Assembly (NCBI GenBank): GCA_013138805.1
Contig: WTCA01000009.1
Span: 1-39,775, forward strand
Reading direction: 5' to 3'
DNA: 39,775 bases
Source of the DNA: an archaeon
GTDB taxonomy: Archaea; EX4484-52; GLR71
In this document: positions 1-39,775 of the stretch, in pieces
Numbering within the stretch: the first letter of the stretch is position 1
How the letters are laid out: each line of letters starts with the position of its first letter
Made by a program: the position numbers and the translations under genes
The notes under the pieces: model-generated
What the model was told of the DNA's origin: nothing
The model's database searches: none
Seen by the model: the letters and a program-made list of their open reading frames with translations, nothing else

Positions 1-177
1 GTCATTGCTTTTTAAATAATGTATTCTATTATGCTTATCATCATATAGTGCAACTATTGCAGCCAAACCCTTGGAGTCATATCCTCTATATTCCAGAAAT
101 GTCAGGTCTCTTGCAAATTTATTAAATACTTCTTCATTTCTTCCTATTTCACGTACATAGCCATTGATACTGCACAT
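1..177 (-). CDS. N-terminal part of class-II glutamine amidotransferase (GlmS/GFAT-like), truncated by the left window edge
   Basis: Reverse strand reads MCSINGYVREIGRNEEVFNKFARDLTFLEYRGYDSKGLAAIVALYDDKHNRIHYLKSND, open to the window edge. Has the N-terminal Cys2 nucleophile and the LEYRGYDSxG signature of Ntn GATase domains. Not in the ORF track. Confidence 0.75.
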   Translation of the reverse strand, partial: MCSINGYVREIGRNEEVFNKFARDLTFLEYRGYDSKGLAAIVALYDDKHNRIHYLKSND

Positions 178-319
178 ATAATCATTAATCTCTGCATAGT
201 GGTATCTTTTTAAAACTTAATTAAAAACAAATTAAAAAATCACTTTTACCTATTTATAAAACAATTTATAATACATACTCATAAATAAAATACCTTTAAT
301 TATAGAAGTGATATAACTT

Positions 320-1036
320 TCATCTGCTTTTCTTCACAAGATAATACATGATTCCAAAGATCATCACAAGATACAGGATGCCTGCCCTATAAGGCACTCT
401 CTTCTTTTCCCAGTTCACATAGAAATAGTCGCTGTCCTCAACAGTTATGGTCTTTCCCTCAGAGATACAGTTGCTGCAGCTTAATTTAGATGGTTCATAC
501 CCAAGTGTAATCTTTCCGTCATATTTCGAGTAAGTCCTTATATAGTCCTCTTTCTTGCTTGAGAACTGCAGGTTTATTGGTGAATTATAATGGTACTGCA
601 AAGCCCAGAGCCCGACATTCCACTGCTGGGGCGTCTTTAATATCTTATAATCAACTTCGACAATGATATCGCTCTCAGGTGCAATATCAATTTTGACACG
701 ATACCTTGAATTTGTGTAAGATTCTTCCTGTGTTATGATATCTGCTTTCTTGCCATCCACAAGAACTTCTATTGTCTCGGGAATGAATTCCATATATATT
801 TCAATATATCCTTCAATACTATAATTTTCCTGATTAGAAATATCAAGCTTATACTCACTTTTTTCCATATTGTTCTCATCAATATCAACAATAAAGCTGA
901 TGTCTGCATTGACCTGTGCTGTATCGTCCCGGTCCGGGATAAGTATAGCTCTCTCGTCAACTATTATCTGCCCGTGTATAGGTGATGCAAGAAGCAGGCA
1001 TAAGAATGCCACAATGATTATATTGTATTTCACCAT
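320..1036 (-). CDS. Secreted/membrane-anchored protein of unknown function (signal peptide, C-terminal TM helix)
   Basis: N-terminal hydrophobic signal (IIIVAFLCLLLASPIHGQ), beta-rich ectodomain, C-terminal LYLVMIFGIMYYLVKKSR. Confidence 0.7.
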   Translation of the reverse strand: MVKYNIIIVAFLCLLLASPIHGQIIVDERAILIPDRDDTAQVNADISFIVDIDENNMEKSEYKLDISNQENYSIEGYIEIYMEFIPETIEVLVDGKKADIITQEESYTNSRYRVKIDIAPESDIIVEVDYKILKTPQQWNVGLWALQYHYNSPINLQFSSKKEDYIRTYSKYDGKITLGYEPSKLSCSNCISEGKTITVEDSDYFYVNWEKKRVPYRAGILYLVMIFGIMYYLVKKSR

Positions 1037-1037
1037 A

Positions 1038-1682
1038 TCACATCACCAGCAATACATATTGCAGTATTATGTTTATCACGACAATGATTATCACAGCAAT
1101 CGCCTTGTCATAAATTTTCCTGTCAATCTCAAATCTGTTGTCTTTGAAATACCTGATAATTGCCGAACCGACCTCTATACCTATTGATGCTGAAAGTGCG
1201 ACAGCAATCACATATGTTGTAAGGAGGAATATTGTCTTGAGAGCTACAATAAGACCTGCAAATTCCAGGACTTCAGCGATTGACGCTCCTGCGGAAAGTC
1301 CGACAAGGAATGTAAAGACAACAGTCGGTATCCCAAGAAGTACACCGGTGCCCACAAGCAGCACTGCTGATATCACATTGTTTCTCATCACATAAAGAAA
1401 ATCTATCGGTGACTCTGATATCCTGTCATACCTTGAAGATCCGGCCATATCGCTCTGTATAGCTATGCCTCCCATATAATACGGGAAAGCTTCCTGGTGT
1501 ATCGGATATATCACACCGATTTCGCCCATGATCGGGCTTTTGGTAAAATCAAAAAAACGCATGGAATATCCTAAAAAGAAGGCAAATAACAGTATGATCA
1601 GAGCTATCTTCAGGTACTTGTCATCTTTCACAGCCTCAATGCAGCTATCTATTGTTTTCCTGAGACTACCAATAATGCTCAT
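1038..1682 (-). CDS. Multi-TM membrane protein, SpoIIM (stage II sporulation protein M)/DUF95-like
   Basis: Several TM helices and the pattern RNNVISAVLLVGTGVLLGIPTVVFTFLVGLSAGA typical of the SpoIIM-like family; adjacent to 320..1036. Confidence 0.6.
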   Translation of the reverse strand: MSIIGSLRKTIDSCIEAVKDDKYLKIALIILLFAFFLGYSMRFFDFTKSPIMGEIGVIYPIHQEAFPYYMGGIAIQSDMAGSSRYDRISESPIDFLYVMRNNVISAVLLVGTGVLLGIPTVVFTFLVGLSAGASIAEVLEFAGLIVALKTIFLLTTYVIAVALSASIGIEVGSAIIRYFKDNRFEIDRKIYDKAIAVIIIVVINIILQYVLLVM

Positions 1683-1815
1683 GTCTCTAATTTGTTTTTT
1701 GGATTATAAATATAACCTTTTAAATGATTATCTTGTTTATACAAAATAGGTATTATACTCTACTTCTTAGGTGATTGAGTAGTAGTATACCTTTAAAAAA
1801 TTATTATCACTTAAG

Positions 1816-2550
1816 ATGGAGATGAAAATGTCACAGCAATGGGTGCCAATTGACCAACTGTCATTTAGAGAGATTCCGACTATTAAAGAGTTTATTGAAT
1901 TAAATCTGGGTTTGGGTGGGGATTTATATATATTCCGTACTCCCTCAGACTTGAAAAAATATGGAGATCATTATGGACGTATAAAATTTTCAGATGAATT
2001 ATCAAAAAAGTCATTCAGCAAATTAAGGAAAAAAAAGTATGATCTGGTTTTTTTGTATGTTCGTGATAATCCTTTAATGTATGATATAATTAAGCTGGAA
2101 CAGAAAAAAGATGAATCAATAATATGCCAGATCACAGGAAATAAAGGTTTAGGACCTGTTTTTAAAGATTCGTTACAATCTCCGTTTAATCATAATACTA
2201 AATACATTGTTGAGGAGTTCCTTGCTCAGGCAGACGGATGGAACCCAATTTATCTTCTGCAGAAAACCATTAAGCGACATTACAACAAGTTTCTTGGTTC
2301 CTTTGGTGAATTGATGTCTGATATACATAACAATGGGATTGTATACAACGATACATTCTGGAAACATATATTTTATAATCCATTGAATAATAAATGTCAA
2401 TTGGTTGATTTTGGAAATTCTTTTGAATCAAGCAATCCGACAGATATATATGATGAGGTTTTGAGAATTAACAACTTTCTTTATACATTTTTTCCTGAAA
2501 AGAAAAAAGAAGTAAAATCCATATTTGATAAAAATTATAATGTTGATTGA
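1816..2550 (+). CDS. Protein kinase-like fold protein (Bud32/LPS-kinase-like)
   Basis: Catalytic-loop-like IHNNGIVYNDTFWKHIFYNP followed by DFG-like LVDFGNSF; hinge-like YIVEEFL. Glycine loop not obvious. Confidence 0.55.
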   Translation: MEMKMSQQWVPIDQLSFREIPTIKEFIELNLGLGGDLYIFRTPSDLKKYGDHYGRIKFSDELSKKSFSKLRKKKYDLVFLYVRDNPLMYDIIKLEQKKDESIICQITGNKGLGPVFKDSLQSPFNHNTKYIVEEFLAQADGWNPIYLLQKTIKRHYNKFLGSFGELMSDIHNNGIVYNDTFWKHIFYNPLNNKCQLVDFGNSFESSNPTDIYDEVLRINNFLYTFFPEKKKEVKSIFDKNYNVD

Positions 2551-2594
2551 CAATTCACCCAAACATATTAAATGATTTGTATTTAACTTTAATC

Positions 2595-3218
2595 ATGGAC
2601 CTAAAGGAAGCATACTCAATCCTCATCGCAGACCTGACAAAAAAGGGTCATCTAAAATCAGATAACATAATCCAAACATTCTTCAAAGTCTCAAGATGGG
2701 AATTCCTCCCTGAAGAGCTCAAAAAATTCTCAACATCAGACGAGCCCATACCTATCGGATACGGCCAGACTATGTCAGCCCCGCACATGGTTGCTATCAT
2801 GCTTGAGCTTCTTGACATAAAAGACGGAGAAAACATCCTTGAGATAGGCACAGGCTCCGGATGGAACACAGCCCTGATGGCAGAACTGACAGGGCCTGAA
2901 GGAAGCATAACAACAATCGAATATGTCAAAGAGCTTCACGATCAGGCAAAAAAGAACCTTGAAGAGTTCTTCAATGTAGAATGCATCAAAGGCGACGGAA
3001 AGAAAGGTTATTCAAAAAACGCACCATATGACAAGATAATAGTCACCTGCGCAGCAAAAGAGATACCCAAAGACCTCGAGAGCCAGCTCATAGACAGTGG
3101 GATAATTCTCATACCTATCGGCTCAGTAATTATGCAGGAACTTGTCAAAGGCACAAAGAAAGGAAAATGGATTGAGAAAGAGAATTGCGGGCTCTGCAAG
3201 TTTGTGCCGATGGTCTGA
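2595..3218 (+). CDS. pcm: Protein-L-isoaspartate O-methyltransferase
   Basis: GYGQTMSAPHMVAIMLELLDIKDGENILEIGTGSGWNTALMAEL is the classic PCMT signature. ATG at 2595 preferred over the track start at 2547, which overlaps the upstream gene. Confidence 0.9.
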   Translation: MDLKEAYSILIADLTKKGHLKSDNIIQTFFKVSRWEFLPEELKKFSTSDEPIPIGYGQTMSAPHMVAIMLELLDIKDGENILEIGTGSGWNTALMAELTGPEGSITTIEYVKELHDQAKKNLEEFFNVECIKGDGKKGYSKNAPYDKIIVTCAAKEIPKDLESQLIDSGIILIPIGSVIMQELVKGTKKGKWIEKENCGLCKFVPMV

Positions 3219-3226
3219 TAACATTT

Positions 3227-4324
3227 TTATGCTGATACTTTTCTGGTAGCCTTCTTTATCATTTTTGCACATCTATTTGGCATGATTGCGCACACAGGAT
3301 CCATAACATTATCTTCTTTGCCTGTTTCTATCTTGTCATGCTTGAGATTATCAATAAGATATCTTGCCATCATCTTTATCTCTTCGCTTTCTCTGAGTGC
3401 ATGGACATATAATTTACCTCTGCCAATTCTTGTCGGCGTTATATACTTTTTGACAAAATCATTGCTGAAAAAATCATCTGTTGTTGCATAGCTTTCCATT
3501 GGGCAGACAAAATCAAGGACTGCTTCTGTCCCTATCCAATCGTCTTTCTGTCCCATTTCCTGTGTTTCCTGAAAGAGAAGAATATTCTTTGTTGCTTCTG
3601 TAAGACTAAGAATCTGTTTGTAATTATTCTGGTCGCTGGCATTCCTTTTAAGATAGTCAAGAAATGCGTTTTTGGTATTGAGTATCTTTTCAGTATTTAA
3701 AGCTGTCTCAGCAGAATTATAATGCTCTGCAAGCATTCCCTTAGCATCTGTTTTTTGTGGGATGTCTGTATGGAAAAGCGAGGAATAGACCTCACTGCAC
3801 GAATTAAATAGCTGTTGAAGCTCTTTTGCATAAACTTTTTCAAGATATTCTATCTGGCGGATGTCTGCGTTCTCATAAGCCCCGAGTGCATCAATCTTTT
3901 TAAGCATTGATTTTTTGGTGAACAGAGACCCTGTATTTATAACATAGTTCTTTATTGTATCTTCTCCAAGAGCACCCATAAGTGCTTCTTCATACCTCTC
4001 AAGTTTTTTGTTCATAACAAGTTTCGTTGCATTGAGAACTATGGCTGAGAATATGTAACTCTCATAGACTGTTCTTAATGGTATGTCATCAATAGGCATG
4101 CCTGATTCATTCTCAATGATTCTGCCTTTAGGGGATATATGATAATTATTAAGGAAACTCATGTTATTCCCTAGATTATCTCTTGAAGTCTTATACAGCT
4201 CAAAAATTTGGTCAGGATCAAGATGTCCGCATAGCTTGGATACAAGACCTATAAATTTACCATTCTCACCAGTCTTACCAATTATCCCATTATATAACTC
4301 ATAATGATCAGCAAATAAACTCAT
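3227..4324 (-). CDS. Hypothetical protein, mostly helical, basic C-terminus
   Basis: Long ORF (365 aa), no recognisable domain. Confidence 0.65.
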   Translation of the reverse strand: MSLFADHYELYNGIIGKTGENGKFIGLVSKLCGHLDPDQIFELYKTSRDNLGNNMSFLNNYHISPKGRIIENESGMPIDDIPLRTVYESYIFSAIVLNATKLVMNKKLERYEEALMGALGEDTIKNYVINTGSLFTKKSMLKKIDALGAYENADIRQIEYLEKVYAKELQQLFNSCSEVYSSLFHTDIPQKTDAKGMLAEHYNSAETALNTEKILNTKNAFLDYLKRNASDQNNYKQILSLTEATKNILLFQETQEMGQKDDWIGTEAVLDFVCPMESYATTDDFFSNDFVKKYITPTRIGRGKLYVHALRESEEIKMMARYLIDNLKHDKIETGKEDNVMDPVCAIMPNRCAKMIKKATRKVSA

Positions 4325-4424
4325 AGAATCACAAAAAGATTAATGTATCTATATTTGATTAGAATCTATCACCAATATAAGCTTTTCTGTCATCAAACAG
4401 GCATTTCAAACAGAAATAACATCT

Positions 4425-5453
4425 TTATCCCCACGATAAAATACTTTTCTGCTGTCTCCTTTTCTTCACATCATCAAGCTTCTTCAGGCTGTTTGTTATC
4501 CTGTCCTCCGAAAACTCATGCACATCAACAAGCAAAGTCCGTATCTTCTCAGTATCCGGCTCCGTAAACTCAATAGAATAGTCATCAGTCACACTCGGAT
4601 TTATGAAAAGGTCAAACACCTTGTAAGGGTCGCAGTCAAATTTCCACTCAACCTTCGAAAGAACTTTCTCAAGTGTCTTCTCCTCTTTCACAAGCGTAAG
4701 CGCCTTTGCAGGCCCAAGCCCTTTTATCCCGTCAGGATTGTAATCCGTGCCGATAAGCATACCCATAATGATCAGCTGGTCCCGAGTCACATCAAGCTCA
4801 GACAGCACCTTATCAAGCTCTATCATCTGCGGAGACACATCAATCCATACATTTCTGCCTGGCATCTTCCTGCGCCCGGTAACAGACAGGTTCTGCACAA
4901 GCCGTGGCGTACCGAAAAGAATAGTGTCTATATCCTGGCTCATAACAGCATACGCATCGCCTTTGGCAGCCATATGCGCCGCCTGGGCCTCGCCCTCTGA
5001 AGGTGCCTGCACCCATGGGATGCCCATGACGTTAAGAAGCTTCTTGGCCTCGGAAAGCATGCTGTCTGTAAGCCTCATCGTAGCTCCTGAATGCCTCAGT
5101 ATAGCTTCCCTGTCGCCTGCTGCAAGAGCCTCTTCAAGCTTTACCTTAGCCTCTTTTTTCTTCTCTGCCCTGTTATTGACAGTCTCTGTCTTCAGCTCCG
5201 GCCTTTCCCCGTCAAAGACATACACAAGCTTTATCCCTGCATGCAGAAGATTTACACTTCGGTAGAAAAGCCCTGAAAGATGCGATGTCACATTGCCCTT
5301 GCTGTTCCTGAACGGCTCTCCTGTCTCCCTGTCCTTGATTGTCGTCAGGAACTGGTACAGTATATTGAATCCGTCAACTGCAAGGACTTTCCCGGAAAGG
5401 TCTTCCATCCGTATCTCTTTTTTCGGCAGTGTTTTTGATATCTTGACGCCCAT
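4425..5453 (-). CDS. fen: Flap endonuclease 1
   Basis: LAVDGFNILYQFL, FDGERPELK, WVQAPSEGEAQAAHM, MSQDIDTILFG, GTDYNPDGIKGLGPAKAL; C-terminal PIP-like QKSILSWG. Confidence 0.95.
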   Translation of the reverse strand: MGVKISKTLPKKEIRMEDLSGKVLAVDGFNILYQFLTTIKDRETGEPFRNSKGNVTSHLSGLFYRSVNLLHAGIKLVYVFDGERPELKTETVNNRAEKKKEAKVKLEEALAAGDREAILRHSGATMRLTDSMLSEAKKLLNVMGIPWVQAPSEGEAQAAHMAAKGDAYAVMSQDIDTILFGTPRLVQNLSVTGRRKMPGRNVWIDVSPQMIELDKVLSELDVTRDQLIIMGMLIGTDYNPDGIKGLGPAKALTLVKEEKTLEKVLSKVEWKFDCDPYKVFDLFINPSVTDDYSIEFTEPDTEKIRTLLVDVHEFSEDRITNSLKKLDDVKKRRQQKSILSWG

Positions 5454-5532
5454 AAGATATATTTTCCGTCAAAGATTATAAATATCTGGCGTTTGAAGAA
5501 TAGATTTTTAAAATCCAGAAGACATATAAGAT

Positions 5533-6177
5533 ATGTGTGATTTTATGGTTGATTCTGTTGATTCAATACTTTATCAGGATTTCAAAGCCTTGATTAAAGA
5601 TAATATATTTTATAATACACCCGGAGAATTGGTTACGGCATATAACCGAAAAAGAAAAGAAGAGACCCAACGGGACACAATCGAAACAGCATTGCTCATT
5701 CTCAACGATTTAAGAATTATAAAAGGTGATATTGAAGATCTTGTAAAGATATATGATAATGGCGTACTGAAATGTCTTGAAGATTTTGGTCTTGCGAATG
5801 ATACAGATTATAAAGGTATACTTACAGATGCTTTAGTTGTAAGGACAAGAGATGAAACTGTAAACCCTATCTATTTGATAAATAATCTGACTTTTGATCA
5901 GATAATAGAATTGGATCTTTTGGCGCCTAATATAAAATCCTTGAAAAAGCATCAAACTGCGGTTTATAATGATTTTTTGAAAACACTAATTGATGAAGTG
6001 CCTGCCCGCGAAATAAAAACACACAATCTTTTGAAAACAAATATGACTGCTTTAGAGAAACATCAGAAGAGAACTGATTTTAAGGTACCAAAAGCACAAA
6101 TGATTGAACAGGATAGTTCTGCATGGGTCAGTCCGAAACCTAAAGCTGCCAAGATTGCTAAGAGTAATAGTGCCTAA
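5533..6177 (+). CDS. Hypothetical protein
   Basis: 214-aa ORF in an otherwise unexplained interval; no recognisable domain. Confidence 0.55.
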   Translation: MCDFMVDSVDSILYQDFKALIKDNIFYNTPGELVTAYNRKRKEETQRDTIETALLILNDLRIIKGDIEDLVKIYDNGVLKCLEDFGLANDTDYKGILTDALVVRTRDETVNPIYLINNLTFDQIIELDLLAPNIKSLKKHQTAVYNDFLKTLIDEVPAREIKTHNLLKTNMTALEKHQKRTDFKVPKAQMIEQDSSAWVSPKPKAAKIAKSNSA

Positions 6178-6244
6178 TTCTTTTCACGCCCACAACCACC
6201 AAACAAATAAATACTTATCGTCACCAACTAACTATGTGATTCTG

Positions 6245-6331
6245 ATGGAAGACAAGAAAAAAGAAGAGAAGAAGAAGGAAGAAGACAAAGATTCCTGTGA
6301 TTGCAGCTGCTGCGGTTCCGGATGTTGTTAA
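6245..6331 (+). CDS. 28-aa Lys/Glu-rich peptide with a Cys-rich C-terminus
   Basis: MEDKKKEEKKKEEDKDSCDCSCCGSGCC; ATG at 6245, stop 6331, ending 10 nt before the listed POR gamma start; AT-rich promoter-like aaataaatactta upstream. Confidence 0.55.
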   Translation: MEDKKKEEKKKEEDKDSCDCSCCGSGCC

Positions 6332-6341
6332 AATTTGACCT

Positions 6342-6881
6342 GTGATGTTGATGAAAGAGATAAGAGTGCACGGCAGAGGCGGCATGGGTGCAGTCACATC
6401 TGCACAACTATTAGCGATAGCCGCTTTCAAAGACGGAAATATGTCGCAGGCATTCCCGTTCTTCGGCGTGGCAAGAAGAGGAAGCCCTGTAGAGGCATAC
6501 TGTCGCATAGACAAGGATTTCATAAGAGTCCGCCAGCAGGTCTACAAGCCCGACTATGTCCTAATCCTTGACAAGACGCTTATAGGAGCAATAGATGTCC
6601 TCAAAGGGATAAAAAAAGAAGGCACAGTCATAATCAACAGCGCAGAAAAGCCAAAGCTTAAGACAAAGGCAAAAGTATATCATGTTGACGCTTCAAAGAT
6701 AGCGATAGACATTTTCGGCAGGAACCTTGTAAACACACCTATACTCGGAGCTTTCATAAAAGCGACAGGCGAAGTGTCTCTTGATTCCCTGAACAAGACC
6801 ATAATGGAAAAGTTCCCGAAAGAGATAGCAGATAAAAACATAGAAGCTATAAGACAGGCATATGAGCAGTGCAGTGAATAA
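6342..6881 (+). CDS. porG: Pyruvate:ferredoxin oxidoreductase gamma subunit
   Basis: IRVHGRGGMGAVTSAQLLAIAAFKDGNMSQAFPFFGVARRGSPVEAYCRID is the POR/KOR gamma signature. Confidence 0.92.
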   Translation: MMLMKEIRVHGRGGMGAVTSAQLLAIAAFKDGNMSQAFPFFGVARRGSPVEAYCRIDKDFIRVRQQVYKPDYVLILDKTLIGAIDVLKGIKKEGTVIINSAEKPKLKTKAKVYHVDASKIAIDIFGRNLVNTPILGAFIKATGEVSLDSLNKTIMEKFPKEIADKNIEAIRQAYEQCSE

Positions 6882-7143
6882 TATGGCAACAATAGCAGGC
6901 ATAATAAAGAAGGTCGGGACGACGACAGAAGTGAAGACAGGCGCATGGCGCTCATTCATACCGACAGTCACAGACAGGTGCAAAGGCTGCCGGATCTGCG
7001 AACCTTTCTGCCCTGACGGCTGCATAAAGGTGAATCCGAAGACAAAGAAAGCAGAGATAGACTATGACTTCTGCAAAGGCTGCCTTATATGTCAGAACGA
7101 GTGCCCTTTCAAAGCGATAGAATCAAAGATGGAAAAGAAGTGA
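6862..7143 (+). CDS. porD: Pyruvate:ferredoxin oxidoreductase delta subunit (2x[4Fe-4S] ferredoxin)
   Basis: CKGCRICEPFCPDGC and CKGCLICQNECPFKA cluster motifs; start overlaps porG, with MATIAG at 6883 as an alternative start. Confidence 0.92.
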   Translation: MSSAVNNMATIAGIIKKVGTTTEVKTGAWRSFIPTVTDRCKGCRICEPFCPDGCIKVNPKTKKAEIDYDFCKGCLICQNECPFKAIESKMEKK

Positions 7144-7147
7144 TATT

Positions 7148-8305
7148 ATGGTATTGGCAGTTATTGAAGGAAGCAGAGCCGCAGCAGAGGCAGTAAGGCT
7201 ATGTAAGCCTGATGTCATCGCCGCATATCCTATAACTCCTCAGACTCACATAGTCCAGGAGCTTGCAAACATGAATGCTGACGGAACCTTAAAATCAAAG
7301 CATATTGAAGTGGAATCTGAATTCTCAGCAATATCAGCAGCGACAGGCGCAAGCGCCGCAGGATCAAGATCATACACAGCCACATGCTCGCAAGGTCTTG
7401 CCCTTATGCACGAGGTACTTTTTGCAACAGCAGGTATGAGGCTTCCTGTTGTAATGACAGTTGTCAACCGTGCCCTGTCAGCTCCGATAAACATCTGGAA
7501 CGACCACCAGGACTCAATATCTCAGAGGGATGCAGGCTGGATACAGCTTTATGCAGAGACAAACCAGGAAATCATAGATCTTACGATACAGGCCTTTAAG
7601 ATAGCGGAAGACAGAAAAGTGCTTCTTCCGATAATGGTCTGCATGGATGGTTTTTTCCTGTCCCATACAATAGAGCCTGCGGACATGCCTGAGCAGAAAA
7701 AAGTAGATAAGTTCCTCCCAAAATACAGGCCCGACCACGCATATCTTGACCCTAAAAGGCCTATGACACAGGGTCCCTTCGCATTCCCAAAACCTTATGC
7801 TCATATGAGAAAAGACCTCTCGGACGCGATAGACAATTCAAAAGATATTATACAAAAAGTATCAAAAGATTTCAAAAAATCCTTTGGCAGGCAGGCAGGA
7901 GACGGCCTTATAGAGCTATATAACCTTAAAGGAAAAAAGACAGCAGTAATAACTATGGGCTCTCTCGGCGGCACAGTGAAAGATGCATCCGACAAAAAAG
8001 GCGATTTCGGCCTTCTGAGAATCATATCGTTCAGGCCTTTCCCGAAGAAAGACATTGTGGCAGCTCTTAAAGACATGGATGAGATTATCGTGCTTGAGAA
8101 GAACATATCTTTGGGCGCATCGAACGGCGCAGTATTTGATGAATTAAGAAGCGCCTTGTACGGTCTGAAACAGAGACCAAAAGTGATAGGATATGTCTGC
8201 GGCATCGGCGGCACTGAAGTCACAGTGGATGACATAATCAAAGCAGTAGAAATGAGCAAAAAAAAGAAAGACGGCGATGTAAGCTGGATGATGGAGAAAG
8301 AATGA
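7148..8305 (+). CDS. porA: Pyruvate:ferredoxin oxidoreductase alpha subunit
   Basis: [83 protein letters not shown]. Confidence 0.95.
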
Positions 8306-8318
8306 AGTAGGTATTGTT

Positions 8319-9446
8319 ATGGAAAGTGCATCGTCCGGACATGAATTCCTTTTCGGCGACGGCACGCACTGCAGCACACTTAGATGTATGATAAACAAAC
8401 TGAAATCGTCCGATGACAATACAATCGAGCCATACATAAAAAGAGGCGACATCTCAAGATGGATACGCGATGCCCTCTCAAAAAAAGATCTTGCATCGCA
8501 GATAAAGAGTGCAAAAGACAGGAAATCAATAATAAAGAAAATACAGCATCATATTGAAGAAAAGAAAGGTAATGTTATGAAAGACATGTACAAAGATGAC
8601 CTTCTTGCACCGGGACACAGGACCTGTGCTGGATGCGGCGCAGCGATTGCTGCAAGGCAGATGCTCAAGGCATTAGGAAAAAATGTAGTCATCTGCAACG
8701 CCACAGGCTGCCTTGAGGTCACAACATCCCAGTACCCCTTGACATCCTGGAAAGTTCCATGGATACATGTCACTTTCGAGAACGCAGCATCAGTAGCGTC
8801 AGGCGTGAGAGAAGCTCTTGATGCGCAGGGAAAAGAGGATGTCACAGTTGTTGCAATTGGCGGTGATGGCGGCATGATTGATATCGGTTTCCGCGCATTT
8901 TCAGGCGCCCTTGAGAGAGGTCACAACATTCTTGTCATCTGCTATGACAATGAGGCATACATGAACACAGGTGTCCAGAGATCAGGCGCAACGCCCTGGC
9001 AGGCATCTACAAGCACAACACCTGCTGGTAAGGAAAGCAAGGGAAAAGAGCAGTGGAAAAAGGACGTGCCGACAATAGCGGCAGCGCATCATATACCCTA
9101 TGTGGCAACAGCTTCAATTGGATACCCTAAAGATCTTGAAAAAAAGATAAAAAAAGCCTTGTCAATAAAAGGTCCTAAATATATTCATATACACAGCCCA
9201 TGCCCTGTCGGCTGGAACTATGACTCAAGCAAGACAATAGAGATAGCAAAAGACGCGGTGGAGAGCAGGATGTGGGCTCTTTTTGAGATTGAAGACGGAA
9301 AGAAGACCCTGACTCATACGCCAAAAGGCATACCTGTCTCAAAGTACCTTAAGTCCCAAAAAAGGTTCCGCCACCTCACAGACAGCGACATAAAGGAATA
9401 CCAGAGGCGCATCGATGAGTCTTTCAAAAAGGAATTTGGTACTTAG
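8319..9446 (+). CDS. porB: Pyruvate:ferredoxin oxidoreductase beta subunit with an N-terminal DUF5752-like extension
   Basis: From 8577: [90 protein letters not shown] (TPP-binding beta subunit). The 86 codons 8319-8576 are in frame and not part of a standard PorB. Confidence 0.92.
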
Positions 9447-9459
9447 CAAAGGTGTTTTC

Positions 9460-9801
9460 ATGTCAGATATGGTTTCCGGTTTTTCAAGAGAAAATCCGCA
9501 AGATAATATAGTCTCCGAGCTTCGTCTTCTCCTGTCAAAGAATAAGCAGCTGGTAGAGCTTATGCATCGCAAGTTCGCTCTTGACCTGGAGCGTGAGAAC
9601 ATATTCAAGCAGAAAGATGAAAGATATAGTGAAGTCATCACCCGTTTTGAAAAGATGAAAGATGAGATGGATGTATATGACAAAAAATTCTCAAATGTGA
9701 TTCATGTCCTGAAGATATTGACAGACACGATTAAAAATGAGGTCAAGATAGACCGCAATGAGATGGATGAGAAGATCTCAGATATATTCAAGCAGCTATG
9801 A
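9460..9801 (+). CDS. Coiled-coil protein of unknown function
   Basis: ATG at 9460 after GGTGTTTTC; heptad-rich charged sequence. Confidence 0.65.
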   Translation: MSDMVSGFSRENPQDNIVSELRLLLSKNKQLVELMHRKFALDLERENIFKQKDERYSEVITRFEKMKDEMDVYDKKFSNVIHVLKILTDTIKNEVKIDRNEMDEKISDIFKQL

Positions 9802-10444
9802 AAGTCATCAGAAATCTTTCAGTAATGCTCATCTTTTTTCTTTCAAAACCCATATCCTCAAGTGTTTCTGTAAAGTCCAAAGCATATCCCATAAGCTCAC
9901 TCCTTGTCGTGCATATGCCGCATGCGCATACTTCCCATTCATTCAGTCCAAGAGCGATGAGTATACGGCGCACTATGCTTTCCCTGTCTTTCACAAACTC
10001 ATCCCCTACATCCCTCTCAAATTTCTGGTGGCATTTGTAATATTCCTCTTTCTGCACCCTGTGCCAGAAAACTTTAGAGTCAAAGAAGTAATGTGATGCC
10101 ACACCGATAGCATACCATTTTTCGCAGCCGTCCTTGCTTTTGGATATCTCAAGCCATTCTTTTTCTTTTTCATATGTAGGGCATTCATCTTTTGTAGGGC
10201 ACTGCCACAGCCCCTCGTCGCTTTCAGGACATTCTTCAGACAGATTATAGCAGTGATGATAGAAATTGTCCCTAAATACCTTGTCGGGAACGATTGATCC
10301 GTTTTTTATCTCATCAAAACATCCGCATCCAAAATCAATACAGACCTGTTCCACAAGCGCTTCATGCGTATCCCAGTCCCATGCATATCCTGGCTGTACC
10401 ATGATCAACAGGATTGCCAGCATGATAAAAATGTTCCGCTTCAT
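9788..10444 (-). CDS. Secreted zinc-dependent phospholipase C-like protein
   Basis: Signal peptide ending GYA, mature N-terminus WDWDTHEALVEQ; HHCYN and ASHYFFDSKVFWHRVQKEEYYKCHQKFE resemble the His/Trp zinc-ligand pattern of the bacterial PLC/S1-P1 nuclease fold. Confidence 0.55.
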   Translation of the reverse strand: MKRNIFIMLAILLIMVQPGYAWDWDTHEALVEQVCIDFGCGCFDEIKNGSIVPDKVFRDNFYHHCYNLSEECPESDEGLWQCPTKDECPTYEKEKEWLEISKSKDGCEKWYAIGVASHYFFDSKVFWHRVQKEEYYKCHQKFERDVGDEFVKDRESIVRRILIALGLNEWEVCACGICTTRSELMGYALDFTETLEDMGFERKKMSITERFLMTFIAA

Positions 10445-10524
10445 ATCCTTTTTTCGTTCTTGTCAATATTTATAGATGCTCTCACACCTGCGGTGGTTAT
10501 TCCTACATCTCTAACTTTTTGTGA

Positions 10525-10780
10525 GACTTGACAATATAATATTATAGTATAATATTGTTATACTACTACACTTTTAGTCTATTATATTAATATACTGAAA
10601 TATTACTACACTTGTATTATATTATATAAACATAAAAATATAGAACAATATGAATATCAAATCATAATAGTATACAATCATACAAACACAAAGCTATAAT
10701 ATTATATAAAATATCTCATTATAAAACCATATTCTTATAAAAACACATATCCTTTATATCTTTAAGAAAATTCAATATTC
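10525..10780. other. Extreme AT-rich intergenic block with palindrome and repeats
   Basis: Very low GC over about 250 bp; 19-bp perfect palindrome AATATTATA-G-TATAATATT at 10538-10556; TACTACACTT repeated at 10564 and 10604. Confidence 0.6.
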
Positions 10781-10783
10781 TTT

Positions 10784-11755
10784 ATGAGATACATTATACT
10801 CCTGTCCGGCGAAAACATACCTCTTGCACGAGCTGAACTCAAAAGCATCATTGAAGCACAGGGATCAAGTATAGAGATAGTGCAGGACTTTACCCGCCTT
10901 TTAATGATAGATACAGACAAAAAGATAGATCTTTCCGGCTGTGCCATGGTCACAGAAGCAAGCAGGTTCTTGTCTGATATCGATTATATAGAGTCAATAG
11001 ATTTCGCCCCATACAGGAATATCCCTATAAATGTGAGAGTTATCAGGCATGAATCAGCTAAAGATATTGATGTGATGAAAATTGAAAGGAGGATCGGTCA
11101 CCTGTTTTATACAAAAGGCGCAAAGATTGATCTTGACTGCCCGGAAAAGAGGATACGCCTGTATATCGGAGACGGATGGTCTTATGCAGGAGAACTCATG
11201 TTCTTATCTTCAAAGGAATTCGCAAAGAGAAAAGCATCATTGAGACCGTTCCACATGCCGGTATCTCTTGACCCAAAAGTTGCAAGAACAATAATCAACC
11301 TTGCAGGAGCAAAAGCAGGAGACAGCATCCTTGACCCCTTTGCCGGCACAGGCGGTATCCTGATTGAGGCAGGCCTTCTGAAATGCAGAATTTTCGGCAT
11401 CGATATAGACAAAAAGATGGTTGACGGCACAATAACAAACCTTAAGCATTACAATATATCCAATTCTATGATAAAGGAAGGCGACGCCTTTGACGTAAGG
11501 CAGATGTTCGGCGAGAGCTTTGATGCTATAGTCACCGACTTCCCATACGGCAGGAACACAAAAGACGCTGATGTAAGAAATATAGCAGAGCGATTCCTTG
11601 AATACGCGCCCTCTATCATAAAGAAAGGAAAATACATAGTTGCTGCATCCAATTTCTCAGACCTCAAGATACCGGACAATCTAAAGCTCAAGAACCTTTT
11701 CGAGATATACATCCACAAATCCATGAGTAAGTGGATCTATGTGCTGAAAGCATGA
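10784..11755 (+). CDS. tRNA (guanine(10)-N2)-methyltransferase-like, THUMP + Rossmann MTase (TrmG10/Trm11 family)
   Basis: LDPKVARTIINLAGAKAGDSILDPFAGTGGILIEAGLL and VTDFPYGRNTK (DPPYG-like motif), with an N-terminal THUMP-like region. Confidence 0.85.
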   Translation: MRYIILLSGENIPLARAELKSIIEAQGSSIEIVQDFTRLLMIDTDKKIDLSGCAMVTEASRFLSDIDYIESIDFAPYRNIPINVRVIRHESAKDIDVMKIERRIGHLFYTKGAKIDLDCPEKRIRLYIGDGWSYAGELMFLSSKEFAKRKASLRPFHMPVSLDPKVARTIINLAGAKAGDSILDPFAGTGGILIEAGLLKCRIFGIDIDKKMVDGTITNLKHYNISNSMIKEGDAFDVRQMFGESFDAIVTDFPYGRNTKDADVRNIAERFLEYAPSIIKKGKYIVAASNFSDLKIPDNLKLKNLFEIYIHKSMSKWIYVLKA

Positions 11756-11807
11756 ACAACATTTAAATACTTTTTCTATCTTAATTATCTTTGTGTGGTG
11801 AAATAAT

Positions 11808-12740
11808 ATGGGTAATGGGAATACTAATACTGGTTTTGTTGAAGCCTTAGATACAAAAAAAGGATTGCAAGTGGCCGAAGAAGCAGATTTTATGTGTGAT
11901 TGTCTTGAATATTATGGGATTGATCTAATAAATGGCGGCACATCAGCCGATAATATACTTGAAAGCCTTTTCGATAGGCGTTATTGTACTCCTATTGATA
12001 CTAGTAGATCAGAAAGCGTAGTTGATTATGCTTTAGGGCATGGAATGCTGATAGAGGTCAAAGATACCAAAGCAAAAAACCATTTTCCTGGTCACATAAA
12101 AGTTGGTCCATCAAAGAAGAGGTATACCTATAACTCATTTTGGAATACAGGAATACCTGCAGAATTGTTGGAGTATGGCAACGACAAATCTATCAAGAAG
12201 TCATCGCCAAGGGCACGTATAGATGAGATAAAAGATATGATCAATCTTTCTTACGAAGACCTTGACAAACTACAGGAAGATTATGGTAAACTGATCATTG
12301 GTATTGAAAACCTTCACAGCGAGATTGCAACAAGCGGAAAACCGATTGCCAATAAGCTCAACGGGAAAGGTTTCTATATTAGTTCTGTTGAGGTCGAAAC
12401 AATGGCAAATCAAATAGAACTTGTCAAGAAAGCCAAATCAGTCGTAGGTGATTATAGCAATGATAAGTTGCAGATGATATTAGACCTTGATCCTGAAACT
12501 TTTTCAGATGAATTCTATGATGGTAAACCCAGAACTGGTTATGATGATGTAGGGGTGCAGATGTTATCAGTCCTTGATTCCGAACAATTATCTGATGAAT
12601 CCTATGATGATAAACCCAATGGTGGTTATACGGGTGGCAATCTTTCACAAAAAGATATAAATGCATATAAAACTCATCTTAAAAACCAGAAAGCTGCTGA
12701 AGCCAGAAAAGAATTTTTTAAGTCTGCGATGAATTTATGA
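11808..12740 (+). CDS. Hypothetical protein with a 29-aa C-terminal tandem repeat
   Basis: 310-aa ORF; two imperfect 87-bp tandem units at 12471-12557 and 12558-12644. Confidence 0.65.
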   Translation: MGNGNTNTGFVEALDTKKGLQVAEEADFMCDCLEYYGIDLINGGTSADNILESLFDRRYCTPIDTSRSESVVDYALGHGMLIEVKDTKAKNHFPGHIKVGPSKKRYTYNSFWNTGIPAELLEYGNDKSIKKSSPRARIDEIKDMINLSYEDLDKLQEDYGKLIIGIENLHSEIATSGKPIANKLNGKGFYISSVEVETMANQIELVKKAKSVVGDYSNDKLQMILDLDPETFSDEFYDGKPRTGYDDVGVQMLSVLDSEQLSDESYDDKPNGGYTGGNLSQKDINAYKTHLKNQKAAEARKEFFKSAMNL

Positions 12741-12771
12741 AAGACATCCTAAAAAACAGCCCTAAAAAAAC

Positions 12772-12924
12772 TCACTTAAAGAACAGAAAATACCAAATCA
12801 AAGTGCTTGCCGCAAAAAGAACAATCTGAGAGACAATTATCTTTTTAGGCGTCCTGACAATCCAGTTGACAAACTCCTTTGAACCTTCTTTCTTGCAGAA
12901 CTTCAAAAAATCAACAATGCCCAT
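12772..12924 (-). CDS. 50-aa small membrane protein
   Basis: MGIVDFLKFCKKEGSKEFVNWIVRTPKKIIVSQIVLFAASTLIWYFLFFK; one C-terminal TM helix; starts right after the upstream stop in a TGATATG junction, as CYTH/Dph6 does at 19971-19977. Below the ORF-track length cutoff. Confidence 0.65.
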   Translation of the reverse strand: MGIVDFLKFCKKEGSKEFVNWIVRTPKKIIVSQIVLFAASTLIWYFLFFK

Positions 12925-12925
12925 A

Positions 12926-14191
12926 TCAAATCCTTCTCCCTATAAGATAGCCTTTCCTTGCCTCAACAATCTCAACATCAACAAATTTTCCTAACTGCCC
13001 GTCATCAACAACTACCTGTTTGTATGCAAAGTTCCTGCCTAAAATACCGCCTTTTTCTCCTTTTTCAGACAATAAAACAGGACCTTTCCATCCGACCCAC
13101 TTCTCGTTCCTTTCAATGCATGCCGCATCAACAGCATCAGTAAGCAGCTTTGACCGCCTCTTGACATCATTGCCGTCCACCTGATCCATCTTCGCAGCGC
13201 GTGTCAGAGGCCGTATACCATATCTGGATATATTTACAATATCAGGCTTATATGTATTCACAAAATCCAGCGACTTCTGAAACTGCTCTTCAGTCTCGCC
13301 CGGGAATCCGACTATGATATCTGTGGAAAATGTGATATCAGGTATAGCTTTCTTAAACCTGTCTATAATCTCTCCCGCTTCTTCAATTGTGTACCTGCGA
13401 TTCATATTCTTAAGCACTTCATCAGACCCTGACTGTATCGGCATGTGTAGGAACTTATACATCTTATCGCTTGAAAATGAGATTATCAGGTCACCGGCAA
13501 TACCGCGCACATGATCCGGGTTCATCATGCCTATCCTTATCCTGAAATCACCGTCAATCGCAGTAACTTTCCTGAGAAGTGCAGGAAGTTTCACGCCTGT
13601 GTCAAACCCGTAGCATCCGGTATCCTGCGCAGTCAGCCATATCTCTTTGCACCCGTCCTTTACAGCCTGCCTGACATCATCCACAATACTGTTGACCGGA
13701 AATGATCTCAAAGCACCCTTGGCGCTCCTTACGATGCAGTATGCGCAGTCCCCAAGGCATCCTGTAGCAATCTGCGTTATGTTTATCATAGGGTTAATTC
13801 TTGTCTTCGGCAGGCATACCATATCAGTCGGATCGCTCTCAATAATCACAACTCTTTCATCAGCCTCAATCCTGCGGACTATATTTTTTATCCTGCCTAT
13901 CTCGTTCAGCCCGATGATAGAAGCTTCAGGATGCATTTCCTCAATCCTGTCCTTCTGAACCTCGCTCATGCATCCGGTAACAAGTATTTTTTTAGAGCTG
14001 TACCTCAGCTTCTCAAGCCTTCTGACTATTTTTCTCTCCGTCTGTATCTTGACAGTGCATGTATTGATGATTATCATGTCTGCATTTTCTTCAGAAGTCA
14101 GTGTATGCCCCGATTCGGATAGAAGCCCGCCCATTATCTCAGAATTTGACTGGTTTGCCGAGCATCCGTATGTCTCAATAAATATGTTCAT
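12926..14191 (-). CDS. Radical SAM tRNA methylthiotransferase, MtaB/CDKAL1-like (ms2t6A37)
   Basis: UPF0004 domain N-terminus IETYGCSANQSNSEIMGGLL, ITQIATGCLGDCAYCIVRSAKG (CxxxCxxC), C-terminal TRAM-like region. Confidence 0.92.
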   Translation of the reverse strand: MNIFIETYGCSANQSNSEIMGGLLSESGHTLTSEENADMIIINTCTVKIQTERKIVRRLEKLRYSSKKILVTGCMSEVQKDRIEEMHPEASIIGLNEIGRIKNIVRRIEADERVVIIESDPTDMVCLPKTRINPMINITQIATGCLGDCAYCIVRSAKGALRSFPVNSIVDDVRQAVKDGCKEIWLTAQDTGCYGFDTGVKLPALLRKVTAIDGDFRIRIGMMNPDHVRGIAGDLIISFSSDKMYKFLHMPIQSGSDEVLKNMNRRYTIEEAGEIIDRFKKAIPDITFSTDIIVGFPGETEEQFQKSLDFVNTYKPDIVNISRYGIRPLTRAAKMDQVDGNDVKRRSKLLTDAVDAACIERNEKWVGWKGPVLLSEKGEKGGILGRNFAYKQVVVDDGQLGKFVDVEIVEARKGYLIGRRI

Positions 14192-14281
14192 AGCAATAGA
14201 TTGATAATTAGTCTTTTAAATATATGATTTGTCATTGATAGAAAGTAAGATTATTAAAGATAACTGTTTTTAGCATGAGTT

Positions 14282-15148
14282 ATGATAGACTGCCTTATAG
14301 TGCCATATGGCGCAGATTACAGTGTTAAGACAATTGAACCTGTGCCTGATTATAATATGGGTATTGTGAAATTTGACACTAATGACATATTTGGCTCTCT
14401 TGACAATGTTAATATTTCAATCTTTGATCTTGATGATTATAAGAGCATGAAATTCAACCAAATAATAGGCCCTCTTCGTGAGCATATAAGACAAGAAAAA
14501 CCAAGGCTTATTCTTGGGATGGACTATGGGCTGTCTTATTCCTCAATATCTGCTCTTGACCCGGATAACGTGGTGCATGTTGATTTCCATCATGATACTT
14601 ATGAAGATCCGCCAATAGAATTCCTCGCCTATTCAAACTGGGCGAAAAAGCTTCTTGAAGAAGGTCATGCTTCAAAATGGTTGTGGCTGCATACATCTGA
14701 TTATCCTAATGTCTCAGACAATCCATTCCATATTTCAACATACGGTAGGGTTATAGATTTTGTAAAGTTTTACAATAATGAATTCAATAATAGAAAAGAT
14801 GATGATATACCGTCTGATATGATTGGGTATGCCTTGAATAATCTCATTTCAGGGCAGAACTGGCTTGGATGTGGAAATTTTTACCTTTCTATATGTACAG
14901 ATGGTGTCTATGATTTTAAGGATTTTTCAAATGATTACCGACAGAGGTTGTCTGATTTTTCTTTTGATAGCCTGAAGAGATTATTGATGCTCGGTCCTGG
15001 GTGTGTAGACCTGATGGAATTCAAGAACTCATTTCTAAAGCCGGAGAGTACATCGCGTTTCCTCTCATATCTCCAGGAAATTATCGATCTTCTCGACGCT
15101 CATCCGCCAATATCAAAACCTTTATTAAAATTACAGCAGAACATATGA
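14282..15148 (+). CDS. Divergent arginase/ureohydrolase-fold-like protein (UPF0489-like), function unknown
   Basis: Ordered motifs LILGMDYGLSYSS, VVHVDFHHDTYE, FYLSICTDGVYDF correspond loosely to GGxHS, DAHxD and SxDxDxxDP. Confidence 0.4.
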   Translation: MIDCLIVPYGADYSVKTIEPVPDYNMGIVKFDTNDIFGSLDNVNISIFDLDDYKSMKFNQIIGPLREHIRQEKPRLILGMDYGLSYSSISALDPDNVVHVDFHHDTYEDPPIEFLAYSNWAKKLLEEGHASKWLWLHTSDYPNVSDNPFHISTYGRVIDFVKFYNNEFNNRKDDDIPSDMIGYALNNLISGQNWLGCGNFYLSICTDGVYDFKDFSNDYRQRLSDFSFDSLKRLLMLGPGCVDLMEFKNSFLKPESTSRFLSYLQEIIDLLDAHPPISKPLLKLQQNI

Positions 15149-15151
15149 TTC

Positions 15152-15460
15152 ATGATATGGAAAATCCTAGGCCTTATAGATCTTCTTGCAGGAATCCTTA
15201 TATTGACATCCACAAGGTTCCGGCTTGAAGGAAGCATAATACTTCTTTCGCTTTTGCTTATTGTCCTTGCCAAGGGTGCATGGTCTGTCTGGGGCAGCAT
15301 ATCGGCAGGCATGTATTTCAACTGGCTGGGCTATGTGGATCTTGCAGTATTTTTCCTGCTTTTCATGACCTTTACAGGAAACCCCTTATCAGTCCCTTTC
15401 TTCTTGATGGCGATAATCCTCTTCAAGGCGATATACACCAACATGATAATGTATATCTAG
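15152..15460 (+). CDS. Small multi-TM membrane protein
   Basis: 102 aa, several hydrophobic helices; ATG 1 nt after the previous stop. Confidence 0.65.
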   Translation: MIWKILGLIDLLAGILILTSTRFRLEGSIILLSLLLIVLAKGAWSVWGSISAGMYFNWLGYVDLAVFFLLFMTFTGNPLSVPFFLMAIILFKAIYTNMIMYI

Positions 15461-15565
15461 CAAAAGATTATAGCGAAAGAGCAAGTGTTTTCATCAACAG
15501 TTATTGTCACCTGACACATCTATTGATTATATAAAACTAAACCTATAAAATAACAGATGGTAAAC

Positions 15566-16009
15566 ATGTTCAATCCATTCAAAAAGATAAAGGATGTCAC
15601 CTACAGCGCATTCTCCCGCCTGGACAGCATCGCAGAAACACCTCTAAGGCTTATCCCTGGATACAGAAGGAAACAGGACGAGATCCTTAAATCTTATTTA
15701 AATCAGTGTCTGAACGGAGATGATCCTGGAACATTTGACACTTTCAAGACAAGTTTTCAATCAAACACAACTAAAAGCACATACATGTTGACAGATACAA
15801 TAGGTGGCTATCTGTCACTTGTGACCTTAAATCCTCTATTTTATTTAGCAGGCAACGCAATCTCTGGCGTTAATCAATACCTAAGAAGCGGCAGGCTTGG
15901 TAAGATTGTAGACTCTATGCCTGACTATGAGAAAGACCGGATGAAGTATATGCTTGATTTAGGTGATATGGTCGGTGTAAAAGATAAGTTGCATGAGCAT
16001 TACTGGTAA
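15566..16009 (+). CDS. Hypothetical protein
   Basis: ATG at 15566 (MFNPFKKIKDV) or 15557; no recognisable domain. Confidence 0.55.
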   Translation: MFNPFKKIKDVTYSAFSRLDSIAETPLRLIPGYRRKQDEILKSYLNQCLNGDDPGTFDTFKTSFQSNTTKSTYMLTDTIGGYLSLVTLNPLFYLAGNAISGVNQYLRSGRLGKIVDSMPDYEKDRMKYMLDLGDMVGVKDKLHEHYW

Positions 16010-16089
16010 TCTTCATTGAAGATTATTTCTTTGCACATTTTTAAGCAAAAAACCACAAAATTGGAGACATTTATATATTTAATGGATTA

Positions 16090-16458
16090 ATGGTAAAAAT
16101 GGCATTTTATATACTCCTTGATCCTAAAAAAAATCCAGAAAAAATTGTACCTTTTGATCTCAAGACAAGCACAATTATACCTTTTGATTCTGAAAAAAGT
16201 ATATTGAAGACGTTTAAGTTATATAGGTCTGAGTCTTTAGGCAAGCCTGATGATTATTTAGACAACCCTAAGAATTATTGTTTGATATGCGATTGTGGTA
16301 TTTACTCTCCTAAAGATCCCCTGTCAAGATTTCTTGAGCTGGGAATTGCGAAATTTCTTTTGGACAACGATATTTTAAAATGCCCTACATGCGAAAAAAA
16401 GATAGACTATATCCCTCGTGAACTCACAAGCTTTAAAGATATCAATATACAAAGATAG
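16090..16458 (+). CDS. Hypothetical protein with putative zinc-ribbon-like Cys residues
   Basis: CLICDCG ... LKCPTCEKKIDYIP. Confidence 0.5.
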   Translation: MVKMAFYILLDPKKNPEKIVPFDLKTSTIIPFDSEKSILKTFKLYRSESLGKPDDYLDNPKNYCLICDCGIYSPKDPLSRFLELGIAKFLLDNDILKCPTCEKKIDYIPRELTSFKDINIQR

Positions 16459-16485
16459 ATAAATCTTTCTCCCAAAATCTCATCC

Positions 16486-17775
16486 ATGGAAATTCTTCTC
16501 AAGAACTGCTCATATATCCTGACTCAGGACAACGACAGGTCAATCCTTAAAAATCAGGATATCCTTATCAAAGACGGAAAGATACAGGATATCGGCCAAA
16601 ACCTCTCAAACTCAGGATATGTCATAGACTGCAAGAATAAGCTTGCCATGCCTGGTCTTGTAAACACGCACAATCACCTGGCCATGACTCTTTTCAAAGG
16701 CTACGGCGATGACATGCCTTTGGATAAATGGCTCAGCGAAAAGATATGGCCTGCAGAGGAAAAGCTTGATGCAGATGCAGTATATAACGGAACTATGCTC
16801 GCCTTTGCAGAGATGATAAAGACAGGCACTACAACCTTCAACGATATGTACTTCTTCTGTGAAAAAGTTGTGGATGCGGCAATTACTGCGGGTATGAGAG
16901 GTTTCGCTTCTTACAGCATGATTGACCTCAACAATCCTGAAAAAAGGATAAGCGAGATAAAGGCTGCAGAATCTTTCATCTCATATCTGAAATCAAAAGA
17001 TACACAGCTTGTAAAGACAATGGTTGCTCCTCACGCACCATACACATGCTCAAGAGAACTTCTTGAAGAATCAAAAAAGCTTGCACAGAAATATGATCTT
17101 AAGATTCACATCCATGTCGCAGAGACGATGAAAGAGGTCAATGACACAATTAAAGAGAAAAATATGCGCCCGGTTGAATATTTAGATCACATAGGATTAC
17201 TCAGTCCTGAAGTTATCATGGCCCATTCCTGTCATCTGTCAAAAGAAGAGATATCTCTTGCAGCAAAAAGAGGCGTAAAAGTATCCCACAATCCGACATC
17301 TAACATGAAGCTTGCTACAGGTGGTACTCTCTCACTTCCTGTCTATCTGGATGCAGGCATATCAATAGGCCTGGGCACTGACGGGTCTGCAAGCAACAAT
17401 TCCCTTGACATGTTCACTGAGATAAAAGTCTGCGCTCTTCTTCACAAGTTTTCAAACAACAGTCCGGAAGTAGCATCAGCTCAGCAGGTATTTGACATGG
17501 CGACAAGAGGTGGCGCAAAAGTTCTCGGCCTTGACAAAGAGATAGGTTCAATAGAAGCAGGAAAGCAGGCAGATATAGTCCTGGTCAATCTAAAAGACAT
17601 ATCTATGATACCCAATCACAACCCGGTCTCAAACATAGTCTATTCGGCGAATGGCTCCTGCGTAGACACGACAATAGTAAATGGCAGGATACTGATGGAG
17701 AACAGAATCCTGAAAACGATTGATGAAGAAAAAGTAACAGATAAAGTGAATGAGTTCGCTTCAACACTGGTATGA
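16486..17775 (+). CDS. Amidohydrolase: 5-methylthioadenosine/S-adenosylhomocysteine deaminase family
   Basis: GLVNTHNHLAMTLFKGYGDDMPLDKWLSEKIWPAE, HIHVAETMKEV, MAHSCHLSKEEI, VSHNPTSNMKLATG, GLGTDGSASNNSLDMFTE. Confidence 0.92.
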   Translation: MEILLKNCSYILTQDNDRSILKNQDILIKDGKIQDIGQNLSNSGYVIDCKNKLAMPGLVNTHNHLAMTLFKGYGDDMPLDKWLSEKIWPAEEKLDADAVYNGTMLAFAEMIKTGTTTFNDMYFFCEKVVDAAITAGMRGFASYSMIDLNNPEKRISEIKAAESFISYLKSKDTQLVKTMVAPHAPYTCSRELLEESKKLAQKYDLKIHIHVAETMKEVNDTIKEKNMRPVEYLDHIGLLSPEVIMAHSCHLSKEEISLAAKRGVKVSHNPTSNMKLATGGTLSLPVYLDAGISIGLGTDGSASNNSLDMFTEIKVCALLHKFSNNSPEVASAQQVFDMATRGGAKVLGLDKEIGSIEAGKQADIVLVNLKDISMIPNHNPVSNIVYSANGSCVDTTIVNGRILMENRILKTIDEEKVTDKVNEFASTLV

Positions 17776-17793
17776 TTTCTCTTGGTTTTTGAA

Positions 17794-18378
17794 TCAGGCC
17801 CTTCCCCTCGACACCCCGTCGATAATGCCTGAGGCAATAATATGAGCCATACGCACAGGCTCAGGTATCGCGCTCCTTTTCCGTGTCCTTTTGAGCATCA
17901 CCACAGCATCCTCATCAGGTATCCCTGCGCTCTGGAAATAAAGGGTCTTGCCGTCAACATCAGCTTTTTTCACCTCGCCAGCCCTTTCTATTATCCTGAG
18001 CCTCTCTTTATAATCAGGCAGTTTTGATGCAGCATTCCTGAACTTCTCGCCGTCCGGCTCCTTCCTCACCACAGCAATCACCGGCTTTCCTGTCTTCTTA
18101 TTAATCTCTTTTATGTCCGCAAGGTTGAACCCGGCAAAAGCTATGCTATTAAGAATTATAAGCTGTATCTGGCTTGCAAATTTCGGCCTGTTCACAAGAT
18201 ATATTATCTTTTCTGTCACATCAAGTCCGTCAACTGTTATTTTCGCGCTCACGACACCGTCAAGATACTCTTTTGCCCTGATGATGACCCCGACAAGTAT
18301 AGTCTCTCCTTTTTCAGAATGCCTGAACGGTCCGTCATCAAACCCGATAACTCTTATCCACTTCTTTGGGTTTTGCAT
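17794..18378 (-). CDS. DUF99 family protein (UPF0215)
   Basis: WIRVIGFDDGPFRHSEKGETILVGVIIRAKEYLDGVVSAKITVDGLDVTEKI. Confidence 0.85.
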   Translation of the reverse strand: MQNPKKWIRVIGFDDGPFRHSEKGETILVGVIIRAKEYLDGVVSAKITVDGLDVTEKIIYLVNRPKFASQIQLIILNSIAFAGFNLADIKEINKKTGKPVIAVVRKEPDGEKFRNAASKLPDYKERLRIIERAGEVKKADVDGKTLYFQSAGIPDEDAVVMLKRTRKRSAIPEPVRMAHIIASGIIDGVSRGRA

Positions 18379-18416
18379 ACCTATATATTGTCTTCAGGAA
18401 TTTTTATGTTTTAACC

Positions 18417-18572
18417 TCAGAAAGTGCGGGGAGAAAATGCTCGCCTTTTATCAATCGCAGAGCCAGGGCTAATACCATGCAGCTCTCTTATTTTTGAAAG
18501 CCTCATAAGTTCCTTTGTGTTGCCTTTCTGCCTTGCTATCTTCAGCATATTCAATATATCTTTTTCATTCAT
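18417..18572 (-). CDS. 51-aa basic small protein
   Basis: MNEKDILNMLKIARQKGNTKELMRLSKIRELHGISPGSAIDKRRAFSPRTF, preceded by a strong SD (GGAGGT, 7-nt spacer). Absent from the ORF track. Confidence 0.6.
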   Translation of the reverse strand: MNEKDILNMLKIARQKGNTKELMRLSKIRELHGISPGSAIDKRRAFSPRTF

Positions 18573-18778
18573 GGTTTTTACCTCCTTTTTTCAGGCAATA
18601 TCTCTGATTGAAAAAAAAATAACGCCTGATACGTATGCACTTTTTCCTGCAATGCATACAAGTTTAATTTAGTTAAACAAAACAATAACCTATATCCTAC
18701 ATAATACACTTTAAACTATATAAGTCTTCGCTTTTTCAAAGAGATATATTTATTAATTTTGCGTGATAAATAAAATGT

Positions 18779-19279
18779 ATGGTTTATCTTGACAATATCA
18801 ACAGCTACGATATACTAAAAGGCATAAAAGAGAAAGAAGAATCCGCAAAAAGAGAATTCTCCTGCCTTGTAGATCTTCTGGCAGGCGGTCTTGAGGAGAT
18901 TGCGCCTCAGCTGGACAAATATCTGCTTTCCTTGATTGATCTTGCTGATTTTTGTCATAAGGAATACAAAATAAATGAAGGTTTCGTTGACAGTTCAAAC
19001 ATGTGGTATTATTCTTTGACTTCAAAAGGTGATGTCTGGTGCCAGTGGCAGGAGATGCCGCCTGGTTTTGATGCAAGGTCTGATCATTATATTATTACAA
19101 GTGATGTCCATGGATTTCTGGACCACCTGATAACATCTTCAGATAGTGCTGAAAAGTATATAGAAAAAGTGATACGCAGCGTAGAAGAATTAAATAAAGA
19201 ACAAAGCCTTGATATTAAGCTGCCGAAAATATTCTTATCTTACAAAGAAGCCAAGCAAAAACTCAAACCCCAGGCCTGA
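18779..19279 (+). CDS. Hypothetical protein
   Basis: 166-aa ORF, TATA-like aactatataag about 60 nt upstream. Confidence 0.6.
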   Translation: MVYLDNINSYDILKGIKEKEESAKREFSCLVDLLAGGLEEIAPQLDKYLLSLIDLADFCHKEYKINEGFVDSSNMWYYSLTSKGDVWCQWQEMPPGFDARSDHYIITSDVHGFLDHLITSSDSAEKYIEKVIRSVEELNKEQSLDIKLPKIFLSYKEAKQKLKPQA

Positions 19280-19283
19280 ACTA

Positions 19284-19973
19284 TCACTTCTTATCCACAA
19301 GCACAGCCTTGTCAATTACATAAGTCCCTACAAGACCTTCCATCTTCTTGCTCGCAGACACAATCTCAATCTTCTTCCCAAATATAGGAGCATCAAGCAC
19401 AAGCGTCTCAAACTCTCCGCCTTCGCCAACAATAGAGATGCCATGCTTCCTGTTCAGTTCAACAAGTTCATCAATCGCATTTCTGTCTATCTCGCGCCCC
19501 AGCCATTCCTCACCAAGACCTTCAGCAGCCACTTTTGTAATTATTATCTTAAATCCGGATTCAACCATCTCAGTTATTGTCTTCTCAGCATCTTTCTGCC
19601 ACAAAGGCGCAGAACTCTCAAGACCCAGCTTCGCACATATCTTGTCAATTCTGTCCTTCTGATAATTGGAGAAAAAAGCTCCTGTGACAACAGCATCCAC
19701 ATCCCCCGCAACAACAGAAAGCACATCTTCAAGGTCTGAAAGCTCTTCCTCTTTCTCTGCATCAGTCTCCTTCTTTATCAGCCTGATATCCATAGCCTCT
19801 GCCTGCAGGCTTGTGATCCACACATTAGGGTGATGGAACATGTAGCTGTCATCTCTTTTTGGATATATGGCAATGAGACAATACACATCCATGCCTGACT
19901 CTACAGCCTTATGTATAGCAAATATAGAGTCCTTCCCACCGGATATAAGCGCAGCAAATTTTTTCTTATTCAT
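19284..19973 (-). CDS. dph6: Diphthine--ammonia ligase (Dph6 / DUF71 ATP-pyrophosphatase)
   Basis: FAALISGGKDSIFAIHKA (PP-loop), MFHHPNVWITSLQAEAM, VTGAFFSNYQKDRI, GEGGEFETLVLDAPIF. Start chosen at 19973. Confidence 0.9.
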   Translation of the reverse strand: MNKKKFAALISGGKDSIFAIHKAVESGMDVYCLIAIYPKRDDSYMFHHPNVWITSLQAEAMDIRLIKKETDAEKEEELSDLEDVLSVVAGDVDAVVTGAFFSNYQKDRIDKICAKLGLESSAPLWQKDAEKTITEMVESGFKIIITKVAAEGLGEEWLGREIDRNAIDELVELNRKHGISIVGEGGEFETLVLDAPIFGKKIEIVSASKKMEGLVGTYVIDKAVLVDKK

Positions 19974-19974
19974 A

Positions 19975-20508
19975 TCAGTCAACAAGCCTTTTCCAATTCT
20001 TCTTATAATAATTAAACCTTTCATCAAATACATATTTAGGTGTTTGCGAGACCTTAAGGCCTTTCATAAGCAAAGACACCTCCTCTCTCGCATCATCAAC
20101 ACCATCCTCATCGCACATTATCTCAATTTCGATAATGTTGCCATATCCTCTTGTCTTGTCCAGGCACACTTTTGCGCCCATCCATTTAAACTCCTTCCGC
20201 TTCCTGAACCATCTTATCTCAACCTCAAGCCCTGTGCCGACAAGAATAGACTCCATCTTCTCAAAATCATCTTTTTTAAAAGACACTTCCTTCTCTTCCC
20301 TGTGGATATCATGTATCTTTCCGCCCTTCAGTATGATCTTTGCGCCAGTACTATTCTTCTGAACTCTTAAATCCTTGTCTCCTGAGAAATAGACAGTCTC
20401 CTGCTCATCGTCCTTGACATGCTCTGCATCCGATTCCATGAAAGAAACAAGTCGCGCATACTCTTCATCAGAAAGAAAAGACCTTGTTTCTACTTCAATC
20501 TTGGACAT
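19975..20508 (-). CDS. CYTH-domain protein (class IV adenylate cyclase/thiamine-triphosphatase fold)
   Basis: KIEVETRSFLSDEEY, LRVQKN, VEIRWFRKRKEFKWMGAKVCLDKTRGYGNIIEIEIM. Confidence 0.75.
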   Translation of the reverse strand: MSKIEVETRSFLSDEEYARLVSFMESDAEHVKDDEQETVYFSGDKDLRVQKNSTGAKIILKGGKIHDIHREEKEVSFKKDDFEKMESILVGTGLEVEIRWFRKRKEFKWMGAKVCLDKTRGYGNIIEIEIMCDEDGVDDAREEVSLLMKGLKVSQTPKYVFDERFNYYKKNWKRLVD

Positions 20509-20521
20509 GGTATCACTGAAT

Positions 20522-20650
20522 TCATTTAGGTAAGATGTTTTTTATATCTTCCCAAAAAACCAAAAGCTTCGCAAGCGCCCCGGCTTTCATCCAGTCCCTG
20601 ATATATGCATAAAATCGCTTTGTATTCTTCTCTTTTAAAGGCCTTCGCAT
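20522..20650 (-). CDS. Possible 42-aa basic small ORF
   Basis: MRRPLKEKNTKRFYAYIRDWMKAGALAKLLVFWEDIKNILPK; 13 nt upstream of the CYTH gene; no clear SD. Confidence 0.3.
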   Translation of the reverse strand: MRRPLKEKNTKRFYAYIRDWMKAGALAKLLVFWEDIKNILPK

Positions 20651-20741
20651 CTGCCGTGCCGGTAAAGGTAGAGGTACTAAGTTAATTTAGTACTCATAGA
20701 TAATTAATTATTTTATAATATTATTTGTCTAAATTATTGTT

Positions 20742-21773
20742 ATGAATATATCTGAACTGGACTATCATGGGATATTTCCGAAGAAAAAAGAGGACAGAAA
20801 TACTTTTCTGAAGCGGGGGGAAGAGTTCTATAATGATGCTCTTGAGATAAAAGACCATCTAAGGAAAGATATTTCAGGAATTGTTGAGCAAAAAAATCTT
20901 TTCGGGAAAAGGGAATATACCACCAGAATAATTAAGAAGGAAATTGCTGAAAAAGGGGATTTTAAGCTTTTGGATATATCCGATGATTTCTTCATAGATA
21001 ATTACAGGACTTATCCTGACTGGATATTTGCCATTGAAGCTGACAGCAACAGCCGGAATCCTGATATGGCATATGTAGATATAACTTTTGACTATTATTT
21101 GAATGTCAAGAAAAATGAGATACCAATGTTTTTTTCTTTTCCGGAAAAAATTGATGCTAATCGTTTTTTAGAAAAAGGAATTTCACCTGAAAAAGTGATA
21201 AATGATCTGAAAAGAATTAATGGAGAAAAAAAGAAACAGATAATAATTGACATTATAAGAGATCCCTTAAACAAGGATTACAAAAATCTTAGTCTTTTCT
21301 CTTGGCCCTGGACAAAATATGAATCCGCACCGGAAAAATGTATTCTCAACAGATTATCAGACAGTGATTGGGATCAAAAGGATATGGATGATGATACGAA
21401 GATGGCTTTTGATTATACTATTGGTGCCGCATTGCATACCTATTTATCCTTGGTTCTTTCATCAGCAACCCAAAATGCAGAATACTTGATATGGTCTTTG
21501 GTCGGATTAAATTTTTTCAAAAATGCAGTCAAACATTACAAATCCAAGTCAAACACACCTTCAACCAGGATTGCTATCGAAGACATCCTTTCAAACGAAG
21601 AAGATGAAAGAAAGATAGATATGCAGTATGCCATGCTTCGGCTTACACCCCCTGAGATAAGAGAGATAGGCAAATATCAAAATAAGAACAATCTTTCCGG
21701 AACAGAAGCAATCCAATCCGTCCTTAAAAAGAGAAAGACTTTGATGTCAAAAATAATTCTTGAAAACATTTGA
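20742..21773 (+). CDS. Hypothetical protein
   Basis: 343-aa ORF, no recognisable domain. Confidence 0.65.
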   Translation: MNISELDYHGIFPKKKEDRNTFLKRGEEFYNDALEIKDHLRKDISGIVEQKNLFGKREYTTRIIKKEIAEKGDFKLLDISDDFFIDNYRTYPDWIFAIEADSNSRNPDMAYVDITFDYYLNVKKNEIPMFFSFPEKIDANRFLEKGISPEKVINDLKRINGEKKKQIIIDIIRDPLNKDYKNLSLFSWPWTKYESAPEKCILNRLSDSDWDQKDMDDDTKMAFDYTIGAALHTYLSLVLSSATQNAEYLIWSLVGLNFFKNAVKHYKSKSNTPSTRIAIEDILSNEEDERKIDMQYAMLRLTPPEIREIGKYQNKNNLSGTEAIQSVLKKRKTLMSKIILENI

Positions 21774-22009
21774 AAAAGAATTTTTCACTAATCACCTAAC
21801 TTTTTTAAATTATCTTAAGCAGAATAATCCCTTTTCAGACAATAACTATCTTAAGCATCTTCTGGCCTGTAAGAATTAAATACTGACAACACCTTTTCTG
21901 GCATTGGGTGCTTATCTGCCTCATTTTAACAGCATTGTCATAGAATTTATCACCATAGGGTATTTAATTTTTAGGCACCATAAGTTTATAAACATTTCCA
22001 TGCAATTAG

Positions 22010-22025
22010 AAGCAAAGCTTTATAT
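22010..22025 (+). promoter_or_regulatory. BRE/TATA-like promoter element upstream of TBP
   Basis: agcaaagctttatata resembles the archaeal BRE + TTTATATA consensus, about 90 nt upstream of the TBP ATG. Confidence 0.55.
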
Positions 22026-22065
22026 ACTACTATTTGACGGCACTGGATTTTTTGAGGAAAAAACG

Positions 22066-22086
22066 ATGGATTTCTCGGGGGTTTGA
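22066..22086 (+). CDS. Putative 6-codon upstream ORF (MDFSGV) in the TBP leader
   Basis: ATGGATTTCTCGGGGGTTTGA preceded by GAGG at about 9 nt; lies between the predicted TSS and the TBP ATG. Confidence 0.35.
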   Translation: MDFSGV

Positions 22087-22112
22087 TTCATCGCATTTTG
22101 GAGGAATATGAT

Positions 22113-22709
22113 ATGGATAATAACATAAAGGTTCACGATGTGGTCAATAACATAAAGGTTCACAATGTTGTCGCTTCCGGCGCTTTTGACAAAAAGGTTC
22201 CGTTATCCCGCCTTTCTGCAGGGCTTAAGAGGACTGAGTACGAGCCTGAGCAGTTCCCAGGTCTTGTGTACCGGCTTGAAAACCCGAAAGCTGCTGCCCT
22301 TATCTTCAATTCGGGCAAGATAGTCTGCACAGGGACAAAATCAGTTGACCAGGCTCACGAGGCTGTTGCAAACCTGCTTAAAGATATCCAGAAGCTTGAC
22401 ATAGACGTCACAGACATCAATGACCTGACCATACAGAATATGGTGGCATCAACATGCTTCAACAAAGAGCTCAATCTCAACAAGATTGCTTTTGACCTTG
22501 AAGGCACAGAGTATGAGCCTGAGCAGTTCCCTGGACTTGTTTACAGGATGGAAAGTCCAAAAGTAGTCTTCCTTCTCTTTAAGTCAGGCAAAGTAATCTG
22601 CACAGGAGCCAAAAGCCATGATATGATAGAAAAAAGTGTAGAGCAGCTTAAGATTAATCTGGAAGAGATTAACATCGAACTTGGCGACGACATCATTGTT
22701 GATGAATAG
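22113..22709 (+). CDS. tbp: TATA-box-binding protein
   Basis: Two direct repeats, each with TEYEPEQFPGLVYR, followed by SGKIVCTG and SGKVICTG; SD GGAGGA before ATG 22113. Confidence 0.97.
   Translation: MDNNIKVHDVVNNIKVHNVVASGAFDKKVPLSRLSAGLKRTEYEPEQFPGLVYRLENPKAAALIFNSGKIVCTGTKSVDQAHEAVANLLKDIQKLDIDVTDINDLTIQNMVASTCFNKELNLNKIAFDLEGTEYEPEQFPGLVYRMESPKVVFLLFKSGKVICTGAKSHDMIEKSVEQLKINLEEINIELGDDIIVDE
22119..22172 (+). repeat. 27-bp in-frame tandem duplication in TBP
   Basis: AATAACATAAAGGTTCACGATGTGGTC / AATAACATAAAGGTTCACAATGTTGTC, 25/27 identical. Confidence 0.95.
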
Positions 22710-22792
22710 ACTTTTTCTTCAATTATTTTTTTATCAACCACCCTTGGTGCTCAACCAGATTATTAAATGTTTCTGTATAATTATTAACTCCT

Positions 22793-25700
22793 ATGGACTA
22801 CTCCGATGTATTGAAAAAATTTGAGATTTTTCTGACAGATGTATGCTACAACCAGCTTTTGAAAGCTGTGCAGGAATCAACAGCCCTTGTTATAGACTAT
22901 GAAGCTCTTGAACGTTTTGATCCTGAGCTTTTCGACTATTTTCTTGAGCACCCGGAAGAGTGCATGCAGGCTGTAGACGAGGCGATGTCAAATATAGACA
23001 TAGGCGAAGAGGTGGAGAAGAAGATACCATTGAGGATAAGAAACCTTCCCGATACCGAGATGATCATGATAAAGAACTTAAGAAGCACTCATCTCTCACG
23101 ATTCATAGGTGTAGAAGGTCTGATAAAGCAGGCAAGCGAGGTAAGGCCGGAAATCACCTTTACTACTTGGGAATGCCAGTCCTGCGGCGAGAAGATTGCC
23201 ATGCTCCAGGAAGAGCAGACACTTGAGAAGCCCTACATGTGCGAATGCGGTAACAAGAGAGGTTTCCAGCTTGTAAGCCGCAAAATGATAGATGTCCAGC
23301 GAATTGTGACAGAGGAAAGCCCAGAATCCCTTGACGGCGGCCAGCAGGCAAGAAAGCTGGGCATATATCTGAAAAACGATCTTGTAGATCCGACATTCCA
23401 GAAGAAAGTGGTCCCGGGAAACAAGGTCCTTGTGACAGGTGTCCTGAACGACATGCCAATAAGGGTTGAAAGAGGCAAGGAGACAAAAAGGCGCGACATA
23501 TTTATTGACTGCAATTACCTTGAGCCGATAGAGAAGGAGTTTGAAGATATAGAGATAACAGAAGAGGACGAGAAGCAGATAAAGAAGATAGCGAAAGACA
23601 AGAAGATATTTGACATGCTAAAAAAATCGATTGCCCCATCAATTTTTGGCTATGAGGATATAAAGCTTGCGATAGCGTTCCAGATGTTCAGCGGTGTCCA
23701 GAAAGTAAGACCTGATGGCATGAAGACAAGGGGCGACATCCATATACTTCTTATAGGCGATCCCGGTGCCGCAAAATCACAGATGCTGAAATACGTCTCA
23801 TCTCTTGCCCCAAAAGGAAGATATGTCGTAGGAAAATCATCATCTGGTGCAGGATTGACAGCGGCGGCAGTAAAAGACGAGTTCACCGGTACCTGGGCTC
23901 TTGAGGCCGGCGCCCTTGTCCTTGCCAACGGCGGCATGTGCGCGATAGATGAGATGGACAAGATGGACGCGACAGACAGGAGTTCAATGCATGAAGTGAT
24001 GGAGCAACAATGCTATCATCCTGAAACATCCATAACTCTTGCGGACGGAAGATCAGTTCGAATCGGGCCGTTTGTGGAAAGTCTTATGAAAAAAGACAGG
24101 CATAAGGTGTATAGAGGTAAGGACTGCGAGATACTTCCAGTTGAAAATCTTCACATACAGTCAACAGATATGAAAAGCATATTTCATACAAAAATAAATA
24201 GGGTGAGCAGGCACAAAGCACCGGAAAATATGTACAGGATAACATACAGTAATGGAAGGATAATCTGCGTCACGCCAGAACACCCCACATTTGTCTTTCA
24301 TGGCGGCAGGATTGAAGAGATGAGGGCAGACAAAATACAGCCTGGAATGATAGCACCGGCGCCGCTGCATTATAAGATAACACCTAAGAATGACATACTG
24401 CTTGAGATTCCGGAAAAGTGGCATCATAACCTGAAAGACCTGTCATATCCTAAGGTTCTTGACACAAAGCTTGCACGATTCTTAGGCTACCTTGTCTCAG
24501 AAGGCCATACATACATAAACGAGAGAAACAGGTATGCTGAGGTAGGGATAACAAACACCAGCAAATATGTGCTTGATGATGTCAGATCTCTTTGGGAAGA
24601 TGTATTCAGTACAGTTCCGAATACACTTGTCCAGAACAGCCCGTCGCACGGCAACACATGCGAGGTCCAGATATTGCGCTGTTCATCAAAGATGCTGTAC
24701 AGCTTTCTTGAGACAAATTTTCCTGAAGTGATGGCGTTGTCTGTCAAAAGAGAAGTGCCTTTGAAGATAAGGCAGTCCACTCAGCAGATACAGTCCGAGT
24801 TCTTAAGATCCCTGTTCCTGGGCGATGGTTTCGCAGACAGCGAGCGGTTCGGATATGTCACATCTTCGCGGTCTCTTGCAGAAGGTATCCAGGATATCCT
24901 TCTATGCAATTCCATATGGTCTTATATTGCAGAGGATGTGCGCCCGCAGGGGACATATTATAAGGTCATCGTATCTTCAAAAGATAGCATGAAAACATTT
25001 AGTGACAGCATAGTATCGTCTTATGATCAAAGAGCAGAAAAGATAAGAAAGCTTGCCGCAAGATCAGCGTCAAGAGCTAACTCTACAGACATAGTGCCTT
25101 TTGAATATGTCCGGAGGATGTACAGCCTTCTTAAAGGGTACAGGATGCTTGACAGGTATTTCAACAAAATCATTGAAAAAAAACAGAACTCCAGTAAGGA
25201 TGTGGTAAAAAGATACATATCTCTTATTGAGAAAAGGATGCACAGCATATCTATGTCGGACACTCCCGAAACAATACGGAAAACATCTGCGATACCTGTT
25301 GAGGCAATAGCATCAAAGATAGGTGTATCTCCATCAACAATATATAATATTGAAAAAGACAGTAGCCACAAACAATATGATACTCTTTTAAGCACAGTAA
25401 GCAATCTTGCACGGAAAAAGCTTGATAGCACAAAAAAAGAGTTGAAAACCATAAACGATTTTGTCTTTTCGGATATGAGGTTTCTGAAAGTCAAGGATGT
25501 GGAGATTGTAGAGAATCACAGTCTCGACTGGGTATATGATGTCACGGTCGAGCCGGAAAAGACATTTCTGAGCGAAGGTCTGGTGCTTCACAACACCGTT
25601 ACCGTTAGCAAGGCAAGCATACAGGCAACCCTGAGCGCAAGGACTATCATACTTGCAGCAGCCAACCCTAAGTACGGAAGGTTTGACCCGTACACACCAA

Positions 25701-26395
25701 TACCTGATCAGATAAACCTGCCTGACACCCTTATAAGCCGTTTTGACCTTATCTTCGCAATCCGTGATATACCTAGCAGGGAGAAAGACACATCTCTTGC
25801 AGAACATATACTGAGACTTCACGAGAACCCTGAAGAAGAGAATGTTCCCATGTCAGCAGAGATGCTCAGGAAATATATAGCTTATGCAAGGACCAACTGC
25901 GCCCCAAAACTTACCAAAGGTGCAATAGATGCCATAAAAGAGTTCTACGTAAACATAAGGAACCAGAATTCTGAAGATGAGAAAGCTCCGATTCCCCTGA
26001 CAGCAAGGCAGCTTGAAGCTCTTGTCAGGCTGGCAGAGGCGAGCGCAAAGATACGTCTTTCAGAGACAGTTACAAAGGCTGACGCCGCCCGCGGCATAGA
26101 CCTTCTGACCAACTGCCTCAAACAGGTAGGGATTGACCCTGAGACAGGCCAGTTTGACATAGATCGCCTCAGTTCAGGAGTGACATCAAGCAAGAGAAAC
26201 AAGATAATGGATATACTGAGAATCATAAAAGAGATGCAGGATGAAAGTCCTGACAAGCTTGTCAATCGCGAGGATCTCATAAGCAGGGCTGAAGAGGAAG
26301 GCATGGACTCTGCCAAGGTAGAAGAGATAATTGAGTCCTTGAGACGGGACGGCGAGCTTTTCGAGCCAAGACCCGGATTCCTAAAGAAGGTGTAG
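22793..26395 (+). CDS. mcm: Replicative helicase MCM precursor, intein-containing
   Basis: Zinc ribbon CQSCGEK...CECG, Walker A GDPGAAKSQML, Walker B MCAIDEMDKM, sensor 1 ILAAANPKYGRF, arginine-finger region LISRFDLIF, C-terminal winged helix; interrupted by an intein. Confidence 0.97.
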   Translation: MDYSDVLKKFEIFLTDVCYNQLLKAVQESTALVIDYEALERFDPELFDYFLEHPEECMQAVDEAMSNIDIGEEVEKKIPLRIRNLPDTEMIMIKNLRSTHLSRFIGVEGLIKQASEVRPEITFTTWECQSCGEKIAMLQEEQTLEKPYMCECGNKRGFQLVSRKMIDVQRIVTEESPESLDGGQQARKLGIYLKNDLVDPTFQKKVVPGNKVLVTGVLNDMPIRVERGKETKRRDIFIDCNYLEPIEKEFEDIEITEEDEKQIKKIAKDKKIFDMLKKSIAPSIFGYEDIKLAIAFQMFSGVQKVRPDGMKTRGDIHILLIGDPGAAKSQMLKYVSSLAPKGRYVVGKSSSGAGLTAAAVKDEFTGTWALEAGALVLANGGMCAIDEMDKMDATDRSSMHEVMEQQCYHPETSITLADGRSVRIGPFVESLMKKDRHKVYRGKDCEILPVENLHIQSTDMKSIFHTKINRVSRHKAPENMYRITYSNGRIICVTPEHPTFVFHGGRIEEMRADKIQPGMIAPAPLHYKITPKNDILLEIPEKWHHNLKDLSYPKVLDTKLARFLGYLVSEGHTYINERNRYAEVGITNTSKYVLDDVRSLWEDVFSTVPNTLVQNSPSHGNTCEVQILRCSSKMLYSFLETNFPEVMALSVKREVPLKIRQSTQQIQSEFLRSLFLGDGFADSERFGYVTSSRSLAEGIQDILLCNSIWSYIAEDVRPQGTYYKVIVSSKDSMKTFSDSIVSSYDQRAEKIRKLAARSASRANSTDIVPFEYVRRMYSLLKGYRMLDRYFNKIIEKKQNSSKDVVKRYISLIEKRMHSISMSDTPETIRKTSAIPVEAIASKIGVSPSTIYNIEKDSSHKQYDTLLSTVSNLARKKLDSTKKELKTINDFVFSDMRFLKVKDVEIVENHSLDWVYDVTVEPEKTFLSEGLVLHNTVTVSKASIQATLSARTIILAAANPKYGRFDPYTPIPDQINLPDTLISRFDLIFAIRDIPSREKDTSLAEHILRLHENPEEENVPMSAEMLRKYIAYARTNCAPKLTKGAIDAIKEFYVNIRNQNSEDEKAPIPLTARQLEALVRLAEASAKIRLSETVTKADAARGIDLLTNCLKQVGIDPETGQFDIDRLSSGVTSSKRNKIMDILRIIKEMQDESPDKLVNREDLISRAEEEGMDSAKVEEIIESLRRDGELFEPRPGFLKKV
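24011..25594 (+). mobile_element. In-frame intein (528 aa) with LAGLIDADG-type homing endonuclease motifs
   Basis: Insertion MEQQ|CYHPETSITLADG...FLSEGLVLHN|TVTVSKA; block A Cys1, block B TPEHPTF, endonuclease motifs LGYLVSEGH and LRSLFLGDGF, block F/G VYDVTVEPEKTFLSEGLVLHN. Confidence 0.95.
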
Positions 26396-26398
26396 ATT

Positions 26399-27175
26399 AT
26401 GCATGAAGCAAAGAGACACCCTGCATACAAGCTGGACATATCAGACATAACATGCAACCCTTATATCAAGACCGAGGCTGATCTTGAACCAAATTATATA
26501 GACATCGCAGGAAAGCTTAAAGTGATAAGGGTAAGACTCCTAGCCAAAGTCACCTTCAAGTATCTTTCTGACGACGGCAACTACGCATCCATAACTCTTG
26601 GCGACGGCAAAAATTCCATAAGGGTGAAAGCCTGGCAGGACATAAGATGCCTCAAGGAAACAGAGAAAGAGAATCTTATAGACATCATCGCAAATGTCAG
26701 GGAATGGAACGGTGAGGTATACCTTGTACCTGAAGTCCTGAGAAAGATAGATGACCCAAATCTTGAGACCTTAAGGCGCCTTGAGATACAGAAGTTCAGG
26801 AAGGATATGGGTTTTCCGGAAAAGGAAGATATCGAAAAAGAGATAGGTTCTGAAAATAAGACAGTGCCTGATGTCCCTGCTATTGTTGATACTGATACGA
26901 AAGATATTGACGATAAAGAGAAAGAAGATAAAGCCGAAACATTGAAAGAGGAAGCTCCTGCAAAAGAGGAAAAGAAACCGGAGAAAGAGGAAAAGAGCTT
27001 AAGAGTCCTTGTGCTTGAAATCATAGATAAGCTTGATGAGGGTGACGGTGCTGATTTTGAAGATGTCCTTGGGTCTGTCAAAGGCCCGGAAAAAGAAGTA
27101 GAAGCAATAATCAACGATTTCCTGAGCGAAGGCACATGCTACGAGCCAAGAGCCGGAAAGATAAAGGTTCTATGA
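26399..27175 (+). CDS. RPA-like OB-fold single-strand DNA-binding protein with C-terminal winged helix
   Basis: OB-fold region IAGKLKVIRVRLLAKVTFKYLSDDGNYASITLGDGKNSIRVKAW, charged linker, wHTH tail; 3 nt after mcm. Confidence 0.8.
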   Translation: MHEAKRHPAYKLDISDITCNPYIKTEADLEPNYIDIAGKLKVIRVRLLAKVTFKYLSDDGNYASITLGDGKNSIRVKAWQDIRCLKETEKENLIDIIANVREWNGEVYLVPEVLRKIDDPNLETLRRLEIQKFRKDMGFPEKEDIEKEIGSENKTVPDVPAIVDTDTKDIDDKEKEDKAETLKEEAPAKEEKKPEKEEKSLRVLVLEIIDKLDEGDGADFEDVLGSVKGPEKEVEAIINDFLSEGTCYEPRAGKIKVL

Positions 27176-27373
27176 TTGTATAGTGTCTAATAATTGTTTG
27201 TATTCTTTCTTGTCTATTTCTCCCGATGCTAATCTTCTGTCAAGCATATCTTTGGCAGTATAGTTTTCTTTATTTTTTGAATCTTTTAAGACCCATATAA
27301 TCAAAGATATTGTTATTATGAAAAATAATATTTGTGAACCTATCATATATGTCATTCCATACCCATAAACCAT
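27170..27373 (-). CDS. SHOCT-domain small membrane protein
   Basis: N-terminal TM helix and DMLDRRLASGEIDKKEYKQLLDTI (SHOCT motif); SD GGAGGT. Confidence 0.8.
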   Translation of the reverse strand: MVYGYGMTYMIGSQILFFIITISLIIWVLKDSKNKENYTAKDMLDRRLASGEIDKKEYKQLLDTIQS

Positions 27374-27414
27374 TTCAATTACCTCCTTTTAAAAAATAAA
27401 AAAGAAAGGTGAAA

Positions 27415-27885
27415 TTACCTTCCCCTTCCAAATTTCATGCCTTCATTGTCGCAGTTTCCATCACAGTCTGTATTGATGAAGTTATTTTGTGACATCTTTT
27501 GTCCCATAACCTGTCCCATTCCTTTGCCATGGCCAGTGCCGTCTCGTGGACCTTGTCCGTTATTCAGCCCGAGTTCTGCTCTTAATTCCGCAGCAAGTTC
27601 ATGGTCACCATTTTCTGCTGCTTCATGTGCCTGTGCAAAGATCTCAAAATTGCTTTCTGTCACAACATCTGCAACCCGAGGATGCCTTCCATTTTCAGTC
27701 ATAAGCTGATACCAGCTTTCATAGTCTGATGTCTCAAAAGCATTTTCCATAGTATCATGCCTTTCCTCATCACAGTATGGACCTTGTATGGATGGGTCTC
27801 CTCTGTAAGCGCTTGCAACTCCTGTTGAGACAATTATCCCAACAACCACAAGCACAGACAATCCAACTTTTGTCGCTTTTTTCAT
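27415..27885 (-). CDS. Secreted protein with Met/His/Gly-rich C-terminus, putative metal-binding
   Basis: Signal peptide MKKATKVGLSVLVVVGIIVSTGVASA; tail GTGHGKGMGQVMGQKMSQNNFINTDCDGNCDNEGMKFGRGR; SD GGAGGT 7 nt before ATG at 27885. Confidence 0.7.
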   Translation of the reverse strand: MKKATKVGLSVLVVVGIIVSTGVASAYRGDPSIQGPYCDEERHDTMENAFETSDYESWYQLMTENGRHPRVADVVTESNFEIFAQAHEAAENGDHELAAELRAELGLNNGQGPRDGTGHGKGMGQVMGQKMSQNNFINTDCDGNCDNEGMKFGRGR

Positions 27886-27946
27886 TTTATTTACCTCCAT
27901 GTCAAATTGATTCAATTGTTTCTTTTGACTTAAGATATCATATGGT

Positions 27947-28019
27947 TGAAACTATACATAATACTTTCTGAAACTATAATTCTTTAGATGAAACTGAGTT
28001 TCAATATGATGAAACTATA
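27947..28019. promoter_or_regulatory. Phased TGAAACT repeat array (putative operators)
   Basis: TGAAACTATA at 27947, 27969 and 28010, plus TGAAACT at 27989 within the palindrome GAAACT-G-AGTTTC (27990-28002); spacings 22, 20, 21 bp. Confidence 0.75.
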
Positions 28020-28068
28020 AAAAATTATAGGTGTGTCTTTATATATTTTGGACAATAGACTATTGTCT

Positions 28069-28626
28069 ATGGTCTTGGATTATAATAGAAAACTTATCCT
28101 CGGTATTGGAATAATAATATCATTCGCTTTGCTGATGATATCAATCAGCATCTATTTCAATTTCCAGCATGATCTTAGAGAACAATCAAGACTTGATCCT
28201 GATATGATTGATAGCATGACAACGGAACAGATTAAAGAATTTATAGTAGAACAAAGAAAGACGCAGCCCGTATTCCACAGTTATTATCTTTTGCCTTTCA
28301 TAGGTTTTATTGGCCTTCTTGTTGGGACTGTAGTGTTCTATATCATGTCAGATAAAGTGGTGCAGCAGAGGCAGACATTGACTAGCAACACAAAGATAAT
28401 CCTTAATTTCCTGACACCTCCTGAAAGAAAAGTGATAGAGACGCTTTTAGAGAATGATGGAAAGGTCCAGCAATATGAATTGTCCCGTCTGCCAGATCTG
28501 AACAAGGTAAAGACACACAGAATCTTATTGAACCTGGAGCAAAAAAAGATTATTCATAAAGAAAAGCTTGGAAAGATAAACAAGATTGTTCTTGACAAGG
28601 AATTGTATGATGCTCTTAAGAATTGA
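28069..28626 (+). CDS. Membrane-anchored winged-helix transcriptional regulator
   Basis: TM1 LILGIGIIISFALLMISISIYF, about 45-residue extracytoplasmic loop, TM2 LLPFIGFIGLLVGTVVFYIM, cytoplasmic wHTH LTPPERKVIETLLENDGKVQQYELSRLPDLNKVKTHRILLNLEQKKII. ATG 28069 preferred over GTG 28033. Confidence 0.75.
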   Translation: MVLDYNRKLILGIGIIISFALLMISISIYFNFQHDLREQSRLDPDMIDSMTTEQIKEFIVEQRKTQPVFHSYYLLPFIGFIGLLVGTVVFYIMSDKVVQQRQTLTSNTKIILNFLTPPERKVIETLLENDGKVQQYELSRLPDLNKVKTHRILLNLEQKKIIHKEKLGKINKIVLDKELYDALKN

Positions 28627-28694
28627 ATCTTTGATTATGGTTTACATCAGCAAGTGCATATCTGTCAAAGCTAAAGTCTAGAAAAACATGACAT

Positions 28695-29072
28695 CTATTC
28701 AATTATGAATACCTTTATCGCTTCAAGATGTCTTTGCACATCGTCCAGCCTGCCATCTTTGCAATATCCCCAAATATGGCTGAATTCATATGTTTCTGCC
28801 TTAAGATAGCTTTGTTCTCCCTCTAAAATTATTCCATGATCACTGAATATTATAGGTTCTATAGAATCATCTCGCCTGAGAACATTTGTTAAATCAGATC
28901 TGTCCCAAGATTTTATAGGGGTTGATGTTAGATTCTCTACCGGAATAAGCACAAGGCTGTCCTTGTATTTATTATAGTCTCCATAAATATTTAGAGGAAA
29001 TGTTGTTATATCCATTTGTCTAAGTTCATCTAATATATGCTCTTTATTCAGGTGTATCGGTTCTGTAGACAT
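28695..29072 (-). CDS. Hypothetical protein
   Basis: 125-aa ORF, no recognised domain. Confidence 0.55.
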   Translation of the reverse strand: MSTEPIHLNKEHILDELRQMDITTFPLNIYGDYNKYKDSLVLIPVENLTSTPIKSWDRSDLTNVLRRDDSIEPIIFSDHGIILEGEQSYLKAETYEFSHIWGYCKDGRLDDVQRHLEAIKVFIIE

Positions 29073-29164
29073 AGGTGTTATAATTGCTATAAACTTTATA
29101 TTATTTTGTCATATGAAAATATTCAATACATCGCTGATATAAATTCCCATAATCAAATATCTTT

Positions 29165-29911
29165 ATGGAAATATTTATCCAGATCATTACAACCTTCCTT
29201 ATAGGCGTATTCGCAAGTTTCATAGGAGCAATAGCAGGAGGTGGAGGCCTAATTTCAATACCTTTCCTGATCTTTCTCGGCCTCCCCCCACAGGTGGCGA
29301 TAGCGACAAACAAGTTGGGAGGTGCCGGACTAAGCTTGGGTGCAGCAGCCAAATTCTGGAAAGAAAAAAAGATAATCTGGAAAGCAGTAATGCCTCTATG
29401 CCTGATAGGCATCATTGGCGCATACCTCGGAGCGAACATCCTGCTGAATATTGACCAGGCAATCCTGTCAAAGATGGTCGGCTTCATGCTGCTGATACTT
29501 CTGCCTCTGACACTGCTGAAAAAAGACATAGGCCTGAAACAAAAAGACACAAGACCTATCGATAAAGGGGTAGGGTATGTCCTCTTTTTCTTCCTGATGG
29601 TCTTCGGCGGTTTTTTCGGAGGAGGGGCAGGAACACTGATGTTTTACATCCTGATGTACTTCTTCGGCTTCACAATAATCCAGTCAAATGCCACAAGCAT
29701 AATCCCCTGGTTTGTAATGTCTATTACATCCCTGATAATTTTCATAATCAACGGCATCGTGGTCTATCAGGTAGGCATATCTCTTTTCGCAGGTATGCTC
29801 ATAGGTGGATACCTTGGCGCGCAAACAGCAGTAAATAAAGGCAACAGATGGGTAAAAATAATATTCCTTGCAGTTGTTCTTGCTTCAGCGGTAAAGATAC
29901 TGTTTTTCTGA
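29165..29911 (+). CDS. TauE/SafE family transporter (DUF81)
   Basis: GAIAGGGGLISIPFLIFLGLPPQVAIATNKLGG and GGFFGGGAGTLMFYILMYFFGFTIIQSNATS repeat signatures. Confidence 0.92.
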   Translation: MEIFIQIITTFLIGVFASFIGAIAGGGGLISIPFLIFLGLPPQVAIATNKLGGAGLSLGAAAKFWKEKKIIWKAVMPLCLIGIIGAYLGANILLNIDQAILSKMVGFMLLILLPLTLLKKDIGLKQKDTRPIDKGVGYVLFFFLMVFGGFFGGGAGTLMFYILMYFFGFTIIQSNATSIIPWFVMSITSLIIFIINGIVVYQVGISLFAGMLIGGYLGAQTAVNKGNRWVKIIFLAVVLASAVKILFF

Positions 29912-29917
29912 AGACTC

Positions 29918-30280
29918 TTACTTGCAGTACTCAACCAATTCACTAATATCAATAACTTTGGAAATTAGAGCCTGTGCCGAAAAGTCTTCAATCTCATGCA
30001 AGGCGATAAGCTCTTTTTTTCTTGCATATGCATATGCGATTTCCATAGCAACAGTCTTTCCTATGTGCCCTTCTACCGCATAGATATATACTATATCTGA
30101 TCTGTCTATCTCTTTAAAAGCCCTTAACAAAGCAGACTTTTCGCTTTCTAAACTATCCTCTTGAGTATTGTCCCACTTTCCAGCAGTCGCGACATTGATA
30201 TTATTGTTTTTTAAGACAAGAACTGATTTTTCTATATCATCAAAAAACTTTCTGCTTCCTGCAAGGAAAACTGATTTCAT
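29918..30280 (-). CDS. Nucleoside 2-deoxyribosyltransferase-like fold protein
   Basis: VFLAGSRKFFDD...EIDRSDIVYIYAVEGHIGKTVAMEIAYAYARKKELIALHE. Confidence 0.6.
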   Translation of the reverse strand: MKSVFLAGSRKFFDDIEKSVLVLKNNNINVATAGKWDNTQEDSLESEKSALLRAFKEIDRSDIVYIYAVEGHIGKTVAMEIAYAYARKKELIALHEIEDFSAQALISKVIDISELVEYCK

Positions 30281-30379
30281 AATACAATAAAGGTTATTAT
30301 ATTATTTAAAATGTTTGATTCAATAATATCCATCAACCCCTCCCAATATATATTTAAATCACATAGAACAAATCCACTC

Positions 30380-31042
30380 ATGAACCCCTTAGACAAATCA
30401 AACATAAAAGCCATAATCTTCGACCTTGACGGCACCCTTATTGACTCCTCAGAAATCTATTTTAAAGCAATAAATCACATACTGTCAAAATTCAGCATAT
30501 CTTGCACAATGGAAGAGATGATGGTCCATTGCGGTGCTCCTGCCGAAGACATATACATATACTTCCTCAAAGAACAAGGCGTCTATGACCCGTCAAGAAA
30601 AGAAGAGCTAAAGAAAGAGTTTGACGAAAAGTTCAGAGAACTTCTCAAAGACAAAGACATCTTCCCGGAAGATTCGAAAAAAGCCCTGATAAAACTAAAA
30701 AAGAAAGGATACACATTCGCCATGGGTACAGGAGCGACAAGAATATCAACAGTATCTATGGTCCCAAAAGACATATTGCTGCTTTTTGATGCCGTAGTCA
30801 CCTGCGACGATGTCACAAACCCGAAACCAGACCCTGAGACTTTCCTCAAAGCATCAGAAGATATAATGACACCCCCCACAAAATGTATAGTCATAGGTGA
30901 CGGAAGACACGATCTCATCGCCGCAAAAGAAGCAGGTATGGGATTCATACTGTTAAGGAACGACCACAACAGGGATTTTGACCCTGATGGCTGCTGCATT
31001 TGCGAGATAAACAGGATGATTGACCTTACCAATATTCTCTGA
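30380..31042 (+). CDS. HAD-superfamily hydrolase
   Basis: IIFDLDGTLIDSSEIYF, GTGATR, KPDPETFLKA, CIVIGDGRHDLIAAKEAGM. Confidence 0.92.
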   Translation: MNPLDKSNIKAIIFDLDGTLIDSSEIYFKAINHILSKFSISCTMEEMMVHCGAPAEDIYIYFLKEQGVYDPSRKEELKKEFDEKFRELLKDKDIFPEDSKKALIKLKKKGYTFAMGTGATRISTVSMVPKDILLLFDAVVTCDDVTNPKPDPETFLKASEDIMTPPTKCIVIGDGRHDLIAAKEAGMGFILLRNDHNRDFDPDGCCICEINRMIDLTNIL

Positions 31043-31077
31043 CAGCCTGACAAAGAAATAAAAAGATATGCCACAAG

Positions 31078-31500
31078 ATGAGTCCTATGGATGAGAAAGA
31101 TTACGCCAAGATGCTTGACTCAGCAATAGAACAGCTCCCTGAAGTATCAGACAAGACTGAGAGGTTTGAGATGCCTGTCCTGAAAGTATTGATCATAGGC
31201 AACAAGACAGAGATAGTCAATTTCTCCGCAGCATCAAAGCATATACGCCGCGACGATAAAGAGCTTCTGAAATACATGTCAAAAGAGCTTGCGACTTTCG
31301 GAGAGCTTTCCGGAGGCAAGGCAAGTTTCATAGGCAAGTTCGGTTCTATTGCAATAAATGACAAGTTCAAAAAATATGTAAACTCCTTTGTCCTCTGCAA
31401 CGAATGCGGCAAGCCGGACACCAGTGTTGTGAAATCAGCAAGGCAGGAATTCCTCAAATGTGAGGCATGCGGCGCAAAAAGGCCAATCGCAAAAAGCTAG
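31078..31500 (+). CDS. Translation initiation factor aIF2 subunit beta
   Basis: ELATFGELSGGKASFIGKFGSIAINDKFKKYVNSFVLCNECGKPDT...FLKCEACGAKRPI. Confidence 0.95.
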   Translation: MSPMDEKDYAKMLDSAIEQLPEVSDKTERFEMPVLKVLIIGNKTEIVNFSAASKHIRRDDKELLKYMSKELATFGELSGGKASFIGKFGSIAINDKFKKYVNSFVLCNECGKPDTSVVKSARQEFLKCEACGAKRPIAKS

Positions 31501-31528
31501 TTGCAAAATACCTTTAAAAAAGGTTTTC

Positions 31529-31825
31529 ATGATGTTTATTCTCAAGATACATAAGGCTGATAATAGTCAGGTAGTATCAGTCTGCGACAGTGACATTGTC
31601 GGAAAGGTATTTGAAGAGAAAGGCATTGTCCTTGACATATCAAAATCCTTCTACAGCGGCAAAGAGAAAGCGATAGATGACGTAATATCAGCCATATCAG
31701 CCTCAGGTTCCGCGATAATTATAGGAAATACCATAACTGCAGAGCTTGAAAAAAGAGGCATCATCTCTGAAAGCCACATATCATCAATAGCTGGCCAAAG
31801 ATACGCCATGATATTTAGGCTCTGA
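31529..31825 (+). CDS. DUF424 family protein
   Basis: MMFILKIHKADNSQVVSVCDSDIVGKVFEEKGIVLDISKSFYSGK...GNTITAELEKRGIISESHISSIAGQRYAMIFRL, between aIF2-beta and NMD3. Confidence 0.8.
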   Translation: MMFILKIHKADNSQVVSVCDSDIVGKVFEEKGIVLDISKSFYSGKEKAIDDVISAISASGSAIIIGNTITAELEKRGIISESHISSIAGQRYAMIFRL

Positions 31826-31888
31826 ATCCACTCAACAGCCAAATCAGACCGGCAACATATTTAAAAACAAAAGATAAAACCGATTATT

Positions 31889-32599
31889 ATGATGAGAAAA
31901 TTCTGCCCCAAATGCGGCAAAGATACAGATGAGCTTATAGGAAAACTATGTCCTGACTGCCACAGCTCAACCGGCAGACCGAAAAAGTCACTTCTTCCGC
32001 CATCAGTTAAGATAGACCTGTGCAAATGCACAAAAGTCCGTTTCAAGAACCGATGGAACCATTATCCCACCCTGAAAGATGCTGTAATGTCTGCAATAAA
32101 GAACTCATCAAAATTCCCAAAAGGTATGCAGATAGAAATAACGCTTCCTGAAGGCCGTACTCTTGAAGGCAAAGTATCACTTCCAATGACAGTAACGCTA
32201 AGAGATAGTGAAGGGAATGCAACAGAAAGCAGTATGGATGCGATAATTACTCCTATGTGCTGCCCTGTATGCTCAAGGAAATTTGGCGGCTATTATGAAT
32301 CAATCATCCAGTTGAGAGGCGATGACAAAGATATAAAAGACATTCTTGCATACTTGGAAAAAAGGACAGGCCAGCAGAACAGGAAAGAAGACAGCATATT
32401 CATAACAAAGAGCGAGAAGAAGCCGGGATGCATAGATGTCTATATGAGCTCAAACAAGTTCGCCAAAAAGCTGTCAAGGGAAGTGTGCTCGCTTTTCAGC
32501 ATAGCAGATCACAAGGAATCCGTTTCAGACTACGGCACAAAAGATGGCAAAGAGTTAAAAAGAGTTACGTATTTATTAAGGTGTAAGCAAAATATATGA
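31889..32599 (+). CDS. nmd3: NMD3-related protein
   Basis: FCPKCGKDTDELIGKLCPDCH; TPMCCPVCSRKFGGYYESIIQLRG; adjacent to aIF1A. Confidence 0.88.
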   Translation: MMRKFCPKCGKDTDELIGKLCPDCHSSTGRPKKSLLPPSVKIDLCKCTKVRFKNRWNHYPTLKDAVMSAIKNSSKFPKGMQIEITLPEGRTLEGKVSLPMTVTLRDSEGNATESSMDAIITPMCCPVCSRKFGGYYESIIQLRGDDKDIKDILAYLEKRTGQQNRKEDSIFITKSEKKPGCIDVYMSSNKFAKKLSREVCSLFSIADHKESVSDYGTKDGKELKRVTYLLRCKQNI

Positions 32600-32951
32600 C
32601 GGAGATGATATTATACCACCTCGTAAATTTTTCAAGAAGAAGAAAAAACCGGCTTTTGACCCGTCAATACCGATAAGGCTCAGGCTTCCAAGGACTGGTG
32701 AAGTCTTAGGCGTGATAGACCAGAGGCTGGGTTTCGGAAAGACAAGAGTTATCTGCGCAGACAAGTTAGTAAGAGTATGCCGCGTCCCCGGCAAGCTAAG
32801 GCGGTCAGTATCAACTTATGAAGGCAATTTCTGCATAGTGAGACCCTGGGAAGTCGAGAGCGACAGAAAAGGTGACATAATCTACACTTACACAAGACAT
32901 CAGGCAGAATTGATGCATACAAAAGGTTATCTTAAGGATTTAGAGTCGTGA
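32596..32951 (+). CDS. Translation initiation factor aIF1A (frame interrupted near the N-terminus or non-canonical start)
   Basis: Open frame 32580-32951 reads ...DGDDIIPPRKFFKKKKKPAFDPSIPIRLRLPRTGEVLGVIDQRLGFGKTRVICADKLVRVCRVPGKLRRSVSTYEGNFCIVRPWEVESDRKGDIIYTYTRHQAELMHTKGYLKDL. The only well-placed ATG (32596, overlapping the nmd3 TGA) is in another frame. Confidence 0.85.
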
Positions 32952-32989
32952 TTATTTTCTTTTTCATCTGATCTTATTTATTTGATTTT

Positions 32990-33085
32990 TTTGCTTTGTT
33001 TATAATTTTTATAAATATCTTGAGTCCTAATTTTTTATGTTAAATAAAATAAATCAATAAAAAAAAGAAAGAAAAAAGAGTGGAT
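32990..33085. terminator. T/A-rich convergent intergenic region, possible bidirectional terminator
   Basis: Oligo-T and oligo-A tracts between convergent aIF1A (+) and the lipoprotein gene (-). Confidence 0.35.
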
Positions 33086-33817
33086 TTATTTCCACAACCA
33101 CCCGATAAGACCTTTGCTTTTCTTCTCACTCTGTGCCAGCTGCTCAAGTCTTGCCTGCTCCTGCTCCATGTTATTGATCTGTTCCTGCATCATTGCCTTG
33201 ACTTCAGAATCACAGTCGCAATCATCTTTTAGCTGCTTAAGCTCCTGTATATTCTCCCTGTTCTGGATTGTCTGCCTCTCAAGATCTCCGGCCGCTTCAG
33301 CATCGCCGCCTGTAAACATTCTTGATAAATATCCTTTGCTCTCAATCTTCTCTTCAGACCTTATTGTGGACTGCACAGAATTATTGAACTCTCTTGCAAT
33401 CTCTGAGATTCTGGCCCCTTTGCTGCCAGCCAGATTTTCCATCGCAAGCAATGAATGCACTGCAGTCCTTACCTTGTTCTGGTTCTGATAGATATTCTGT
33501 TGTTTTTCATTCAAACCGGCCATCTCCTGGCTCATCTCTTGCTGCTTTTGCTGTATCATCTCTCTCAATGCATCCGCATTCCTGGCCAGACCAGTCTGCT
33601 TGGATGAATCAGCATCCATACCTGCCTGCCCGGAATTATCCTGGTCAGGGCTTGCATTCCCACTCTCTGATATATGTATAAGCTCTGGGCTGCCTGGACT
33701 CACACCAGCATTTCCATCCTCGCTGCCGTTGCTGCCAAACAGGGTAGGCTCAGGTGCAAAAGCACAGCTGCTCATCAAGACCAGTGCCAAAGTCAGAAAA
33801 ACAATATTTTTCATCAT
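33086..33817 (-). CDS. Putative secreted lipoprotein with Gln-rich coiled coil
   Basis: Signal peptide with lipobox-like LMSSC; Ser/Gly/Asp-rich linker; long heptad-rich Q-rich segment. Confidence 0.7.
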   Translation of the reverse strand: MMKNIVFLTLALVLMSSCAFAPEPTLFGSNGSEDGNAGVSPGSPELIHISESGNASPDQDNSGQAGMDADSSKQTGLARNADALREMIQQKQQEMSQEMAGLNEKQQNIYQNQNKVRTAVHSLLAMENLAGSKGARISEIAREFNNSVQSTIRSEEKIESKGYLSRMFTGGDAEAAGDLERQTIQNRENIQELKQLKDDCDCDSEVKAMMQEQINNMEQEQARLEQLAQSEKKSKGLIGWLWK

Positions 33818-33932
33818 ACCACTTCCATTATTTTTAATAATTAATACATTGGTTTTATCAATATATATGTTTATATCACAGTCGTTGTTTTTTAGATTCC
33901 TTTTTAAATAGATTAGGCAATATATTTTCTAT

Positions 33933-34652
33933 ATGGCACGCCAGAAGATAGAGAAGGACAGGAAGATATTTGAAGATGTATTTGATACACCGACCATAAG
34001 ATCTCTTGAGACAATGATAGCCAAGAAGAAGATATCAAGGATTGCAGGTGTAATAAAATCAGGCAAGGAAGGCCAGGTCCACCTGGGCTTCAATCAGGAA
34101 GGAGAACCGATAATCATAAAGATATATCTCATAGAGACCTCAAGCTTCCAAAAGATGGCAGACTATATCAAAGGCGACCGCAGGTTTTACAACATAGGAA
34201 CCGACAAGAGACGCCTGGTCTATGCCTGGTGCGCAAAAGAGTACAGGAACCTTATGAAATCCTATGATTGCGGAGTGTCAGTCCCAAAACCTATTGCCTT
34301 CGCAAACAATGTCCTTGTCATGGAACTGATAGACGAGAAAGACATGCCGGCCCCTCAGCTGTCAGACACAGAGGTAGAGAACCCGAAAAAGATGTTTGCA
34401 ATGATTCTTGAACAGATGAAAATGCTATACTTCAAAGCCAATCTTGTCCATGCGGACCTGAGCGAGTACAATATCCTTGTAAAAGACGGAAAACCGATCC
34501 TGATAGATATGGGCCAGTCAGTCCTCCTCAAGCACCCGATGGCGGGAAAGTTTCTTGAGCGAGATGTAAGAAACATAGTCAACTTCTTCAATAAGAAGAG
34601 ATTAAATCTTGACCCTAAAAAAATCTTAAAGCAGTTTGAGAAGAAATTATAG
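33933..34652 (+). CDS. rio1: RIO1-type serine protein kinase
   Basis: ISRIAGVIKSGKEGQVHLGF, IIIKIYLIETSSF, LVHADLSEYNILV, ILIDMGQSV. Confidence 0.95.
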   Translation: MARQKIEKDRKIFEDVFDTPTIRSLETMIAKKKISRIAGVIKSGKEGQVHLGFNQEGEPIIIKIYLIETSSFQKMADYIKGDRRFYNIGTDKRRLVYAWCAKEYRNLMKSYDCGVSVPKPIAFANNVLVMELIDEKDMPAPQLSDTEVENPKKMFAMILEQMKMLYFKANLVHADLSEYNILVKDGKPILIDMGQSVLLKHPMAGKFLERDVRNIVNFFNKKRLNLDPKKILKQFEKKL

Positions 34653-35111
34653 ATTCTTATAAATGAAATCCCATATCTTGTTTATTTCAGAATACTCTTC
34701 CGTTACCAGTTCATAGAACCTCTTTGCATCGTCTTCAGTTTCAAAATTAATCCCGACAACTGCAATGTCCTGGTTGATATAGGGTTGTTCACTATGTATT
34801 TTCTTGCCATATTGTGCTATCGCTTCTGATATTGCTGTTTCTACCCTGAGAGGATTGTCCCTGTGTGTAAGAAGGTAAGGGTGAGCAGCAAATTTTATAT
34901 CATAAGAGGGTATCTTTATGTTATTAACTTTCATACTTATTAACAAAAGTTCAATATCGCCTTTATAATTATCATCAACCTTGCAGCCGAGCATGTCCAA
35001 GACTTCTTTATAATCTTCATGAGTTACCATTACTGAATCTGTATCTATAGAGCCATCCTTAAGAAATGTACCGCCTAATACTTCCCAAACTTTTCCGTAA
35101 TCTTCAACCAT
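34647..35111 (-). CDS. Hypothetical protein
   Basis: 154-aa ORF, no recognised domain; stop overlaps the rio1 end. Confidence 0.55.
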   Translation of the reverse strand: MVEDYGKVWEVLGGTFLKDGSIDTDSVMVTHEDYKEVLDMLGCKVDDNYKGDIELLLISMKVNNIKIPSYDIKFAAHPYLLTHRDNPLRVETAISEAIAQYGKKIHSEQPYINQDIAVVGINFETEDDAKRFYELVTEEYSEINKIWDFIYKNL

Positions 35112-35199
35112 ACACTATTTATAAGAAATAAACTTTAAATCTTTTTCCGCCCATTATCTAAAAATAGATTATGCACCCACGTTTATGTCTTGTTATTAT

Positions 35200-36303
35200 T
35201 CACCCGTTGACCTTCCCCTTAAATTTCTCCATAAAAGTATCAAAATCCTTCTTTGACACGACAGCACCTGCAGCCTTCTTGTGCCCGCCCCCGACACCCT
35301 CAAGACCGGAAAGAGACGTACGTATAATAGAATCAAGATCAAAATCCCCCGACTGATTACGAAGTGACATGGATACAGAATTAGTTTTCTCCTCAACCAC
35401 CACAATGACATCCTTATAATATTCATCCTTGGCAGATATGATTGTAGAGACTTTTGACTTGATAGGATATTCTGATGACATGACAAGCATCCTGATACGC
35501 CCGTCCTTCTCGCTCTTCTCGTCAAACATCCTGACAGTCTTCTTGACATCAATATTGATCATCTCATATTTCTCATACAACGTCTTGACATCCTTGTTTG
35601 CAAGGTCAAGAAAATCCCTCGGGCTGTCAACTTCAAGAAGAACTTTTGTCGCAAGCTCTGCTCCCTGGTATGACGCCCATGACGGTGCCGAACCGATTAT
35701 CTTTCCCACAAGCCCGAAAGTAGTGTCAAAAAGCTTCCTGTTGTCAATATCTTTCTTCTCAAAAAGCTCAGGATACTTTTTCATGCATTTTTCAATCAGA
35801 TCTTTCCTCTCAGATGCCCCGAAATCTTCAATAGTGCCCACAGCAGCAATCCAGAGATTCTCCTCAAAATCAGTAATCCTCATGCATAAGTCATATATGA
35901 AAGCAGAGCACGGCATAGTCTTGCCGTCAAGCTGCGGGTTGATATATACGCATCCTTCAGGGAACTTATAATCAGGAACCACATGATGGTCTATCATCAG
36001 GCATTTTACCCCCTCTTCATCAAAAACATGCGCAGACTTGTCAAGCCCTCCGGCAAAGTCGCAGGTGATAACAACATCAGGCTTTTCAGAAAGTATATCT
36101 TTCATAAGATCGTCAGATATGCTCGGTGATCCGCGCGTGCTGAAATTAAATATCTGGTTGTTTGTCCCGACCTTCTTCAAAAGCCTTATCATAAGAGCGG
36201 CAGAGCACGACCCGTCAGAATCATCATGTGACACGACAGCAACCCTCTTCTTTTTGATATCCTTCAAAAAAAGTACAGCCTTTTCAATATCATTTTTAAG
36301 CAT
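35200..36303 (-). CDS. DHH/DHHA1 family phosphoesterase (RecJ-like)
   Basis: VAVVSHDDSDGSCSAALMI, CDFAGG, MIDHHVVPD, C-terminal GVGGGHKKAAGAVV. Confidence 0.9.
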   Translation of the reverse strand: MLKNDIEKAVLFLKDIKKKRVAVVSHDDSDGSCSAALMIRLLKKVGTNNQIFNFSTRGSPSISDDLMKDILSEKPDVVITCDFAGGLDKSAHVFDEEGVKCLMIDHHVVPDYKFPEGCVYINPQLDGKTMPCSAFIYDLCMRITDFEENLWIAAVGTIEDFGASERKDLIEKCMKKYPELFEKKDIDNRKLFDTTFGLVGKIIGSAPSWASYQGAELATKVLLEVDSPRDFLDLANKDVKTLYEKYEMINIDVKKTVRMFDEKSEKDGRIRMLVMSSEYPIKSKVSTIISAKDEYYKDVIVVVEEKTNSVSMSLRNQSGDFDLDSIIRTSLSGLEGVGGGHKKAAGAVVSKKDFDTFMEKFKGKVNG

Positions 36304-36423
36304 ATCTTTTTTTTGCAGCGTACATTTTTAAGCCTTTGCCGACCCAATACATTTAAAACCTTTTGCCATAATTATTATTTGTCCGGCTGCTGTTTACACC
36401 CGGCATCTTTTGGTGCTTTGGAT

Positions 36424-36927
36424 ATGGAAGAGATTATAAGGATACCTGAATCGCGAATAGGCCTCATAATAGGCGAGGGCGGAAAGGTAAAGGCAGAACT
36501 CCAGAAATCTTTCGGCGCAAAGCTGACCATAAACGAGGACGGCACAGTCGAGATAACAGGCAAGGAAGGCCTCAACATATACAAGATGAAAAAGGCAGTA
36601 GAAGGCATAGCAAGAGGCCTGTCCTTAGATATTGTCCTGAACCTGTGCGATGACGATTACGATCTTGAGATAATACATCTTGAAGAAATCTTAGGCAAGA
36701 ACAAAAATATCCTGAACAGATACAAGTCAAGGCTGATAGGATCTGACGGCAGGATAAAAAAGATTCTGGAGAAAAAGACAGGAACAGACATAGCAATCCA
36801 CGGCAAGACTGTGGCAATCCTCGGAAAATTTGAAGACATAGCCGACGCCAAATCCGCCATTGAGATGATACTCCAGGGAAACGACTTCAACTCAGTGTTT
36901 GCAACACTTGACAACAGGATGAGATAA
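36424..36927 (+). CDS. KH-domain rRNA-processing protein (Dim2/Pno1/Krr1-like)
   Basis: RIPESRIGLIIGEGGKVKAELQKSFGAKLTI and RYKSRLIGSDGRIKKILEKKTGTDIAI (two KH domains), upstream of top6B. Confidence 0.92.
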   Translation: MEEIIRIPESRIGLIIGEGGKVKAELQKSFGAKLTINEDGTVEITGKEGLNIYKMKKAVEGIARGLSLDIVLNLCDDDYDLEIIHLEEILGKNKNILNRYKSRLIGSDGRIKKILEKKTGTDIAIHGKTVAILGKFEDIADAKSAIEMILQGNDFNSVFATLDNRMR

Positions 36928-36952
36928 AAGTAAATACAACAGGTAAATCATT

Positions 36953-38674
36953 ATGGAATCCGTAGCAGAGAGCAATGCAAAAGATCACAGGTCAATATCT
37001 GTGGCAGAATTCTTCGAGAGGAACAAGCATCTTCTCGGCTTTGAGAACGACCAGAAATCCCTCCTGACCTGTGTCAGGGAAGCGGTGGACAACGCTCTTG
37101 ACGCCTGCGAGGATGCAAGAATACTGCCGACAATATACATAGAGCTCAAGCAGATTGACGCAAGCATATTCAAGATGATAATAGAGGACAACGGTCCCGG
37201 AATTGTCAAGCGCAACATCCCAAGAATATTTGCAAAGCTTCTGTACGGTTCCAAGTTCAACCTGAAGCAGTCAAGAGGTCAGCAGGGCATAGGCATATCA
37301 GCATCAGTCCTCTATTCCCAGCTGACCACAGGAAAGCCCACAAAAATATACTCAAAGACAGGCGACGGCCAGATCCACATATATGAGCTCAACATCAACA
37401 CGAAAAAGAACGAGCCTGACATAGTTTCTGAACTTACAGTAGACGGTGACGGCCACGGCACAAGAATAGAGATGTTCATAAAAGGAAAATATACAAGAGG
37501 CAGGCAGTCGGTAGAAGAGTACCTGATGGAGACAGCCATAATGAACCCTTTCGCCAGCATAGTCTATATCAACCCGGATGGAAAGCAGTTTGAGTACCCA
37601 AGAGCTGTCGATACTCTCCCTGTAGAGGCTAAGTCTATACAGCCGCATCCGCACGGTCTTGAGCTGGGTATCCTTATGCGCCTGATGAAACAAACTGAAT
37701 CAAGAAACATGACTGGTTTTTTCACGACAGAGCTTTCAAGAGTAAGCAGGGGAAACGCTGTAGATATCTGCAACAGGGCAGGAATAAATCCAAAGACTAA
37801 TCCTAAGCGGCTTTCAAGAGATGATGTTGACAAGCTTCTCAAAGCTCTCCATACAGCAAAGATCCAGAAGCCCCCAACAGACTGTCTTTCGCCTGTAGGT
37901 GACGATGCTATAAAGAAAGGCCTGAAAAAAGAGATGAACCCTGAGTTCATAGCAGTCGCCAGCAGGTCCCCGGTAGTCTATAAAGGCAATCCGTTTCAGA
38001 TAGAGATAGGTATAGGATACGGCGGCGACCTTAAGAGCGACGGCACAATAGCATTGATGCGTTTCGCAAACAAAGTACCCCTGATATATCAGCAGTCAGC
38101 CTGTGCAATAACAAGGTCTATCGCAAAGATAGACTGGAAAAGATACGGATTGAAACAGAGCAACGGCTCGCTGCCATGTGGTCCTGTAGCAATAGTAGTC
38201 CATATGGCATCTGTCTGGGTGCCGTACACATCAGAAGGCAAAGAGGCGATAGCATCATATACTGCCATAATCAAAGAAGTGACTCTTGCTCTTCAGGAAG
38301 CTGCAAGAAAGCTCGGCCTTTACGTATCCAAGAAACGCCAGAGCAAGGAAGCTGAAGACCGCCTGAAAGCTTTTGACATCTACGCCGGAGAGCTGTGCGA
38401 AGCACTCTCAGACATAACAGGCGTCAATACTGAAAATATACACACAAGCCTCAAGAAAGTCATAGAGGAAAAGGTCGGCGACACATCCATAGTCCTTCAC
38501 GGCAAAGGTATGGAAATACAGGGCAAGACTGATATAGCAGATGAGGCAACAGAAACATCAGAAGACAAAACATCAGATACATCGGCCAAAGAAAAGCAGG
38601 AAAATAGCACGGAAAATGCCCAGTCACGCCTTGATGTCTTCAACAGTCCAGGGAATGAGAATGCTAAAGAATAA
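36953..38674 (+). CDS. top6B: DNA topoisomerase VI subunit B
   Basis: GHKL ATPase: LLTCVREAVDNALDACEDARILP, IIEDNGPGI, GQQGIGISASVLYSQLTTGKP; transducer domain; acidic C-terminal tail. Confidence 0.97.
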   Translation: MESVAESNAKDHRSISVAEFFERNKHLLGFENDQKSLLTCVREAVDNALDACEDARILPTIYIELKQIDASIFKMIIEDNGPGIVKRNIPRIFAKLLYGSKFNLKQSRGQQGIGISASVLYSQLTTGKPTKIYSKTGDGQIHIYELNINTKKNEPDIVSELTVDGDGHGTRIEMFIKGKYTRGRQSVEEYLMETAIMNPFASIVYINPDGKQFEYPRAVDTLPVEAKSIQPHPHGLELGILMRLMKQTESRNMTGFFTTELSRVSRGNAVDICNRAGINPKTNPKRLSRDDVDKLLKALHTAKIQKPPTDCLSPVGDDAIKKGLKKEMNPEFIAVASRSPVVYKGNPFQIEIGIGYGGDLKSDGTIALMRFANKVPLIYQQSACAITRSIAKIDWKRYGLKQSNGSLPCGPVAIVVHMASVWVPYTSEGKEAIASYTAIIKEVTLALQEAARKLGLYVSKKRQSKEAEDRLKAFDIYAGELCEALSDITGVNTENIHTSLKKVIEEKVGDTSIVLHGKGMEIQGKTDIADEATETSEDKTSDTSAKEKQENSTENAQSRLDVFNSPGNENAKE

Positions 38675-38684
38675 GTGATATTTT

Positions 38685-39773
38685 ATGAAATTCGAGTCAG
38701 ATGCAAAAGTTGCAGAGAAGATAAAGAAAATAGGAGATAAGGTCGTCGCAGACATATTCGGCGGCAATGCACCTGAAGTCACCCTTCCTGTAAGAGCTGC
38801 ATCAAATGTCCACTACAACAAGGAAGAAGGTCTCCTGTACCTGGGAAACAGCATATCTTCAAGAAACTTCCTTAACTTTGCGCATACAAGAAAATTCATG
38901 CAGACAATGCTTATAGCTGCCAAGTGCAGAGAACTTCTTGAGAAAGGCAAGACCGCAAGCATAAGAGAGCTGTACTATGAACTTAAGCATAATATCCAGG
39001 GCACAAAAGAAAACACTTTTGAAGGTCAGGACGAGTCAGATCCCCTGATAGAGGATCTTGAGACGATGACAGATTCCCTGAGGGAAGAGCTCCATCTGAA
39101 AGCAGACAGCAGCGGCATCCTTTTCGGAAAGCTCGTCATAGAGGACATGGGAGACAGGATAGACTGCTCAAAGCTGGGAAAGTCAGGCCTTGCCATACCG
39201 TCAATTGTAGACGATTACAAGTTTTTGGAATGTGACGCAGACTATGTTCTTGTCGTCGAGACAAAAGCTATGGTTGACAGGCTGGTGGAGGAGAAATATC
39301 ACCTGAACAATAACGCAATACTTGTAGGTCTCGGAGGCCAGGCAGCAAGAGGTGCAAGAAGACTGGTAAAGCTATTGAACGAGCGCCTGAATCTTCCTGT
39401 ATATGTCTTCACCGACGGCGACCCATGGGGATATTACATATACTCTGTCGTAAAGACAGGCTCCATGAACCTTGCCTATGAATCAAAGCGCCTGGCTACA
39501 CCGCAATGCCGGTTCCTTGGCATGACAATGGCAGACATTGACAAGTACGGCCTTCAGAAAGTCACAGAAAAGCTCAAGGATGTGGACAAGAAAAGGGTCA
39601 ACCAGCTTCTCAAGTACGAATGGTTCAACAAGCCGCAATGGATAAAAGAGCTCAAGAGCATGCTCTCAAAAGGCGCAAGGATAGAGCAGCAAGCCCTGGC
39701 ATCAAAAAGCCTTGAGTTTGTCGCAAAAGAATATCTTCCCGGCAAGATAGCAAGAAAAGAATTCATAGATTGA
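38685..39773 (+). CDS. top6A: DNA topoisomerase VI subunit A (Spo11-like)
   Basis: TASIRELYYELKHN (catalytic Tyr region), LVVETKAMVDRL, PVYVFTDGDPWGYYIYSVVKTGS (Toprim DxD). Confidence 0.97.
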   Translation: MKFESDAKVAEKIKKIGDKVVADIFGGNAPEVTLPVRAASNVHYNKEEGLLYLGNSISSRNFLNFAHTRKFMQTMLIAAKCRELLEKGKTASIRELYYELKHNIQGTKENTFEGQDESDPLIEDLETMTDSLREELHLKADSSGILFGKLVIEDMGDRIDCSKLGKSGLAIPSIVDDYKFLECDADYVLVVETKAMVDRLVEEKYHLNNNAILVGLGGQAARGARRLVKLLNERLNLPVYVFTDGDPWGYYIYSVVKTGSMNLAYESKRLATPQCRFLGMTMADIDKYGLQKVTEKLKDVDKKRVNQLLKYEWFNKPQWIKELKSMLSKGARIEQQALASKSLEFVAKEYLPGKIARKEFID

Positions 39774-39775
39774 TT

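Follow-up and report, generated by a model that had tools for sequence, protein, structure and literature searches.

Putative control of a two-operon surface regulon by a membrane-anchored DUF7343 winged-helix protein and its tandem iterons in DPANN archaea

We propose, with a probability of about 75%, that a membrane-anchored winged-helix regulator (REG) controls two operons as one regulon, namely the divergent pair encoding a secreted helical protein (EXP) and a SHOCT peptide, and a second, unlinked operon. This figure covers the regulon and not the sign of the control, and the proposal is built on comparison of genome sequences. The three genes lie in the window, i.e. the whole stretch of 39,775 nucleotides that was analysed, whose contig is part of a 1.33-Mb archaeal MAG with named relatives labelled Aenigmatarchaeota, Nanohaloarchaea or DPANN. 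The ORF check identified 27170-27373 and 27415-27885 (both on the minus strand) and the divergent 28069-28626 (plus strand) as real genes. The two minus-strand genes are both preceded by strong Shine-Dalgarno sequences of the AGGAGGT type, as the original prediction had stated. The features of the locus are as follows.

27170..27373, minus strand: SHOCT peptide gene, 67 aa, with a TM helix at aa 6-33 and a SHOCT-like C-terminus at aa 44-63; orthologs lie behind EXP elsewhere.
27381..27386, minus strand: Shine-Dalgarno core (AGGAGGT) of the SHOCT gene, read from the sequence as ACCTCC on the plus strand.
27415..27885, minus strand: EXP gene, 156 aa, with a signal segment, a helical domain at aa 40-105, a Gly/Asn/Gln-rich linker and a C-terminal DxDGxCD-type loop.
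27893..27898, minus strand: Shine-Dalgarno core of EXP, AGGAGGT-type (ACCTCC on the plus strand), kept in orthologs.
27947..27955, plus strand: iteron 1, TGAAACTAT, which overlaps the putative TATA box of EXP at its downstream edge.
27953..27964, minus strand: predicted EXP TATA-box region, GTATTATGTATA on the minus strand, between iterons 1 and 2 and conserved in 20 promoters.
27969..27977, plus strand: iteron 2, TGAAACTAT, 22 bp from iteron 1 and just upstream of the predicted EXP BRE/TATA.
27989..28003, plus strand: iteron 3, the palindromic variant TGAAACTGAGTTTCA, 20 bp from iteron 2.
28010..28018, plus strand: iteron 4, TGAAACTAT, 21 bp from iteron 3 and upstream of the REG TATA box.
28038..28046, plus strand: predicted REG TATA box, TTTATATAT, ~23 bp before the ATG; orthologs have a T/A-rich element here.
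28069..28626, plus strand: REG gene, 185 aa, with TM1 at aa 6-33, a loop at ~aa 36-70, TM2 at aa 71-95 and a DUF7343 wHTH at aa 118-175.

Between EXP and SHOCT we also observed a stem-loop followed by a T run (27397-27430, minus strand), and a similar inverted repeat seemingly occurs in the congener G001. The stem-loop possibly causes partial termination, and hence more EXP than SHOCT. The window further carries an MCM helicase gene (22793-26395, plus strand) with an in-frame LAGLIDADG intein (Pfam Intein_splicing and LAGLIDADG_3); the intein is absent at the same site in G001 and G002, and G005 has a full-length match. The genes p125 (28695-29072) and TauE (29165-29911) adjoin REG only in G002, the nearest relative, and were left out of the module.

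The C-terminus of REG matched DUF7343 (PF24034) with 35.4 bits against the Pfam cut-off of 27.6, and the match was present in all 14 aligned members of the REG family. Two hydrophobic segments were found, at aa 6-33 and aa 71-95. In the AF2 model, which was built from 14 sequences and has a pTM of 0.44, two long helices flank a helical loop, TM2 continues into a long helix, and the wHTH is confident, with pLDDT mostly in the eighties; the best Foldseek matches were ArsR/MarR-type wHTH proteins. The two-TM protein with a wHTH that had been described as divergent to the pair is thereby confirmed. The predicted topology has the helical loop outside and the wHTH inside. REG combines membrane segments and a DNA-binding domain in a single polypeptide and has no kinase, which is the architecture of a membrane-bound one-component regulator. 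Its start is the ATG at 28069, which is conserved among orthologs. The GTG at 28033, previously given as the start, was rejected, as it lies upstream of the putative TATA box TTTATATAT and the intervening stretch has in-frame stops in several relatives.

The EXP-REG gap holds four TGAAACTAT-type iterons, spaced 22, 20 and 21 bp in the gap alignment. This array, absent from the original prediction, is the strongest evidence for the proposed regulation. Derived from 20 promoters, the iteron consensus in the target orientation reads ATAGTTTCAG-N-AA-N2-AATATGTATAGTTTCA. The core pair is 22 bp apart, with further sites 20 and 21 bp upstream, and this arrangement was found in loci from several phyla. 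Single TGAAACTAT matches at one mismatch occurred in the window at chance level (15 found, 15.8 expected), and the spaced pair occurred once, exactly, with 0.07 expected at up to 3 mismatches. The EXP TATA box, putatively at 27953-27964, was placed by eye; a sigma-70 promoter scan of the window is uninformative for archaea. The REG transcript is probably leaderless.

The gene block is conserved well beyond the window. All three genes occur together in the congeners G001, G003 and G005, in G002 (over two contigs) and in G006 (up to the contig end), as well as in G007, G018 and G029, and EXP with REG is present in G009 and G012. Scanning the GTDB representatives with the EXP alignment gave 42 loci from DPANN archaea and CPR bacteria, among which REG is divergent in 12 and SHOCT stands behind EXP in 10. 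The loci with divergent REG include some from MAGs named Aenigmatarchaeota, Nanohaloarchaea, Woesearchaeota, Nanoarchaeota and Micrarchaeota, and SHOCT follows EXP in most of them. The conserved archaeal neighbourhood that had been put forward as a check was therefore found: the triad or its EXP-REG core recurs, other phyla included, in changed surroundings. That the arrangement is mere inherited synteny, with repeats unrelated to REG, is very improbable. Within the window genus the block has a fixed position next to MCM and an RPA-like gene, but in other phyla its surroundings differ (outside the genus, neither MCM nor RPA was matched next to it), and the repeats are also present at another, unlinked operon and are nearly confined to genomes with REG.

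The array tracks REG closely. It was found at 13/13 EXP loci with an adjacent REG (the window included) and at 1/28 without (Fisher 8e-10), counts that share ancestry and are not phylogenetically independent; the EXP tree contained one independent pair on well-supported branches and 6 on the best tree, and a single clade of REG-type EXP genes was not rejected (p-AU 0.078). L121 was excluded from the count; its REG-like gene is diverged and lies downstream, and its repeats are variants spaced 21 and 22 bp. In whole-genome scans, an exact iteron pair was present in 8/10 genomes with REG and in 0/11 without it. In the 26 genomes that the loci led to, 9 exact pairs were found; they are confined to 6 genomes, of which 5 have REG. 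The exception is G065, which holds the L116 operon and has iteron pairs, and in which REG was not found, perhaps due to incompleteness of the MAG. At L116 (1-1430), a subtilisin-like protease gene occupies the divergent place of REG across the iteron array. G066 has two REG genes, with site pairs near each.

In the window genome, the only other match with <3 mismatches was C75:15626-15656. It belongs to the operon C75:15626-16816 (L093:7627-8817), which encodes an exported 160-aa protein, a His-rich lipoprotein carrying HEHDDEHDHS, and a DUF4405 protein (35.8 bits against the Pfam cut-off of 26.7). The C75 site is kept in three congeners, in one of them directly before the lipoprotein gene. 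At six other loci (L109, L110, L111, L112, L116 and L117), EXP or EXP-SHOCT is immediately followed by the lipoprotein and DUF4405 genes, and L116 has a second iteron pair in front of SHOCT. Since these genes follow EXP in other DPANN archaea, the operon has been split in the window genus, with iteron sites kept on both halves. DUF4405 proteins bind haem b, and a role in transmembrane electron transfer has been suggested for them (PMC11334425). By analogy, the protein of the second operon may be a FezC/DUF4405-like haem-type protein; compared with the FezC cytochromes (PMC11334425), it is short (~90 aa), is paired with a His-rich lipoprotein and comes from DPANN archaea.

The SHOCT assignment is weak in the window protein, which scored 18.3 bits (E=0.0019) against Pfam SHOCT (PF09851), under the gathering score of 27 bits. 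It holds for the family, 5/9 members of which are matched by Pfam SHOCT with a best E of 8.5e-8. The TM-SHOCT peptide of the original prediction can thus be kept as one TM helix with a SHOCT-like C-terminus. At L057 (934-1588) and L080 (G026:C47), a SHOCT peptide gene stands immediately before a co-oriented gene for a compact TM-wHTH regulator of 140 aa from the REG family, so the pairing of SHOCT with a TM-wHTH protein is also met outside EXP loci.

Archaeal EXP loci without REG (L105-L108, L113-L115, L118, L119, L122-L126 and L128) mostly pair a divergent multi-TM protein with an HTH_45 protein. Their conserved element also differs: it is TGGACTTnAAGTGTACAT, and it precedes a strong TATA, TTTATAAA. 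In the CPR bacterial loci (L131 and L133-L142), EXP comes after a TM anti-sigma-like protein, with an ECF sigma factor in 8 of the 11. We make no claim of an ECF -35/-10 motif at these CPR promoters, where the regular expression performed barely above background. REG-type and HTH_45-type archaeal loci are interleaved on the EXP tree, with weak support, and a single clade of HTH_45-type EXP genes was rejected (p-AU 0.029). Distant REG homologs have GAAACC pairs at ~22 bp with a TTTATATA-like sequence between them, and face a divergent MacB-type ABC ATPase (L013), a distant EXP-like protein (L017) or an exported protein (L012). In the L012 homolog (1447-2007, G052), the outer loop carries HTEECSLLEGCPHEQE, which is not in the window REG and may form a metal or disulfide site. 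A paralogous set at L076 (6865-8084, G027:C57) comprises another two-TM wHTH protein, with an EXP-like protein and a MacB-type ABC ATPase encoded divergently to it, and its gap repeats differ, being of the GATACGATAC type. Where another type of regulator replaces REG, the operator changes along with it. It is an evenly balanced proposition that EXP is the core output of a DPANN/CPR envelope response wired to three unrelated trans-membrane devices (a two-TM DUF7343 one-component regulator, a multi-TM protein with HTH_45, and an ECF sigma factor with a TM anti-sigma-like protein), the operator being exchanged with the regulator.

Because of the strict co-occurrence, the conserved geometry and the second site, we infer that REG binds the iterons. 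Anchored by its two membrane helices, it would bind the tandem TGAAACTAT repeats cooperatively on one face of the DNA. The 22-bp core pair, which corresponds to two helical turns, would let REG flank the TATA in the EXP-SHOCT promoter and in that of the second operon, and REG would repress by blocking TBP/TFB, with release once an envelope signal reaches the outer loop. The upstream iterons would allow autoregulation. As to the sign, we lean towards repression because the core pair brackets the TATA/BRE, a reading that depends on the TATA placed by eye, and leave activation a substantial share of the probability.

The same regulon with REG as an activator, binding upstream of the BRE and recruiting TBP/TFB to a weak TATA, is a reading that we hold to be clearly less probable than even. 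With TATGTATA, the EXP TATA elements are weaker than those at the loci without REG (TTTATAAA), which moreover have their operator just upstream of the BRE/TATA, i.e. in an activator position. CPR EXP sits behind an ECF sigma factor, which is a positive device, and the closest analogue described so far, ArnR, acts as an activator (PMC6396743). Such a role is harder to reconcile with iteron 1, which overlaps the downstream TATA edge, where bound REG should clash with TBP/TFB.

The output of the regulon would be a surface set composed of the secreted helical protein, the SHOCT membrane peptide, the His-rich lipoprotein and the FezC/DUF4405-like haem protein, which could plausibly form a module for extracytoplasmic redox reactions or for protection of the envelope. 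That the 27415-27885 product is exported had been predicted before and agrees with its signal-type N-terminus. In the predicted structure, its helical domain (aa 40-105) has pLDDT values mostly of 78-93. We found no relevant Pfam family for EXP, no PDB sequence match, and no Foldseek match at E≤0.001. CpxP, Spy and CnrX are small secreted helical periplasmic stress proteins under a trans-membrane regulator. EXP resembles them in outline, but membership was rejected, as no match was obtained by Pfam, PDB sequence or fold. An extracytoplasmic sensor or feedback partner of the CpxP or CnrX kind, binding the outer loop of REG, would likewise be small, secreted, helical and mostly encoded beside a trans-membrane regulator, and its partner may change. 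This role is nevertheless unlikely for EXP, given the missing CpxP/CnrX match and the three unrelated regulator types exchanged beside it, which speak against dependence on the REG loop. We read EXP as an output, and not as the ligand of REG, because it stays while the regulators are exchanged.

The original prediction had placed a membrane regulator in control of the pair under envelope or metal stress. Support for the coupling is strong, coming from co-occurrence and the array that tracks REG; the metal-stress part is unsupported. A Cu/Zn/Ni regulon with EXP as a metal-binding effector could draw on the Met residues and the one His of the window tail, on the HEHDDEHDHS lipoprotein of the second operon, and on the ZIP and cation-efflux genes beside that operon in one relative. 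Over 41 homologs, however, the EXP tails consist of 27% Gly, 14% Asn, 10% Gln, 5% Met, 2.6% His and 2.1% Cys, and about a third of the homologs have a DxNGDGxC-like loop. The tail, previously described as Met/His/Gly/Cys-rich, is thus Gly/Asn/Gln-rich as a family trait, whereas Met, His and Cys are not conserved, and the metal-site reading of the tail was rejected. Moreover, the REG loop of close orthologs has no conserved Cys/His cluster or metal-site pattern, and the neighbour census gave no recurrent metal ATPase or metallochaperone. We consider a metal-stress regulon improbable; a metal or redox role is possible only via the co-regulated His-rich lipoprotein and DUF4405 protein. At L096 (G005:C88), we observed that the lipoprotein-DUF4405 pair adjoins genes for a glutaredoxin/DsbD-like membrane protein, a ZIP transporter, a DUF134 protein and a cation-efflux protein.

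Membrane-bound one-component regulators are already known in archaea. ArnR and ArnR1 of Sulfolobus acidocaldarius act on the promoter of a surface structure through two boxes, both needed for binding (PMC6396743). ArnR carries its HTH at the N-terminus and its TMs at the C-terminus, has a putative HAMP and sensor region, and its boxes are inverted repeats, TCGAC-N5-GTCGA (PMC6396743). REG shares with ArnR the archaeal one-component design, an HTH combined with two TM helices, but the order is reversed relative to the ArnR family (N-terminal HTH, HAMP, two C-terminal TMs): its TMs are N-terminal, the DUF7343 wHTH is C-terminal, no HAMP was matched, and its candidate operator consists of direct iterons straddling the TATA. 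The SHOCT peptide resembles SHOCT envelope-stress partners (PMC3581485, PMC11237479) in having a TM helix and a C-terminal SHOCT-like motif beside a regulator gene; no PspA/PspC/Lia-type gene was recognised among the recurrent neighbour clusters. Our literature search found no paper naming the DUF7343 family, and no description of the REG architecture, operator, regulon or exchange pattern. The two-TM DUF7343 architecture, its operator, its regulon and the exchange pattern thus appear to be new, and for DUF7343 the first three are now described for one branch.

Transcription control is almost unstudied in DPANN archaea, and here a regulator, its putative operator with a short DNA code, and a two-operon regulon could be read from genomes alone. 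The retention of EXP, while three kinds of regulator are exchanged beside it, marks an important surface function in ultrasmall, mostly host-dependent prokaryotes of both domains. EXP would thus offer a direct handle on what the envelopes of such prokaryotes respond to.
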